64,000 nucleotides of DNA, taken from the NCBI GenBank assembly GCA_028712075.1, contig JAQTQX010000013.1, positions 59,534 through 123,533 of the forward strand. Direction: 5' to 3'. The notes beneath the pieces were generated by a model that saw nothing but the letters and a program-made list of their open reading frames with translations, made no database searches and was not told where the DNA came from. This document shows, in pieces, positions 1-64,000 of this stretch; position 1 is the stretch's first letter; each line of letters begins with the position of its first letter. This DNA is from Desulfuromonadaceae bacterium (GTDB taxonomy: Bacteria; Desulfobacterota; Desulfuromonadia; Geobacterales; Pseudopelobacteraceae). A program made the position numbers and the translations under genes.

Positions 1-96
1 AATTGACGTATTCGGGAGGTATTGTTGTGTACATTGCGTGGCCACAATAGCACACGGAAGCGGTTATAGCTCAGACAAGAAGGAGAGTGAAGCAGG

Positions 97-627
97 CTAT
101 GTTCTTACTAAATCACGCAGGATGCCAGACTTGCGATCATGCACAAGCAGAGAATTCAGGAGAAACCCGGTGATGAAACCGGTCGGTAAGCCAGCTATCA
201 GAAGTACCGGCAGATAGTAGATGATGGCACCGCTTTGCAGCAGAAGACAGGCAGCCAGAAGTTGTCCGAGGTTGTGGCCGACAGCGCCGGCCAGGCTGAC
301 GCCGATCATACTGAAACAGTTGGTGTACTTTAACAGCAGAGCCATAACCAAAGTGCAGCAGGCCGCTCCGCTTAAACCAAGCATGAACCCGGGTGACAAA
401 AACATGCCACTGATCAGCGATCCGAGCACCACCCTCATCAATGCCACGGTCAATCCGTCCCGGAAACCGTACAGATAGATCGCCAAAAGGGTGATGATAT
501 TGGCCAGCCCCAGTTTTGCTCCGGGGATCGGCAATGGAAGCGGCAACATTCCTTCCACCACATGCAGGGCGGTTGCCATTGCAACCAGCAGGGCCAGAAA
601 GACCAGTCGGCGCGTTCTGTCCCTCAT
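97..627 (-). CDS. Gx transporter family / heptaprenyl diphosphate synthase component I-like membrane protein (possible ECF S-component)
   Basis: Hydrophobic 176 aa; motif PLPIPGAKLGLANIITL typical of the family; last gene of ecf-rnf-apbE run. Confidence 0.8.
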   Translation of the reverse strand: MRDRTRRLVFLALLVAMATALHVVEGMLPLPLPIPGAKLGLANIITLLAIYLYGFRDGLTVALMRVVLGSLISGMFLSPGFMLGLSGAACCTLVMALLLKYTNCFSMIGVSLAGAVGHNLGQLLAACLLLQSGAIIYYLPVLLIAGLPTGFITGFLLNSLLVHDRKSGILRDLVRT

Positions 628-1022
628 CAGCGGGTAACGGCATCCACGGGAGCCGCTCCTTCAATCCGGATCAGAATTTCTCCGGGCATACAGACGATGG
701 TTTGACCGGGACGTCCAATCCAGCCTTCTTTAACACAAACCTGTCCCGTGCAGGGAGCCCCCATCATCCGGATGCGCGTTCCGTCAACTTCCACTGTAGC
801 AGGCCCAACGCGCCCCTGGATCACCAGGGAAGAGTTGACACCTTCAGTCAGATAGATCTTGCGGACAAGTTTTCCCTGGGCGGTAATTACAGCCTGAACC
901 GGTTCTGCCTTTGCCGGGAAAATTGAGAAACGGCCGTAGAGAACCGCCACAGAAAGGAGGGAGATGAGCAGAAGCCCGGCCAGCAGGATTTTATCGGCCC
1001 TGGTCATAGAGATACGATTCAC
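627..1022 (-). CDS. NusG domain II-containing protein
   Basis: N-terminal TM, then GKLVRKIYL..VEVDGTRIRMMGAPCTGQVCVKEGWIGRPGQTIVCMPGEILIRIEG, typical NusG_II pattern; next to apbE. Confidence 0.85.
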   Translation of the reverse strand: MNRISMTRADKILLAGLLLISLLSVAVLYGRFSIFPAKAEPVQAVITAQGKLVRKIYLTEGVNSSLVIQGRVGPATVEVDGTRIRMMGAPCTGQVCVKEGWIGRPGQTIVCMPGEILIRIEGAAPVDAVTR

Positions 1023-2055
1023 CTGCTTTTACTTCGATGCCGCTTAACAGTGGAGGTGTATGACGAATGTGACCGTCGGCGGTGATCATAAAAAGTTCCA
1101 CCCCGGCCATCTTGCGTGCCATTTCGAGTGCTTTGTCAGGTGATAGAATAAAAAAGACGGTAGAAAGAATGTCGGCCAGACCTGCATCCTGGGTAACAAC
1201 TGTCACACTCATATTGCTTGTGGCCGGATAGCCGGTCCGCGGGTCCAGGATATGGTGGTAGCGTTTTCCGCCGGCTTCGAAATAGCGGTAATAATCGCCC
1301 GAAGTTACTGCAGAGGCATCCTGCAACGGCAGCACCGCCACAATGGCATCCGCCTTGCGGGGGTCCTTGATGCCTATTCTCCAGGGTGCATTGCGCAGAT
1401 TGACGCCCAACACCCTGATGCTGCCTCCCGCATCCAGGAGGGCCTTCCGGATGCCATTTTTTTTGAGAGCCTGAATCGCCTTTTCCGTCGCATACCCTTT
1501 GGCCAACGCCCCCAGGTCCAGCTTCATACCGGCCCGGCGGAGAAAAACGGTATGCTGCTGCTCATCAATCATCAGATCGTTGCTGTTGACCAGGGTGAGG
1601 GCGGAGCGAATCTGCTCCTGAGAAGGAACGTGGGGATTCTTGTCGCCAAAGCCCCACAGATCCATGACCGGCCCGATGGTTACATCGAAGGCGCCGTCGC
1701 TCATCTGATTATATTTTTTTGCCAGCAGCAGCATCGCCATAATATCGGCATCAACCCGCACCGGTTTCTTACCGGCCTGTTCGTTGATGCGGCAGACATC
1801 ACTGCTGCGATAGGTGGCCGTCCCAGGTTGCGGAAATCCGTCAGCCAGCTCGGCAATGCGGTGCATTTCAGCGTAGGCTGCAGCCACCGCTCTCTTGACA
1901 GTAGACGGATCTTTACCGTAGGCCTTGATACTCACCAGGGTATCCATCAGGAATTGGTCGCTGCTGTATTCGTAAGAACGGCGGAAGTACTGTAGCGTTG
2001 CAAGCCCACCGATCAGCAGGATTGCAACAAACAGAAGGCCTGTTTTTCTGTTCAT
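991..2055 (-). CDS. apbE: FAD:protein FMN transferase (ApbE)
   Basis: DTLVSIKAYG, DLGALAKGYATEKA, LLDAGGSIRVLG, HHILDPRTGYPA motifs; start chosen at MNRKTG overlapping rnfB stop (ATGA). Confidence 0.92.
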   Translation of the reverse strand: MNRKTGLLFVAILLIGGLATLQYFRRSYEYSSDQFLMDTLVSIKAYGKDPSTVKRAVAAAYAEMHRIAELADGFPQPGTATYRSSDVCRINEQAGKKPVRVDADIMAMLLLAKKYNQMSDGAFDVTIGPVMDLWGFGDKNPHVPSQEQIRSALTLVNSNDLMIDEQQHTVFLRRAGMKLDLGALAKGYATEKAIQALKKNGIRKALLDAGGSIRVLGVNLRNAPWRIGIKDPRKADAIVAVLPLQDASAVTSGDYYRYFEAGGKRYHHILDPRTGYPATSNMSVTVVTQDAGLADILSTVFFILSPDKALEMARKMAGVELFMITADGHIRHTPPLLSGIEVKAGESYLYDQGR

Positions 2056-2933
2056 AACGGTGGGCAGACACCGCACTGGGTACATCCGGGAGCCGGAGTT
2101 TCGCCGACTTCAAGAACCACCTCTTCGGATAGCGGCATGATTTTGTCAATCGACTTGGTAGGACACTTGGCGGCGCAGATGCCGCAATTGGTGCATTTTT
2201 CATAATCAATCAGGGCAACAGTGCCGTCTCCTGTTGCTACAACATGAACCGCATCTTCAGGGCAGTTTTTTTCACAGATCTTGCACTTAATGCAGGCGGT
2301 AGCACAGTTTGCTTTAGCATCCTTCCCTTTTTCCGTATTGACGCAGCGGACATTAACCAGATGCGAAACACCGACCAGTTTATATAGCTGTAGCGGGCAC
2401 TCCACGACACATTTGTTGCAACCGGTGCAACGGTAATAGTCAACTACCGGCAGGCCGTTTACCCCCATCTGAATTGCCCCGAACTGACAGACCCGTGAAC
2501 ATGATCCCTGCATGACACAGCCGAAATTGCAGGCCTTCGGACCTTTAAAGTTGGCCAGGGCGGCATGACAATCGTTGATCCCTTCATAACGGTACAACAT
2601 CCTGGTATGAGTATTGTCGCCCTGACAGAGAAGTTGGGCCACCTGTCGCTCTTCATAGGCGGAGATTTCCGTACCCATAATGGCGGCGATTTTTTCGTAG
2701 AGTGACGCGCCACCGGGAGAACAGGCGCTCGGCTTGACACTGTCCATCGTGATGGCTTCAGCAAATGCAGCACAGCCCGGCATCCCGCAGGCACCACAGT
2801 TGGCACCCGGCATGATCTTCATCAGCTCTTCCACCCGAGGGTCAACTTCGACGGCAAATCTTTTTGCGGCGAAACCAAGGACAATCCCGAAGATCGCCCC
2901 CAGGCACGCCAGAGTAACTACAGCAACCAGCAT
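2052..2933 (-). CDS. rnfB: Electron transport complex RnfB, Fe-S subunit
   Basis: Four-cysteine Fe-S domain PGANCGACGMPGCAAFAEA plus ferredoxin-type CxxCxxCxxxCP motifs. Confidence 0.93.
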   Translation of the reverse strand: MLVAVVTLACLGAIFGIVLGFAAKRFAVEVDPRVEELMKIMPGANCGACGMPGCAAFAEAITMDSVKPSACSPGGASLYEKIAAIMGTEISAYEERQVAQLLCQGDNTHTRMLYRYEGINDCHAALANFKGPKACNFGCVMQGSCSRVCQFGAIQMGVNGLPVVDYYRCTGCNKCVVECPLQLYKLVGVSHLVNVRCVNTEKGKDAKANCATACIKCKICEKNCPEDAVHVVATGDGTVALIDYEKCTNCGICAAKCPTKSIDKIMPLSEEVVLEVGETPAPGCTQCGVCPPL

Positions 2934-2954
2934 TGTACTACCTCCATTAATCGG

Positions 2955-3530
2955 CTAAATCAGTCCTGAAAAACCGAGGAACGCCATTGACATCAATGCC
3001 GCTACCACCAGCGCAATCGGTGTTCCCTGCATGCTTTCCGGAATATCGGCGTCTTCCAGCCGTTCCCGGATCCCTGACATGAGAACCAGCGCCAGCGTAA
3101 AGCCGGCGGCATGGCTGAGACTGTGTACCATGACCTTGCCAAAGGTATATTCCTTTTGGATGTTAATGATCGCAACCCCCAGGACCGCACAGTTGGTTGT
3201 TATCAGCGGCAGATAGATACCGAGCGCCTTGTAGAGCGGCGGGCTGTATTTTTTCATGCCCATCTCGACAAACTGTACCAGAGCGGCGATGATCAGGATG
3301 AAGGCGATAGTCTGCAGATAGCCGATCTTGAATGGATTGAGAATGTAAGTCTGCACAGTCCAGGTCAGAGCACCGGCCAGCACCAGCACAAAGGAGACTG
3401 CGCCACCCATTCCCAAGGACGCACTCAGTTTTTTGGATACCCCAAGAAAGGGACAGATCCCCAAAAACTGGGAGAGCACGATATTGTTGATCAGCACGGC
3501 GCTGATTATGATGATGAAATATTCCTGCAT
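2955..3530 (-). CDS. rnfA: RnfA membrane subunit
   Basis: 191 aa; NNIVLSQFLGICPFLGVSKK and TTNCAVLGVAI typical of RnfA/NqrE. Confidence 0.93.
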   Translation of the reverse strand: MQEYFIIIISAVLINNIVLSQFLGICPFLGVSKKLSASLGMGGAVSFVLVLAGALTWTVQTYILNPFKIGYLQTIAFILIIAALVQFVEMGMKKYSPPLYKALGIYLPLITTNCAVLGVAIINIQKEYTFGKVMVHSLSHAAGFTLALVLMSGIRERLEDADIPESMQGTPIALVVAALMSMAFLGFSGLI

Positions 3531-3548
3531 CGCTTAGATTCCCCCTTC

Positions 3549-4139
3549 TCAGGTTGTTTTTTTCTGAAGTTTGTTCATCAGGCCGAGCAGACAGCCGAGC
3601 GTGATGAAGCCGCCGGGAGGCAGGATCATCAGGATGGCCGGCGCACTTTCGGGCAGAACCGGTATCCCCAGGAATGTACCGGCACCGAGCACCTCCCTGA
3701 AGGCACTGACCAGCACCAGCGCCAGGGTAAAGCCGATTCCCATTCCGACGGCATCAGCAACAGAAGGGATGACCGGGTTTTTATTGGCAAATGCTTCCGC
3801 CCGCCCCAGGATGATGCAGTTGACCACGATCAGCGGAATGAAGATTCCCAGGGACTCATAGAGCGCCGGGGTAAAGGCATGCATCAATTGATCAATCATG
3901 GTGACAAACGAGGCGATGATTACCACATAGACCGGGATCCTGACGTTGTCCGGGATAATTTTGCGCATGACGGAAATTGCCACATTGGATGCGATCAGGA
4001 CTGCGGTGAAGGCGGCCCCCATACCGAGACCGTTCTCTACAGATGTGGTTATGGCAAGAGAAGGACAGCAACCCAGCATCAGCCGAAACAGGGGGTTTTC
4101 CCTGATTATCCCTTTGGTAAATTCATTCATCAAGTTCAT
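3549..4139 (-). CDS. rnfE: RnfE membrane subunit
   Basis: NEFTKGIIRENPLFRLMLGCCPSLAITTS and VNCIILGRAEAFA; start chosen at MNLMNEF. Confidence 0.93.
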   Translation of the reverse strand: MNLMNEFTKGIIRENPLFRLMLGCCPSLAITTSVENGLGMGAAFTAVLIASNVAISVMRKIIPDNVRIPVYVVIIASFVTMIDQLMHAFTPALYESLGIFIPLIVVNCIILGRAEAFANKNPVIPSVADAVGMGIGFTLALVLVSAFREVLGAGTFLGIPVLPESAPAILMILPPGGFITLGCLLGLMNKLQKKTT

Positions 4140-4164
4140 TGCACAGACCTCCACCGCATGGTTA

Positions 4165-4752
4165 TCATGATTGCTTCCCCTTGCTAAAGTTAGCGACAAA
4201 ATTTTCTCTGGCGGCGTTAACACCTTTGGTAACCGCCTTCGATGTTATGGTGGAGGCGGTTATGGCCTGAATCTGGTTCTCTTTGGTAGGCGCTGTTTTG
4301 GATACTTCCAGAGGGACTGTGCTGTTCTTGTTCTTGTAGCGGTCCTGAAAAGCGCTCTCTTTGGCCTTGGCGCCCAGTCCCGGCGTTTCCCGCTGACTCA
4401 GAACCTTGATGGCGGTAATCTTGGTCGTGGCGATATCAAATCCCACCATGGCGCTTATCGGACCACTGTAGCCCCTCGTCTCAACAACATAGATAACGCC
4501 AACAGGAGCACCGTTGCGGTAGGCGATGTTCACCTCTTTCAACGCCGGATCATAGGGGACTTTCAGCCAGGTTGCCGACTCGTTTTCAACCTTGTCTGAC
4601 TGGGGATAGACCTCCTTGAAACTGTCAATCTTCTTCTTGAGGATCTGTTTTTCAATCAGCGGACCGGTCAGATTGTTGACATAGCTGAGACCGGCGCCGG
4701 AGATACCTGCTATGACCAGGAGGAATAATGACAGCTTGAAGATATCACGCAT
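4165..4752 (-). CDS. rnfG: RnfG, FMN-binding subunit
   Basis: FMN-binding domain; GYSGPISAMVGFD, ETPGLGAKAKE, ITASTITSKAV. Confidence 0.92.
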   Translation of the reverse strand: MRDIFKLSLFLLVIAGISGAGLSYVNNLTGPLIEKQILKKKIDSFKEVYPQSDKVENESATWLKVPYDPALKEVNIAYRNGAPVGVIYVVETRGYSGPISAMVGFDIATTKITAIKVLSQRETPGLGAKAKESAFQDRYKNKNSTVPLEVSKTAPTKENQIQAITASTITSKAVTKGVNAARENFVANFSKGKQS

Positions 4753-5701
4753 GGCTTTTCACCCTCCCGAAAACCCGCGCTCTGGTGTAGCGGTCGATCA
4801 GCGGCGTGACAAGATTCATCAACAGAATTGAATAGGCCACCCCTTCCGGGTAACCCCCTTTGAGACGGATCAACACCACAAGGGATCCACAGCCGATCCC
4901 GAAAACAAGTCTCCCCAGTTTTGTCACCGGGGTGGTCACCCAGTCGGTAGCCATGAAAAATGCTCCCAGCAGCAGTCCGCCGGCAAAGAGGTGAAAGAAC
5001 GGGTACCAGATACCCGCTCCTTTGATCCCTCCGGCAATAGACATCAGGATGAAAACAGTACCGAGAAAACTTCCCGGGATACGCCAGTCGATATGCCCGC
5101 GATAAAGCAGATACGCGCCACCGAGCAGGAGTGCCAGAGCGCTGGTTTCGCCGATACTGCCGCTGATATTCCCCAGAAAAAGCTCAACTAGCGAGGGGAG
5201 CGCCTGGCCGGTCGCCTCTTTCATGATGCCGAGCGGCGAAGCGGTGGTCATACCATCCAGCGGACTGTTCCAACTGGTCATGGCAACCGGAAAAGAGGCC
5301 AGCAGAAAGGCCCTGCCGATCAGGGCCGGGTTGAAGATATTCTGCCCCAGTCCGCCAAAGAGGTGTTTCGCGATCACAATCGAGAAAACCGATCCGAGCA
5401 CCGCCATCCAGATCGGGAGATGAGGCGGGATACAGAAAGCCAGCAGCAGACCGGTAATGATGGCGCTGACTTCGCCGGTCTGCGGCTTTTTCATGACCTT
5501 GAGGCAGACTATTTCGGCTGCGTAGGCACTTGCCACACAGGCCACAATCACAGCCAGCGCCGGCAGGCGAAAGAAATAGAGCCCGGCAATCAGCGCCGGG
5601 ACAAGGGCTATCAGAACATCGCGCATGGCATTCGGCACACTGTCCGGGCTATGCACATGCGGTGATGAGGTGACAACAAGAAGTTCATTGCTGGTGGTCA
5701 T
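4745..5701 (-). CDS. rnfD: RnfD membrane subunit
   Basis: GLGQNIFNPALIGRAFL, FFMATDWVTTPVTKLGR motifs. Confidence 0.93.
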   Translation of the reverse strand: MTTSNELLVVTSSPHVHSPDSVPNAMRDVLIALVPALIAGLYFFRLPALAVIVACVASAYAAEIVCLKVMKKPQTGEVSAIITGLLLAFCIPPHLPIWMAVLGSVFSIVIAKHLFGGLGQNIFNPALIGRAFLLASFPVAMTSWNSPLDGMTTASPLGIMKEATGQALPSLVELFLGNISGSIGETSALALLLGGAYLLYRGHIDWRIPGSFLGTVFILMSIAGGIKGAGIWYPFFHLFAGGLLLGAFFMATDWVTTPVTKLGRLVFGIGCGSLVVLIRLKGGYPEGVAYSILLMNLVTPLIDRYTRARVFGRVKSHA

Positions 5702-5722
5702 TGTTTATGCTTCCTCCATTTA

Positions 5723-7051
5723 TTAACCCTGCGGCCTGGCTTTGGCTGCCAGTATGGCCTGTTTTGCCCTGCGGATATGCTGAATCAACGGTATCTGCGC
5801 CGGGCAGACATAGACACAGGAGCTGCATTCAATACAGCTCATCGCATCCGCCTGTTCGGCATCTTCCCAGGCTTTTCGCTTTGACAGCCTGACAAGCGAA
5901 GTGGGTTCGAGAAAAGCGGGGCAGACGTCGATACATTTGGCGCAGCGGACACAGGCGAACTCTTTGCTGCTGCGGCTCTCCGCCTTGGTGAACACGATGA
6001 TGCCGGACGTCCCCTTGACTACCGGAAGATTGTCGGAAAAGACGGTTTTGCCCATCATCGGCCCGCCGGCGATAATCTTTTCAACTTCGCCGACATACCC
6101 GCCGCTCTGCTTGATCAGTTCACTGAAAAGGGTGCCGATTCTGACCCGGTAGTTGGCGGGATTTCGAATGCCCGGGCCGCTCACGGTCACGTTGCGCCCT
6201 ATAAACGGTATCCCCAGCTCAACCGCACGGGCCAGGGCAGAAGCGGTGCCGACGTTATTGACAATAACCCCCACTGCCAGCGGCAGCCCCCCGACCGGTA
6301 CCTCTCTGCCGGTACAGGCATAAATCAGCTGCTTTTCCGAGCCCTGCGGGTATTTTTCCTTGAGCACGACAATGGTGATATTCTTTGCCTCAGCGGCAGC
6401 CTTCTCCATGACCTCTACTGCATCCATCTTATTCTCTTCAATGGCTATGATGCCCCGATCGCAGCCGACGGCGCGCATGATGTAGACGAGACCGGCGACA
6501 ATGCTTGCAGACCGCTCCAGCATCAGGCGATGATCGGTGGTCAGATACGGCTCACACTCCACGCCGTTGAGAATAACCGTATCAACAATCTTCCCTTCAA
6601 CCGGGGCATATTTCACATGTGACGGGAAGGTAGCCCCCCCTTTGCCGACGATGCCGGCTTCCAGGATAATAGCCCTCAGCTCATCCGGGGTGAGGCTCGC
6701 CGGGTCACTGCGGGGTGTAACAGACTCTGCCCACTCCTCTTTCCGGTCATTTTCAATAACGATACAAGGGACAAAACTGCCGCCGGGGTGCTCCATCAAC
6801 TCGATGGCAACGACCGTTCCGCTGACGCTGGCATGAATGGGAGCTGAAACAAACCCCTTACTCGCACCGATTTTCTGTCCTTTCTTAACCCGATCGCCAA
6901 CGATGACCAATGGCACACAAGGCGCACCAATATGTTGGGAAAGAGGAATGTAAAGCCGGTCCGGAATATGCGCCACAACAGTTTCCAGACAGCCGGTCAA
7001 CTCCTTGTGTCCATCCAGGTGGATTCCCCCCCTGAAGGTTGCTTTTTTCAT
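5723..7051 (-). CDS. rnfC: RnfC subunit
   Basis: GKGGATFPSHVKY, VILNGVECEPYLTTDHRLM, two CxxCxxCxxxCP clusters at C-terminus. Confidence 0.94.
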   Translation of the reverse strand: MKKATFRGGIHLDGHKELTGCLETVVAHIPDRLYIPLSQHIGAPCVPLVIVGDRVKKGQKIGASKGFVSAPIHASVSGTVVAIELMEHPGGSFVPCIVIENDRKEEWAESVTPRSDPASLTPDELRAIILEAGIVGKGGATFPSHVKYAPVEGKIVDTVILNGVECEPYLTTDHRLMLERSASIVAGLVYIMRAVGCDRGIIAIEENKMDAVEVMEKAAAEAKNITIVVLKEKYPQGSEKQLIYACTGREVPVGGLPLAVGVIVNNVGTASALARAVELGIPFIGRNVTVSGPGIRNPANYRVRIGTLFSELIKQSGGYVGEVEKIIAGGPMMGKTVFSDNLPVVKGTSGIIVFTKAESRSSKEFACVRCAKCIDVCPAFLEPTSLVRLSKRKAWEDAEQADAMSCIECSSCVYVCPAQIPLIQHIRRAKQAILAAKARPQG

Positions 7052-7074
7052 AAGGTATCTTCTCCTGAAAATAT

Positions 7075-7881
7075 TTAAAACGGTCGAACTTCAATCAGCA
7101 TCAGCACAATCAAAACAATCAGCATTGCCACGCCGCAAGCAATATCTGCACCAGAAAACTCCATCGGCCTCATTCGTGTCCTCCCGCAGCCACCTCTATA
7201 GCATCTGGCCTCCATGGCCGTCGCCAGGGCGTCACCTCTTTTTATGACACCGACAAACAACGGCACAACCAACGGAAGATGATGTGTGGCCCTTTGCCAC
7301 AAACTGCCGGTATTGAATGTAGCGAAACGCGACGATTGGGCCTTGATCAGTTTTTCTGCCTCTTCCACTACCACCGGCATGAATCTCAATGCTATTGCCA
7401 TCATCATGGCGATCTCGTGAACCGGCACACCGATACGGTTGAGCGGTTTCATCAGCTTTTCCAGTCCATCGGTCATGGCAAGCGGCGAAGTGCTGTAGGT
7501 AAGCAATGATGTGGCGCTGACAAGCAGAATCAGTCTCAAAATCATTATTTCGGACAGTGTGAGACCCTCCCGAGATACATGCCGCAGGATTCCGGATTCG
7601 GAAAGCGGGAAGCCCGGGATGAAAAAAGTGTTTATGACGACGGTAAATAGTGCCAGCCACAGAATCGGCTTGAGACCCCTCAAGAAATTTCTGAACGGTT
7701 TTCCAACCAGCTTTGCGAGCGTCAGGGTCAACAACAGCAGGATAAGCAGCGTTGGGAAACTTTGGGAAAGGAAGACCGCCGCCATAAACAGAAGAGTCAG
7801 GATAATTTTGGTCCTGGGGTCCAGTCGGTGGGCTAGCGATGTACCGTGACTATAGCGGCTCATGTTGATCGCTTTCAGCAT
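7075..7881 (-). CDS. ecfT: Energy-coupling factor transporter transmembrane protein EcfT
   Basis: HRLDPRTKIILTLLFM; ALRFMPVVVEEAEKLIKAQSSR; MEARCYRGG motifs. Confidence 0.88.
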   Translation of the reverse strand: MLKAINMSRYSHGTSLAHRLDPRTKIILTLLFMAAVFLSQSFPTLLILLLLTLTLAKLVGKPFRNFLRGLKPILWLALFTVVINTFFIPGFPLSESGILRHVSREGLTLSEIMILRLILLVSATSLLTYSTSPLAMTDGLEKLMKPLNRIGVPVHEIAMMMAIALRFMPVVVEEAEKLIKAQSSRFATFNTGSLWQRATHHLPLVVPLFVGVIKRGDALATAMEARCYRGGCGRTRMRPMEFSGADIACGVAMLIVLIVLMLIEVRPF

Positions 7882-8741
7882 GAGTAGTTTTCTTTCCGAA
7901 GCGTTTTCCAGACCCTTTTCAATTCGTCCCGTGCCTCCTCGACCGTCAACAGGCAGCCATTTAATTCCGGTAGTTCCTTTTTCATTCTGTTCATAAAACT
8001 GGTGATCGGAGGCGCGGTCATTCCGGTACTTTCAAGGGCTTCCAGATTACGAAGCAGCTCTCTGGTATTGCCCTGCATTGCGACTTCGCCCTGTTTCAGA
8101 ACCACCACCCTGTCAGCCAGGCGAACGATGTCATCCATGCAGTGCGATGCCAGCAGGATCGTTATGCCGAGCCGGCGGTGCAGCCTGCCGATGAAATCAA
8201 GTATTTCGCGGCGTCCCTGTGGGTCCAGCCCTGCGGAAGGTTCATCAAGGATGAGGACGCTTGGGCGCATCACTAGTATTCCGGCGATAGCCACCCTTCT
8301 TTTTTGGCCGCCTGACAGACTGAAGGGGGAAGCATCAAGAAGATCTTCTCCAAGGCCGACCGCACACAATGCTTCGAGTACCCGTATTCCAATTTCAGGT
8401 TCGCCCATTCCGATATTGGACAATCCGAAGGCGATATCCTTGTAAACGCTTTCACCAAATAACTGCTGCTCAGGGTATTGAAACACGATACCAACCTGCT
8501 TCCTGAGTTCGGCCAGGTTGCCAGTGGCGGTATTTACCCCGTTAACCGTGATTCTGCCGGAGGTCGGTTTCAGCAGTCCGTTCAGATGCTGAACCAGGGT
8601 ACTCTTTCCCGATGCCGTCTGCCCCGCAATGCCGATGCAGGTACCGGTCTCTACATCAAACGTGATGTTGCTGAGGGCAACCCTCTCGAAAGGAGTTCCG
8701 GGCAGGTAGACGTGCGAAAGGTTTTCAATGCAGATGGACAT
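7875..8741 (-). CDS. ecfA: Energy-coupling factor ATPase
   Basis: Walker A GQTASGKSTLVQHLNG, LSGGQKRRVAIAGIL, LDEPSAGLDP. Confidence 0.9.
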   Translation of the reverse strand: MSICIENLSHVYLPGTPFERVALSNITFDVETGTCIGIAGQTASGKSTLVQHLNGLLKPTSGRITVNGVNTATGNLAELRKQVGIVFQYPEQQLFGESVYKDIAFGLSNIGMGEPEIGIRVLEALCAVGLGEDLLDASPFSLSGGQKRRVAIAGILVMRPSVLILDEPSAGLDPQGRREILDFIGRLHRRLGITILLASHCMDDIVRLADRVVVLKQGEVAMQGNTRELLRNLEALESTGMTAPPITSFMNRMKKELPELNGCLLTVEEARDELKRVWKTLRKENYSC

Positions 8742-9615
8742 GCTGTTCTCTGCAGCGGTTCATAACTTTTATCAGCGCCGCCAGCGCCTCATCCATATTC
8801 ATGGCGCAATCCGGGAGGTCAAAACCTTCCTGATTCAACAGGTCGAACAGTTCCGCAATCTGCGGCAGTTCGAGCCCCGCCATTTTTATGGCTGGACTGT
8901 TCGAAAAGACCTCGGACGGCCTGCCATCCAGCACAACCTTTCCGGCATCAAGCAGTATGACTCTGTCCGCAAGTCGGGCTTCCTCCATGTCATGGGTAAT
9001 ATGCAGGACCGTAATCCGCTTATCCCGGTTGAGAGTGCGAACCAGTCCTATAACCTCTTTCCTGCCTGCCGGATCAAGCAGCGCGGTTGCTTCATCCAGG
9101 ATGATGCAATCTGGTTGCATGGCGAGAATACCGGCCAGTGAGACCTTCTGTTTCTCGCCGCCTGATAGGAGATGGGGAGTCGTATGGGCATGCTGCGACA
9201 TGGCAACGGAATGCAGAGCCTCCTGGACCCTTCGACGGATCTCTCCCGGTTCCAGTCCCAGGTTTTCAGGACCAAAGGCAACGTCCTCCTCAACCGTCGT
9301 TCCGACAATCTGGCTGTCGGGGTCCTGGAAGATCATGCCGACCAAGCCCCGGACTTTCCATATCAGCGATTCGTCCAGGGTATCAATCCCATGTATGCAA
9401 ACGCTGCCTCCGGTTGGAAGAAGCAGTGCATTAAGCATTCTGGCCAAGGTGGTTTTGCCCGAACCGTTTCTGCCGAGTATGGCCACAAACTCACCCTTTG
9501 CTATACTCACACTGATGCCGTCAACAGCCTTCATGCTGCCGGGCATGCGGTGATCTATGTTGTGCGAAAACTCCACAGCAAAAGTTTCAATACTATTTGT
9601 GAACGGAACCGGCAT
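8725..9615 (-). CDS. ecfA: Energy-coupling factor ATPase (second copy)
   Basis: Walker A GRNGSGKTTLARMLNA, LLSGGEKQKVSLAGIL, LDEATALLDP. Confidence 0.9.
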   Translation of the reverse strand: MPVPFTNSIETFAVEFSHNIDHRMPGSMKAVDGISVSIAKGEFVAILGRNGSGKTTLARMLNALLLPTGGSVCIHGIDTLDESLIWKVRGLVGMIFQDPDSQIVGTTVEEDVAFGPENLGLEPGEIRRRVQEALHSVAMSQHAHTTPHLLSGGEKQKVSLAGILAMQPDCIILDEATALLDPAGRKEVIGLVRTLNRDKRITVLHITHDMEEARLADRVILLDAGKVVLDGRPSEVFSNSPAIKMAGLELPQIAELFDLLNQEGFDLPDCAMNMDEALAALIKVMNRCREQHVHLH

Positions 9616-9950
9616 GTATTACCCAGTATTCAAAAAATGATCATAAAGACAGGACTAACAAACCTGCAGGCAGGTGTTATCTTTTTGTCCTGACAATGTA
9701 AAGCCGGCTTTCCTCGATTATTATTGCGATAACAACCAATTCAATAACACTAAAAACAGCATAATCTATTTGGTTTGCCGTGCGGGTAACAGGGAGAGGA
9801 GGCTCAACTGTCAACTACTTGCATATCATAGTGATTTTATGATTTATATACATTTAGCAGGTAAAACACAAGACAAAAACGGTCAACATAAAACAGCGGT
9901 ATATATTTTAGGCAAAATAAATTATTACAAATATGGAAATTTAATTACTA

Positions 9951-10871
9951 CTACCAGACGTGAATCAGCCAATAGAACAGTGGCAGTGTCGCAAATGAAG
10001 TAAGGAGACCGAGACTGACCAGTGCAGCCGATAACTCCGAGTTCATTCCGGCAATCACGGCAAGAGCCCCGGCCGTAACCATCGGCGGCATGCCGGCTTC
10101 GATGATTGATACATCAACCGCCAGACCGTGCCAATCGACGGTTTTGCAGATCAGCAAGGCCGCCAGCGGGGTCAGAATCAGCTTCAGCACCAATCCGAAA
10201 AACAGTGGTGATCGTAATGTCGGCGACAATCGCAACCTGAGTTGATATCCGATCGCAGTCATAACGAGCGGTGTCAAGGTATCGGCTGTGGTCTGCAACA
10301 GTCGTTCCAGCGGAAGTGGATATTGCCAGGAAAGCAGAACCAGACCGGCTGCCAACGCTACTGAAGGGGGGAAAAAAAGTACCCGAGCCAGCACGGAACG
10401 CAGTGTCGCGCTTCCCTCCCGGCCATAAAACGCCAGGATAAGGGAACCGTATGTGGCAAAAATCAACATCGTGCCAAACTGATCATAAACTACCAGGTGT
10501 CTCAATCCGGCATCACCGAAAAAGGCACTGATGATCGGCACCCCCATGAAGGACGTATTGCCGAGCGGCACAACCAGCAACAGAACACCGGTAGCTGCAC
10601 GCGGCCAGTTCAACAGCCGCGCTGCAGCAAGCACAACCGACACTGAAAAGAACAAAGCACCCCAGGCAATCGTGATCGGCAGCAGCACTTCTCCGGAAAA
10701 TTTTATCTGCGGCACCTTGAGCAGAATCACCGCCGGCAGTGAGACATACAACGCAAACATGTTGAGCACCTGGACCGTTTCCGGCGGAAAAGCTTTCAGC
10801 CTGCGGAACAGGATCCCCAATGTTACAAAGACAGCTATAAGAATAAAATTTTCCATCACTACCCTGTTCAT
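9951..10871 (-). CDS. AEC family transporter (auxin efflux carrier-like)
   Basis: Ten-TM-like protein with PLGNTSFMGVPIISAFFG motif. Confidence 0.85.
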   Translation of the reverse strand: MNRVVMENFILIAVFVTLGILFRRLKAFPPETVQVLNMFALYVSLPAVILLKVPQIKFSGEVLLPITIAWGALFFSVSVVLAAARLLNWPRAATGVLLLVVPLGNTSFMGVPIISAFFGDAGLRHLVVYDQFGTMLIFATYGSLILAFYGREGSATLRSVLARVLFFPPSVALAAGLVLLSWQYPLPLERLLQTTADTLTPLVMTAIGYQLRLRLSPTLRSPLFFGLVLKLILTPLAALLICKTVDWHGLAVDVSIIEAGMPPMVTAGALAVIAGMNSELSAALVSLGLLTSFATLPLFYWLIHVW

Positions 10872-11047
10872 GATTTACAAGCGATTAGAAATAGCAGGCC
10901 GGGCAATTATTCCACATCCTGACTCACATACATACTGCTTCTTTGCTCAGCAAAACCAAGATGCGACAGCATTTCATTTGAACGTCTCCCAGACCGACGG
11001 ACAAGAGACTCTGAATGTTTCTGTCAGCTCGCGATAAGCAGAAATCA

Positions 11048-11075
11048 GCGGCAGGTACTCAATTACACCTGCCGC
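11048..11075 (-). terminator. Inverted repeat downstream of dctP
   Basis: GCGGCAGGT-10 nt-ACCTGCCGC perfect 9-bp stem; no strong U-tract. Confidence 0.4.
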
Positions 11076-11091
11076 TCTCGGAACCTGCAAA

Positions 11092-12186
11092 TTATTTGAA
11101 ATTCGCCATGGTCTCTTTGACCGGGACATTGATTTTCTTGAAATCAGCTATGTATTTATGCTCCTGACTCTTGTATTTACCGGCATCCCACTCTTTTCTG
11201 AATTTAACCGCGTCGTTTACCCAGGCTGTACCGGCAACAGAACGGCCTTTATCGTACATCGGAAGGAGTGCCTTTTCAAAGACGTTTCGCTCTGCTGCGG
11301 TAAGAACATGAACTTTCATTCCCTTTGATTTCAACTTGGCGATAAAATCATCGTCGCACTCACGATTCAGCTTGCGCTGGAAAGCGCTGACTTCGGCGGC
11401 GGTATCTTCAATTATTTTCTGAATGTTGGCCGGGAGCGACTTCCAGACGCGCTTGTTTACTTTCATGATCATAACGTTGTAGGTATGCTGATCCTGGGTC
11501 ATCCAGGGCTGTGATTCATACATCTTGGCGGAATAGATGTTGACCGACGGGTTTTCCTGGCCGTCGATAACTTTCTGCAATAGTGCGTTGGGAAGTTCCG
11601 GATATGCCATCGGGGTAGGGCTGCCACCCATGGTGGAAATCAGGCCCATGTACATAGGGCTCTCCATGACACGGATCTTCTGACCTTTGATGTCTGCCGG
11701 AGAGTTGATCGGGCGCTTGCTGGAAGTGAAGTTCCTCCAGCCGTTTTCAAGGAAAACTACACCATGAATACCTTTGCGGTCGAGCAGTGCCAACAGCTTT
11801 TTCCCCTGCTCGCCGTCAAGATAGGTGTAGGCCGCTTCGTAGGAGGGAAAAAGGAACGGCAGGTCAAGCACCTGAAATTCAGGGGCAAAACCTGCGATGG
11901 CGCCGGTTGTGGTAAAGGACATTTCGATGGTGCCGAGCTGTACCCCTTCAATGATGGCGCGTTCACCACCCAATTGCCCGGCCGGAAAGACCTTGATCTC
12001 GACCTGTCCGTTGGTGCGCTGTTTCACCAGATCGGCAAATTTGTGAGCGCCGACGTCAATCGGAGTTCCGGCAGTGATGACGTGGGCCAGCTTGAAGTTG
12101 TACTTGGCGGCAAATGCCGGGACCGTTGCCAGTGTGACAACTGTCAGCATCAGAACAAACAACATACTCTTCTTACAATTTTTCAT
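11092..12186 (-). CDS. dctP: TRAP transporter substrate-binding protein DctP
   Basis: Signal peptide; KLAHVITAGTPIDVGAHKFADLV, GQLGGERAIIEGVQLG, QKIRVMESPMY. Confidence 0.92.
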   Translation of the reverse strand: MKNCKKSMLFVLMLTVVTLATVPAFAAKYNFKLAHVITAGTPIDVGAHKFADLVKQRTNGQVEIKVFPAGQLGGERAIIEGVQLGTIEMSFTTTGAIAGFAPEFQVLDLPFLFPSYEAAYTYLDGEQGKKLLALLDRKGIHGVVFLENGWRNFTSSKRPINSPADIKGQKIRVMESPMYMGLISTMGGSPTPMAYPELPNALLQKVIDGQENPSVNIYSAKMYESQPWMTQDQHTYNVMIMKVNKRVWKSLPANIQKIIEDTAAEVSAFQRKLNRECDDDFIAKLKSKGMKVHVLTAAERNVFEKALLPMYDKGRSVAGTAWVNDAVKFRKEWDAGKYKSQEHKYIADFKKINVPVKETMANFK

Positions 12187-12262
12187 TTTTTGCCTCCTGA
12201 GGTTTTTGTACTGCCTGGTTGATAAATTGGTACCGTGTGAAACCGATGACATTATTTACCTC

Positions 12263-13564
12263 CTATGGTGTTGGTGCGGCAGACAGCAGATCGGGGAGCC
12301 AGGTTGAGATGACCGGGATATAGGTATAGACGAGCAGCATGATGAACATGGCGATAATGAACGGTATAACTGCCTTGACAACCCTGCTGAGCGGGTATTT
12401 GGTCATCCCTGAGGCGACGAACAGGTTCAGACCGAGCGGCGGTGTCAGTAAGCCCAGTTCCAGGTTGTAGATCATAACGATACCGAAATGGATCGGGTTG
12501 ATGTTCATTTTCATGACGATCGGGTAGAAAAGCGGCGCCAGCACAAGGATGGCCGAGTTCGGTTCCATGAAACAACCAACGATCAGGAGCAGCACATTTA
12601 CTGCTACCAGAAACATCCAGGGTTGCGGGGCAACCGAGATAATCCACTCGGCAACCTCCTGGGGAATCCCCTGGCTGGTCAGATACCAGCTGAAGGCGCT
12701 GGCCGATATGATGATGAACATGATCATTGCCGATACCGATGCTGAAGAGGTAAGGATGCCGACATAATCCTTGAGCTTGATATCCTTATAGATGAAGCTG
12801 CCGACGATGGCGCTGTACACAACCGCAACTGCAGCGGCTTCGGTGGGCGTGAATACACCGCTGTAAATCCCGCCAAGTACGATCAGCGGCATCATCAGCC
12901 CCCAGAACCCTTCCTTTAGCGCAGCAACCAATTCCTTAAAGTCAGCTTTTGTTTCGCCATCGGTCTGACCGAAGCCGCCCCGCTTCGCGGCCAAATAGCA
13001 CATGATTGCGAAGACAGCTGCCGTCATCAGACCCGGCACAACGCCTGCCATGAACAGTTTTCCGATCGGTTCGCCGGTGGCCAGTGCATAAACTACCATC
13101 GGAATGGAGGGAGGAATCATAATCCCCAGTGACCCGGCCGATGTAATGACGCCGACGGAATAGGTATCGTCATATTTTGCTCTCTGCAGTGCCGGTATCA
13201 TGATAGCGCCGATGGCCGCTACCGTGGCGGGTGATGAACCGGAAATGGCGGCAAAGAAGGCGCAAGCAGTGGTGGCTGCTATTGCCAAGCCGCCCGACAT
13301 GCCGCCGAAGAGTGCTGTCGCAACCCTGATCAGGCGCTGCGAGATGCCGCCGGCGGTCATGATGTTGCCGGACAGAACAAAGAATGGTATCGCCATTAGG
13401 GTGAATGAGTCGGCCGAACTGAACATCTGCTGAATGATAACCAGCATTGGGACATCGGTAAAAAAAAGGAGCGCCAGCATGACAGTGCCGATCATAGCCA
13501 CGGCGATTGGCGTGCCGGTGGCGAGCAGGGCTGCGAGGATTGCAAAAACTATGATGCTGTTCAT
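12263..13564 (-). CDS. dctM: TRAP transporter large permease DctM
   Basis: MAIPFFVLSGNIMTAGGIS, SSPATVAAIGAIMIPAL, IMIPPSIPMVVYAL. Confidence 0.94.
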   Translation of the reverse strand: MNSIIVFAILAALLATGTPIAVAMIGTVMLALLFFTDVPMLVIIQQMFSSADSFTLMAIPFFVLSGNIMTAGGISQRLIRVATALFGGMSGGLAIAATTACAFFAAISGSSPATVAAIGAIMIPALQRAKYDDTYSVGVITSAGSLGIMIPPSIPMVVYALATGEPIGKLFMAGVVPGLMTAAVFAIMCYLAAKRGGFGQTDGETKADFKELVAALKEGFWGLMMPLIVLGGIYSGVFTPTEAAAVAVVYSAIVGSFIYKDIKLKDYVGILTSSASVSAMIMFIIISASAFSWYLTSQGIPQEVAEWIISVAPQPWMFLVAVNVLLLIVGCFMEPNSAILVLAPLFYPIVMKMNINPIHFGIVMIYNLELGLLTPPLGLNLFVASGMTKYPLSRVVKAVIPFIIAMFIMLLVYTYIPVISTWLPDLLSAAPTP

Positions 13565-14106
13565 TTCTGCTCACCTCCGGAGATGTTTTTTTGCTCTTCA
13601 ATATGTTCACTGGTAAATAGTGCTGATTCGGGCTGTTTCGGGTCGATAAAGAGCTTCACAATGTTGTGGATGAAATGGATGATGCTAAGTGAAAGCCCTA
13701 CCGGCATGGCTATGTATGGTATGTACATAGGAATACGCATGGCGGGAGAAAGCTGCTCGAATTCCATGGTCTGCCTGATGAAATCTACGCTTGTGTACAC
13801 CAGAATGCCGATAACGGTGACGCCGATAAGATTCAGCAGAACCTCTGAGGCCAGCAGCAGCTTGTGCGGCAGAAAGCGGATCAGGGCATCGACCCCGATA
13901 TGCTGGTTTTTCCTGACTCCGATTGCGACACCGATGAAGATTGACCATACGACCAAAAAGCGCGAGAGTTCTTCAGACCAGATCGGTGTATAATTGAAGC
14001 CGTACCGGGAAACGACATTGCCGAAGACGAGCAGTGAGACCGTTGTCATTGATAGTACTGCAATGCCGTTTTCGATCCATTCGAGCGGCTTGATCAGTTT
14101 GTTCAT
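13561..14106 (-). CDS. dctQ: TRAP transporter small permease DctQ
   Basis: YTPIWSEELSRFLVVWSIFIGVAIGVRKNQHIGVD; start chosen at MNKLIKPLEW. Confidence 0.92.
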   Translation of the reverse strand: MNKLIKPLEWIENGIAVLSMTTVSLLVFGNVVSRYGFNYTPIWSEELSRFLVVWSIFIGVAIGVRKNQHIGVDALIRFLPHKLLLASEVLLNLIGVTVIGILVYTSVDFIRQTMEFEQLSPAMRIPMYIPYIAMPVGLSLSIIHFIHNIVKLFIDPKQPESALFTSEHIEEQKNISGGEQK

Positions 14107-14414
14107 ACAGATTCCTCCATAGTCGTTTAACGGATTCAAAACGAGCTTCAATTCAAGCAATAAAGCATATAATACACTGTTTCATAAATATGTCTTACCA
14201 ATTATTATATTTTGTTGTTGCTGTCAATATATTTTTATAAAGTCTTGTAAATCCTTATTGACAAGGTACTTAAGTTAAAATACCATGGCAACAACAACTG
14301 GTAGTACAAATAGATCTGTCAAGATTACATGTTTACCAGTTTGCGTTTTTACCGGATACTGTTGTGATAAATCAAAAAGTGGTATATGACAGTAAATGAG
14401 GGAGGGCAGGAACT

Positions 14415-14963
14415 ATGTACCAGCAATTTAAAGTCAAAGCGGAAGGGGTCAGTGCCGAGGTATATCGTTTCATCACTAACGATGCAGCGCTCGGTTTTAT
14501 AATTCAGTTCCTACAGAAAGAGGGTGTGGCTGACGAACCGCAAAAATTTGCACTGTGGGCAGATTGTCCTTTTCTTGAAATGGTAGACCGGCAACCCCTC
14601 GAAAAAATTGACGGGGTCAAATTTAATGTCACACGCGAGTTGTCTGTTGCTTCCAGATTCGGGATAAGCCAGATGGAGTGGGCGCTGGCTGATACGGGAT
14701 CGCTGGCGCAAAAATCAACTGGTATTGCACAGCGGCTGGTGTCGTCACTTCCCATCATCCATATTGCGCTTGTGCCGACGAGCGGCATTCTCCCGGATAT
14801 GCCGAGTCTGCTTGCCAAGGTAAATCCGAAGGAGTGTGCCTATCTGGCAATGATTACCGGGCCGAGCCGAACAGCGGACATCGAGAGGGTTCTGACTATC
14901 GGAGTGCATGGGCCGGAGCGGCTGGTAATTGTTTTTGTCGATGAATTGGGAGGTGACAACTAA
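14415..14963 (+). CDS. lutC: Lactate utilization protein C (LUD domain)
   Basis: LUD-type pattern EWALADTGSLAQKS..HIALVPTSGILPDMPSL; coupled to downstream lutAB-like gene. Confidence 0.82.
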   Translation: MYQQFKVKAEGVSAEVYRFITNDAALGFIIQFLQKEGVADEPQKFALWADCPFLEMVDRQPLEKIDGVKFNVTRELSVASRFGISQMEWALADTGSLAQKSTGIAQRLVSSLPIIHIALVPTSGILPDMPSLLAKVNPKECAYLAMITGPSRTADIERVLTIGVHGPERLVIVFVDELGGDN

Positions 14964-17095
14964 TGGGCACCGAATTTAAAGATTCCATTCACAGAGCCGT
15001 CAATAATGCCAATCTGACCGGAGCCCTCGGCAAGTTTTCGGAGGCGTACAAGGTCAATCGTGCCAAGGCGTATGAAGGGATCGATTTTGAAGAGCTGCGC
15101 GGCAGGATTGCCGAACTGAAGTCGGACGCGGCATTCCGCTTCGATGAACTGTCCGAGCTGTTCACACGCAACGCAGAAGCTGCCGGTGCCACGGTATTTC
15201 GAACCAGTGATCCGGCCAAGGTCAGGGAATATATACTGAAGGTTGCTCGGGACAATAACGTCAAGACGGTTGTCAAATCGAAGTCCATGGCTACGGAAGA
15301 GATCCATCTCAACCCGTACCTCGAAAATGCGGGCATTCAAGTCGGCGAAACCGACCTGGGCGAATGGATCATCCAGCTGGCCGGCCAGACTCCGTCGCAC
15401 ATGGTTATGCCGGCCATTCACATGACCAAGGAAGAGGTTTCCGACCTGTTCAGCAAAGAAGTCACCGAACGGTTGACTTCTGATATTCCAAGACTTGTGA
15501 AGGTTGCCCGCGATAAGCTGCGCCCGACCTTCCTGGCTGCAGATATGGGGATATCCGGCGGCAACATCGCTGTTGCGGAAACCGGCAGCATAGTCCTTAT
15601 GACCAATGAGGGTAATGCCCGGTTGGTGACGACACTTCCAAAAATCCATATTGCTCTGGTCGGTATTGAAAAGCTGATTGAAAAATTTGCAGATGTTGCC
15701 ACCATTCTCAAGGCACTGCCGCGTAGCGCCACGGCCCAGTTGCTGACCAGTTACGTGTCAATCATAACCGGCGCTACACCAAACGATGACGGTTCCAAGA
15801 AGAACATGCACATTATCCTGATGGACAATCGTCGCAGTGAGATGGCGGCGGATCCGAAATTCAAACAGGCGCTTCAGTGCATCCGTTGCGCATCATGCCT
15901 TAATGTTTGCCCGATTTTCCGCCTGGTCGGCGGACATGTCTTCGGCAAGGTATATACCGGTGGTATAGGCACTATTCTGACCGCCTGGTTTGACGAATTG
16001 AAAAAGTCGGAGGATATTCAGGGACTCTGTATTCAGTGTGGCGCCTGCAAGGATGTTTGTCCCGGAAAGATCGACATTCCCGATCTGATCATGGAGATCA
16101 GGAGGCGTCTGGTGGAGGAAGAGGGAATGCCGCTGATCCAGAAGGCGATTTACAGTGTCGTCAATAATCGCCATCTCTTCCACGGTATGCTGCGGGCCGC
16201 CTCAATAGCCGGAAAGCCACTTGTTTCCGGTACTTTTATCCGGCATCTCCCCCTGTTCCTGGCCGACCTTACCGATGGACGCAGTCTGCCTGCCATCGCC
16301 GACAAACCGTTCCGGGACCGCTTCAAGGAGATCAGGCAGCCGGTTTGCAAAGAGAAGGCGGCCTTCTATGCCGGATGCCTGATAGACTTCGCCTATCCGG
16401 AGATGGGCGAGGCACTGATACGGGTGCTCAATAAGGCCGGCATCGAAGTCATATTTCCGCTGAAGCAGACCTGCTGCGGCGCTCCGGCCCGCTACAGTGG
16501 AGCCTACGAAACTGCCGCCGGCAATGCCATTGACAATATAAACGCACTATTGGCGGAGCAGGTTGATTATGTGGTTTCGGCTTGTCCGACATGCACCGTT
16601 GCGCTGGACCACGAATTCATCAGCACCTTTGAAAGCCTTGGGCAGACGGAATTTATCCCCAAGGCCAGAATCCTGTCCGAAAAAACCATGGATTTTTCCA
16701 CTCTGGTCAAAAAACTGGTGGATGAAGGGCGCTTGAGCCTGAAAGAGGGACAGGTGCTTGGGGCGATCACCTACCACGATTCATGTCACCTGAAGCGGAC
16801 ACTGAAAGTGGCGGAGCAACCTCGTGAACTGCTTCAGAAAGCCGGATATGAACTGAAAGAGATGTTTGAATGCGATATCTGCTGCGGCATGGGTGGGTCA
16901 TACTCCATGAAGCTCCCGGAGATATCTGGTCCCATTCTGAAGCGAAAGCTCCATAACATCAAGGAGACCGGCGCCCCGCTTGTTGCCATGGACTGCCCGG
17001 GATGCGTTCTGCAAATACGGGGCGGTTTCGACAAGGATGGCACTGATGTACAGGTCAGGCATACGGTTGAGCTGTTGGCGGAGCAGCTGCAATAA
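14963..17095 (+). CDS. Fused LutB/LutA-type Fe-S lactate oxidation protein (LUD + 4Fe-4S + CCG domains)
   Basis: 710 aa: VVKSKSMATEEIHLNPYLENAGIQVGETDLGEWIIQLAGQTPSHMVMPAIH (LutB), two CxxCxxCxxxCP clusters, then CCG domains (AGCLIDFAYPEMGEAL..CCGAPARYSG; CCGMGGSYS). Confidence 0.9.
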   Translation: MGTEFKDSIHRAVNNANLTGALGKFSEAYKVNRAKAYEGIDFEELRGRIAELKSDAAFRFDELSELFTRNAEAAGATVFRTSDPAKVREYILKVARDNNVKTVVKSKSMATEEIHLNPYLENAGIQVGETDLGEWIIQLAGQTPSHMVMPAIHMTKEEVSDLFSKEVTERLTSDIPRLVKVARDKLRPTFLAADMGISGGNIAVAETGSIVLMTNEGNARLVTTLPKIHIALVGIEKLIEKFADVATILKALPRSATAQLLTSYVSIITGATPNDDGSKKNMHIILMDNRRSEMAADPKFKQALQCIRCASCLNVCPIFRLVGGHVFGKVYTGGIGTILTAWFDELKKSEDIQGLCIQCGACKDVCPGKIDIPDLIMEIRRRLVEEEGMPLIQKAIYSVVNNRHLFHGMLRAASIAGKPLVSGTFIRHLPLFLADLTDGRSLPAIADKPFRDRFKEIRQPVCKEKAAFYAGCLIDFAYPEMGEALIRVLNKAGIEVIFPLKQTCCGAPARYSGAYETAAGNAIDNINALLAEQVDYVVSACPTCTVALDHEFISTFESLGQTEFIPKARILSEKTMDFSTLVKKLVDEGRLSLKEGQVLGAITYHDSCHLKRTLKVAEQPRELLQKAGYELKEMFECDICCGMGGSYSMKLPEISGPILKRKLHNIKETGAPLVAMDCPGCVLQIRGGFDKDGTDVQVRHTVELLAEQLQ

Positions 17096-17171
17096 AAGCG
17101 GCAAATTGCTTTGACGTGCATTACGGCGGAATGATATTGTTCGCTGCGAGCGAATATCTCGGGAGAAACTA

Positions 17172-17996
17172 TTGAATTCAACACACAAACAGTTCCTGAC
17201 ACCTCATGAAACGGCATATACCATCGCACGGAACGGGCGGCGCGTATTGCATCAAGGCGTTGGGCGCACCTTTGTGCTGAGTCTTCTGGCCGGTTTTTAT
17301 ATTGCGTTCGGTGCCCAGCTTTCCACCGTTGTGACGCAGGATGCCGCCCAATTTTTGGGGACCGGTATGGCCCGCTTTGTCGGGGGAAGCCTCTTTTCAA
17401 TCGGCCTGATGTTGGTGGTCGTCTGCGGTGCGGAACTATTTACCGGAAACAGTCTTCTTGCCGGCGCGGTTCTGCATGGGGAGATCTCGTGGGCAAAACT
17501 TGCTGAAAACTGGATCATTGTACTGGCAGGCAATTTTATCGGCGCACTGTTCCTGGCCTGGCTGTTGTATGAAACGAGGTTATGGGAGCAGGGGAAAGTT
17601 GCCGAGAACGCGGTACGTATTGCCACGGCCAAATGCCAGCTCTCGTTCTGGGTGGCCTTTGTTCGCGGTGTTTTGTGCAACTGGCTTGTATGTCTTGCTG
17701 TATTTATGGCGACTGCGGCTCGTGATATTCCCGGCAAGTTGCTTGCGTGCTATGTGCCGATCATGACCTTCGTTGCAAGCGGTTTCGAGCATTCCGTTGC
17801 TAATATGTATTATATACCCGCCGGTTTGTTCGTCTCGTCTCAGGTGTCCTACGCCGATCCGGCGCTGAACTGGCACAACTTTATCGTGACCAATCTGGTG
17901 CCGGTCACCCTAGGGAATGTTGTCGGAGGAGTTATTTTTGTTGCCGTAGCGTATTGGTATGCATACGGTACATTCGATACTCCGTCGAAGCCGTGA
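17172..17996 (+). CDS. Formate/nitrite transporter family protein
   Basis: FNT pattern LSLLAGFYIAFGAQLSTVV, CGAELFTGNSLL, RGVLCNWLVCLAVFMATAARDIPGK, GFEHSVANMYYIPAG; TTG start. Confidence 0.9.
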   Translation: MNSTHKQFLTPHETAYTIARNGRRVLHQGVGRTFVLSLLAGFYIAFGAQLSTVVTQDAAQFLGTGMARFVGGSLFSIGLMLVVVCGAELFTGNSLLAGAVLHGEISWAKLAENWIIVLAGNFIGALFLAWLLYETRLWEQGKVAENAVRIATAKCQLSFWVAFVRGVLCNWLVCLAVFMATAARDIPGKLLACYVPIMTFVASGFEHSVANMYYIPAGLFVSSQVSYADPALNWHNFIVTNLVPVTLGNVVGGVIFVAVAYWYAYGTFDTPSKP

Positions 17997-18057
17997 CTCT
18001 GGGGGACACTGGAGCCGTCCTTGACTTTCCCGCCCGCCTTTGGCAGTATGTCGGCCC

Positions 18058-19104
18058 ATGAAAAAAATGACCAGGCAGATACATATCGGGGCGGTCTTGA
18101 TTGGCGGGGGTGCCCCCTGTTCTGTCCAGTCAATGTGCAGTACCGACACCCGTGATGTAGCTGCTACCGTTGCTCAGATCGAGGAACTTGCCGCTGTCGG
18201 CTGCGAAATAGTCCGTTGCGCGGTACCGGATATGGACGCTGCCTGTGCGTTGTCGCGCATTACGACGTTGAGCCCCATCCCGGTTGTCGCTGATATTCAT
18301 TTTGACTACAAGCTGGCGCTTCAGGTGCTTGCTGGGGGCGTTGACGGGCTGCGCCTCAACCCTGGCAATATCGGCGAGAAATGGAAGGTTGCTGAAATTG
18401 TTGCGGCTGCGGCAGAGCGCTCAGTTCCGATCCGGATCGGAGTAAATGCCGGATCGCTGGAGAAGGAGCTGCTCGAGAAATACGGTCATCCGACTGCTGA
18501 AGCCATGGTTGAGTCGGCGCTCGGGCATATTCACATTCTTGAGGACGTGCACTATCAGGAGATCAAAGTTTCCCTCAAATCGTCTGACGTGATGAAAACC
18601 GTTTCCGCCTATCGCCTGTTTTCGCTCCAATCCGATTATCCCGTACATATCGGGATCACGGAGGCCGGCACCCTTTTCTCCGGTACGATCAAATCATCGG
18701 TCGGACTCGGTATACTGCTTGCTGACGGCATTGGCGATACGTTGCGGGTGTCATTGACCGGAGCAGTGCGTGATGAAGTGCGAGTCGGCTATGATATCCT
18801 CAAAGCGCTTGGCATGCGGCAGCGCGGCATCAATTTTGTGTCATGCCCGACGTGCGGGCGCTGCAAGATTGACCTGATCCAGGTTGCGGAAGAGGTTGAA
18901 AAACGGCTGCAAGGTGTTGACAAGCAGATCACAGTGGCGGTCATGGGGTGTGCGGTCAACGGTCCTGGCGAGGCTCGAGAGGCTGATGTCGGCATTGCCG
19001 GCGGTAAAGGAGAAGGTCTTGTGTTCCGGCATGGAGAGATTGTGCGAAAAGTTCCAGAACATTTACTGGCTGACGCTTTGCTGGAAGAAATTCACGCACT
19101 GTAA
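18058..19104 (+). CDS. ispG: 4-hydroxy-3-methylbut-2-en-1-yl diphosphate synthase
   Basis: SVQSMCSTDTRDVAATVAQI, LRLNPGNIG, SCPTCGRC..AVMGCAVNGPGEA. Confidence 0.96.
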   Translation: MKKMTRQIHIGAVLIGGGAPCSVQSMCSTDTRDVAATVAQIEELAAVGCEIVRCAVPDMDAACALSRITTLSPIPVVADIHFDYKLALQVLAGGVDGLRLNPGNIGEKWKVAEIVAAAAERSVPIRIGVNAGSLEKELLEKYGHPTAEAMVESALGHIHILEDVHYQEIKVSLKSSDVMKTVSAYRLFSLQSDYPVHIGITEAGTLFSGTIKSSVGLGILLADGIGDTLRVSLTGAVRDEVRVGYDILKALGMRQRGINFVSCPTCGRCKIDLIQVAEEVEKRLQGVDKQITVAVMGCAVNGPGEAREADVGIAGGKGEGLVFRHGEIVRKVPEHLLADALLEEIHAL

Positions 19105-19211
19105 TCCAGAGCAATAGCCTATGAACAGATTGATATGCGAAACTACCAAGGCACCGCTGCACAAATACGGACTGCTTGAAAACCAAAACAAACCTTAGGG
19201 AAGACACCACC

Positions 19212-20942
19212 ATGCTTTATTCACGCTATTTTATTCCGACCGTCAAAGAAACCCCTTCTGATGCCGAGGTAATTTCGCATCAGCTCATGTTGAGAGCCGG
19301 TATGATCCGCAAGCTTGCTTCCGGTATATATAATTATCTGCCTCTTGGGCTGCGCTCGATTCGCAAGTTCGAAAACATTGTCCGAGAAGAGATGGACAAG
19401 GCTGGGGCGATTGAGATGCTGATGCCGACAGTCCAACCGGCCGAATTGTGGCAGGAGTCGGGGCGCTGGGCTTTTTACGGCAAGGAGTTGCTCCGTTTCA
19501 AAGATCGCAAAGAGGCGGAGTTCTGTCTCGGACCGACACACGAAGAGGTTATTACCGATATGGTGCGGCGCGAGATTAAAAGCTATCGCCAGATGCCGAT
19601 CAATTTTTATCAGATTCAGGGTAAATTTCGCGATGAAATTCGACCGCGTTTCGGCCTTATGCGTGGTCGGGAATTCATCATGAAAGACGCCTATTCGTTT
19701 GATGTTGATAGTGCTGCAGCCGATTTCTCCTACGAGAAGATGTATAATGCCTACATGCGTATCTTCGATCGGTGTGGTCTGAATTTCCGTGCGGTTGAGG
19801 CGGATACCGGCAGCATCGGCGGGTCATTTTCGCATGAGTTCATGGTGCTGGCTGATTCCGGAGAGGACGCAATCGTGTCCTGCGACTCTTGTCGCTATGC
19901 GGCAAATGTTGAGAAAGCAGAATCTCCTTTGTTTACGGCATCTTCAGATACTATTTCAGAACCTTTGCAGAAGGTGTCAACTCCTGAAATGAAAACCATT
20001 GTTGATGTCGCGGCATTTTTGGACGTTGAGTCGGCAAAAACAATTAAAACCCTCGTGTATGCATCTGATACCGGCGAACTGGTCATGGCACTATTACGTG
20101 GTGACCATGAACTTAACGAGCTCAAACTGAAAAACCACCTCGGCTGGGGTGAAATCTTGATGGCGACTGAGGAACAGATTTTCTCCTGTACCGGTTCGCC
20201 GATCGGTTTCCTTGGACCGATCGGCTTGAAAATGGATATTCCGGTCATTGCCGACCAGGTTGTGCAAGGGATGATGCACGTAGTACTCGGTGCCAATGAA
20301 AAGGATCAGCATTTTATCAATGCTTCAGTCGGCAGGGATTTTGAGGTCACCCGCTTTGTGGACATTCGTACCGTTACCGCCGGCGATGCCTGTCCTCGCT
20401 GTGAATCGGGAAAACTTGAAATGTGGCGCGGCATCGAAGTCGGGCATGTGTTCAAGCTCGGCACAAAGTACTCAAAGGCATTGAACGCCACCTACCTCGA
20501 TCCGAACGGCAAAGAACAGATTATTTTCATGGGGTGCTATGGCATCGGCATTGGACGAACTGTTGCTGCTGCAATAGAACAGAATCATGATGAAAACGGC
20601 ATTATTTTCCCTATCCCAATAGCCCCGTTCCACTGCTCGGTTGTTGCCGTCAACACCAAGGATTCCGGGGTAATGGCTGCTGCCGAAGAAATTTACCTGA
20701 AGCTTGAATCAGTCGGCATTGAGGTGCTTTTTGACGATCGCGATGAGCGTCCGGGCGTGAAATTCAAGGATAATGATTTGATCGGGATTCCGCTGCGAAT
20801 TGTCGTCGGCAGTAAGGGCTTGGCTGAGGGGAAGGTTGAACTGAATATCCGATCGAGTGGCGAAGTGCTCTCGGTTGTGGTTGATGACGTGGTAACTATG
20901 GTGAAGCAACTTGTCGATGCTGCCCTGGTACACAACATGTAG
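19212..20942 (+). CDS. proS: Proline--tRNA ligase
   Basis: LGPTHEEVITDMVR, FRDEIRPRFGLMRGREFIMKDAYSF, GCYGIGIGRTVAA. Confidence 0.97.
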   Translation: MLYSRYFIPTVKETPSDAEVISHQLMLRAGMIRKLASGIYNYLPLGLRSIRKFENIVREEMDKAGAIEMLMPTVQPAELWQESGRWAFYGKELLRFKDRKEAEFCLGPTHEEVITDMVRREIKSYRQMPINFYQIQGKFRDEIRPRFGLMRGREFIMKDAYSFDVDSAAADFSYEKMYNAYMRIFDRCGLNFRAVEADTGSIGGSFSHEFMVLADSGEDAIVSCDSCRYAANVEKAESPLFTASSDTISEPLQKVSTPEMKTIVDVAAFLDVESAKTIKTLVYASDTGELVMALLRGDHELNELKLKNHLGWGEILMATEEQIFSCTGSPIGFLGPIGLKMDIPVIADQVVQGMMHVVLGANEKDQHFINASVGRDFEVTRFVDIRTVTAGDACPRCESGKLEMWRGIEVGHVFKLGTKYSKALNATYLDPNGKEQIIFMGCYGIGIGRTVAAAIEQNHDENGIIFPIPIAPFHCSVVAVNTKDSGVMAAAEEIYLKLESVGIEVLFDDRDERPGVKFKDNDLIGIPLRIVVGSKGLAEGKVELNIRSSGEVLSVVVDDVVTMVKQLVDAALVHNM

Positions 20943-20970
20943 CCAATAAAACGACTACGCGAGGTTTTTC

Positions 20971-22281
20971 ATGCAGTCAAACCAGATATGGGATATCCAG
21001 CACGAATGTATGAGCCGTGAGGAGCTCGAACAGTTGCAGTTGGAGCGCCTTCAGGCGACATTGAATCGTGTCTATAAAAATGTTCCCTGTTATCGCACCA
21101 AATTTAACGAACGTGGCATTGTTCCCGAGGATGTTTCCTCTTTATCGGATCTCTCAAAACTTCCTTTTACGACCAAGGAGGATTTGCGGCTTAACTATCC
21201 GTACGGAATGTTTGCCGTGCCGCTGCGCGAAGTTGTAAGAATTCACTCATCATCAGGTACAACCGGTAAGCCGACCGTAGTCGGGTATACCAAAAACGAT
21301 CTTAAAATGTGGTCGAATCTGGTGGCTCGTTTTATGACCGCTGCCGGAGTTACTCACGACGATGTTGTGCAGATTGCCTTCGGCTATGGCATGTTTACTG
21401 GAGCCTTCGGTTTGCATTATGGTTCCGAGACGATCGGTGCCGCAGTCATTCCGATGAGTGGCGGCAACAGCGACAAACAGATCATGATCATGCAGGATTA
21501 CCGGTCAACCGCGCTGGTCTGCACGCCGAGTTACGCAATCACCCTTGCTGATCTGATCGAAAAACAGGGGATCGATCCTCTGACGTTATCGCTCAAAGTC
21601 GGTCTTTTCGGCGGCGAACCATGGTCTGAGGCGATGCGGTCTGAGATTGAAGCTCGGCTCAACATAAGTGCTACCGACAATTACGGTCTTTCTGAAGTCA
21701 TCGGTCCGGGTGTTGCTGGTGAATGCAGTATCAAGGAAGGCATGCATATTGCCGAAGACGCTTTTATTGCCGAAATAATAGACCCGGAAACCTGTGAAGT
21801 ACTGCCACCCGGCAGCGTTGGTGAATTGGTGTTGACGACCATCAGCAAGGAAGCGTTTCCGATGATTCGCTACCGTACTCGCGATATTACCACTCTTGAT
21901 TATGCTTCATGCAAGTGCGGCCGCACGTTCGCAAGGATGAAAAAAACCATGGGGCGCACCGATGATATGTTGATCATCAAAGGTGTCAATGTATTTCCCT
22001 CGCAGATTGAGGAGGTACTGGTTGCTATCGAGGGGTGTGAACCGCACTACCAGCTTGTTGTTGATCGCAAGGGGGCGCTGGATGTGCTTGAGGTATGCAT
22101 TGAAGTGCGGGAAAATATCTTCTTTGACGAAATGAAAAAACAGCGAGCTTTCCTCGACATGGTTGGAAAAAGGATTGACTCGGTCCTCGGTGTTGGCGTA
22201 ACAGTTAAGCTCGTTGAACCGAACAGCATTCCCCGGCATGAAGGGAAAGCGCAGAGGGTGATTGACAAACGGGTGGCCTGA
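20971..22281 (+). CDS. paaK: Phenylacetate--CoA ligase
   Basis: [54 protein letters not shown]. Confidence 0.93.
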
Positions 22282-22309
22282 CCGAGCAGCGCAGTGATTA
22301 TAGGTAATG

Positions 22310-22346
22310 CCGCTCACCGGCTGTGATGCTGGTGGGCGGTTTTTTT
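22310..22346 (+). terminator. Rho-independent terminator after paaK
   Basis: CCGCTCACCGGC-TGTGAT-GCTGGTGGGCGG followed by T7. Confidence 0.85.
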
Positions 22347-22421
22347 CTGAATAATTAAATGCACAAAAATGCATCACGTCTTAGAACAGTACGAAATAAC
22401 AAAAAGAAAGACAGGGAACTA

Positions 22422-22877
22422 ATGGCTATACGAAAATTATCGGCAGGCGACATCATTGAAGCTCGTTGTACAAAATGTCGAGAGATATTGAATCATAGAA
22501 TTGTTGCAATGGTGGAAGATAAAATCATGCGGGTTGAGTGCAACACATGTCTCGGTGTTCATAATTATCATGCACCGCCGGCAGCAAAAGAACCAAAAGC
22601 CGCTAAAGTTGCGGCACCGCGTAAACCCCGTGCCACTTCAACGACTCCCCGTGTTGCCAAAAAGGATCCGGTTGAAAGCGAGCGCGAAGAGTGGGCGTTA
22701 CTTCAGCCAACATTCGATATTGAAAAGGCCGTCTCGTACAACATGGCCGGAACGTTCAGAACGAAACACCTTGTCCTCCACACGGTATTTGGCCTTGGTT
22801 TAGTCAAGGCTGTTATTGTTCCCAACAAGATGCAGGTGCTCTTTAAAGACGGTATCAAACTGCTGCGCTGCGGGTAG
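22422..22877 (+). CDS. Hypothetical protein: N-terminal zinc-ribbon-like CxxC...CxxC, basic linker, C-terminal HxxFGxG motif
   Basis: EARCTKCREIL..VECNTCLGVHNYH and LHTVFGLGLVKAVIVPNKMQVLFKDGIKLLRCG. Confidence 0.75.
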   Translation: MAIRKLSAGDIIEARCTKCREILNHRIVAMVEDKIMRVECNTCLGVHNYHAPPAAKEPKAAKVAAPRKPRATSTTPRVAKKDPVESEREEWALLQPTFDIEKAVSYNMAGTFRTKHLVLHTVFGLGLVKAVIVPNKMQVLFKDGIKLLRCG

Positions 22878-22997
22878 CGCATACTGACAAATTTTGCCTT
22901 GATTTATCGCGGCGTTTGCATTAGTAAACTACCTCTATACTGTATACACAACTGTGATATACATCCATGCGTGTTATCCACCATTTGAAAGGAGAGA

Positions 22998-24629
22998 GTG
23001 CCGATGTCTGTAAAACCGTTTGTTTATCAGGATCCGTTTCCACTTGCCAAGGATGAAACCGCGTACCGCAAGATAGAGGGTTCAGAAAAATATGTCATGG
23101 TTGAGAAATTTGCTGACAAAGATGTTGTGAGGGTCTGCCCTGAAGCTCTTGCGATTCTTGCCAACGAAGCGATGAAAGATGTTTCTTTTCTGCTCCGTCC
23201 GGCTCACAACGAGCAGGTGGCAAAAATCCTGAGCGATCCGGAAGCGTCTATGAACGATAAAGGTGTCGCCCTGGCATTTCTGCGCAATGCTGAAATTGCC
23301 GCGCAGTTTGATCTGCCGGTCTGCCAGGATACCGGCACAGCAACTGTTGCTGCCAAGAAAGGGCAGCAGATCTGGACCGGCGTCAAGGACGAAGAGTGGC
23401 TTTCCAAAGGTATTTACAAAACCTATACCGAAGAGAATCTGCGCTATTCACAGACGGGGGCGCTTGACATGTATGAAGAGATCAATACCGGCACAAACCT
23501 GCCGGCACAAATCGATATTCTGGCAACAGATGGTGATTACTACAAGTTTGTCTTCATGGCAAAGGGTGGCGGTTCCGCCAACAAAACCATGCTGTATCAG
23601 GAAACCAAGGCCCTTTTGACACCGGACAAGTTGTTCAAATATCTGGTCGAGAAGATGAAATACCTCGGCACGGCAGCGTGCCCTCCTTACCACATCGCGT
23701 TTGTTATCGGCGGCACTTCCGCTGATGCCTGCATGAAAACGGTCAAGCTGGCGACAGCCAAGGAACTTGATGGATTGCCGACTACCGGGAATGAGCATGG
23801 CCAGGCGTTCCGTGATGTCGAACTGGAGAACAAACTGCTGGAAGCTGCCTACAAGCTTGGCATCGGCGCCCAGTTTGGCGGTAAATATTTTGCTCATGAT
23901 GTACGGGTCATTCGTCTTCCCCGTCATGGAGCATCCTGTCCGGTCGGTATGGCGGTTTCCTGTTCGGCAGACCGCAACATCAAGGCCAAAATCACCAGAG
24001 ATGGTCTGTTTGTTGAAGAGATGGACCGCAATCCAGGGCGTCTGATTCCTGCGCAGTATCGCGGCAAGCATGAGCATGGTGTCAAGATAGACCTTAACAA
24101 ACCGATGAAGGAAATTCTGGCTGAATTGAGCAAGCATCCGGTATCAACGCCGCTGTTGCTTACCGGTACCATTGTGGTTGGTCGTGATATCGCCCATGCC
24201 AAATTCAAGGAAATTATGGACAGCGGTAAACCATTGCCCGAATACCTGCTTAACCATCCGATCTACTATGCCGGTCCGGCGAAAACACCGGCTGGCAAGG
24301 CCTCCGGTTCGTTCGGGCCGACAACCGCCGGACGTATGGACAGTTATGTAGATGAACTCCAGTCAAAAGGCGGATCGTTGATCATGATCGCCAAAGGGAA
24401 CCGCAGCCAACAGGTGACGGATGCCTGTAAAAAATACGGCGGTTTCTACCTCGGTTCGATTGGTGGACCCGCCGCCGTGCTTGCAGAGGAAAACATCAAG
24501 AAGGTTGAATGCATTGACTTTCCCGAACTGGGCATGGAAGCGGTCTGGAAAATTGAAGTCGAGAATTTCCCCGCCTTTATTCTGGTTGACGACAAAGGAA
24601 CCGATTTCTTTAAGCAGCTTGGTTTATAG
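22998..24629 (+). CDS. Fumarate hydratase class I
   Basis: [37 protein letters not shown]-type motif ([13 protein letters not shown]), [23 protein letters not shown]. Confidence 0.95.
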
Positions 24630-24649
24630 GCGGTACTGATAATCGATAC

Positions 24650-24683
24650 GAAAGCCCCGATTGCTTGTGCAGTCGGGGCTTTC
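24650..24683 (+). terminator. Rho-independent terminator after fumarase
   Basis: GAAAGCCCCGA / TCGGGGCTTTC perfect 11-bp stem. Confidence 0.8.
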
Positions 24684-25600
24684 ACGCTATTTATGTGAAC
24701 AAATTTTTCGGAGGTAGTTTTGTGCTCAAAAGTATGACCGGGTATGGCAAAGGGGATGCATCCACCCCGCACGGTAATTTTCTTGTGGAAATTCGCTCCG
24801 TCAATCACCGCTATGGTGAGATTTCAACGCGGCTGCCACGTACATTTTATGCTATGGAAAATGAGGTCAAGCGCCTTGCCGCCTCAGTTCTGAAGCGGGG
24901 CAAGATTGATATTTCAGTGCAGTGGGACGAAACGTCAGCTGGCAATACAGCGCCACAACTTGATATGACCGTGGCGCGTGCTTATTTTGACGCATATGTT
25001 CGCTTGTCAAAAGAGCTGAATCTGCCGCAGGATGCTCCGCTCTCACTTATCATGTCACAAAAGGGCGTGGTTAAAGAAGTGGCGGTAGCAGTTGATGAAA
25101 CTGAATTGCAGCCACAGTTGCTGGCAGCTGTTCAGGCTGCTGTCGCCGCTATTGACGCTATGCGCCTGAAAGAAGGCACTGCCCTTGCGGATGATTTACA
25201 GGCTCGGCGCAGGCAGGTTGGTGAATGGGTGGCGTTGGTACGTGAGCGGACACCGCAGGTTGTGGTGGAATATCGCCAGAAACTGAAGGTACGACTTGAT
25301 CTGCTGCTTGAAGGAAATGAAATTGATGAAGGTCGCCTTGCGCAAGAGGTCGCACTGCTCGCGGACCGTTGCGACATAACTGAGGAGCTGGTGCGGCTCG
25401 CCAGTCATTTCAATCAGTTTGATGAGGCGTTGTGCAGTTCTGAGCCTGTTGGGCGTAAACTCGATTTTCTGATGCAGGAAATGAATCGTGAAGTTAATAC
25501 CATCGGTTCAAAGTCGAATGATGCTGACGTTACCAAGCTGGTTATTCAGATAAAGGCTGAGATGGAAAAAATGCGGGAGCAGGTGCAAAACGTTGAATAA
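24665..25600 (+). CDS. yicC: YicC family endoribonuclease-like protein (true start probably 24722, GTG CTC AAA)
   Basis: LKSMTGYGKG, VEIRSVNHRYGEISTRLPR, REVNTIGSKSNDADVTKLVIQIKAEMEKMREQVQNVE. Confidence 0.93.
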   Translation: MCSRGFHAIYVNKFFGGSFVLKSMTGYGKGDASTPHGNFLVEIRSVNHRYGEISTRLPRTFYAMENEVKRLAASVLKRGKIDISVQWDETSAGNTAPQLDMTVARAYFDAYVRLSKELNLPQDAPLSLIMSQKGVVKEVAVAVDETELQPQLLAAVQAAVAAIDAMRLKEGTALADDLQARRRQVGEWVALVRERTPQVVVEYRQKLKVRLDLLLEGNEIDEGRLAQEVALLADRCDITEELVRLASHFNQFDEALCSSEPVGRKLDFLMQEMNREVNTIGSKSNDADVTKLVIQIKAEMEKMREQVQNVE

Positions 25601-25656
25601 CGGTATTGACCGGTGCTGACGCAAGTGGTGCGAATATATCAAGAAAGGCAGATCAG

Positions 25657-26265
25657 ATGAAACGTGAAGGCTTGATTTTGATTCTTTCAGCCCCATCAGG
25701 GGCGGGGAAAACGTCTTTATGCCGCGAATTATTCAAGATTTTTCCTGATATGAAGGAGTCTGTTAGCTACACGACGAGAGTGCCCAGGATGGGAGAGGTC
25801 GAAGGGGAGGCGTACCACTTTGTTACTCAGGAAACGTTTGATGCCATGATTGCGGAAGATTCTTTTGCCGAATGGGCCATCGTTCACGGTAATATGTACG
25901 GTACAGCGTTACGCACACTTGAGGACGCTCGTAAAAACGGGATCGATATGGTACTTGATATCGACTGTCAGGGTGCACTCAAGCTCAAGGAACAGTTTGA
26001 CGGTGGGGTGTATGTATTCATATTGCCGCCCAATATGGAAGAGTTGCGCCGACGTCTGGAACATCGCTCATCGGACTCCCAGGACGTCATTGAGCGGCGG
26101 ATTGTTAGAGCTTCGGCAGAAATCAAGGAGTCCCGTTGGTACGATTATATCATCTTTAACGATATATTTGACATTGCGTGTCAGGAACTGGCCTCAATCG
26201 TGATCGCACATCGACGTAAAACCTTTAGAATGATGGAGAAAGTCGGAAAAGTGTTTGATATATAA
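25657..26265 (+). CDS. gmk: Guanylate kinase
   Basis: LILSAPSGAGKTSLCRELF, SYTTRVPRMGEVEGEAYHFV; start at MKREG. Confidence 0.95.
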   Translation: MKREGLILILSAPSGAGKTSLCRELFKIFPDMKESVSYTTRVPRMGEVEGEAYHFVTQETFDAMIAEDSFAEWAIVHGNMYGTALRTLEDARKNGIDMVLDIDCQGALKLKEQFDGGVYVFILPPNMEELRRRLEHRSSDSQDVIERRIVRASAEIKESRWYDYIIFNDIFDIACQELASIVIAHRRKTFRMMEKVGKVFDI

Positions 26266-26318
26266 TCCGAATTAGAGTACAAAGACCGTCCATCTAACAT
26301 AGCAGGAAGGAGTAACAC

Positions 26319-26525
26319 ATGGCTCGTGTAACAGTAGAAGATTGTCTGGAAAAAGTTGAAAATAGATTTCAGCTTGTCATACTGGCGGCAAAGAGGGTCA
26401 AACAGCTCTATAAGGGAGCGCAACCATTGATAGAATCAAAAAATAATCGTCAGGTTGTTACCGCTCTGCGCGAGATAGCTGCCGGTAAGATCAGCTTCGA
26501 AGTGTCTAAAAAACAGCGCGTCTAG
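26319..26525 (+). CDS. rpoZ: DNA-directed RNA polymerase omega subunit
   Basis: [30 protein letters not shown]; downstream of gmk. Confidence 0.95.
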
Positions 26526-26536
26526 CCCCCCACTCC

Positions 26537-26573
26537 GGGTGAAGCGGAATTATTTCCGTTTCACCCTTTTTTT
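26537..26573 (+). terminator. Rho-independent terminator after rpoZ
   Basis: GGGTGAAGCGGAA / TTTCCGTTTCACCC followed by T7. Confidence 0.85.
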
Positions 26574-26624
26574 ATCTACTCACCCTTATTTTCTCACGGT
26601 TTACTTACAGGCAGCGTATAGCGA

Positions 26625-28775
26625 ATGATCCGGCTCAACGATATTCTTGATAAGGTTTCCGCGTACAATCCCTCAGCTGATCACAACCTGATTCGCAAGG
26701 CGTACGTGTATTGTGCCAAGGTGCATCAGGGGCAAACACGACTCTCAGGGGAACCGTATATCATTCACCCGATGGAAGTGGCCGGACTTCTGGCTGAGCT
26801 GAAGCTGGATGTGCCCAGTATTGTAACCGGGTTTCTGCATGATACTATCGAAGATACGCTGGCAACATCTGAAGATCTGACCAAGATGTTCGGCAGTGAA
26901 GTTGCCGCACTGGTTGATGGTGTTACAAAGATAAGCAAAATCAACTTTAAAACCAAAGAAGAGAGCCAGGCTGAGAATTTCCGTAAAATGTTACTGGCAA
27001 TGGCCATTGATATTCGCGTTATCCTGGTGAAGCTGGCGGACCGGCTCCATAATATGCGTACGCTGGAGTTTCAGGATGAAGTAAAACAGCGCCGGATTGC
27101 TCGTGAAACGATGGATATTTACGCCCCTATTGCCAACCGCCTCGGGATTTCATGGGTAAAGGTTGAGTTGGAGGATCTGTCATTTCGCTATTTGCACCCT
27201 GAAATATATTTTGATTTGGTTAAGAAAATATCCCAAAAAAAACAGGAACGTGAAGCTTTTGTTGAAGAGTCAAAGGCTATAATATCAGAAAAACTGGCTT
27301 TTTATGGAATACACGGGGAAATATCTGGGAGAAGCAAACACCTTTTCTCAATCTACCGGAAGATGGAAAAGCGAAATGTCGAGTTTGAAGAGATCTATGA
27401 CCTGATTGCGGTTCGTATCCTTGTCAGTGATGTTCGTGAATGTTACGAGGTACTTGGTGTTATCCATTCGGCATGGAAACCGATCCCGGGGCGGTTCAAA
27501 GACTATATTGCCATGCCCAAGGGGAACATGTACCAGTCTCTTCACACAACGGTCATTGGTCCGCACGGCGACCGCTTGGAAGTTCAGATCCGGACTCATG
27601 ATATGCACAGTGTTGCCGATGCAGGAATTGCGGCCCATTGGAAATACAAAGAGGGAAAAGGCTACGACGAAAGAGATGTCAAACGCTTTGCATGGCTGCG
27701 TCAGCTTCTTGAATGGCAACAGGATCTTCAGGATTCCAAGGAATTCATGGATTCCGTCAAAGTTGAGCTGTTCAGTGAGGAAGTATATGTCTTTACTCCA
27801 AAAGGAGATGTCAAGGGTTACCCCAAGGGGTCAACACCGATTGATTTTGCCTACAGCGTTCACACCGATATCGGCCATCGTTGCGTTGGTGCAAAGGTAA
27901 ACGGAAAGCTCGTTCCTTTGAAGTATGAACTCAAGAACGGTGATATTGTTGAGGTAATTACCTCGCCGCATCACACTCCGAGCAAAGACTGGCTCAAAAT
28001 AGTCAAAAGCTCGCGAGCCCGGAACAAAATCAGGGCCTGGATCAAAATTGAGGAGCGAAAACGAAGCATCGTCCTCGGCCGCGAATTCTGTGAAAAGGAT
28101 TTCCGTAAATTTTCCCTCAACCTACAAAAAGTACAAAAAAGCGGCGAATTCAAGAAGATCGCTGCCGAGTTCGGTTATGCTGCCGACGAAGATCTTCTGG
28201 CAGCAGTCGGCTATGGGAAAATTTCCAGCAGTCAGATCGTCAGCAAGCTTCTTCCGGAAGAAAAATTCAAGGAACGGGCCGAACATAAGGAATCACGGCT
28301 CGAATCAGTTATTAACCGACTGAAGGGTAAGTCAAGCAGTGCCGTTGAGATCAGCGGTCTTGACGACGTGCTGGTGAGATTTGGCAAGTGCTGCAATCCG
28401 GTGCCGGGGGATGACATAATCGGATTTATTACCCGGGGCAAGGGGGTTACGATACACACGGCTGATTGCCAGTTTGCCCTCGAAAGCGATCCTGAGCGGC
28501 GTATTGATGTTGCGTGGAACAGAAACAAATCGGCGGCTCTTCCGGTCAAAATACGAGTACTCTGTCATGATGTGAAAGGAATTCTGGCAACAATAACTCT
28601 GGCAATAACGAACAGTGAAGCAAATATTGTCAGTGCCCAGATTCAGAGTACTATTGATCAGAGGGGTGAAAATATTTTTGAGGTAAATGTTACCGACCTG
28701 GCACATTTGCAGAAGGTTATGAACTCTCTTATGAAAGTAAAGGGTGTCATTAAAGTGGAAAGGATTAAGCAATGA
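26625..28775 (+). CDS. Bifunctional (p)ppGpp synthetase/hydrolase RelA/SpoT
   Basis: HD domain (HPMEVAGLLAEL..HDTIEDT), synthetase domain, TGS (VYVFTPKGDVKGYPKGSTPIDFAYSVHTDIGHRCVGAKVNG), C-terminal ACT. Confidence 0.96.
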   Translation: MIRLNDILDKVSAYNPSADHNLIRKAYVYCAKVHQGQTRLSGEPYIIHPMEVAGLLAELKLDVPSIVTGFLHDTIEDTLATSEDLTKMFGSEVAALVDGVTKISKINFKTKEESQAENFRKMLLAMAIDIRVILVKLADRLHNMRTLEFQDEVKQRRIARETMDIYAPIANRLGISWVKVELEDLSFRYLHPEIYFDLVKKISQKKQEREAFVEESKAIISEKLAFYGIHGEISGRSKHLFSIYRKMEKRNVEFEEIYDLIAVRILVSDVRECYEVLGVIHSAWKPIPGRFKDYIAMPKGNMYQSLHTTVIGPHGDRLEVQIRTHDMHSVADAGIAAHWKYKEGKGYDERDVKRFAWLRQLLEWQQDLQDSKEFMDSVKVELFSEEVYVFTPKGDVKGYPKGSTPIDFAYSVHTDIGHRCVGAKVNGKLVPLKYELKNGDIVEVITSPHHTPSKDWLKIVKSSRARNKIRAWIKIEERKRSIVLGREFCEKDFRKFSLNLQKVQKSGEFKKIAAEFGYAADEDLLAAVGYGKISSSQIVSKLLPEEKFKERAEHKESRLESVINRLKGKSSSAVEISGLDDVLVRFGKCCNPVPGDDIIGFITRGKGVTIHTADCQFALESDPERRIDVAWNRNKSAALPVKIRVLCHDVKGILATITLAITNSEANIVSAQIQSTIDQRGENIFEVNVTDLAHLQKVMNSLMKVKGVIKVERIKQ

Positions 28776-29152
28776 AACTTAAAATTCTCAAAACCGATAA
28801 GGCGCCGGCGGCTATCGGTCCGTATTCACAGGCGATAGCGTACGGGAATCTTCTCTTCTGTTCGGGCCAGATACCGCTTGACTCCAAAACCGGTGAGATG
28901 GTTGCCGGGGGCATAAAAAATCAGGCAGAGCGGGTGATGGAAAATATTGCTGCCGTGTTGAACGAGGCTGGCATCGGTTTTAATGATGTGATCAAAACGA
29001 CCATTTATTTGACTGATATGGCTGACTTTGCAGTAGTTAACGAGGTGTACGGCGCCTATTTCCCCGAGCACAAGCCATCTCGTTCAACGGTTGCAGTTTC
29101 AAGCTTGCCGCGTGGTTCTCTGCTTGAGGTTGAAGTTATCGCCAGTCTGTAG
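28772..29152 (+). CDS. ridA: RidA family reactive intermediate/imine deaminase
   Basis: APAAIGPYSQAIAYGNLLFCSGQIPLD..RSTVAVSSLPRGSLLEVEVIA. Confidence 0.95.
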   Translation: MKLKILKTDKAPAAIGPYSQAIAYGNLLFCSGQIPLDSKTGEMVAGGIKNQAERVMENIAAVLNEAGIGFNDVIKTTIYLTDMADFAVVNEVYGAYFPEHKPSRSTVAVSSLPRGSLLEVEVIASL

Positions 29153-29162
29153 TGTGATGACG

Positions 29163-29193
29163 AAAAAAAGCCGCATCCCGTGGCGGGTGCGGC
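29163..29193 (-). terminator. Terminator downstream of rpmB (minus strand), possibly shared with ridA
   Basis: GCCGCATCCCG/TGGCGGGTGCGGC stem with A7 on + strand (T7 on minus). Confidence 0.75.
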
Positions 29194-29220
29194 TAAGTGT
29201 CAGGCTGAATCAAAAACTGT

Positions 29221-29415
29221 CTAAAGTGATTTTGTGACAAACCCCGAGCGGATACAGCGGGTACAAACCTTTACCGTGCTTATGCTGCCGTTGCTCTTGA
29301 CAGCTTTGATCTTCTGGAGATTCGGGTACCAAACCGTACGCGTCTTGTTGTTCGCATGGCTGACATTGTTTCCGAAACTAGGGCCTTTTCCGCAAATTTC
29401 ACACTTTCTCGACAT
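29221..29415 (-). CDS. rpmB: 50S ribosomal protein L28
   Basis: [34 protein letters not shown]. Confidence 0.95.
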
Positions 29416-29484
29416 ATTAGGTTTCCTCCATTGATTACTGAAAGAGACCTTATAGCAGAGTGCCGTGGCTGTTGCAAGGAAAAT

Positions 29485-30111
29485 ATGGGGCAAGAGATGA
29501 ATCTCATCAAGGCATTATTTACACTCAGTATCATTGGCCTGATTGTCGTAAGTGTCCTTTTTATTGATTTTGCCTATAAAACCTTTTCCTATCGTCAAAA
29601 CTCGGAGAAGACCGACGCCATAGTTGTCCTAGCCGGAGGTAAAGGTCGTGTTGAAGAAGGGGTTCGTCTTTTTCGAGAGTCACAGGCGGAGTATCTTATT
29701 TTTGTTGGAGTTGACCCGTCAGTCAGAAAAAAGGACCTGTACCGTCCAAAACGTCATGACCCATCCTCAGACAAGGTCATCCTCGAAAAGTCCTCCCGCA
29801 ATACGCTTGAAAACTCTCTTTTCGGCCGAGATATAATTGTCCGCAACGGTATTCATTCAGTGCTGCTGATTACGTCACGCTATCATCTCAAGCGGGCATC
29901 AATACTGTTTCGCAACTCCCTTCCCAAGAATATAACCATCGTACCGTATCCTGTGGACACGGTAAATCTGAAAGAATCGTGGTGGAGCCATGGCGGAAGC
30001 TTTCAGCTGCTCTTTCGGGAGTTTTATAAATACTGCATACTGCGGCTGTTTTTTCTGGTTACCCCCGGCGAACTACGGGAAAGCGTAATGCCGAGCGTAT
30101 CGGTGGGATAG
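29485..30111 (+). CDS. YdcF/ElyC/SanA family (DUF218) protein
   Basis: [51 protein letters not shown]. Confidence 0.87.
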
Positions 30112-30195
30112 CTCTGATGAACCATTGCCCGTGACAATGAAGCTTTCGTCGCCTCAATCCTTGCCACCCTGAATCCATCTTGTTTTACTATACCG

Positions 30196-31716
30196 TTATT
30201 CTTCGATCCTCGGAAAGAGCGCTTCAGCTTTTATGATTTTTGTACCAGCCTGTAATCCGCCCCATGCCAGCACATCCTTGGAAACCGCATCACTCGATCC
30301 CAAAGAAGCAAGCGCTTTTTGAGCAGTACTCGGCAAAAATGACGAGAGCAGGCAGTGTACAATACGCTGGGACTCCAGCAGACAGTACATCACAGTTGCC
30401 AGGCGCTCATTATTGGCAGGGTCTTTGGCCAGGGTCCAGGGAGCCGTATCGTCAATATATTTGTTGCCGGCAGATATAACTTCCCAGATGGCCTGCAGTG
30501 TTTTGCTAAAAGCCAGTTCATCCATCAATTTCTCGACAGTTGTTACCATCTCCTCGGTTCTCTGCTTCAGAGCGATATCGATTTCCGTTAATGATGAAGG
30601 GGAGTGGAGGACTCCGTCGAAATACTTGACCGCCATGGCGGTGGAACGGCTGAGCAGGTTACCGACATCGTTGGCAAGGTCAGAATTTATGCGGTTGATC
30701 AGGGCGGAGTGCGAAAAATCACCATCCAGGCCGAAAGGAACCTCGCGCAACAGGAAATATCTGACCGCATCGACGCCGTATTTGTCGATCAACATATTTG
30801 GTTCGACCACATTTTGCAGGCTTTTGCTCATTTTCTGCCCTTCCACAGTCCACCAACCATGGGCAAAAACCTTCTTCGGCAGGGGAAGGCCGGCTGCCAT
30901 CAGAAAGGTTGGCCAATAAACAGCGTGGAAGCGAAGGATGTCCTTACCGATCAGTTGAACGTCTACCGGCCAATAGCGGCCATAATTGCCGGTTTTATCA
31001 GGAAAGCCAAGGGCGGTGATGTAGTTGGTCAGGGCGTCGAACCAAACATAGATGATATGGCGATCATTGCCCGGTACCGGAATCCCCCACGAGAAGGTGG
31101 TACGCGATACCGACAGGTCCCGCAACCCCTCTTTAACGAACGAAATAATCTCATTACGCTTGCTCTTCGGTTGGATAAAATCAGGATTGGCCTCAATATG
31201 GGCGAGCAGCTGTTCCTGATATTTGCTCATGCGAAAGAAGTATGATTCTTCCTTAAGCTTTTCGACCGGACGGTTGCAGTCGGGACAGCGCCCATCAATG
31301 AGTTGGGTTTCAGTCCAGAATGTTTCGCATGGGGTGCAATACCAGTCTTCATACTCACCGAGGTAGATGTCGCCGCTATCGAGAATATCCTTGAAAATCT
31401 GACTGACTCCCCGTTTATGGCGCTCCTGAGTAGTACGGATAAAGTCATTGCGCGATATGCCGAGCCGGTCCCAGAGTGCCTGGAAGCGTTTGACTACCCG
31501 GTCAGCCAGCTCCAGTGGCGTTTCGCCGGCAGTAGTAGCGGCTTTTTCCACTTTTTGGCCATGTTCATCGCTGCCGGTCAGAAAATAAACATCGTACCCC
31601 ATCAGTCGTTTGTAGCGGGCAAGAACGTCAGCGGCAACGGTCGTGTAGGCGTGACCGATATGCGGTACATCGTTCACGTAGTAAATTGGTGTTGTCAGGT
31701 AAAAAGTCGGTTTCAT
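30196..31716 (-). CDS. metG: Methionine--tRNA ligase
   Basis: YLTTPIYYVNDVPHIGHAYTTVAADV, EGQKMSKSLQNVVEPN; start at MKPTFYL. Confidence 0.96.
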   Translation of the reverse strand: MKPTFYLTTPIYYVNDVPHIGHAYTTVAADVLARYKRLMGYDVYFLTGSDEHGQKVEKAATTAGETPLELADRVVKRFQALWDRLGISRNDFIRTTQERHKRGVSQIFKDILDSGDIYLGEYEDWYCTPCETFWTETQLIDGRCPDCNRPVEKLKEESYFFRMSKYQEQLLAHIEANPDFIQPKSKRNEIISFVKEGLRDLSVSRTTFSWGIPVPGNDRHIIYVWFDALTNYITALGFPDKTGNYGRYWPVDVQLIGKDILRFHAVYWPTFLMAAGLPLPKKVFAHGWWTVEGQKMSKSLQNVVEPNMLIDKYGVDAVRYFLLREVPFGLDGDFSHSALINRINSDLANDVGNLLSRSTAMAVKYFDGVLHSPSSLTEIDIALKQRTEEMVTTVEKLMDELAFSKTLQAIWEVISAGNKYIDDTAPWTLAKDPANNERLATVMYCLLESQRIVHCLLSSFLPSTAQKALASLGSSDAVSKDVLAWGGLQAGTKIIKAEALFPRIEE

Positions 31717-31717
31717 T

Positions 31718-32827
31718 TCAAGCTCCTGATGACGGTTTCGGTGCGGTGCTGTTCGGGGTGGTTTCGGACGGTTTACGGTGACCATGCTTGCGTGAACGGT
31801 GTTTCTTACGCTGTGGTCCGCTCTTTGACGGTTCCGTTACAGCAGGCTCTGCCGCTGTGATCTCTTTTGGAGCGGGTGAGGGCGATGTCATTTTTCCATG
31901 TTCTGCCTGGGTATACGATTCAAGAGATGTTTTTTCCTGCTTGCGTCGCAGTTCCGGCCGGCGCTCCCGGGTGCGTTGAACACTTTGGGGCGGCGTCTGA
32001 GGTGCAGGGCCAGTCGGGGTGGCAGCGGGGGCGCCTTCGCCGATAATTTCCTCTCGCTTGATAACGATAATTTTATTGTCATCAAGCTTAAGTGAAATAT
32101 TACCGGTAAGAATATTGACCTTATCAACAAGCCCCACGGCATTGACAGTGCGCACCCGTTTGCCTGCCTTCGGGAAATTCTTGCGCAGACAGCAGTACGT
32201 TTCATACTCATAATCCAGACAGCAGAGCAGACGTCCGCACTGCCCAGATATTTTATTTGGATTGAGTGCAAGATTTTGTTCTTTGGCCATTTTTACTGAA
32301 ACCGGCTGAAATTCCCGTAAAAATGAACTGCAGCAAAGCTCGCGGCCACAGATACCGATACCCCCGGTCATTTTGGCCTCATCACGCACCCCGATCTGAC
32401 GCATTTCTATACGAGTGTGAAAAGAGTGGGCAAGATCCTTGACCAGATCCCGAAAATCGACGCGACCGTCAGCAGTAAAGAAAAAGACCGCCTTGCTGCT
32501 ATCAAATTGATACTCAACCTGTACGAGCTTCATCGGCATATTACGTTCGATGATTCTGTTAACGCAGAAACGGTATGCCTCCTGTTCCTTCAAGGTAATC
32601 CGCCCGACCGTTGCAAGGTCTTCTGCCGTAGCCTTGCGCAGAACCGGTGTGAGAGCAACGACTGCCTCGGCATCTTTTTCAGCTGGCGGCCTGACAACCT
32701 GTCCAACACCGGTACCCCGCTCTGTTTCAACGATGACACGGTCTCCAGCGACAAGTTCAAGCGAACCGGCATTAAAATTGTACATTTTACCGGCTTTTGA
32801 AAATTGGATGGTAACAATATATGGCAA
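31718..32827 (-). CDS. ricT: PSP1 domain / RicT-like regulatory iron-sulfur protein with long basic C-terminal tail
   Basis: DLVKDLAHSFHTRIEMRQIGVRDEAKMTGGIGICGRELCCSSFLREFQPVSVKMAKEQNLALNPNKISGQCGRLLCCLDYE; TTG start after CAGGAGG. Confidence 0.9.
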   Translation of the reverse strand: MPYIVTIQFSKAGKMYNFNAGSLELVAGDRVIVETERGTGVGQVVRPPAEKDAEAVVALTPVLRKATAEDLATVGRITLKEQEAYRFCVNRIIERNMPMKLVQVEYQFDSSKAVFFFTADGRVDFRDLVKDLAHSFHTRIEMRQIGVRDEAKMTGGIGICGRELCCSSFLREFQPVSVKMAKEQNLALNPNKISGQCGRLLCCLDYEYETYCCLRKNFPKAGKRVRTVNAVGLVDKVNILTGNISLKLDDNKIIVIKREEIIGEGAPAATPTGPAPQTPPQSVQRTRERRPELRRKQEKTSLESYTQAEHGKMTSPSPAPKEITAAEPAVTEPSKSGPQRKKHRSRKHGHRKPSETTPNSTAPKPSSGA

Positions 32828-32890
32828 AAAAACCTCCTGATTTTTGGGAAACATGCCGCTCTGTTGAAATAAGGTGTTACTCTGTTTCTG

Positions 32891-33895
32891 CTATGGACAG
32901 CTGCCCGCCATGGTCATGAATAATTGGTCCAGAGCCAGTTTTGGATTCGCGTTGCGTTGAACGGCTCGCCTGGTTTCATAAATCCGTTCCAGAATTTCAA
33001 GGGTCTGCGGCAACGAACGCTGCTTAGCAATGGATTCAATGACAATTCCGACGGAACTATTGACGATTTCTCCGCTGCCTGCCGCCAGATGGACTGCGTC
33101 ACGAAAAAAGGAGAGCAGCATGTCAAGCAGTTCAAGGGTGGCATCGCGGTTACCTGACAACTCTTCAGCAGTATCAAAAACTGTTGCTATTGTGCCGATT
33201 GACAACATAGTTACTCTCGATAAGACGGTTTCGCGACGTGCGGCAAGCGCGTCATTATCAAGCTCTGTGGCCCGCTGCATGCTGCCCCCTGCCATTGCAG
33301 CAACAAGAGTAGCTTTTTCTTCCGCCATCCCGTTTTGTTCAAGCAGCGCCTGTATATGCTCCACAGAAAGCGGTGTAAACCTGACAAGCTGACAACGGGA
33401 CCGTACTGTCGGCAGGAGCATGCCGGAATTTTCTGTCAACAGGATAATCAGTGCGTCGCCGGGGGGCTCCTCAAGTGTTTTTAACAATGAGTTGGCAGCG
33501 CTGGTACTCATCCGTTCAGCCGGATCAATGATACATGCCTTGCGGGGGGCCTCATACGGACGCAAAGCCAAATCGTGCTGCATCTCCCGCAACTGCTCAA
33601 CGCTGATGTCCCGTTTATCTGGTAGTGGTGCAATCAGATGAATGTCAGGGTGATTGCCGCCGGCAATTTTTCGACATGACGGGCAGGAACCGCACGCATC
33701 ATCCGGAAGAGATGTACAGAAAAGCGCCTGTATAAGAGTAAGAGCAGTTTTTTTTCGCCCGCTACCCGAAACTCCTTCAAATAAATAGGAGTGCGCTGTT
33801 TTGCCGATCAGCAGTGAACGGCGCAGAACATCGACAATGCGGTCATGCCCCCGGATATCAGCAAACGGCATGCAGTGTCTCTGGAATTCGATCAA
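32891..33895 (-). CDS. holB: DNA polymerase III subunit delta'
   Basis: YLFEGVSGSGRKKTALTLIQAL, CGSCPSCRKIAGGNHPD, NSLLKTLEEPPGDALIIL. Confidence 0.93.
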   Translation of the reverse strand: MIEFQRHCMPFADIRGHDRIVDVLRRSLLIGKTAHSYLFEGVSGSGRKKTALTLIQALFCTSLPDDACGSCPSCRKIAGGNHPDIHLIAPLPDKRDISVEQLREMQHDLALRPYEAPRKACIIDPAERMSTSAANSLLKTLEEPPGDALIILLTENSGMLLPTVRSRCQLVRFTPLSVEHIQALLEQNGMAEEKATLVAAMAGGSMQRATELDNDALAARRETVLSRVTMLSIGTIATVFDTAEELSGNRDATLELLDMLLSFFRDAVHLAAGSGEIVNSSVGIVIESIAKQRSLPQTLEILERIYETRRAVQRNANPKLALDQLFMTMAGSCP

Positions 33896-34523
33896 TTACC
33901 AGTCTTGAAATTTCAGCAGATATAACGTCAATTTTATTGGCACCATCCACGACGATAAAACGGCCCGGCTCTTCAGCTGCCAGTTGCATGTAACCGGTGC
34001 GAACACGAGTATGAAAAGACAGTTCCTCCAGTTCAAAACGCTCCTCGCGAGGACCACTGGTCGCATCAATTCTGCGGCGCGCCCGTTCCAGGCCGACATT
34101 CGGGTCACAATCGACCAGGACAGTCAAGTCAGGCGTTACCCCTTGACAGGCGTGAAGGTTCAGGGTGTCAATAACGGTCCGGTCCAGACCACGCCCAAAG
34201 CTTTGGTAGGCGACTGTTGCATCGCTAAATCGATCGCAAAGCACAATGTTCCGGGCATTGAGGGCCGGTGCGATAACCTCGGAGACGTGCTGGGCCCGGG
34301 CAGCTCCATAGAGCATTAGTTCGGCCAGCGGTGATAACGCCCGGTTGTCAGCGTCCAGTAGAATGGTCCTGATTTTGTCGGCAATCGGACAGCCTCCCGG
34401 CTCACGGGTCAGGATCGTGTTCAGGCCGCGACTGGAAAGAAGTTTGGACAATAGCCTGATTTGGGTCGTCTTGCCGCACCCTTCGACCCCTTCAAATGTA
34501 ACAAAATAGCCCACACGCATCAC
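33858..34523 (-). CDS. tmk: Thymidylate kinase
   Basis: FVTFEGVEGCGKTTQIRLL, LTREPGGCPIADKIR, LCDRFSDATVAYQSFGRGLD. Confidence 0.95.
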   Translation of the reverse strand: MMRVGYFVTFEGVEGCGKTTQIRLLSKLLSSRGLNTILTREPGGCPIADKIRTILLDADNRALSPLAELMLYGAARAQHVSEVIAPALNARNIVLCDRFSDATVAYQSFGRGLDRTVIDTLNLHACQGVTPDLTVLVDCDPNVGLERARRRIDATSGPREERFELEELSFHTRVRTGYMQLAAEEPGRFIVVDGANKIDVISAEISRLVIDRIPETLHAVC

Positions 34524-34721
34524 CTATCGATTCGCAGTACCGGATTGAGCGGAAACTGCTTCAATCATCAAACGTAATTGAAATGGGGAATTATAGGCAA
34601 GCACCCGGTAATTATCAACCTAAATTCCGTCTAAAATCCATCCTGCCACATCAGTAATTCGACTTTCGGTTGCCAAAAGTGCAACTGGTGGCTATAGTCA
34701 GGCACATTTACAGGCGGGTGT

Positions 34722-35432
34722 ATGACGATAAACAGAGAAAAAATTGAAGAGCTGCTCGGGTATACGTTCCGTGACCGGGGACTTCCCGTTCAGGCATTGA
34801 CGCATCCGTCCTATCTGCATGAATCAGGGGGCGATGGCGGCGATTACCAGCGGCTTGAATTCCTTGGCGATGCGGTGCTGGGTCTGCTCCTCGGAGAATT
34901 GCTGTATCTTCGGCATGCTGATTGGCATGAAGGATCCTTGTCTCAGTTGCGCTCCCGTCTAGCGGGACAGGATCTGCTGGCTGACCGGGCACGATTGTTG
35001 GGCATCGGTGCTTTCATACTGCTTGGTCGTGGTGAGGAGCAAAGCGCCGGTCGCGAGAAGGATTCGATACTTGCCGATGTTCTTGAAGCGTTGATTGGCG
35101 CGCTGTATCTGGATGGTGGGCTACAGGCTGCGCGCACTTTGGTGGTACGCCTCTTTGATGAGGCGGCAGCGGCTCCAGAGGAGTTGGCTTTGGGGCGTGA
35201 TGCAAAAAGTGAACTTCAGGAGTATCTGTCATTTCACGGCTATTCACCCCCTGAATACCGGCTTGCTGAGGAATCCGGGCCTCCACATGAACGCCTGTTC
35301 AATTTTCATCTGTATGTTGATGACCGCCTTATTGGCAGCGGCACCGGTAAATCTAAAAAAAATGCCCAGCAGACTGCTGCTGCCATGGCTCTCACCACAC
35401 TTCAGTCGCCACTCAGACAGGGTGGTATGTGA
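34722..35432 (+). CDS. rnc: Ribonuclease III
   Basis: ALTHPSY, YQRLEFLGDAVLGLLLGE, DSILADVLEALIGALYLDGG, dsRBD GSGTGKSKKNAQQTAAAMAL. Confidence 0.95.
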   Translation: MTINREKIEELLGYTFRDRGLPVQALTHPSYLHESGGDGGDYQRLEFLGDAVLGLLLGELLYLRHADWHEGSLSQLRSRLAGQDLLADRARLLGIGAFILLGRGEEQSAGREKDSILADVLEALIGALYLDGGLQAARTLVVRLFDEAAAAPEELALGRDAKSELQEYLSFHGYSPPEYRLAEESGPPHERLFNFHLYVDDRLIGSGTGKSKKNAQQTAAAMALTTLQSPLRQGGM

Positions 35433-36478
35433 AGCCGGTTACGATTCCTTTTTTTATCAGCCATCAGGGGTGTCCACACACCTGTGTTTTTTGCGATCAA
35501 CGCGCGATTTCCGGCGATAATGGCGCCATTCCAACCGCTGTCCAGATTAACGACAGGATTGCACTCTGGCGTACGACATCGGGCGAGCGCCCCCTTGAGG
35601 TTGCTTTTTTTGGGGGGACCTTCACGGCACTGCCTCATGTTGTTCAAGCAGCCCTGTTGGAACCCCTTCAGCCGTTTTTGAAAAACGGTTCTCTGGATTC
35701 GATCAGAATCTCAACCCGTCCCGATTGCATAGATACCGAACGAGTCGCATGGTTATCCGAAATGGGAGTCCGTACCATTGAGTTGGGGGTACAATCTCTC
35801 GATGATGCAGTTCTTGCAGCGTCTGGACGCGGTCACACCGGTGCGGACTGTTTGACCGCCATTTGCTGCATCAAGGCAGGGAAACTAAAAGTGGGTGCCC
35901 AGCTGATGCCGGGGTTGCCGGGCGATACTCCTGCCACCTCACTTGTTTCGCTGGAGCGTGTTATTGCTGGTGGTGTTGATTTTCTGCGCATCTATCCGAC
36001 AGTAGTGATAAAGGGCACCGAACTTGCCCGGCGTTACGCAGCGGGTGAATACACTCCGCTGCCTCTTGATCGTGGTGTGTCTCTCTGCGCGCTGCTGTTA
36101 CAGTGTGCCATGAAGGCAGGCATACCGGTCATTCGACTTGGCTTGCAGGCTGATCACGGTCTCGATGATGATCATATTCTCGCCGGCTGTTGGCACCCAG
36201 CGTTGGGACAACTGGTCCGTTCACGACTGTACGCGGATCTTGTCACGCGCTTTGTATTTCCTGGTCAGCGGGCAACCGTGAGGTGCAATCCGACGAGATA
36301 TTCCGATGTAGTTGGAGTAAGGCGGAACAATCTGCTGGTTCAGGCCGGACGAGGAGTGCGGATGCAGATAATATCCGATACTGCTGTACCTGAGGAACAA
36401 CTCTCCATTCAGACTGAATGCACATGCAGTTCCTATTCAATAGTAACTGATCTTCACTACTCCATAGATGAGGTGTAA
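35429..36478 (+). CDS. Radical SAM protein (Elp3-like)
   Basis: CPHTCVFCDQ cluster motif; GGTFTALP; GVQSLDDAVLAASGRGHT. Confidence 0.88.
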   Translation: MKPVTIPFFISHQGCPHTCVFCDQRAISGDNGAIPTAVQINDRIALWRTTSGERPLEVAFFGGTFTALPHVVQAALLEPLQPFLKNGSLDSIRISTRPDCIDTERVAWLSEMGVRTIELGVQSLDDAVLAASGRGHTGADCLTAICCIKAGKLKVGAQLMPGLPGDTPATSLVSLERVIAGGVDFLRIYPTVVIKGTELARRYAAGEYTPLPLDRGVSLCALLLQCAMKAGIPVIRLGLQADHGLDDDHILAGCWHPALGQLVRSRLYADLVTRFVFPGQRATVRCNPTRYSDVVGVRRNNLLVQAGRGVRMQIISDTAVPEEQLSIQTECTCSSYSIVTDLHYSIDEV

Positions 36479-36480
36479 CG

Positions 36481-37554
36481 ATGCGCAAAGAATCACTGAA
36501 ATTTTTGGAAAAACTGCTTGATGCTCCTAGTCCTTCCGGGTACGAACAGCCTGCTCAGCGAGTGTTTCGCGATTATGTCGCACCATTTTGCGATGAGCTC
36601 ACTACCGATATCATGGGCAATGTTTTTGGCCGAATCAGCGGCACGGGGAAGAACCTCCCTCGCGTCATGATTGTTGGCCATACAGATGAAATTGGTCTGC
36701 AAATCAAGTATATTGACGATAAGGGCTTTCTCTATTTTGCGGCAGTCGGTGGAGTAGATGCCCATTTGACGCCGGGAAAACGGGTTTCGGTGCATACTGC
36801 ACAGGGGGTGATTCCGGGAGTGATCGGGAAAAAACCGATTCATCTTATGGATAATAAGGATCGCGAAACGGTCGTTAAACTGGAAGCGCAGTATATTGAT
36901 ATCGGTGCTTGCGATAAGAAGGATGCTCAGAAACTGGTCAGGGTCGGTGATGCTGTGACATTTGAGAGTTCATTTACCCGCCTCCATGGCGACCGGGTCG
37001 CCTCACGCGGTTTTGACGATAAGGCCGGCTGTTTTGTCGTAGCCGAAGTGCTGCGCCTGGTAGCTGCGTCCGGGAAAAAACTGGCGGTTGATCTGTACGG
37101 AGTCTCCTCGGTTCAGGAGGAAATAGGCCTGCGGGGGGGGACGACGAGCTGTTACACGGTGAACCCTGATATCGGTATCTGTGTGGAGGTCGATTTTGCG
37201 ACTGATCAGCCGGATGTCGAAAAAAAGCACAATGGGGAAGTTGCCCTGGGCAAGGGGCCGATTCTTGCCCGTGGTGCCAATATCAACCCGCATCTGTTCG
37301 AACTGTTGTCAGCGACAGCCACACAGGAAAAAATTGCTATCCAGCATACGGCGACCCCCCGTGCTACAGGGACTGATGCCAATGTCATGCAGATTTCGCG
37401 AGGTGGTGTTGCAACGGCGCTGGTCAAAATACCGCTCCGTTATATGCATACCCCTGTTGAAACTGTCTCGTTGACTGACCTGGAAGCTGCCGCCCGATTG
37501 ATTGTTGCAACCCTTGGACAGATCAGTTCACGCGAAGAGTTTATCCCACGCTGA
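36481..37554 (+). CDS. M42 family metallopeptidase
   Basis: LLDAPSPSGYEQPAQ, VGHTDEIGLQIKYID, SSVQEEIGLRGGTTS. Confidence 0.9.
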   Translation: MRKESLKFLEKLLDAPSPSGYEQPAQRVFRDYVAPFCDELTTDIMGNVFGRISGTGKNLPRVMIVGHTDEIGLQIKYIDDKGFLYFAAVGGVDAHLTPGKRVSVHTAQGVIPGVIGKKPIHLMDNKDRETVVKLEAQYIDIGACDKKDAQKLVRVGDAVTFESSFTRLHGDRVASRGFDDKAGCFVVAEVLRLVAASGKKLAVDLYGVSSVQEEIGLRGGTTSCYTVNPDIGICVEVDFATDQPDVEKKHNGEVALGKGPILARGANINPHLFELLSATATQEKIAIQHTATPRATGTDANVMQISRGGVATALVKIPLRYMHTPVETVSLTDLEAAARLIVATLGQISSREEFIPR

Positions 37555-37667
37555 TCGGTGCCGGGAGTAGTACCTGGTTACCGGTCAAAGTATACGAAAC
37601 GTGCGCGCCATTTCCCTTGACTTGGCCGGTACGCTGTACTAACTTCGTGAAAATTTTCATCTGCTAG

Positions 37668-39149
<1,482 letters not shown>

Positions 39150-39431
39150 CAATCCAAGCATATGACTCACACAAAGCCATACTGCACACCATGAAAGTCA
39201 AACAATTTTCCACGGTGTCTTTGTGGCTTTTTGCGTGAATAAATGTTCCATTTGGGTAGATCACCGGTCCGTGCCCGTGTGCGCGGTGGGCTGGTCAACA
39301 ACAAGTTGCAAACAAAGGAAAACAAGAAAGTATTTACAGTTGTCTGTTAATTCGCATTTTTTGAATTGAACATCATTCTTCAGCAGTCGCTTGAGAAATT
39401 GGTTAATTTTTGATTCAGGAGGATAGAGCAA

Positions 39432-39881
39432 ATGGCAACATCATCAAAAATCTTAGCACGATCAATTATGGCTGGCATTGTTTCCCTGCTGCTGATTCAG
39501 GTGGTGCCCTATGGCCGAACCTATACCAACCCGGCAATTATCAGCGAGCCATCCTGGGATAGTTCCGCAACCCGGGCTATTGTAAAGCGTGCCTGCTTCG
39601 ATTGTCACAGCAACGAGACAATATGGCCATGGTACTCACAGGTTGCCCCGGTATCTTGGTTGGTTCGATACGATGTAGATGAAGGACGAAGTGAACTGAA
39701 TTTTTCTGACTGGAAAAACGGAGCTCGTGAAGGTGAGCGTCCCGACAAGATTCGCAAGGAAATAACCAAAGGAGAAATGCCCCCCTTTGTGTTTAAACTG
39801 GCACATCCGGAGGCGCGTTTATCCGATGCTGAGAAAAGCCAGCTCATTGATGGGGTGAACGCAACAACACTACGTCGCTGA
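39432..39881 (+). CDS. Haem-binding domain-containing protein (small c-type haem)
   Basis: N-terminal TM; VKRACFDCHSNETIWPWYSQVAPVSWLV; one CxxCH. Confidence 0.82.
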   Translation: MATSSKILARSIMAGIVSLLLIQVVPYGRTYTNPAIISEPSWDSSATRAIVKRACFDCHSNETIWPWYSQVAPVSWLVRYDVDEGRSELNFSDWKNGAREGERPDKIRKEITKGEMPPFVFKLAHPEARLSDAEKSQLIDGVNATTLRR

Positions 39882-40017
39882 CAGTTGAGAAATCCGTCAA
39901 GAGAAACGTGGGAAAAAAGAAGGGTGCTTCCCCGTTATTAAAGAACACTTCGACCAGTACCCATGTATCATCAAAATAATTATTGAACGATAGTAACGTA
40001 TAGGATACCGTGTTGCC

Positions 40018-40404
40018 ATTAATTATACGGTTGAAGAATACCTCCGCGAAGATGGAACAAGCCCTTATGAAGAGTGGTTCGTGGGTATGGACACCATCGC
40101 AGCGGCGAAAATTACCTTCGTAAAACTCAAAATGGAGCAGGGCATTCTTTCCAATGAAAAACGGTTCGGATGAAGTGGCGAGTATCGGCTGGATTGGGGG
40201 CCGGGCTCTCGAGTCTACATTAGTAGTAATGGTGATTCAGAAGCCGCTAAACTGATTCTGCGCAACCTCATAAATGCAATTATCGGATTCGAACGATTGG
40301 CTGAGGAAGTTCAGAAACCGAGCAAAAGTCTTCATCGCATGCTTTTTACTTCCGGAAATCCTGCCATGGAAAATCTTTCGGCTGTTTTTGCTACAATTAA
40401 ATAA
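40018..40404 (+). pseudogene. Decayed type II toxin-antitoxin remnant: RelE/HigB-like toxin N-half joined in frame to HTH antitoxin C-half
   Basis: [127 protein letters not shown]; in-frame TGA at 40171-40173. Confidence 0.7.
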
Positions 40405-40496
40405 ATACTGCACGTCAGGATAGATACCACCATTACTGCTGTTTAGTGCGTCATCTCGCCAGCAAGTACATCAACATCAAGAGGATAAAAGACTAT

Positions 40497-42059
40497 ATGA
40501 GTACCGACATCCACAAACAAAAAATACTGATTCTCGACTTTGGTTCCCAGTACACCCAGCTTATTGCCCGCCGCATTCGTGAGGCTCATGTCTATTGTGA
40601 ACTCCATCCATTTGATTTGGGGCTTGATGCGATCCGCTCTTTTAATCCGAGCGGCATCATTCTGTCCGGTGGTCCCTGCTCTGTGTACGAAGTAGGGGCT
40701 CCCACAATTGCCGAGGAACTATTCGAGCTGGGTGTGCCGGTGCTTGGCATCTGCTACGGTATGCAACTGATGAGCCGCCATTTCGGCGGTGAGGTTATTG
40801 CCGCCGGCAAGCGTGAATTCGGTCATGTCCAACTGAAGGCAGAGGGTGTTCCCGGGCCGTTATTTGACGGATTTTTCATTGATGGCGCAAGCCCGGTGTG
40901 GATGAGCCACGGTGATCATGTTGCCAAAATTCCGCAGTCTTTCGAGGTGGTTGCCGCAACAGACAACGCCCCGGTATGTGCCATCCAGGATGTTGATCGC
41001 AACCTTTACGGGGTGCAGTTCCATCCTGAAGTTAATCACACCCCGCGTGGCGAGATGTTGATTGACTGCTTTGTCCGAAAAATTTGCGGTTGCAGCGGTC
41101 AGTGGACGCCGGGGCAGATCATTGAAGATGCTGTCACACGTATCCGTGCCCAGGTTGGTGCAGATCACGTTATTCTTGGCTTATCCGGCGGTGTCGATTC
41201 CTCGGTGGCGGCGGCCCTGGTCCACCGCGCTATTGGTAGCCAGTTGACCTGCGTTTTTGTTGACAACGGCCTGCTCCGTCTGGGGGAGGGGGATCAGGTA
41301 ATGGCAACCTTTGCTGACAACCTCGGTGTGAAGGTCATACGAGTTGATGCTGAGCAGCGCTTCCTCAACGCCCTGGCTGGAGAGAGTGACCCGGAAAAAA
41401 AGCGCAAGATTATAGGCGGTCTGTTTGTGGATATTTTTGAGGAGGAATCGAAACACATCATCGATGCGAACTGGCTGGCGCAGGGAACCATCTACCCTGA
41501 TGTGATTGAATCAGCTGGCGCAAAAACCGGCAAGGCCCACAACATCAAAAGTCATCACAATGTCGGCGGACTGCCAGATTATATGAAGCTGAAACTGCTG
41601 GAACCGCTGCGGGAACTGTTCAAGGATGAAGTTCGTGCCATCGGTGAAGAGCTTGGCCTGCCTCGTCAGATGGTGTGGCGTCATCCGTTTCCCGGACCGG
41701 GGCTTGGCGTGCGCATTCTTGGTGAAGTTACAAAGGAATACTGCGATATTCTCCGTCAGGCCGATGCGATTTACATTGAAGAACTTTATGCGGCAGGTCA
41801 CTACGACAAGATCAGCCAGGCATTTGCTGTGTTTCTGCCGGTCAAGAGTGTCGGTGTCATGGGTGACGGCCGTACTTACGAATATGTTGTTGCACTGCGG
41901 GCGGTGGAGACCAAAGACTTTATGACCGCCGGCTGGTATCAGATGCCGTATGAAGACCTGGCTCGTATCAGTGGCCGCATTATCAACGAAGTGAAAGGCA
42001 TCAACCGCGTCGTCTACGATATCTCCAGCAAGCCACCTGCAACAATTGAGTGGGAATAG
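40497..42059 (+). CDS. guaA: GMP synthase (glutamine-hydrolysing)
   Basis: [48 protein letters not shown]-terminal [18 protein letters not shown]. Confidence 0.97.
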
Positions 42060-42074
42060 CTTTATTACCTGTCT

Positions 42075-43817
42075 ATGACGGAACATTCTGAAGAGAGTAC
42101 CGACAGTAACCAACTACGGGATAACAGCTCCGAACAGTGGCTGTTTGTCGAAGCTGGAAAAATCAGAGGGCTCCTGTTCGGCATCGTCGGCCTGGCCGCT
42201 GGTGTCGGGTTGCTGGTGGTTTTTCAGGCTCACATATTGGCGACCACCTGTCAGTACGTTGTCATTCAGGGTAAGGGAGTATCTTCGATTCTCCCACTTG
42301 CGGCTCTGCTGTTTCTGCTTGCTGCCGGGCGATGTCTGCTCACCGCTGTTCTGGAAATCAACTCTGCTGCTGCCGCAGCCAAGGTCAAACAGGCGGTACG
42401 CAGCAGACTGTATCGTAAAATTATGGCTCTTGGACCAGCCGGTCTGCCGGGAGATGAAACCGGCCCCTTGATTGAAACCGTCACCAAGGGTGTTGATGAA
42501 CTGGAGCCATATTTTACCCGCTTCCTTCCCCAGCTTTCCCTCGCGGCGATCCTGCCGCTCATGTTTCTGATCGTAATTGTTCCCTCCGAATGGCGCTCAG
42601 GTTTGGTGCTGCTCTTTTCTGCCCCGTTTATCCCCCTGTTCATGATTCTGATCGGTCGCGGCTCGGAAAAACTTCATCGCCGTCAGTGGGGCCGACTCTC
42701 CCGAATGGCCGGTCATCTCCTCGATCTGGTGCAGGGATTGCCGGATCTTATTATCTTCGGCGCCGCAAAAAGGGAAGCAACGGTCGTCGCACGCGTTTCC
42801 GACGAGTATCGCTCTGCTACCATGGCTGTATTACGGGTGGCTTTCCTCTCCGCATTTGCCCTGGAATTCTTTGCCACCGTCGGAACTGCACTGGTTGCGG
42901 TGATCATCGGCTTCAGACTTCTGCTTGGAGATCTCTCCCTTGGGGAAGGACTTTTCGTACTACTCATGGCACCGGAATTCTACCTGCCGCTCCGTAACCT
43001 CGGACTCTCATATCACGCCAGGATGCAGGGGGTGGCCGCCGCTGAACGGATAGCGCCGCTGCTTGCCAGGCCGCTGCCCGAAGGATTTGCCGGAACCTTT
43101 CCGGCCCCGTCAGGTCCCCCGGCAATACTCTTTGAAGGGGTTACATTCCGATATGGCGGTGTCAGAGGCGGGGTCACCGCTGTTGATCTGGAATTGCCGG
43201 CCGGCAGCATTACCGCCCTGGCGGGAGAGAGCGGTGCGGGCAAAACCACCCTTGCGCGGCTTCTGGTGGGGCTGGCCAGGCCTGAATCGGGACGTATTCT
43301 TGTCAACGGCCATGATTTGACAACGCTTGCGCCTGATTCCTGGCGCTCCCGGCTGGCCTGGGTGCCGCAGACACCCTATTTTACTTCGGGAACAGTGCGG
43401 GAAAATCTCCTTCTGGGTCGTCCGGATGCCGACGAGGACCTGATCAATACCGCACTTGCCGCTGCCGCTGCCGACCAATTCATCAGTCGTCTTCCCCGTG
43501 GCCTGGACACTCTTCTGGGAGATCGTGGCGCCGGACTGTCCGGGGGGGAATTACGGCGACTGGCCCTTGCCAGGGCATATATATGTCAGGCGACTCTGGT
43601 CGTGCTGGACGAGCCGACGGCGGGGCTTGACGCTGAAAGCGAACGCCTGGTGTGTGAGGCGCTGAAACGGGTGGCCCGGGGGCGAACGGTTCTGGTCATC
43701 AGCCATCGCGAGCAGACCATGTCCTCTACCGAAAGAGTGGCGGAAATAGTTGACGGCCGTATTGAGCAGGTTCTGTTGTCTGCGGAATATTTGTCTCGTT
43801 GCGAGGTGCCGGTGTGA
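42075..43817 (+). CDS. cydD: Thiol reductant ABC exporter subunit CydD
   Basis: ABC TM + NBD: GESGAGKTTLARLLVG, LSGGELRRLALARAYI, LDEPTAGLD; paired with cydC and upstream of cydAB. Confidence 0.9.
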   Translation: MTEHSEESTDSNQLRDNSSEQWLFVEAGKIRGLLFGIVGLAAGVGLLVVFQAHILATTCQYVVIQGKGVSSILPLAALLFLLAAGRCLLTAVLEINSAAAAAKVKQAVRSRLYRKIMALGPAGLPGDETGPLIETVTKGVDELEPYFTRFLPQLSLAAILPLMFLIVIVPSEWRSGLVLLFSAPFIPLFMILIGRGSEKLHRRQWGRLSRMAGHLLDLVQGLPDLIIFGAAKREATVVARVSDEYRSATMAVLRVAFLSAFALEFFATVGTALVAVIIGFRLLLGDLSLGEGLFVLLMAPEFYLPLRNLGLSYHARMQGVAAAERIAPLLARPLPEGFAGTFPAPSGPPAILFEGVTFRYGGVRGGVTAVDLELPAGSITALAGESGAGKTTLARLLVGLARPESGRILVNGHDLTTLAPDSWRSRLAWVPQTPYFTSGTVRENLLLGRPDADEDLINTALAAAAADQFISRLPRGLDTLLGDRGAGLSGGELRRLALARAYICQATLVVLDEPTAGLDAESERLVCEALKRVARGRTVLVISHREQTMSSTERVAEIVDGRIEQVLLSAEYLSRCEVPV

Positions 43818-45457
43818 ACCAGTTGGTTCGTTTCCTGATAATCTCCCGTGGCCAGTGGTTCTGGATGGGGGCCGGTATTGTGCTGGGTGTGCTCGTGATA
43901 TTTGCAAATACCCTGCTGATGGCCATCTCCGGCTGGTTTATCGCGTCCATGGCTGTTTCCGGCAGCAGTGGGGCGGCGTTCAATTATTTTTTTCCTTCGG
44001 CAAGCATACGTTTTCTTGCCATTGCACGAACGGTGGGGCGATACGCCGAGAGACTGGTAACCCACGAGGCTACCTTCAGAATCCTTTCGGAGCTGCGGGT
44101 CTGGCTGTTCAAGCGGTTCGAACCGTTGGCTCCCGCCTGTCTGGAGCGTTATGCCGGTGGCGATGTGACGGGACGATTGCGGGGCGACGTGGATGCCCTG
44201 GAAACACTGTACCTCAAAATCATCGCGCCGCTTGCAGTGGGAACTCTCTCAATCCTGGCAGCGCTTGTTTTCCTGCTCTGGTTCAGCCCCCCATCCGCCG
44301 GGGTGATGCTGCTGTTTCTTGTTCTTGCAGGAGTAGTCCTGCCTCTGCTGGTTCGCCGGTTTTCGGAAGAACCGGGCAGACGATCCGCTCTGCTGGCTGC
44401 CGAACTGCGCAACAAGGTGACGGAAGGGCTGCAAGGGGTAGAAGAGTTGATATTGCTGGGCGCGGTAGAACGTCAGGCAGCAGTCGTGGACGGTTTGTCG
44501 GCAGAAGTGATCGCGGAACAGGAACGTTTGGGGCGGATTAATGGCCTTTCTCTCGGCGGAATGGCTTTCTTTGCCGGTTCAGGCGTCGCAGCGGTTTTGT
44601 TGACCGGTAGTATGCAGGTTGCTTCCCAGCAGATTCCCTCCCCCAATCTGGTGATGCTGCTGCTGTTTTCCGCCGCGATTTTTGAAGCTGCGGGTCTGCT
44701 CCCTTCAGCCCTGCACCTGCTGCCGGCGGCACAGGAGTCGGTTTCCCGCATCTTCGAGTTGGCAGATGCTCCCATACCGGTACCAGACAATCCCGTTTCG
44801 TATGACCTGCCGGCAGACAGCGCGCTCTGTTTCAGCAACGTATCCGCTTCGTACCTGCCGGGTAAGCCGGTTCTACATAATATTTCACTGACTGTCCCCG
44901 CTGGCGGCAGCGTGGTTTTGACCGGTTCCAGCGGTATCGGTAAAAGCCTTCTGGTTGAAATTCTCCTCCGTTTTCGCGACTATGAAGGAAGCGTTACCGT
45001 GGGGGGGGTCGAAATCTGTGATCTGCCAAAAGAGACAGTAATCGGTATGATCGCTGCGGTGCCGCAACGCCCCCACCTGTTCAACGGCACCATTCGGGAA
45101 AACATTCTGCTCGGAAATGTGTCTGCCGATGAGGAACAACTACAGCAAGCCCTCAAAAACAGCTGTCTTGACCTGTGGGTTGCGGCTCTTCCTCTCGGGA
45201 TGGAGACAATGGTAGGGGTCAGCGGTTCCGCTGTTTCCGGCGGCGAAGCGCGCCGCATTGCTCTTGCCCGTGCTCTGCTCAAGAATGCTCCCATACTGCT
45301 GCTGGACGAACCGACCGAAGGGCTTGACTGCGCAACGGAGCGCGAAATAGTATCACGTCTGAATAGCTGGTTCAGGAACGCCGGCACTGCAACTATGCTG
45401 GTCGTCAGCCATCGTCCTGCCTGTCTGCAGCTTGGTAACTCCGTGATCCACCTGTAG
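43799..45457 (+). CDS. cydC: Thiol reductant ABC exporter subunit CydC
   Basis: SGWFIASMAVSG, RTVGRYAERLVTHEATFRILSELRVWLF, VSGGEARRIALARALL. Confidence 0.92.
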   Translation: MRGAGVNQLVRFLIISRGQWFWMGAGIVLGVLVIFANTLLMAISGWFIASMAVSGSSGAAFNYFFPSASIRFLAIARTVGRYAERLVTHEATFRILSELRVWLFKRFEPLAPACLERYAGGDVTGRLRGDVDALETLYLKIIAPLAVGTLSILAALVFLLWFSPPSAGVMLLFLVLAGVVLPLLVRRFSEEPGRRSALLAAELRNKVTEGLQGVEELILLGAVERQAAVVDGLSAEVIAEQERLGRINGLSLGGMAFFAGSGVAAVLLTGSMQVASQQIPSPNLVMLLLFSAAIFEAAGLLPSALHLLPAAQESVSRIFELADAPIPVPDNPVSYDLPADSALCFSNVSASYLPGKPVLHNISLTVPAGGSVVLTGSSGIGKSLLVEILLRFRDYEGSVTVGGVEICDLPKETVIGMIAAVPQRPHLFNGTIRENILLGNVSADEEQLQQALKNSCLDLWVAALPLGMETMVGVSGSAVSGGEARRIALARALLKNAPILLLDEPTEGLDCATEREIVSRLNSWFRNAGTATMLVVSHRPACLQLGNSVIHL

Positions 45458-45782
45458 CCCTGAAACCAGTCAGAAGATAATTCCACACATCACACGGTTT
45501 TTCAATGTCACGCTGTTTTTTTTGTTTGACATTTTTCTAAAATTCAAATAAAGATAAAAAAGCTCCTGTTGGTACCATTAGCAAGCAATTCATTATTAAT
45601 ATCACATCAAATAAGCTGCAGGTTCTGTCTGCACAATGCAATAGTGAGACGTTATTTTTGCAGTGCCTTTCTTGACTTTACAGAAACCAGCGCTACGTTT
45701 TATTAACCTGTCATATGGTTGGCATGAATAAGCACGCTACCTAGGCACACACCTGCGGTAAAAAACTCCACAAGGGGGAAGT

Positions 45783-47129
45783 ATGAATGTAGTTACTCTC
45801 AGCCAGCTGCAGTTTGCGGCAACCGGAATGTTTCATTGGATATTCGTTCCGCTCACACTCGGGCTATCAATAATGACAGCCTGGATGGAGACCAAGTACG
45901 TGACCACGGGAGACGAGACCTGGCTGCGCATGACCAAATTCTGGGGTAAGCTCTTTCTGATCAACTTCGCCCTTGGAGTTGTCACCGGTATCACTATGGA
46001 GTTCCAGTTTGGTTTGAACTGGTCGGAATATTCCCGCTACGTCGGAGACATTTTCGGTGCGCCTCTGGCCATTGAGGCCACCTTTGCCTTCTTCCTCGAA
46101 TCTGTGTTTATCGGAGTCTGGATCTTCGGTTGGAACAAGATATCCAAAAAAACTCATCTGGTGGCTATCTGGCTCACTGCCGTCGCCACGAATGTCTCTG
46201 CGCTCATCATCCTGCTTGCCAATGCCTGGATGCAGAAACCGGTCGGGTATGTGATTCGCAACAACAGGGCCGAAATGAATGATTTTCTGCAAGTTCTCAC
46301 GAACGACTATGGCTGGATCAAATTTATCCATACGCTGCTTTCCGGTTATGCTCTGGCAGCGTTTCTGATTATGGGTGTTTCCGCCTGGCATCTGCTGCGG
46401 AAAAATGAAAATGATTTTTTTGTCCGATCGTTCAAAATGGCTGCCGTGTGGGCGTTTGTCGCCACCATCGGCGTAGCCGTCACCGGTGACATGCACGCTG
46501 TTGAAATTGCCGAACACCAGCCGACAAAGTTTGCCGCTATGGAGGCACAATGGGAGACAAAGCGCGGTGTTGGCATGCATCTGTTACTGCTTCCTGATGT
46601 GGAGAATGAGCGCAACTCGATTGAACAGCTCTATATACCCAACATACTCAGCATCATGGCTTTTCATGATGCATCGGGAGAAATTAAAGGACTGAAATCT
46701 TTTCCAAAGGAACTCCGCCCGCCGGTCTTGCCTACTTTTATCAGTTTTCGCGTGATGGTCGGATTGGGAATGTTCATGATTCTGGCCAGTCTGGCGGCTA
46801 TTGTTCTGTCGCGCAAGCAGACATTCACCGAGAACCGCACCTTTCTGACCATTATGGTCTTTGCGATACCGGCACCGTATCTGGCACAACAGTTGGGATG
46901 GCTCGTGGCTGAATTGGGCCGGCAACCCTGGATCGTGTACGGAGTGTTGAAAACTTCGGATGCGGTTTCAAAATCAATAACGTCCACGCAGGTAATTCTC
47001 TCGCTGCTCGGGTTTACCGTCCTGTACGGCATGTTAGGAGCTATCGATATTTTTCTTCTGGTCAAATACGCAAAAAAGGGACCGGATACAGATGTTTCCA
47101 GTATCATAAATGTTCAGGGGAGGGGATAA
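45783..47129 (+). CDS. cydA: Cytochrome bd ubiquinol oxidase subunit I
   Basis: SQLQFAATGMFHWIFVPLTLGLSIMTAWMET, LINFALGVVTGITMEFQFGLNWSEYSRYVGDIFGAPLAIEATFAFFLES. Confidence 0.96.
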   Translation: MNVVTLSQLQFAATGMFHWIFVPLTLGLSIMTAWMETKYVTTGDETWLRMTKFWGKLFLINFALGVVTGITMEFQFGLNWSEYSRYVGDIFGAPLAIEATFAFFLESVFIGVWIFGWNKISKKTHLVAIWLTAVATNVSALIILLANAWMQKPVGYVIRNNRAEMNDFLQVLTNDYGWIKFIHTLLSGYALAAFLIMGVSAWHLLRKNENDFFVRSFKMAAVWAFVATIGVAVTGDMHAVEIAEHQPTKFAAMEAQWETKRGVGMHLLLLPDVENERNSIEQLYIPNILSIMAFHDASGEIKGLKSFPKELRPPVLPTFISFRVMVGLGMFMILASLAAIVLSRKQTFTENRTFLTIMVFAIPAPYLAQQLGWLVAELGRQPWIVYGVLKTSDAVSKSITSTQVILSLLGFTVLYGMLGAIDIFLLVKYAKKGPDTDVSSIINVQGRG

Positions 47130-47132
47130 CTC

Positions 47133-48188
47133 ATGGATATATCCGTATTTCAAATCATTTGGTTCGTACTGTGGGGCGTTTTGTGGACGGCCTATTTCAT
47201 GCTGGACGGCTTTGTACTGGGAACCGGTTTCATGGCAGGTTTCCTGGCAAAAAGCGATACTGAAAAACGGGTGTTGATCAATGCCGTTGGTCCTGTCTGG
47301 GATGGCAATGAAGTCTGGCTGGTCACAGCCGGCGGCGCTACGTTCGCAGCCTTTCCAACCACCTATGCCCTGATGTTCAGTAATCTCTATTCTGCACTGA
47401 TTCTGCTGTTATTCGCACTGATTGTGCGTGGCGTCTCTTTTGAATTCAGAGGTAAAATTGATAGTCCTGTTTGGAAAAAATCCTGGGATACCGCCATAAT
47501 CGTATCCAGTTTTCTTCCGGCACTGCTCTTCGGTGTCGCTTTTGGCAATATTTTCAAAGGAATTCCGATGAGAAATGACTTTGCCGCCATCAACTTCAGC
47601 TATGACGGTACCCTGATCGGCCTGCTCAACCCCTACGGCCTGCTGACCGGCGTACTATTCGTCTTGCTCTTTGCTGTTCATGGTTCACTCTATGCTGCCA
47701 TAAAAACTACCGGAGACCTTAGCAGACGTGGTGAGGAGCTGGCCAACAAACTTTGGCTGCCGCTTCTGGTTGTTGCCATCGCATTCCTTGGCTATAGCTA
47801 TCCGGCAACGAAACTGTACGATAATTTCCTCAAAGCGCCGGTTCTGCTGATTGCTCCGCTGATCGCGGTTGTATCGCTCCTGCTGGTCAAAGTGTTTATT
47901 GCCAAGGGTTCATGTCATAAAGCCTTTCTTTTCTCATGCCTGACCATCGTTTTTGTAGTATTCACCGGCGTGACCGGGTTGTTCCCAAACCTGATCCCAT
48001 CGAATATTGACCCGGCTTCCAACCTGACCATCTTCAATTCGTCGTCCAGTCTGCTGACACTCCAGATTATGACCGTGGTTGCGGCGATTTTTGTTCCGAT
48101 CGTCATATGCTATAAAATCTGGGTATATCGCATCTTCAGGGCGAGAGTAACCAACGAAGAGGTTCTGGGTAATTCTGAGGCGTACTAG
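47133..48188 (+). CDS. cydB: Cytochrome bd ubiquinol oxidase subunit II
   Basis: YFMLDGFVLGTGFM, GPVWDGNEVWLVTAGGATFAAFP. Confidence 0.95.
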   Translation: MDISVFQIIWFVLWGVLWTAYFMLDGFVLGTGFMAGFLAKSDTEKRVLINAVGPVWDGNEVWLVTAGGATFAAFPTTYALMFSNLYSALILLLFALIVRGVSFEFRGKIDSPVWKKSWDTAIIVSSFLPALLFGVAFGNIFKGIPMRNDFAAINFSYDGTLIGLLNPYGLLTGVLFVLLFAVHGSLYAAIKTTGDLSRRGEELANKLWLPLLVVAIAFLGYSYPATKLYDNFLKAPVLLIAPLIAVVSLLLVKVFIAKGSCHKAFLFSCLTIVFVVFTGVTGLFPNLIPSNIDPASNLTIFNSSSSLLTLQIMTVVAAIFVPIVICYKIWVYRIFRARVTNEEVLGNSEAY

Positions 48189-48223
48189 CGTTATATTACG
48201 GTAGTGCTACTATTTTGATGAGT

Positions 48224-48258
48224 AACAGTCATCCTTCGAGTAACCGGGGATGACTGTT
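48224..48258 (+). terminator. Putative terminator after cydB
   Basis: AACAGTCATCC ... GGATGACTGTT perfect 11-bp stem followed by ATTTGT. Confidence 0.6.
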
Positions 48259-48424
48259 ATTTGTATTCTCTTCCTGTAAGCGGTCTTGTGGCTACATCAT
48301 GTCCCCCCGATCATTTCTAATACTTACTCCCGAAAAAATTTTCAGAATACGTGCAATAAAACTATTTCATGGTAAAATTCCGGTGTGCTGAATTCATTGG
48401 GGTCGTTTAGTGAATAGTTACTCG

Positions 48425-48438
48425 ACGTTGTACAACGT
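48425..48438. promoter_or_regulatory. 14-bp perfect palindrome upstream of ccoN
   Basis: ACGTTGTACAACGT, about 50 bp before the chosen ccoN start. Confidence 0.35.
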
Positions 48439-48488
48439 AAACCATAGCGGTGGCCATTTTTGAAACAATCATTAAAAGGAGCAGATGC

Positions 48489-49889
48489 ATGAATGCACCA
48501 ACGCGGTATGTGGATGACTCGGTAAAAGGTTTCATCGCCTGGAGCATGGTCTGGGGAACGATTGCTGTCGTTGTCGGAATCCTGATCTCCCTGCAGCTGG
48601 CCTGGCCGCAGCTTAATTATGCTCCCTATCTAACGTATGGACGCTTGCGGCCAATTCATACCAATGCTGCCATTTTCGGGTGGGGAGTCGGCAGTTTCAT
48701 CGCTCTGTTTTTCTACATCACTCAGCGTCTGACCAAAACACCGCTCTGGAGCCCAAAGCTGGCACGGGTAACACTCTGGATTTTTAATGTTGCCATCGCC
48801 TCCGCCGCTGTGACCCTTGCCATGGGCATAAACAGAACCAAGGAATATGCGGAGCTGGAATGGCCGTTGGCTATTGTCGTTGCCATTATCTGGGTCCTTT
48901 TTTCGGTCAATGTCTTTATGACGATCCTGAAGCGCAAGGAAGAGCAGATGTATATATCGCTCTGGTACATTATGGCGACGCTGGTCGGTGTTACCGTTCT
49001 GTATGTCATAAACAATCTTGGTGTGCCGTTGCACCTGTTCAAGTCATACTCGGCGTTTTCAGGAACCAATGATGCCAATGTGCAGTGGTGGTACGGCCAC
49101 AATGCCGTCGCCATGGTTCTGACCACACCGCCGCTGGCTATTTTCTATTATTTTCTGCCGAAGGTTACCAATAATCCGATTTTCAGCCACAGAATGGGTA
49201 TTATCGCCTTCTGGAGCCTGATATTTATGTATCTCTGGACCGGAGCCCATCACCTGCTCTGGACGCCGATTCCTGACTGGATTCAAACTGTTGCTATGGC
49301 CTTCTCCATCATGCTGATCGCCCCTTCCTGGGGAGCCGTCATGAACGGATATCTGACAATGGGTGGGAAATGGGAGCAGATGAAGACTAATTATCTGGTC
49401 AAATTCCTGATCTGCGGTATCACCTTCTATGGATTACAGACCCTGCAGGGGCCGATGCAGGCGATCAGGACTTTTTCAGCATTTATCCATTATACCGACT
49501 GGGTTCCCGGGCATGTCCACATGGGTGCGCTTGGCTGGGTATCGATGGTGCTTTTTGCCGCGATCTATTATGCCACTACCAAGATGAACAATACTGAGAT
49601 TTACAGTATTCCGTTAGCCAATGCTCATTTTTGGCTGGTTCTGATCGGTCAGCTGATTTATTCAATTACCATGTGGATCGCAGGTGTTCAGCAAGGGAGC
49701 ATGCTGCTTGCCACGAATCCCGACGGGTCGCTGCATTACAGCTTTATGGAGACCATGATTGCCATCATGCCGTATTACAAAATACGGGCGATCAGCGGGT
49801 TTATTTATCTGGCAGGTTTATCTCTGTTTATCTTCAACATATACAAAACCTTCCAGAAGGGTACTGACTCACCGGTAGCTGAGGCATAA
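48489..49889 (+). CDS. ccoN: cbb3-type cytochrome c oxidase subunit I
   Basis: LNYAPYLTYGRLRPIHTNAAIFGWGVG, QWWYGHNAVAMVLTTPPLAIFYYFLPK, YTDWVPGHVHMGALGWVSM. Confidence 0.95.
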   Translation: MNAPTRYVDDSVKGFIAWSMVWGTIAVVVGILISLQLAWPQLNYAPYLTYGRLRPIHTNAAIFGWGVGSFIALFFYITQRLTKTPLWSPKLARVTLWIFNVAIASAAVTLAMGINRTKEYAELEWPLAIVVAIIWVLFSVNVFMTILKRKEEQMYISLWYIMATLVGVTVLYVINNLGVPLHLFKSYSAFSGTNDANVQWWYGHNAVAMVLTTPPLAIFYYFLPKVTNNPIFSHRMGIIAFWSLIFMYLWTGAHHLLWTPIPDWIQTVAMAFSIMLIAPSWGAVMNGYLTMGGKWEQMKTNYLVKFLICGITFYGLQTLQGPMQAIRTFSAFIHYTDWVPGHVHMGALGWVSMVLFAAIYYATTKMNNTEIYSIPLANAHFWLVLIGQLIYSITMWIAGVQQGSMLLATNPDGSLHYSFMETMIAIMPYYKIRAISGFIYLAGLSLFIFNIYKTFQKGTDSPVAEA

Positions 49890-49919
49890 TCTAAATTCAC
49901 TACGAACGAGGACGATACT

Positions 49920-50804
49920 ATGTTGGAAAAAAATCCCGTCATTTTTATCATACTGGCTTTTGTCGTGATAATGGTCGGCACTACGATAACCATGATAGCG
50001 CCATTCAAATGGATTAACGGTCCCGGTGACAGAATTGCTGAAGTCAAGCCCTATACTCCGCTCCAACAGGAGGGACGTGATCTCTATATGCGTGAAGGGT
50101 GTAACAACTGCCACTCGCAGACTGTGCGAACCTTGGCTGCAGATGTTGAACGTTACGGCTACGGCGGGACTTATTCAAAATCAGGTGAGTTTGTATATGA
50201 TCGTCCACACCTGTGGGGCTCACGGCGTACCGGTCCCGATCTAGCCCGAATCGGCCTGAAATATCCCGATTCAAAAGGCGCCTGGCATAAAAAACATCTG
50301 GAAAACCCGCAATCGGTTGTACCAGCCTCCAATATGCCATCGTATGCATTTCTGAATGCGCCGCTTGATACAACCTACTCCGAACGGAAAATGAAACTTC
50401 TCGATTTTCCCTACAGCCAGGCGGATCTGGATGATCTCAAGGGTAAAAGTGAAATGGATGCCATAATTGCCTATATGCGCAAACTTGGTACAGATATTCC
50501 GGTTAAAAAAGCCGCAGCTGTAACTTCAGCATCGGCAGCGGTAGTAAAAAATCCGTTTACCACTCTTGTGGCTGTTGAGAGGGATGCCGAGGGGACCTAT
50601 AAGCAGCATTGTGCTTCATGCCATGGCGAAAAACGGGAAGGAACGTTGGGCCCGGCTCTGAAAGGCTCTGTGCGGTCAGATGCCGAGTTGTTCAAAATAA
50701 TATCAGGCGGTATTGATGTGAATGGAATGCCCTCTTTTAGCGGTACACTTGACGATCAGAATATTTGGAAACTGGTAACATACATCAAGCTGGACACAAA
50801 ATAA
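49920..50804 (+). CDS. ccoO: cbb3 oxidase subunit II (CcoO) with an additional C-terminal cytochrome c domain
   Basis: QQEGRDLYMREGCNNCHSQTVRTL..HLWGSRRTGPDLARIGLKYPD plus second haem site YKQHCASCHGEKREGTLGPAL. Confidence 0.9.
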   Translation: MLEKNPVIFIILAFVVIMVGTTITMIAPFKWINGPGDRIAEVKPYTPLQQEGRDLYMREGCNNCHSQTVRTLAADVERYGYGGTYSKSGEFVYDRPHLWGSRRTGPDLARIGLKYPDSKGAWHKKHLENPQSVVPASNMPSYAFLNAPLDTTYSERKMKLLDFPYSQADLDDLKGKSEMDAIIAYMRKLGTDIPVKKAAAVTSASAAVVKNPFTTLVAVERDAEGTYKQHCASCHGEKREGTLGPALKGSVRSDAELFKIISGGIDVNGMPSFSGTLDDQNIWKLVTYIKLDTK

Positions 50805-50944
50805 TGATAGGTACCCGAATGGTATTTCTGTTTCTAACAGGCCTCTTACTGGCACTACTCATTGCGATTTCTGTCGTAACACTCAAAAAAAGCAGGAAAC
50901 AACAACTGGAAGAACCAAAACACCGAATGCTTGAAGATGACTAA
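50804..50944 (+). CDS. Short CcoQ-like single-TM protein (46 aa)
   Basis: MIGTRMVFLFLTGLLLALLIAISVVTLKKSRKQQLEEPKHRMLEDD; ATG overlaps ccoO TAA (TAATG); absent from ORF track. Confidence 0.65.
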   Translation: MIGTRMVFLFLTGLLLALLIAISVVTLKKSRKQQLEEPKHRMLEDD

Positions 50945-50967
50945 TCCATTTATAAGGAGCAGATGAT

Positions 50968-51459
50968 ATGTCAGAACAGCATGATTATGACGGTATCAGA
51001 TATCGCGAAGAGAAACACTCGCCCGCCATCTTTCGCATTTTTCTGACTGTGCTGGCGGTGTGGGCTGTAGCCTTTATGGGGCATTATCTCTTCAGCGGAT
51101 GGAGTTCCCAGTCTGAAGCGGATGCCGTAAAAAGAGCGCGTGACAGCAAGAAACAGACAGCTCATAAGTTAGTGGAAGCGACCGGTGCCGGTGTTGCGGG
51201 TAGCGGGCACAAGGTTGAAGATTATGTAGCTGCTGGAAAAAATATGTTTGGAAGTCTCTGTGCTGCGTGTCACGGTGAAAGTGCCAATGGGGGTGTCGGC
51301 CCAGATTTAACACGGTCAACGTATAAATACGGCAAATCAAGATTGGATTTAACGAAAACGATAAACGAGGGGCGACCTGGCGGGATGCCATCTTTCAGTA
51401 GTCAGGTGAGCAGTGAACAGGTTGAAAGTTTGGTTGAATATTTACTTACTCTGAAATAG
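50968..51459 (+). CDS. Membrane-anchored monohaem cytochrome c (CcoP-like)
   Basis: N-terminal TM; GKNMFGSLCAACHGESANGGVGPDLTRSTYKYG; GGMPSFSSQVSSEQVESLVEYLLTL. Confidence 0.85.
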   Translation: MSEQHDYDGIRYREEKHSPAIFRIFLTVLAVWAVAFMGHYLFSGWSSQSEADAVKRARDSKKQTAHKLVEATGAGVAGSGHKVEDYVAAGKNMFGSLCAACHGESANGGVGPDLTRSTYKYGKSRLDLTKTINEGRPGGMPSFSSQVSSEQVESLVEYLLTLK

Positions 51460-51508
51460 AACGAGCAAAACACATTCATTTAAATAAATCTGATTAACAA
51501 AGTTCTGA

Positions 51509-51706
51509 GATGATTGTATCCCATCAAATGTAAGAGATCAGATAAAACTGTTATACAACATCAATGGCAACAAAATAATCCTGATTGAATCACGTCCTGT
51601 TTATAACGATCCCACCAAATGGGCTGAAATGCCAGTTGCTCAGTTCGAGTATATTGAGATGACTAAAAACTTGAGCCTGTTCGGTTATAACAGAAATGAT
51701 AAGTGA
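51509..51706 (+). pseudogene. DUF3024-like fragment
   Basis: Reading frame DDCIPSNVRDQIKLLYNINGNKIILIESRPVYNDPTKWAEMPVAQFEYIEMTKNLSLFGYNRNDK*; no start codon; pattern recalled, not searched. Confidence 0.4.
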
Positions 51707-51763
51707 GTATCACAGGTTACGGCGGATACTTCAAAATCCGAAAGATCAAGAGTCAAAAAAATC

Positions 51764-51793
51764 TTGACTTTGAACGGTTGTTCGGGCTATTAG
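51764..51793 (+). promoter_or_regulatory. Sigma70-like promoter for tRNA-His
   Basis: TTGACT-18 bp-TATTAG just upstream of the tRNA. Confidence 0.5.
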
Positions 51794-51806
51794 GAACGTT
51801 CCACAT

Positions 51807-51883
51807 GGTGGCCATGGTGAAGCGGTTAACACATACGACTGTGACTCGTACATGCGAGGGTTCAAATCCCTCTGGCCACCCCA
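51807..51883 (+). tRNA. tRNA-His (anticodon GTG), CCA encoded
   Basis: GGTGGCC acceptor pairs GGCCACC; anticodon stem TACGA-CTGTGAC-TCGTA; T-arm GAGGG-TTCAAAT-CCCTC; ends CCA. Confidence 0.95.
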
Positions 51884-52434
51884 AAATGACCTGACCTGCT
51901 GAAATGAAATAAGTTATTGGATATATAAAGGTTTTCTTGCTCGTGTACACGATTTTGTACCCTGTGAGGAAGCCTTTATGCTTTCACTCATTCGCAGAAA
52001 TCTTTCCGCTTGTGTGTTCCCCTTGATGTACTGCAATATTTCCTCCTTCCTGAGTTATACGCTGCCGGATTTAAAGCCCCTGCAGACGCTCTACTTGTTT
52101 GGTAATTTCAAATTCGCCTACTGAAAGAGCATGTTTCCTTAAGTAGGTTTGGTTTCTCCCCAAAGTAGCTTCCAGTAGGATCTGCATCTATTTCAATGGG
52201 TCATTCCGCAACTGTAACTAAAAAATATTTATTATGTTTATTACAAAACAAACGTCATCACATAAATTAAATTTAGAAATATCGTATAATTAATGGGCAC
52301 ATATTGTTTCAACATCAACGGCATTACAAAACATTATTGACATTAGCGTAACACCGTTATAATATAAATTAGCTGATATTTTTCTGTAAATCAATTGAGT
52401 CAACGCACGTCAACTTGATGAAGGGGAGGACGCC

Positions 52435-52734
52435 ATGTCAAAAATCGTTGATGTTATCGCAGCGCTAGTTATGGCAACTCTAGTTGCAGGGATTGCGCTT
52501 TTCTCCGCACCTGTCTGGATTCTGCTTTTCCCGCTCAGGTATGTCGTTGATAAGGCTGAATCAGAAAAGGGGATTCGCCTGCCACTGCCGAAATTTCGTC
52601 ATTTGGTGCCAGTTGGACTATCTGTCTGCGTCGTGGCGGTGATGGGTCTGCTGTATGCCACTATTCCCCCTTTTAGCATGCTGCTGAAAGGGGTCGGCAT
52701 TGCCATCGGTCTGTTGCCGGCGGTATATTTCTAA
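52435..52734 (+). CDS. Small membrane protein, unknown function (99 aa)
   Basis: Good start context (AAGGGGAGGACGCCATG); alternating TM segments; no family recognised. Confidence 0.55.
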   Translation: MSKIVDVIAALVMATLVAGIALFSAPVWILLFPLRYVVDKAESEKGIRLPLPKFRHLVPVGLSVCVVAVMGLLYATIPPFSMLLKGVGIAIGLLPAVYF

Positions 52735-52913
52735 ACGGGGTAGAAAATAAGGGGAATAGACTGCTTTTGCAAAAGCAACCTGTCCCCCTATGTTTTCAGC
52801 TCAGCTTCTTCACAACACATAAATCGGTGTTAATCCCTCCAGGCTTTTACGCAGTTGATAAGACTGTATGAATCTGCTTGATGTATTGTGCGATGGAGTC
52901 TGGTTTAGTATAA

Positions 52914-52935
52914 ATCCGGAATGTATATTCCGGAT
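52914..52935. repeat. Perfect 9-bp inverted repeat abutting the IS21-like left end
   Basis: ATCCGGAAT-GTAT-ATTCCGGAT. Confidence 0.7.
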
Positions 52936-53050
52936 GAATCCGACCACCGTTCCGGCGTGAAACCGACCGCAATTCCGATTTGAAGCCGACCATCATTCCG
53001 CTGGCAATCCGACCAGCGTTCCGGAATAAATCCGACCAACAGTTTGTAGT
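52936..53050 (+). repeat. Five tandem degenerate 23-bp repeats (IS21-like left end)
   Basis: GAATCCGACCACCGTTCCGGCGT / GAAACCGACCGCAATTCCGATTT / GAAGCCGACCATCATTCCGCTGG / CAATCCGACCAGCGTTCCGGAAT / AAATCCGACCAACAGTTTGTAGT. Confidence 0.8.
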
Positions 53051-53104
53051 CGCAAGGTAACTCAACAGCGTATTGTGCCTCTCATTTATTTGAGGAGGTC
53101 ATCA

Positions 53105-54262
53105 ATGCCTCAGAATCGAGTTACCATGCGTAAGATACGAGAGATACTCCGTCTTGCCTGGTCATGCAATCAGACCAGACAATAAATTTCCGACAGTTGC
53201 GGTATCGGCAAGACAACTGTCACCGATACTCTATATCGGGCTTCCGCTGCCGGTCTGTCCTATCCCTTACCAGCCGACCTCGATGATGAACGGCTGGAAC
53301 GCCTTCTCTATCTTCAACATCATCGTGCCATAACCAGTAGGCGGACACCTCCCGACTGGGCATCCCTGCATAACGAACTACTCTCCCACAAGAACCTGAC
53401 GCTGATGCTTCTATGGCAGGAGTATAAGGAACGAGAACCATCCGGTTACCAGTACAGTCAGCTCTGTGATCTGTTCCGTTTTTGGCGGGGCAAACTCGAC
53501 CTGTCCATGCGTCAGGAACATCGTGCTGGTGAGAAGATGTTCGTGGACTATTGTGGTCAGACACTTCCCATTGTTGACTCGACCACCGGAGAAATACGTG
53601 ACGCTCAGGTATTTGTGGCGGTCATGGGTGCCAGCAACTACACCTATGCCGAAACCACATGGAGCCAGTCCCTTGCAGATTGGACTGGTTCACATGTCAG
53701 AACGTTCTCCTACTTCGGAGCAGTCCCTCATTGTATCGTCCCAGATATTCTGCTGTCAGGTGTCACCAAGACCTGTCGATATGAACCGGGCATCAATGCC
53801 ACCTATCAGGAAATGGCAACCCATTACGGCACCGCTGTTATTCCCGCCCGTGTCCGCAAACCACGAGATAAACCCAAAGTCGAAGCCGGTGTCCAGTTTG
53901 TGCAACGGTTCATTCTTGCCGGATTACGACATCACACTTTCTTCAGTCTTGCAGAAGCGAATGCTGCCATCAAAATAATTCGGCGTAACGTAGCGTTGCT
54001 CACGTCGTTCTTCTCCCAACATCAAGAGCTTTTTGAGTGGAAAGAGCCGAAGGCAGGACCAATTGCATTTCCACGTTATTTGGGAAGTTCGGTTGAACAA
54101 TTCTGTGACGAGTTGGTGCGACACTCTGGGGTCTTAATGCTTCCGGGGACACTTTACAACAAAGAGTACGATTGTTTCCGCATTGGATTTGGAAGGAGCA
54201 ATATGGAAGAGTGTTTGACAAAACTGGAGCAGTTTTTAGAAAAGTCCAAAACCTTAAAATAG
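53105..54262 (+). pseudogene. IstA N-terminal part (interrupted by TAA at 53183-53185) fused in frame to an aminotransferase C-terminus
   Basis: MPQNRVTMRKIREILRLAWSCNQTRQ*ISDSCGIGKTTVTDTLYRASAAGLSYPLP..MFVDYCGQTLPIVDSTTGEIRDAQVFVAVMGASNYTYAETTWSQ..TFFSLAEANAAI| then KIIRRNVALLTSFFSQHQELFEWKEPKAGPIAFPRY..FCDELVRHSGVLMLPGTLY..FRIGFGRSNMEECLTKLEQFL. Confidence 0.75.
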
Positions 54263-54289
54263 AAATCTACCTTGTGACTACAACATCCT

Positions 54290-54375
54290 TGGTCGCTTTC
54301 GCCGGAACGCTGGTCGGATTCACAGCGGAACAACGGTCGCCATCACATCAGTTTCCTTGGTCGGATTTACCGGAA
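54290..54375 (-). repeat. Right-end repeats of the IS21-like element, inverted, 23-bp period
   Basis: Minus strand: AAATCCGACCAAGGAAACTGATG / TGATGGCGACCGTTGTTCCGCTG / TGAATCCGACCAGCGTTCCGGCG / AAAGCGACCAAGG. Confidence 0.75.
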
Positions 54376-54666
54376 TAGCCACCGGAATTCGGATTTGAAT
54401 GGAAATTCGAAAATTGTCAGCATAAATGTTTGCGAAATAATGGTTTTTGTTCTGTCGTAAAAAGGCGCTTTTGTTGAGCCTGCAACCCGTGGTATGGCTT
54501 CGCTCTCGTTCTCGTACAACTGGCAGTGTATTATCAATTTTGCGGGTTAAATTGTTCGAAGTGTGATCGGCAGGTGACCCCAAATTTCCCCAATCGCTTA
54601 ATGTAGCGATTTTTAAGGGTTTTACTCGTATCTTGGCAGTAAAAATAAGATACAGCGAGGCCCTTT

Positions 54667-54840
54667 TTGCATACTCTCTACCTAGTCCAGCGTGGTAGTA
54701 AATACTATTTTCAACTGCGGCTCCCTGCTTGGCAATACATTCTCCGGGAAGGGCGATTTCACATGGTTTGGCTCGCTGGGTCGATCCCGGCGCAATTCAG
54801 GAATGTATCAACACCGTTAAGGACTGTACGGGACGGATAG
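54667..54840 (+). pseudogene. Possible integrase N-terminal (DUF6538-like) remnant
   Basis: LHTLYLVQRGSKYYFQLRLPAWQYILREGRFHMVWLAGSIPAQ..*; resembles YLxxRGxxYYFRxxxP opening of some tyrosine recombinases. Confidence 0.35.
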
Positions 54841-55504
54841 CCCGCTCACATCCTAGATTCAGGAAGTTCTCCCTTCGTGGGAACTGGCTCCAGTTGTTAA
54901 TGCTCTGAACACTCCAGCGGAGGCATCATGAGGACCGGAAGCATAAGTGCCTCTTGGTTGTATAGTAGATGCTTTCAAAAATATATCGAGTGTCGCCGAA
55001 TTGATGATTGCGCTACCAGGAACACCACCTGCACCTAGTCAAAGGAAAATCCAGGAAAGCGCGGAATTCAGATTCGGCAGCAGGATCCATGCCAGCAAAC
55101 ACGTTTTGGGGAGGGTCATTCACTGTTGCGAATTGGTTGGGGATCGAACCGAATATTGGAATAATTTTTTCGTTATCGTAGTTATCCTTTTTACCGGATG
55201 CGGAATTTCGGCATCGCTCGTGAATATTCAAATATCAGGCAGAATCCATAATGCCTATCATAACAGGCCCTTCATATTTGGCAGTTACGTCAAACACGAC
55301 AGATTCTGCTGCACTTGTCAATCCTTTCACTTCTCACCCACCTATCAGTTTTACTGAGTTCAATCAGATAGATACAATCTCAGTATTAGCAGAATTTCTC
55401 TGGCACGCTAGTTGTACATATTACATCCCAACAAACCTTGTCATCCTGTCACTGATGGGTCGGTTATAGGTAAATGGACCACAAACGTTAAAAGGAGAAA
55501 TACC

Positions 55505-55685
55505 ATGAAATCCAACATGAAGGACAAAGCGGAAGGGACGCTTCACGAACTGAAGGGTAAGGTCAAAGAAGTCGCCGGGAAATTAACCGATAATCACAAA
55601 CTCGAATCTAGAAGGTGCCGGTGAAAAGATAGCCGGTAAAGTCCAGAGGAAAATCGGTCAGACAGAGAAGGTTTTGGGGAAATAG
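55505..55685 (+). pseudogene. CsbD family protein, single frameshift
   Basis: MKSNMKDKAEGTLHELKGKVKEVAGKLTDNHKLES then, after a frame change near 55610, EGAGEKIAGKVQRKIGQTEKVLGK*. Confidence 0.75.
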
Positions 55686-55725
55686 AATACCAGATAAATC
55701 GAATTCAAACTTAAGGAGTACATCA

Positions 55726-56478
55726 ATGAAAGCATTATCCTTCACAACAATAATGGTTACAGCAGTATCACTGTTGGCGCTTAGCGGATCTGTGCACGCA
55801 TCAAAAACGGATAACCGCATCGAATCATCGGCTAAACAGTCATATGTGTTCAAGACCTACCTTAAAACTGATGACATCAAAATCAAGTCTAGCGACGGCG
55901 TTGTCACCTTGACGGGGAGTGTCTCCGAAGACTCCCACAAAACATTGGCTCAGGAGACAGTGATGGGCTTACCTGGGGTCAAGAAAGTAAATAACTTGCT
56001 TGAAGTTAAAGGTGAACAGTCCACCGCAACCTCCGATGCGTGGCTAACTTCAAAAGTAAAAACCATACTTCTGTTTCATCGGAACGTGAGCACCATGACC
56101 GAGGTTGACACCAAAGAGGGCATAGTAACCCTGCATGGTAATGCTGGCAGTCTGGCTGAGAAGGATTTGACAACCGAATACGTCAAGGATGTCGAAGGGG
56201 TAAAAGGCGTAACGAATGAAATGACCGTGACAAAAACAGTGAAAAAAACGCGAACGGCAGGAGAAAAAATAGATGACGCTTCCATAACTGCCCAGGTCAA
56301 AATGAGTTTGCTCTATCATCGCTCAACCAGTGCCCTCAATACTTCGGTCACCACAAAGAATGGTATCGTTACATTGAGCGGCAAGGCCAGTAATGCAGCC
56401 GAATTGAAACTGACTTCCAAATACGCCAACGACGTTAACGGCGTAAAAGACGTGAAAAACCGGATGGTAATTGAGTAG
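55726..56478 (+). CDS. Exported BON-domain protein (three BON repeats)
   Basis: Signal peptide; three repeats of the type DGVVTLTGSVSEDSHKTLAQETVMGLPGVKKVNNLLEV. Confidence 0.88.
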   Translation: MKALSFTTIMVTAVSLLALSGSVHASKTDNRIESSAKQSYVFKTYLKTDDIKIKSSDGVVTLTGSVSEDSHKTLAQETVMGLPGVKKVNNLLEVKGEQSTATSDAWLTSKVKTILLFHRNVSTMTEVDTKEGIVTLHGNAGSLAEKDLTTEYVKDVEGVKGVTNEMTVTKTVKKTRTAGEKIDDASITAQVKMSLLYHRSTSALNTSVTTKNGIVTLSGKASNAAELKLTSKYANDVNGVKDVKNRMVIE

Positions 56479-56512
56479 TCCAACTCCATAGAGATTATAT
56501 GACCACTGCCGG

Positions 56513-56542
56513 CTGATATGGTGATGGAATAGCCGGCAGTGG
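56513..56542. repeat. Perfect 12-bp inverted repeat (hairpin) between BON gene and small membrane protein gene
   Basis: CCACTGCCGGCT-6 nt-AGCCGGCAGTGG; no U-tract. Confidence 0.75.
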
Positions 56543-56569
56543 GAAAGAGCAATCGGAAGGAGGTACTTC

Positions 56570-56716
56570 ATGTTGTGGTCAATTGCAATGATACTGGTCA
56601 TTATGTGGGCGCTGGGGCTTGTGAGCAGTTACACGCTGGGTGGTTTTATTCACATCTTGTTGGTTATGGCCATTATCGTCATTATTTTTGGAGTCATACA
56701 AGGACGTAGATCTTAG
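56570..56716 (+). CDS. lmo0937 family-like small membrane protein (48 aa)
   Basis: MLWSIAMILVIMWALGLVSSYTLGGFIHILLVMAIIVIIFGVIQGRRS with GAAGGAGG RBS; absent from ORF track. Confidence 0.8.
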   Translation: MLWSIAMILVIMWALGLVSSYTLGGFIHILLVMAIIVIIFGVIQGRRS

Positions 56717-56754
56717 ATGAAGTATACGCCTTTACCAGAGTACGGGAGGATGTC

Positions 56755-56976
56755 ATGAAGGAACAGATGAAGGAGTTGCAAAATCTGAAAGGAATAGGAG
56801 AAGTTCTATCAAAGCGTTTGGTAGAATCCAGCTATGACACCATTGCCAAGGTTGCTGCTGCAGAAAAGCACGTGTTGGCGAGAATCGCTGGGATCAACCC
56901 GAAAAAGCTGCATTCAATTGTAACTCAGGCACGGAAGATGACGGGAGAAGCCGAGAAACATCACCATACGTGGTAG
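56755..56976 (+). CDS. Small helix-hairpin-helix protein
   Basis: LQNLKGIGEVLSKRLVESSYDTIAKVAAAEKHVLARIAGINPKKLHSIVTQARK (two HhH motifs). Confidence 0.75.
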   Translation: MKEQMKELQNLKGIGEVLSKRLVESSYDTIAKVAAAEKHVLARIAGINPKKLHSIVTQARKMTGEAEKHHHTW

Positions 56977-57259
56977 TGGAAACAGTTCTTGCTCAGGCTT
57001 ATGGATTGGGAGAACGGTACGTGAACAAGATGGATCAGCCTGTACCAATACTCTTGGATGTCTCGCAATGGTTCACATGTCATTAGTTGGTGGACTATTA
57101 AAGGTCGCTCTTCACCGGAAAGGCGGCATAGTTACTTTTGGGTATGAACGAAGTACATGATGTGCATTCTTTGAATAACAAAGCGCTACGTAGGTATCAT
57201 AATTATTGAACACTCATTTCAACTAATTTGAACCTCACGGAAATGATGTTGGTGGGAAA

Positions 57260-57856
57260 GTGATGATAAGAATGCAAAATCAAAGTGTAAAAAACAATTT
57301 TCCAGTCGTATGTGTTGGCGGTTCAGCCGGCGGTCTCGATGCCTATACACGGTTATTACAACATCTTCCTGCAGATCTGGATGTTGCCGTCGTCATTGTT
57401 AACCATTTGAGAACCGTAGCCACCATGCTACATGAGATTCTTCCAAACTACTCCAAGATGCCGGTTGAACTTATCACGCAACAATTAGTCATCCTACCCA
57501 ATCACGTGTTCATCATTCCAGAAAAGAGAGATTTGCACATTCTTAACGGAGAGTTCCGTCTCAAACCGATTTCAAAGCCTAGAGGATGGCCCGACGTGAT
57601 AACGGTTTTTCTGCGTTCTCTCACCAAGCACTGGGATGGCAAAATTATCGCAGTGATCGTTTCCGGCTATGACGGTGATGGGGCCGAAGCGCTATGTGGC
57701 ATAAAAGATGTGGGTGGTATTACCATAGCACAGAAACTCAATACAGCCGGACAGCCTGATATGCCGGAGAGCGCAATTGAAAGTGGTTGCATCGATTATG
57801 TTCTTTCACCAGAGGATATCGCCCAAGAAATTATTAGGATTACACAGACGGTTTGA
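57260..57856 (+). CDS. Stand-alone CheB-type methylesterase domain protein
   Basis: VCVGGSAGGLDAYTRLLQHLPADLDVAVVIVNHL..DGDGAEALCGIKDVGGITIAQ; no receiver domain. Confidence 0.87.
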   Translation: MMIRMQNQSVKNNFPVVCVGGSAGGLDAYTRLLQHLPADLDVAVVIVNHLRTVATMLHEILPNYSKMPVELITQQLVILPNHVFIIPEKRDLHILNGEFRLKPISKPRGWPDVITVFLRSLTKHWDGKIIAVIVSGYDGDGAEALCGIKDVGGITIAQKLNTAGQPDMPESAIESGCIDYVLSPEDIAQEIIRITQTV

Positions 57857-57902
57857 TGTGGTCAATCCATCAGGAATGACAATAACAATAGATGGCCCGA
57901 AT

Positions 57903-57955
57903 CAGCGGAACGGTGGACGCCATCACGTCAGTTTCACTGGTCTCTTTCGCCGGAA
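57903..57955 (-). repeat. Isolated fragment matching the right end of the IS21-like element
   Basis: Ungapped 41/53 identity by hand to 54323-54375 (CAGCGGAAC..GGACGCCATCACGTCAGTTTCACTGGTC..GCCGGAA). Confidence 0.65.
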
Positions 57956-58207
57956 AACGTATTGTGGGCCCAGCACAATCCCCAGCCAGCTTGGGAATTT
58001 CGAAAATTATATCGTATTAATGGAAATAGGCAACTTTCAAATCCTGACAAATTATATGGTCTCATGCAGCACGCCATAAACAGTCACAAACATTGACTGA
58101 TTTTGCAGTGATCGACGTACTTGCCGCCAAAGAAAAGCTATTTCATGCAGTGTGTTACATCTTGCCCAGGCATTAAGGCCAGTGACGGGTTAGCAGGAGT
58201 CATTCCA

Positions 58208-58645
58208 ATGTCAAAACCGATAAATGACCTGAGTCTTGAAGCGATACAAAGAGCCCTGTCACATTATGCCGGGGACGCCCCCGATGCGAGAGCGTTTGCA
58301 GAAGTCACCATAGGCACATGGCAACAGATGGCCGCCCAACTTATGCCGGTGATCGGCACGGGTGGGGTCAATGTCCTCTTTAACCGTTCGCTGCACCTGA
58401 CGTGCATTGCCTTCCCTTGGCTTACAATGCTCGGAGACAAAAGGGTCAACACAGCTCTGCTTGCAAGCGTCAAGGCGCGCCTTGCGGGCCGAGATACGGA
58501 TGAAGCAATACATGCGAGCTGTACCCTGCTGGTAACCTTTATCGAGCAACTGAAAACCTTGATTGGGGAATCATTGACAGAGCGCCTGTTAGATCCCATA
58601 TGGGTTCCCACGTCACCAGTGACAAAACAGGAGAACACATCATGA
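58208..58645 (+). CDS. Hypothetical, predicted helical protein; first gene of KaiC-like module
   Basis: MSKPINDLSLEAIQRALSHYAGDAPDARAFAEVTIGTWQQMAAQLMPVIG...; stop overlaps next ATG (ATGA). Confidence 0.65.
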   Translation: MSKPINDLSLEAIQRALSHYAGDAPDARAFAEVTIGTWQQMAAQLMPVIGTGGVNVLFNRSLHLTCIAFPWLTMLGDKRVNTALLASVKARLAGRDTDEAIHASCTLLVTFIEQLKTLIGESLTERLLDPIWVPTSPVTKQENTS

Positions 58646-60120
58646 GCAAAAAGGTGATTATACAGCGACTTGCCACCGGCGTGCCGGGACTAGATGAGAT
58701 TCTGAGCGGCGGACTGCCGGAATATTCATTCAACCTCATTGTTGGGTCTCCGGGCTGCGGCAAAACGACGCTGGCACATCAGATAATGTTCTCCCTGGCC
58801 ACCCGGGAGCGGCCGGCAGTGTTCTTCACCGTACTTGGGGAACCTCCGTTGAAGATGCTGCGCTATCAGCAGCAGTTCTCATTCTTTGACTTCAACAAGT
58901 TCAATGACTCAATCCGCTTCGTTAATCTGAGCAACGACTTCGCAACGAGCAATTTTGACCAGGTACTGGCTCGCATCACGCAAGAGGTTGAGTCTTCCTC
59001 ACCGGCGCTGGTTTTCGTCGACTCGTTCCGTTCGGTCATGCTGGAGGCACTCCAGCAACCCAACGGCACGCTCAGTCAGCAACAGTTCATTCAACAGCTC
59101 GGAATGCTGATGAGCTGCTGGCAGGCAACCACCTTCCTGATCGGAGAATATCCGTCAACCAGAGATCTACATCCTGTCTTCACTGTAGCAGACGGGCTGC
59201 TGTCGCTCGAACAAAACGTCCAACGGAATTCGATGGTGCGCAAGATGCAAGTTCTAAAAATGCGTGGTCAGGCGACCCGTCCGGGAATGCATACATTCCG
59301 CATTACCAGTGACGGAATTGAAGTCTTTCCGGCGGCGCTCATTCACGGTGATAAAAGTAATGAGCCGACTACTTCCGGGGCATTGCGAGGCAAAGTCCGT
59401 CTAACCACTGGCGTACCACGCCTCGACGAAATGCTGGGCGGCGGATTGCCGTCCGGTTATTCGCTGCTGGTCGCGGGGCCGTCCGGATCGGGCAAGACCA
59501 TACTAGCCACGGCTTTCCTGGCCGAGGGTGTGCGCCGGGGCGAACCGGGCGTAATTGTCGCCTTTGAGCAGACACCAAGTCAGTCCTGGATCCGCACGCT
59601 CGACGATATGGTTTGCGCCGGGCAAATAGGCTTGATCAATACCCGTTCCCTGGATCTTTCGATCGACGAGATCGTGCTGCATCTGGTTGAGCTCATCCAT
59701 AAAATGAAAGCGACTCGGGTGGTGATCGACTCTCTGTCCGGGTTTGAACTGGCAGTTGCTCCAACCTTCCGCGAGGACTTTCGCGAATCGCTGTTTCGCA
59801 TGTTCGCCGTACTATCTGGCCTCGGCGTGACGGTGCTTATGACGTCGGAACTTGAAGACCGCTATATCGACCTAAGGTTCAGCCCCTATGGATCAGCGTT
59901 TCTCACAGATGCGATCATTGTTCAACGCTACATTGAGGTGGAGAGCCGCTTACAGCGAGTCATGGCTGTAGTTAAAGTGCGCGCAAGCGTCCACAGCACT
60001 GAGATACGACGTTTCGAAATAACCGACGACGGTATTGTAATCGGTGACCCGGTGCTCGATTTTGAGGGAATTCTTGGTGGGCAGCCGACGCGGACAAAAC
60101 AGTCCGATAAGATTGATTGA
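58642..60120 (+). CDS. KaiC-like double RecA-domain ATPase
   Basis: Two KaiC-type domains: TGVPGLDEILSGGLPEYSFNLIVGSPGCGKTTLAHQ and TGVPRLDEMLGGGLPSGYSLLVAGPSGSGKTILATAF; C-terminus FEGILGGQPTR. Confidence 0.9.
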   Translation: MSKKVIIQRLATGVPGLDEILSGGLPEYSFNLIVGSPGCGKTTLAHQIMFSLATRERPAVFFTVLGEPPLKMLRYQQQFSFFDFNKFNDSIRFVNLSNDFATSNFDQVLARITQEVESSSPALVFVDSFRSVMLEALQQPNGTLSQQQFIQQLGMLMSCWQATTFLIGEYPSTRDLHPVFTVADGLLSLEQNVQRNSMVRKMQVLKMRGQATRPGMHTFRITSDGIEVFPAALIHGDKSNEPTTSGALRGKVRLTTGVPRLDEMLGGGLPSGYSLLVAGPSGSGKTILATAFLAEGVRRGEPGVIVAFEQTPSQSWIRTLDDMVCAGQIGLINTRSLDLSIDEIVLHLVELIHKMKATRVVIDSLSGFELAVAPTFREDFRESLFRMFAVLSGLGVTVLMTSELEDRYIDLRFSPYGSAFLTDAIIVQRYIEVESRLQRVMAVVKVRASVHSTEIRRFEITDDGIVIGDPVLDFEGILGGQPTRTKQSDKID

Positions 60121-60128
60121 GGTATGTG

Positions 60129-62018
60129 ATGACTAAGAGAGTAAGCACCCACAGGAATGACGGAAAGGGATCGACTGGTGACGAAAATGGAAGTGCCCAT
60201 TCTGACCTCTGCTGCCCTGTAAGTACTATAGCAGATAGTGAAATAGTGGCCCTTACTGGCGAACAGACCATCCTTAACCGTGAAGATGATGCCAACCTGC
60301 GCAAACAGGCCGCAGACTTGCGGCAAGGTACTGCTGAACTCCGCCTGGAAGCCGCCGACTTGCGGCAAGAATCCGCTGAACTACGCCAAAATACCGCCGA
60401 CATGCGCGATGTCACCGCTGACCAACGTGACGATATCGCAGATTTGCGCCAAAATACCGCTGACCAGCGTGAAGAAATCGCCGACCTGCGAGAAGAGGCC
60501 GCCGACTATCATCAAGATACCGCTGAAATGCGCGAAAATACCGCTGATCAGCGTGATATGGCCGCTGACAGCCGAGAAAAAGCCCTGCACGACCAAACAG
60601 GATCCGCGAGAGTCAAAGCCATTCAAAACGCGATCACCGAGGAGCATTTGCGCGAAGCGAACGAGAACCTGGTCGTCGCGACAGTCCGAGCCCAGACGAT
60701 GGCAGAAACCGCCGTGCTGGCCACCGCACAGATGTCCTATATGGCCGAGCACGACATTCTCACTGGTTTGCCGAACCGCGCACTGTTGACCGATCGGCTA
60801 AACCAGTCGATCGCGCTCGCACAACGTCATAGAAAGAAGTTTGCCCTGCTGTATATTGATCTCGACCACTTCAAACACATCAATGATTCCCTCGGGCATG
60901 AGGTCGGCGACAAGTTGTTGCAGTCAGTCGCAAAGCGCCTGCAAACGTGCGTCCGTCTCACGGATACCGTCAGCCGGCAGGGGGGTGATGAATTCGTGGT
61001 GCTGTTGGGTGAAGTCAAAGATGTACAAGACGCAACCACGTCTGCCAAAAAACTGTTAGAAGCAATGGCCAGTCCACACCTCATCAATGAGCATCGACTG
61101 CATGTCAACCTGAGTATTGGCATCAGTCTCTACCCAGACGATGGTAAGGATATCCATACGGTTATCAGGAATGCCGACACCGCGATGTATTATGCAAAGA
61201 AAAACGGGCGCAATTGCTTCCATAGGTTTACATCGGACATGAATGTAAGTGCGGTCGCCCGCCAATCCATCGAGGTAGCGTTACACCATGCGCTTGAGCA
61301 GCACAAATTCGTGCTGCATTACCAGCCTAAAGTGAATCTCAAAACCGGTACCATTTCCGGTGCAGAGGCTCTGGTCCGCCTGCAACAATCTGATAACCGT
61401 CTCGTCAGCCCCGCAAAGTTTGTGAATATTGCCGAGGAGTGCGGACTGATAGTGCCAATAGGCAAATGGGTACTTCATGAAGCCTGTCGTCAGACTCAAG
61501 CATGGTTGACTTCAGGACTCGGCATTCGCCAGATTGCGGTCAATGTTTCGGCCCGGGAATTGCGCAACGATTTTTTTGAAGGTGTTCGGTCTATTCTCAA
61601 TGACACAGGTCTTGACCCGTGCCGTCTCGAACTGGAGCTGACTGAAAGCGGTATGATGCGGGACACGGAAAAAACGTTGGAGATTTTGTACGCACTCAAA
61701 CAGCTCGGCGTGCAGATAGCAGTTGACGACTTTGGAACCGGATATTCCAGCCTAAGTTATCTTCGTCGCTTTCCGATTGATACGCTCAAAATTGACCAGA
61801 CTTTTGTGCAGGACATTGGCGGAGAAGCAGGTGAGACCATCGTCAGTGCCGTCATTGCCATGGGAACGAGCCTCAAGCAACGGGTCGTAGCCGAAGGCAT
61901 AGAAACGAAACAGCAGCTTGATTTTCTGAAATCTCGTCACTGCGACGAAGGACAGGGCTATTACTTCGGTCGACCCATGTCAGCCGATGAATTCGCGACG
62001 TTGCTGGCAGCCAAGTAA
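60129..62018 (+). CDS. GGDEF-EAL protein with N-terminal heptad-repeat region
   Basis: GGDEF motif in RQGGDEFVVLLGEV, EAL motif in GAEALVRL, DDFGTGYSSLSYL; heptads 60294-60587. Confidence 0.92.
   Translation: MTKRVSTHRNDGKGSTGDENGSAHSDLCCPVSTIADSEIVALTGEQTILNREDDANLRKQAADLRQGTAELRLEAADLRQESAELRQNTADMRDVTADQRDDIADLRQNTADQREEIADLREEAADYHQDTAEMRENTADQRDMAADSREKALHDQTGSARVKAIQNAITEEHLREANENLVVATVRAQTMAETAVLATAQMSYMAEHDILTGLPNRALLTDRLNQSIALAQRHRKKFALLYIDLDHFKHINDSLGHEVGDKLLQSVAKRLQTCVRLTDTVSRQGGDEFVVLLGEVKDVQDATTSAKKLLEAMASPHLINEHRLHVNLSIGISLYPDDGKDIHTVIRNADTAMYYAKKNGRNCFHRFTSDMNVSAVARQSIEVALHHALEQHKFVLHYQPKVNLKTGTISGAEALVRLQQSDNRLVSPAKFVNIAEECGLIVPIGKWVLHEACRQTQAWLTSGLGIRQIAVNVSARELRNDFFEGVRSILNDTGLDPCRLELELTESGMMRDTEKTLEILYALKQLGVQIAVDDFGTGYSSLSYLRRFPIDTLKIDQTFVQDIGGEAGETIVSAVIAMGTSLKQRVVAEGIETKQQLDFLKSRHCDEGQGYYFGRPMSADEFATLLAAK
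60294..60587 (+). repeat. 14 tandem 21-bp units encoding heptads of type DxRxxxA
   Basis: NLRKQAA DLRQGTA ELRLEAA DLRQESA ELRQNTA DMRDVTA DQRDDIA DLRQNTA DQREEIA DLREEAA DYHQDTA EMRENTA DQRDMAA DSREKAL. Confidence 0.9.
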
Positions 62019-62413
62019 AAACTTTAAAAACTTTACCAACCACTCCAGTTTTGCCAAGGCCGGTGACTGAGGTTAGACGAGGGTAGGATGCGAATGTGCC
62101 ATGTTATCACAATCAGTCCTCTAATCACGCAAATGGAATAAAAAGCAATAGGGTATGCGAAATAAATTATATTACTGCTTGATTGTATTTAATTATTGAA
62201 GTGGTACAGTTTATTTTCAATGATATTTATTTCTGTTTAATAATTGTTGCCTTTCAGTAAACACCAGCTCTGCCAGTGAAACTTGAAAAGGCTACGCCGT
62301 TCCGGCGACACTTTTTCCTGAGGAAAGCCCCCAAGGGTAGCTATTGATAAATAACAGGTGGTAAAGTCATCTCAAAAACGTCATTGTTTTTAACATTACC
62401 TTCAGGGGGGTAT

Positions 62414-63865
62414 ATGCCTAGGTCAACCCGCAAAACAAAAATAATTGCAACTGTTGGGCCGGTAAGTTCATCACCGGAAATGATTTTGAAGTTGATGAAG
62501 GCGGGAGTCGATATATTCAGGCTTAACTTTTCTCATGGTGAGAATGCTCAAAAGCTTGAATTGATTCATACCATTCGGCAGACATCTGACAAATTGGGAC
62601 ATCAAGCTGGTGTTCTTGCCGATCTTCAGGGGCCAAAAATAAGAACCGGCAAAATGGCTGGGGATGAAATGGTGCTTGTCAAGGGGCAAGAGGTACTTAT
62701 TACTACTGATGATGTCCTTGGCGATAATGGCATTATTCCGACTATTTACCGGTCTCTCCCGTATGATGTGCAAGCAGGTTCAAGAATTCTGCTTGACGAT
62801 GGATTGCTGGAGCTGAAAGTAGTCGGCATTGAAGATGAGCGAGTGCGCTGCTTGGTTGTTACCGGAGGGATACTGAAAAACAACAAGGGAATCAATTTGC
62901 CTGGAGTAGAGGTCTCAGCCCCATGCCTGACAGACAAAGATCTGATTGACCTTGATTTTGCACTAGAAGCCGGGGTTGATTTTGTTGCCCTGTCGTTCGT
63001 TCGCACTGCGAAAGATATTGAAGATATTAAGCGGCTAATTGCCGCCAAAGGAAAAGACACTCCGGTTGTAGCAAAAATTGAAAAACCAGAAGCGTTACGC
63101 AATTTCAAAAAAATTCTCGAAGTAACCGATGCTGTTATGGTTGCTCGGGGTGACCTTGGTGTTGAAATTGAACCGGAAAAAGTGCCGGTCTACCAAAAAA
63201 GAATTATTCAAGCCTGCAATAAAGCTGGTAAACCGGTAATTACTGCTACCCAAATGCTTGACTCAATGATTCGCAATCCGCGCCCAACCCGGGCGGAAAC
63301 GTCTGACGTTGCCAATGCAATAATTGATGGTACTGATGCTATTATGCTATCGGCTGAAACTGCATCTGGTGATTATCCGGTAGAGTCTGTTGAAACTATG
63401 GTACGTATCGCTTTGGATGTTGAACATACCGATTTCTCAGCCAGAACAAATACATCAGTTCGTTTGGAATCTACCATTGCTCAAGCTGTTGCGGAGGCAT
63501 CCTGTCGTACGGCAACTACTCTTCAGGCCAAAGCAATAGTCGTATTTACCCGTTCAGGCAGCACTGCTGCCTTAATGTCTGCTTTTCGGCCATCAACACC
63601 AATAATAGCATTCACCGCTTCTCTGGCAATTCGACGTCGTCTTTCAATTTTCTGGGGTGTGCATTGTGCTGAGGTGGGTATTATGGAACACACCGACCAA
63701 CAAATATTCGAGGTTGAGAAAAAACTATTGGCAACAGGATTTCGTATTGATGATTTGATTGTCATTTCGATGGGCATTCTTGAAACACGTGGTTCAACAA
63801 ACCTTATGAAGGTTCATAAATTAGGTACGCACGGATTTTACGAAGTATTCCAAGAAGATTATTAA
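62414..63865 (+). CDS. pyk: Pyruvate kinase
   Basis: RKTKIIATVGPVSSSPEMILKLMKAGVDIFRLNFSHG, MVARGDLGVEIEPEKVP, ATQMLDSMIRNPRPTRAETSDVANAIIDGTDAIMLSAETASGDYP. Confidence 0.96.
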   Translation: MPRSTRKTKIIATVGPVSSSPEMILKLMKAGVDIFRLNFSHGENAQKLELIHTIRQTSDKLGHQAGVLADLQGPKIRTGKMAGDEMVLVKGQEVLITTDDVLGDNGIIPTIYRSLPYDVQAGSRILLDDGLLELKVVGIEDERVRCLVVTGGILKNNKGINLPGVEVSAPCLTDKDLIDLDFALEAGVDFVALSFVRTAKDIEDIKRLIAAKGKDTPVVAKIEKPEALRNFKKILEVTDAVMVARGDLGVEIEPEKVPVYQKRIIQACNKAGKPVITATQMLDSMIRNPRPTRAETSDVANAIIDGTDAIMLSAETASGDYPVESVETMVRIALDVEHTDFSARTNTSVRLESTIAQAVAEASCRTATTLQAKAIVVFTRSGSTAALMSAFRPSTPIIAFTASLAIRRRLSIFWGVHCAEVGIMEHTDQQIFEVEKKLLATGFRIDDLIVISMGILETRGSTNLMKVHKLGTHGFYEVFQEDY

Positions 63866-64000
63866 GAACGCTATTTTCCTGTCCCGATCATTTTCTATTT
63901 GACATTAATTTCTGAGTTATGTTAGAAGACGAGTCCCTTTTGGGTCAGGAGTATTTATTCTGAGTTGTCCGAGAAAAAAGATTGTTGGTGCTAAAAAAGG

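Follow-up and report, generated by a model that had tools for sequence, protein, structure and literature searches.

What KaiC homologues do in bacteria without a clock is an open question, and it bears on the subfamily of the double-domain KaiC-type ATPase that is encoded between a small helical protein and a GGDEF-EAL protein in the 64,000-nucleotide stretch of DNA analysed here (the window). The adjacency of KaiC to GGDEF/EAL proteins and to kinases was already published in 2011, in a study that defined a third ('black') group of KaiCs, which have at most one phosphosite ('AF' types among them) and lie near REC, HK or GGDEF/EAL genes, and that termed the gene context of this group less conserved (de Luca et al., 2011; PMC3164672). 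The comparisons below lead to a reading that we hold with about as much confidence as doubt, namely that a widespread, undescribed system exists in which a phosphosite-less KaiC ring and an obligate small partner of a new family would form one input unit, plugging into c-di-GMP enzymes or histidine kinases via one conserved docking helix, with the outputs exchanged in evolution and the input kept constant. If this is true, ATP state is linked directly to c-di-GMP and two-component signaling, and a natural plug-in helix is common to c-di-GMP enzymes and kinases.

Organization of the Locus

The first-pass annotation of the window had described three tightly packed reading frames, joined by an ATGA overlap and a gap of a few bases, and all of them are present as described (Table 1). 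The ATGA is shared by the small gene and the KaiC gene, with an AGGAG (58629-58633) eight bases before the KaiC start codon, and the gap between the KaiC stop codon and the GGDEF-EAL gene is 8 bases long. The assigned identities also hold, as the Pfam matches of the ATPase (two PF06745 domains) and of the GGDEF-EAL protein (PF00990 and PF00563) lie far above their cut-offs. Chance juxtaposition is excluded because the arrangement is conserved across 80 loci, and the sequence supports the reading of the three genes as one operon-like unit. A promoter and terminator scan gave counts close to those of shuffles; one terminator-like stem (62295-62307) is the only one suitably placed, the transcript ends being predictions.

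Table 1. Features of the small protein-KaiC-output locus, in positions of the window.
Feature	Position	Strand	Remarks
Small partner gene	58208..58645	+	145 aa, all-helical, undescribed family; ATG at 58208, TGA at 58643-58645; AGGAG at 58195-58199
Double-domain KaiC-type ATPase	58642..60120	+	492 aa; PF06745 7.2e-77; ATG at 58642, TGA at 60118-60120
Output enzyme GGDEF-EAL	60129..62018	+	629 aa; PF00990 5.1e-54, PF00563 1.2e-71; ATG at 60129; no recognized sensor domain
Heptad-repeat coiled coil, variable	60288..60578	+	N-terminus of output enzyme; 'TADLRQx' units
Shared output helix	60597..60728	+	aa 157-200, includes EEHLREANENLVVATVRAQTMAET; directly precedes GGDEF; candidate segment for docking/transmission
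GGDEF (diguanylate cyclase) domain	60744..61214	+	Residues 206-362; GGDEF motif and RLTD I-site
EAL (phosphodiesterase) domain	61278..61976	+	Residues 384-616; catalytic motifs present, residues conserved in alignment A4

A Near-Obligate Pair of a Small Helical Protein and KaiC

Eighty relatives were gathered by KaiC similarity alone, and their sources include Desulfuromonadales-type bacteria, Nitrospirae, Betaproteobacteria, Acidobacteria, and Gammaproteobacteria such as Pseudomonas. In at least 78 of these loci (tblastn), KaiC is immediately preceded by the gene of the small protein; of the two loci without an intact upstream gene, one (L049) holds remnants in broken frames and the other (L050) lies on a contig that begins just before KaiC. 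The end of the small gene, with its stop codon, reaches 4 bases into KaiC in 36 loci and 8 bases in 27, and the recurrence of these overlaps suggests that translational coupling of the two genes is under selection.

Co-occurrence was also surveyed genome by genome. Among 277 genomes of the window's class, the small protein occurs in 11 and this KaiC in the same 11, adjacent each time (11/11 vs. 0/266 genomes; Fisher p 7e-20), and the GGDEF-EAL gene is adjacent as well in all ten other module-bearing genomes. A second order of 349 genomes gave 20/20 vs. 1/329 (Fisher p 1e-31), both p-values overstating independence because the genomes are related. In this order, every one of the 20 KaiCs with an identity of 51% or more adjoins the small protein, two KaiCs of 31-33% identity have no small protein beside them, and the single unpaired small protein sits at a contig end. 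In the genus of one Pseudomonas locus (L029), 46 of 250 genomes have the small protein, and the same pair is found on Caballeronia and Paracoccus plasmids, annotated as 'hypothetical protein' and 'ATPase domain-containing protein.' The first-pass annotation had named a co-occurrence scan beforehand as a test of its proposal; strain-specific juxtaposition is ruled out by the 80 loci and the two surveys, and the partnership that it proposed for the small protein is borne out by the conservation upstream of KaiC and by the co-occurrence in both surveys. The small protein and this phosphosite-less KaiC subfamily thus form an almost obligate inherited pair, encoded by overlapping genes, in a module that is accessory, since its presence in the class is sporadic (11/277 genomes).

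Two decaying copies were seen: in L094 (from G223), a deletion fuses the small gene to the C-terminal part of KaiC, and in L102 (from G443), the small gene is interrupted by about 2.4 kb of inserted DNA.

An alignment of the small protein (73 rows) has the conserved motifs 'IIGxxGFxxLYxRS' and 'LIGExLTxRxLxxAW,' and its AlphaFold2 model is confident and all-helical (pLDDT 89, pTM 0.82), with predicted helices at residues 5-21, 27-68, 81-93, 97-119, and 121-132. No PDB fold matched the model at E ≤ 0.001 (best 2.2), no PDB sequence matched convincingly, and the 73 members lend support to no family of Pfam or NCBIfam, so that the protein, which had been called uncharacterized, is indeed a member of an undescribed family as far as the libraries searched go (Pfam, NCBIfam, PHROG, and PDB). 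The reading as a phage or defense gene was rejected for lack of matches in PHROG and PADLOC, and that as a KaiA-like protein because Pfam, sequence and fold searches gave it no support. Weak matches (DIMCO_N, 0.097; VMAP-M2, best 0.026, in 6/73 members) were judged to be chance, and an internal duplication is not claimed, as comparing one half with the other in hhalign yielded a probability of 19% over 27 columns.

Interchangeable Output Enzymes

In the window's output enzyme, the GGDEF, RxxD I-site, EAL and DDFG motifs are intact and conserved, as would be required of a bifunctional c-di-GMP enzyme. Across the loci, the enzyme accompanying the small-KaiC pair varies in catalytic type and can be a GGDEF-EAL protein, a GGDEF protein alone, a HisKA kinase, a kinase-REC hybrid, a GGDEF-kinase(-receiver) fusion or an HWE kinase. 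Its gene follows KaiC or sometimes lies just before the small gene, and in several loci a kinase is followed by a GGDEF-EAL protein; GGDEF is part of almost every output in the clade closest to the window, for the most part together with EAL. The description of the locus as a three-gene c-di-GMP module can therefore be kept in part. It is apt for the window with its GGDEF-EAL protein, whereas elsewhere the output may be a histidine kinase, a hybrid kinase or a GGDEF-kinase; because the same pair accompanies all of these, the conserved core is small protein plus KaiC and the third gene is interchangeable. In the Nitrosospira copies, L082 (4942-7370) and the same place in L083, the usual outputs are replaced by an upstream HisKA_3 kinase and a gene resembling a response regulator, which lack the helix described next.

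What the output enzymes have in common is a helix of about 44 residues, ending in 'LREANExLVxATxxAQxxxE,' directly before the first catalytic domain, and the representatives adjoining KaiC that were examined in a Pfam scan have no PAS, GAF or other recognizable sensor domain. This shared pre-catalytic helix, which is absent from the first-pass annotation, is the best clue to the coupling of KaiC to its outputs.

Proposed Mechanism

Since the pair is constant, the enzymes are interchangeable and sensor-less, and the pre-catalytic helix is constant, the reading that we favor by a modest degree is that the three genes encode an ATP-dependent switch, in which KaiC and its small partner are the input and control sensor-less outputs via the shared helix. 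KaiC would form a hexameric ring that binds and hydrolyzes ATP, and the small protein would bind it as an input component, either a sensor or a nucleotide-exchange or assembly factor, taking the job done elsewhere by KaiA and KaiB. The nucleotide state of this complex may then be passed on to the output enzyme through contacts at the shared helix and its coiled coil, the input unit docking on or twisting the pre-catalytic helix. Such contact would shift the alignment of the dimer and hence how c-di-GMP synthesis is balanced against its breakdown in the window's enzyme, or, in other species, how active the kinase is, so that the ATPase would gate c-di-GMP, as the first-pass annotation had envisaged. 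The system would be an ATP/ADP- or stress-state switch and not a phosphorylation clock. Here we infer the binding, the direction of control and the signal.

A working precedent by analogy for input from an NTPase plus partner into a diguanylate cyclase is found in Escherichia coli, where the GTPase RdcA, together with a partner (RdcB), docks at the N-terminal end of DgcE and controls this enzyme by nucleotide state (PMC6510439). As may be the case here, an NTPase and a partner of unknown family provide direct nucleotide-dependent input to the N-terminus of the cyclase; RdcA differs in being a dynamin-like GTPase that docks on a MASE1 membrane domain, and no homology is claimed.

Control could also run in reverse, with the output-type enzyme, or its c-di-GMP or phosphate, controlling a KaiC ring that acts on another target. 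Gene clustering gives no direction, and published work deals with cyclic-di-GMP effects on the rhythm of cyanobacteria (PMC13001216). We nevertheless consider this unlikely, as the checked enzymes are sensor-less, differ in catalytic type and have in common only the pre-catalytic helix, the usual place of input, and as products as different as c-di-GMP and phosphoryl groups would be unlikely to share a single conserved KaiC as their target.

Specificity of the Shared Helix

The helix is present in 73/80 loci, and its pattern has 61 matches in the 1.13 Mb of these loci, 53 in the adjacent output gene and 8 in a GGDEF-EAL gene elsewhere in that cluster. The rows of the helix alignment (A3) were chosen by the pattern 'ANxxL[VI]xA,' and those letters are invariant there by construction; a profile built only from GGDEF proteins detects the kinases (to 3e-19), a kinase-built profile detects the GGDEF proteins, and this cross-detection also recovered genes without the pattern. 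No helix-bearing output gene was found beside KaiC in L028, L075, and L080, and L025 has a GGDEF protein without the helix.

The segment lies within a long predicted helix adjoining heptad repeats and could thus be a generic signaling-helix or coiled-coil dimerization element in enzymes linked to KaiC by co-regulation rather than contact. One unrelated protein does bear it, namely a PAS/GAF-like GGDEF-EAL protein (L115 3493-7233, from G456) in a genome in which no small-KaiC pair was detected; it is possibly an orphan output or the ancestor of the helix segment. Yet genomes typically hold many kinases and diguanylate cyclases, and the helix was found in only 19/349 genomes, the module being present in 17 of these (Fisher p 3e-23); in the other module-less genome, the match lies where a 5.8-kb contig ends. 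There is one match in the window's own genome, and none in unrelated signaling reading frames of the 80 loci. A generic element appears unlikely, slightly more so than reverse control, and the helical stretch of the signaling enzyme probably receives the KaiC-side signal.

In the AlphaFold2 model of the window's output, the shared segment is inside one long helix (138-207) that enters GGDEF. The coiled coil upstream of it, a modeled helix at 46-128 with tandem repeats of periods 21 and 42, is a fast-changing spacer: its 'TADLRQx' heptads are repetitive at the DNA level and differ widely in number between species, being very long in L020.

A KaiC-Family ATPase Without Clock Features

Both P-loops of the window's KaiC are intact (Walker A motifs GSPGCGKTT and GPSGSGKT), and the Walker motifs of both domains are conserved in relatives; on these residues, the protein is expected to bind and probably to hydrolyze ATP. 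Each domain retains one of its two adjacent catalytic glutamates, invariantly: Glu67, the second, in CI and Glu309, the first, in CII. Hydrolysis in CI is uncertain because its first glutamate is replaced by Gly66. The two PF06745 domains place the protein in the KaiC ATPase family, and its scores against the NCBIfam circadian-KaiC models are far under the cut-offs (146 vs. 546 bits and 235 vs. 408 bits), which sets it apart from the clock KaiCs. In an alignment to solved KaiC structures, the clock residues S431/T432 correspond to A419-F420, and Ala-Phe occupies these sites in 79/81 KaiC sequences (AY and AI in the remaining two), which makes phosphorylation-based timing unlikely. The first-pass annotation saw no KaiA or KaiB in the window, and this extends to the whole genome, where the best scores are 11.7 bits for KaiA (PF07688; cut-off 22.2) and 17.2 bits for KaiB (cut-off 27, which 1/14 control genomes exceeded).

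A residual timer, i.e., an hourglass timed by ATP hydrolysis rather than phosphorylation with the small protein replacing KaiA and KaiB, would be in keeping with a KaiC fold with two ATPase domains and with the KaiA-independent hourglass timer known from divergent KaiBC (PMC11372060), and it is the least probable of the alternatives, as both phosphosites are missing in nearly all members and neither KaiB nor KaiA is in the genome.

Relation to Known KaiC Systems

The window's system resembles the cyanobacterial KaiABC clock in the KaiC fold, in having partner proteins with KaiC and, in some loci, in output through a kinase. It differs in lacking the S431/T432 phosphosites, a kaiB in the genome, and a kaiA or KaiA-like small partner, and in having outputs that include c-di-GMP enzymes.

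By its zero phosphosites and nearby signaling gene, the window's KaiC falls into the third group of de Luca et al. (2011), an assignment by that definition and not by a tree. Like that group, it is double-domain and phosphosite-less, has no kaiB, and belongs to a subfamily with GGDEF/EAL or histidine kinase neighbors; unlike the group as described in the text of that paper, it has a small partner and a shared helix that unify different outputs. KaiC homologues of environmental Pseudomonas have roles in stress resistance and biofilm, with nothing that points to a clock (Terrettaz et al., 2023, as cited in PMC11832031 and PMC11372060), and are likewise KaiC-like proteins without a clock, as far as those citing papers report, though their subfamily may differ from the window's; some Pseudomonas loci do carry the small-KaiC-kinase form (L027, L029, and L030). 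In the open literature searched, which does not include the 2023 Pseudomonas KaiC paper, no description of the small family or the shared helix was found, and the novelty of the small partner is not certain. This KaiC subfamily now has a defined partner, defined outputs and a specific 44-residue segment for testing control, and its carriers include the culturable genera Pseudomonas, Nitrosospira, and Duganella.

Genomic Neighborhood and Mobility

Horizontal transfer of the module is likely, judging from its G+C content (50-56% vs. 42-47% in most flanking DNA), its patchy distribution within the window's genus, and a closer KaiC match outside the class, the window's KaiC being 82% identical to that of a Nitrospirae MAG and 75% to one in its own class.

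The solo CheB reported beside the module is confirmed as a CheB methylesterase domain (4e-43) just upstream (57260-57856; 198 aa, GTG start), with no receiver domain. Farther upstream, a 285-aa reading frame (53405-54262) weakly resembles an integrase core (23.1 bits vs. a cut-off of 32.6), and a secreted-looking protein with three BON domains is encoded at 55726-56478.
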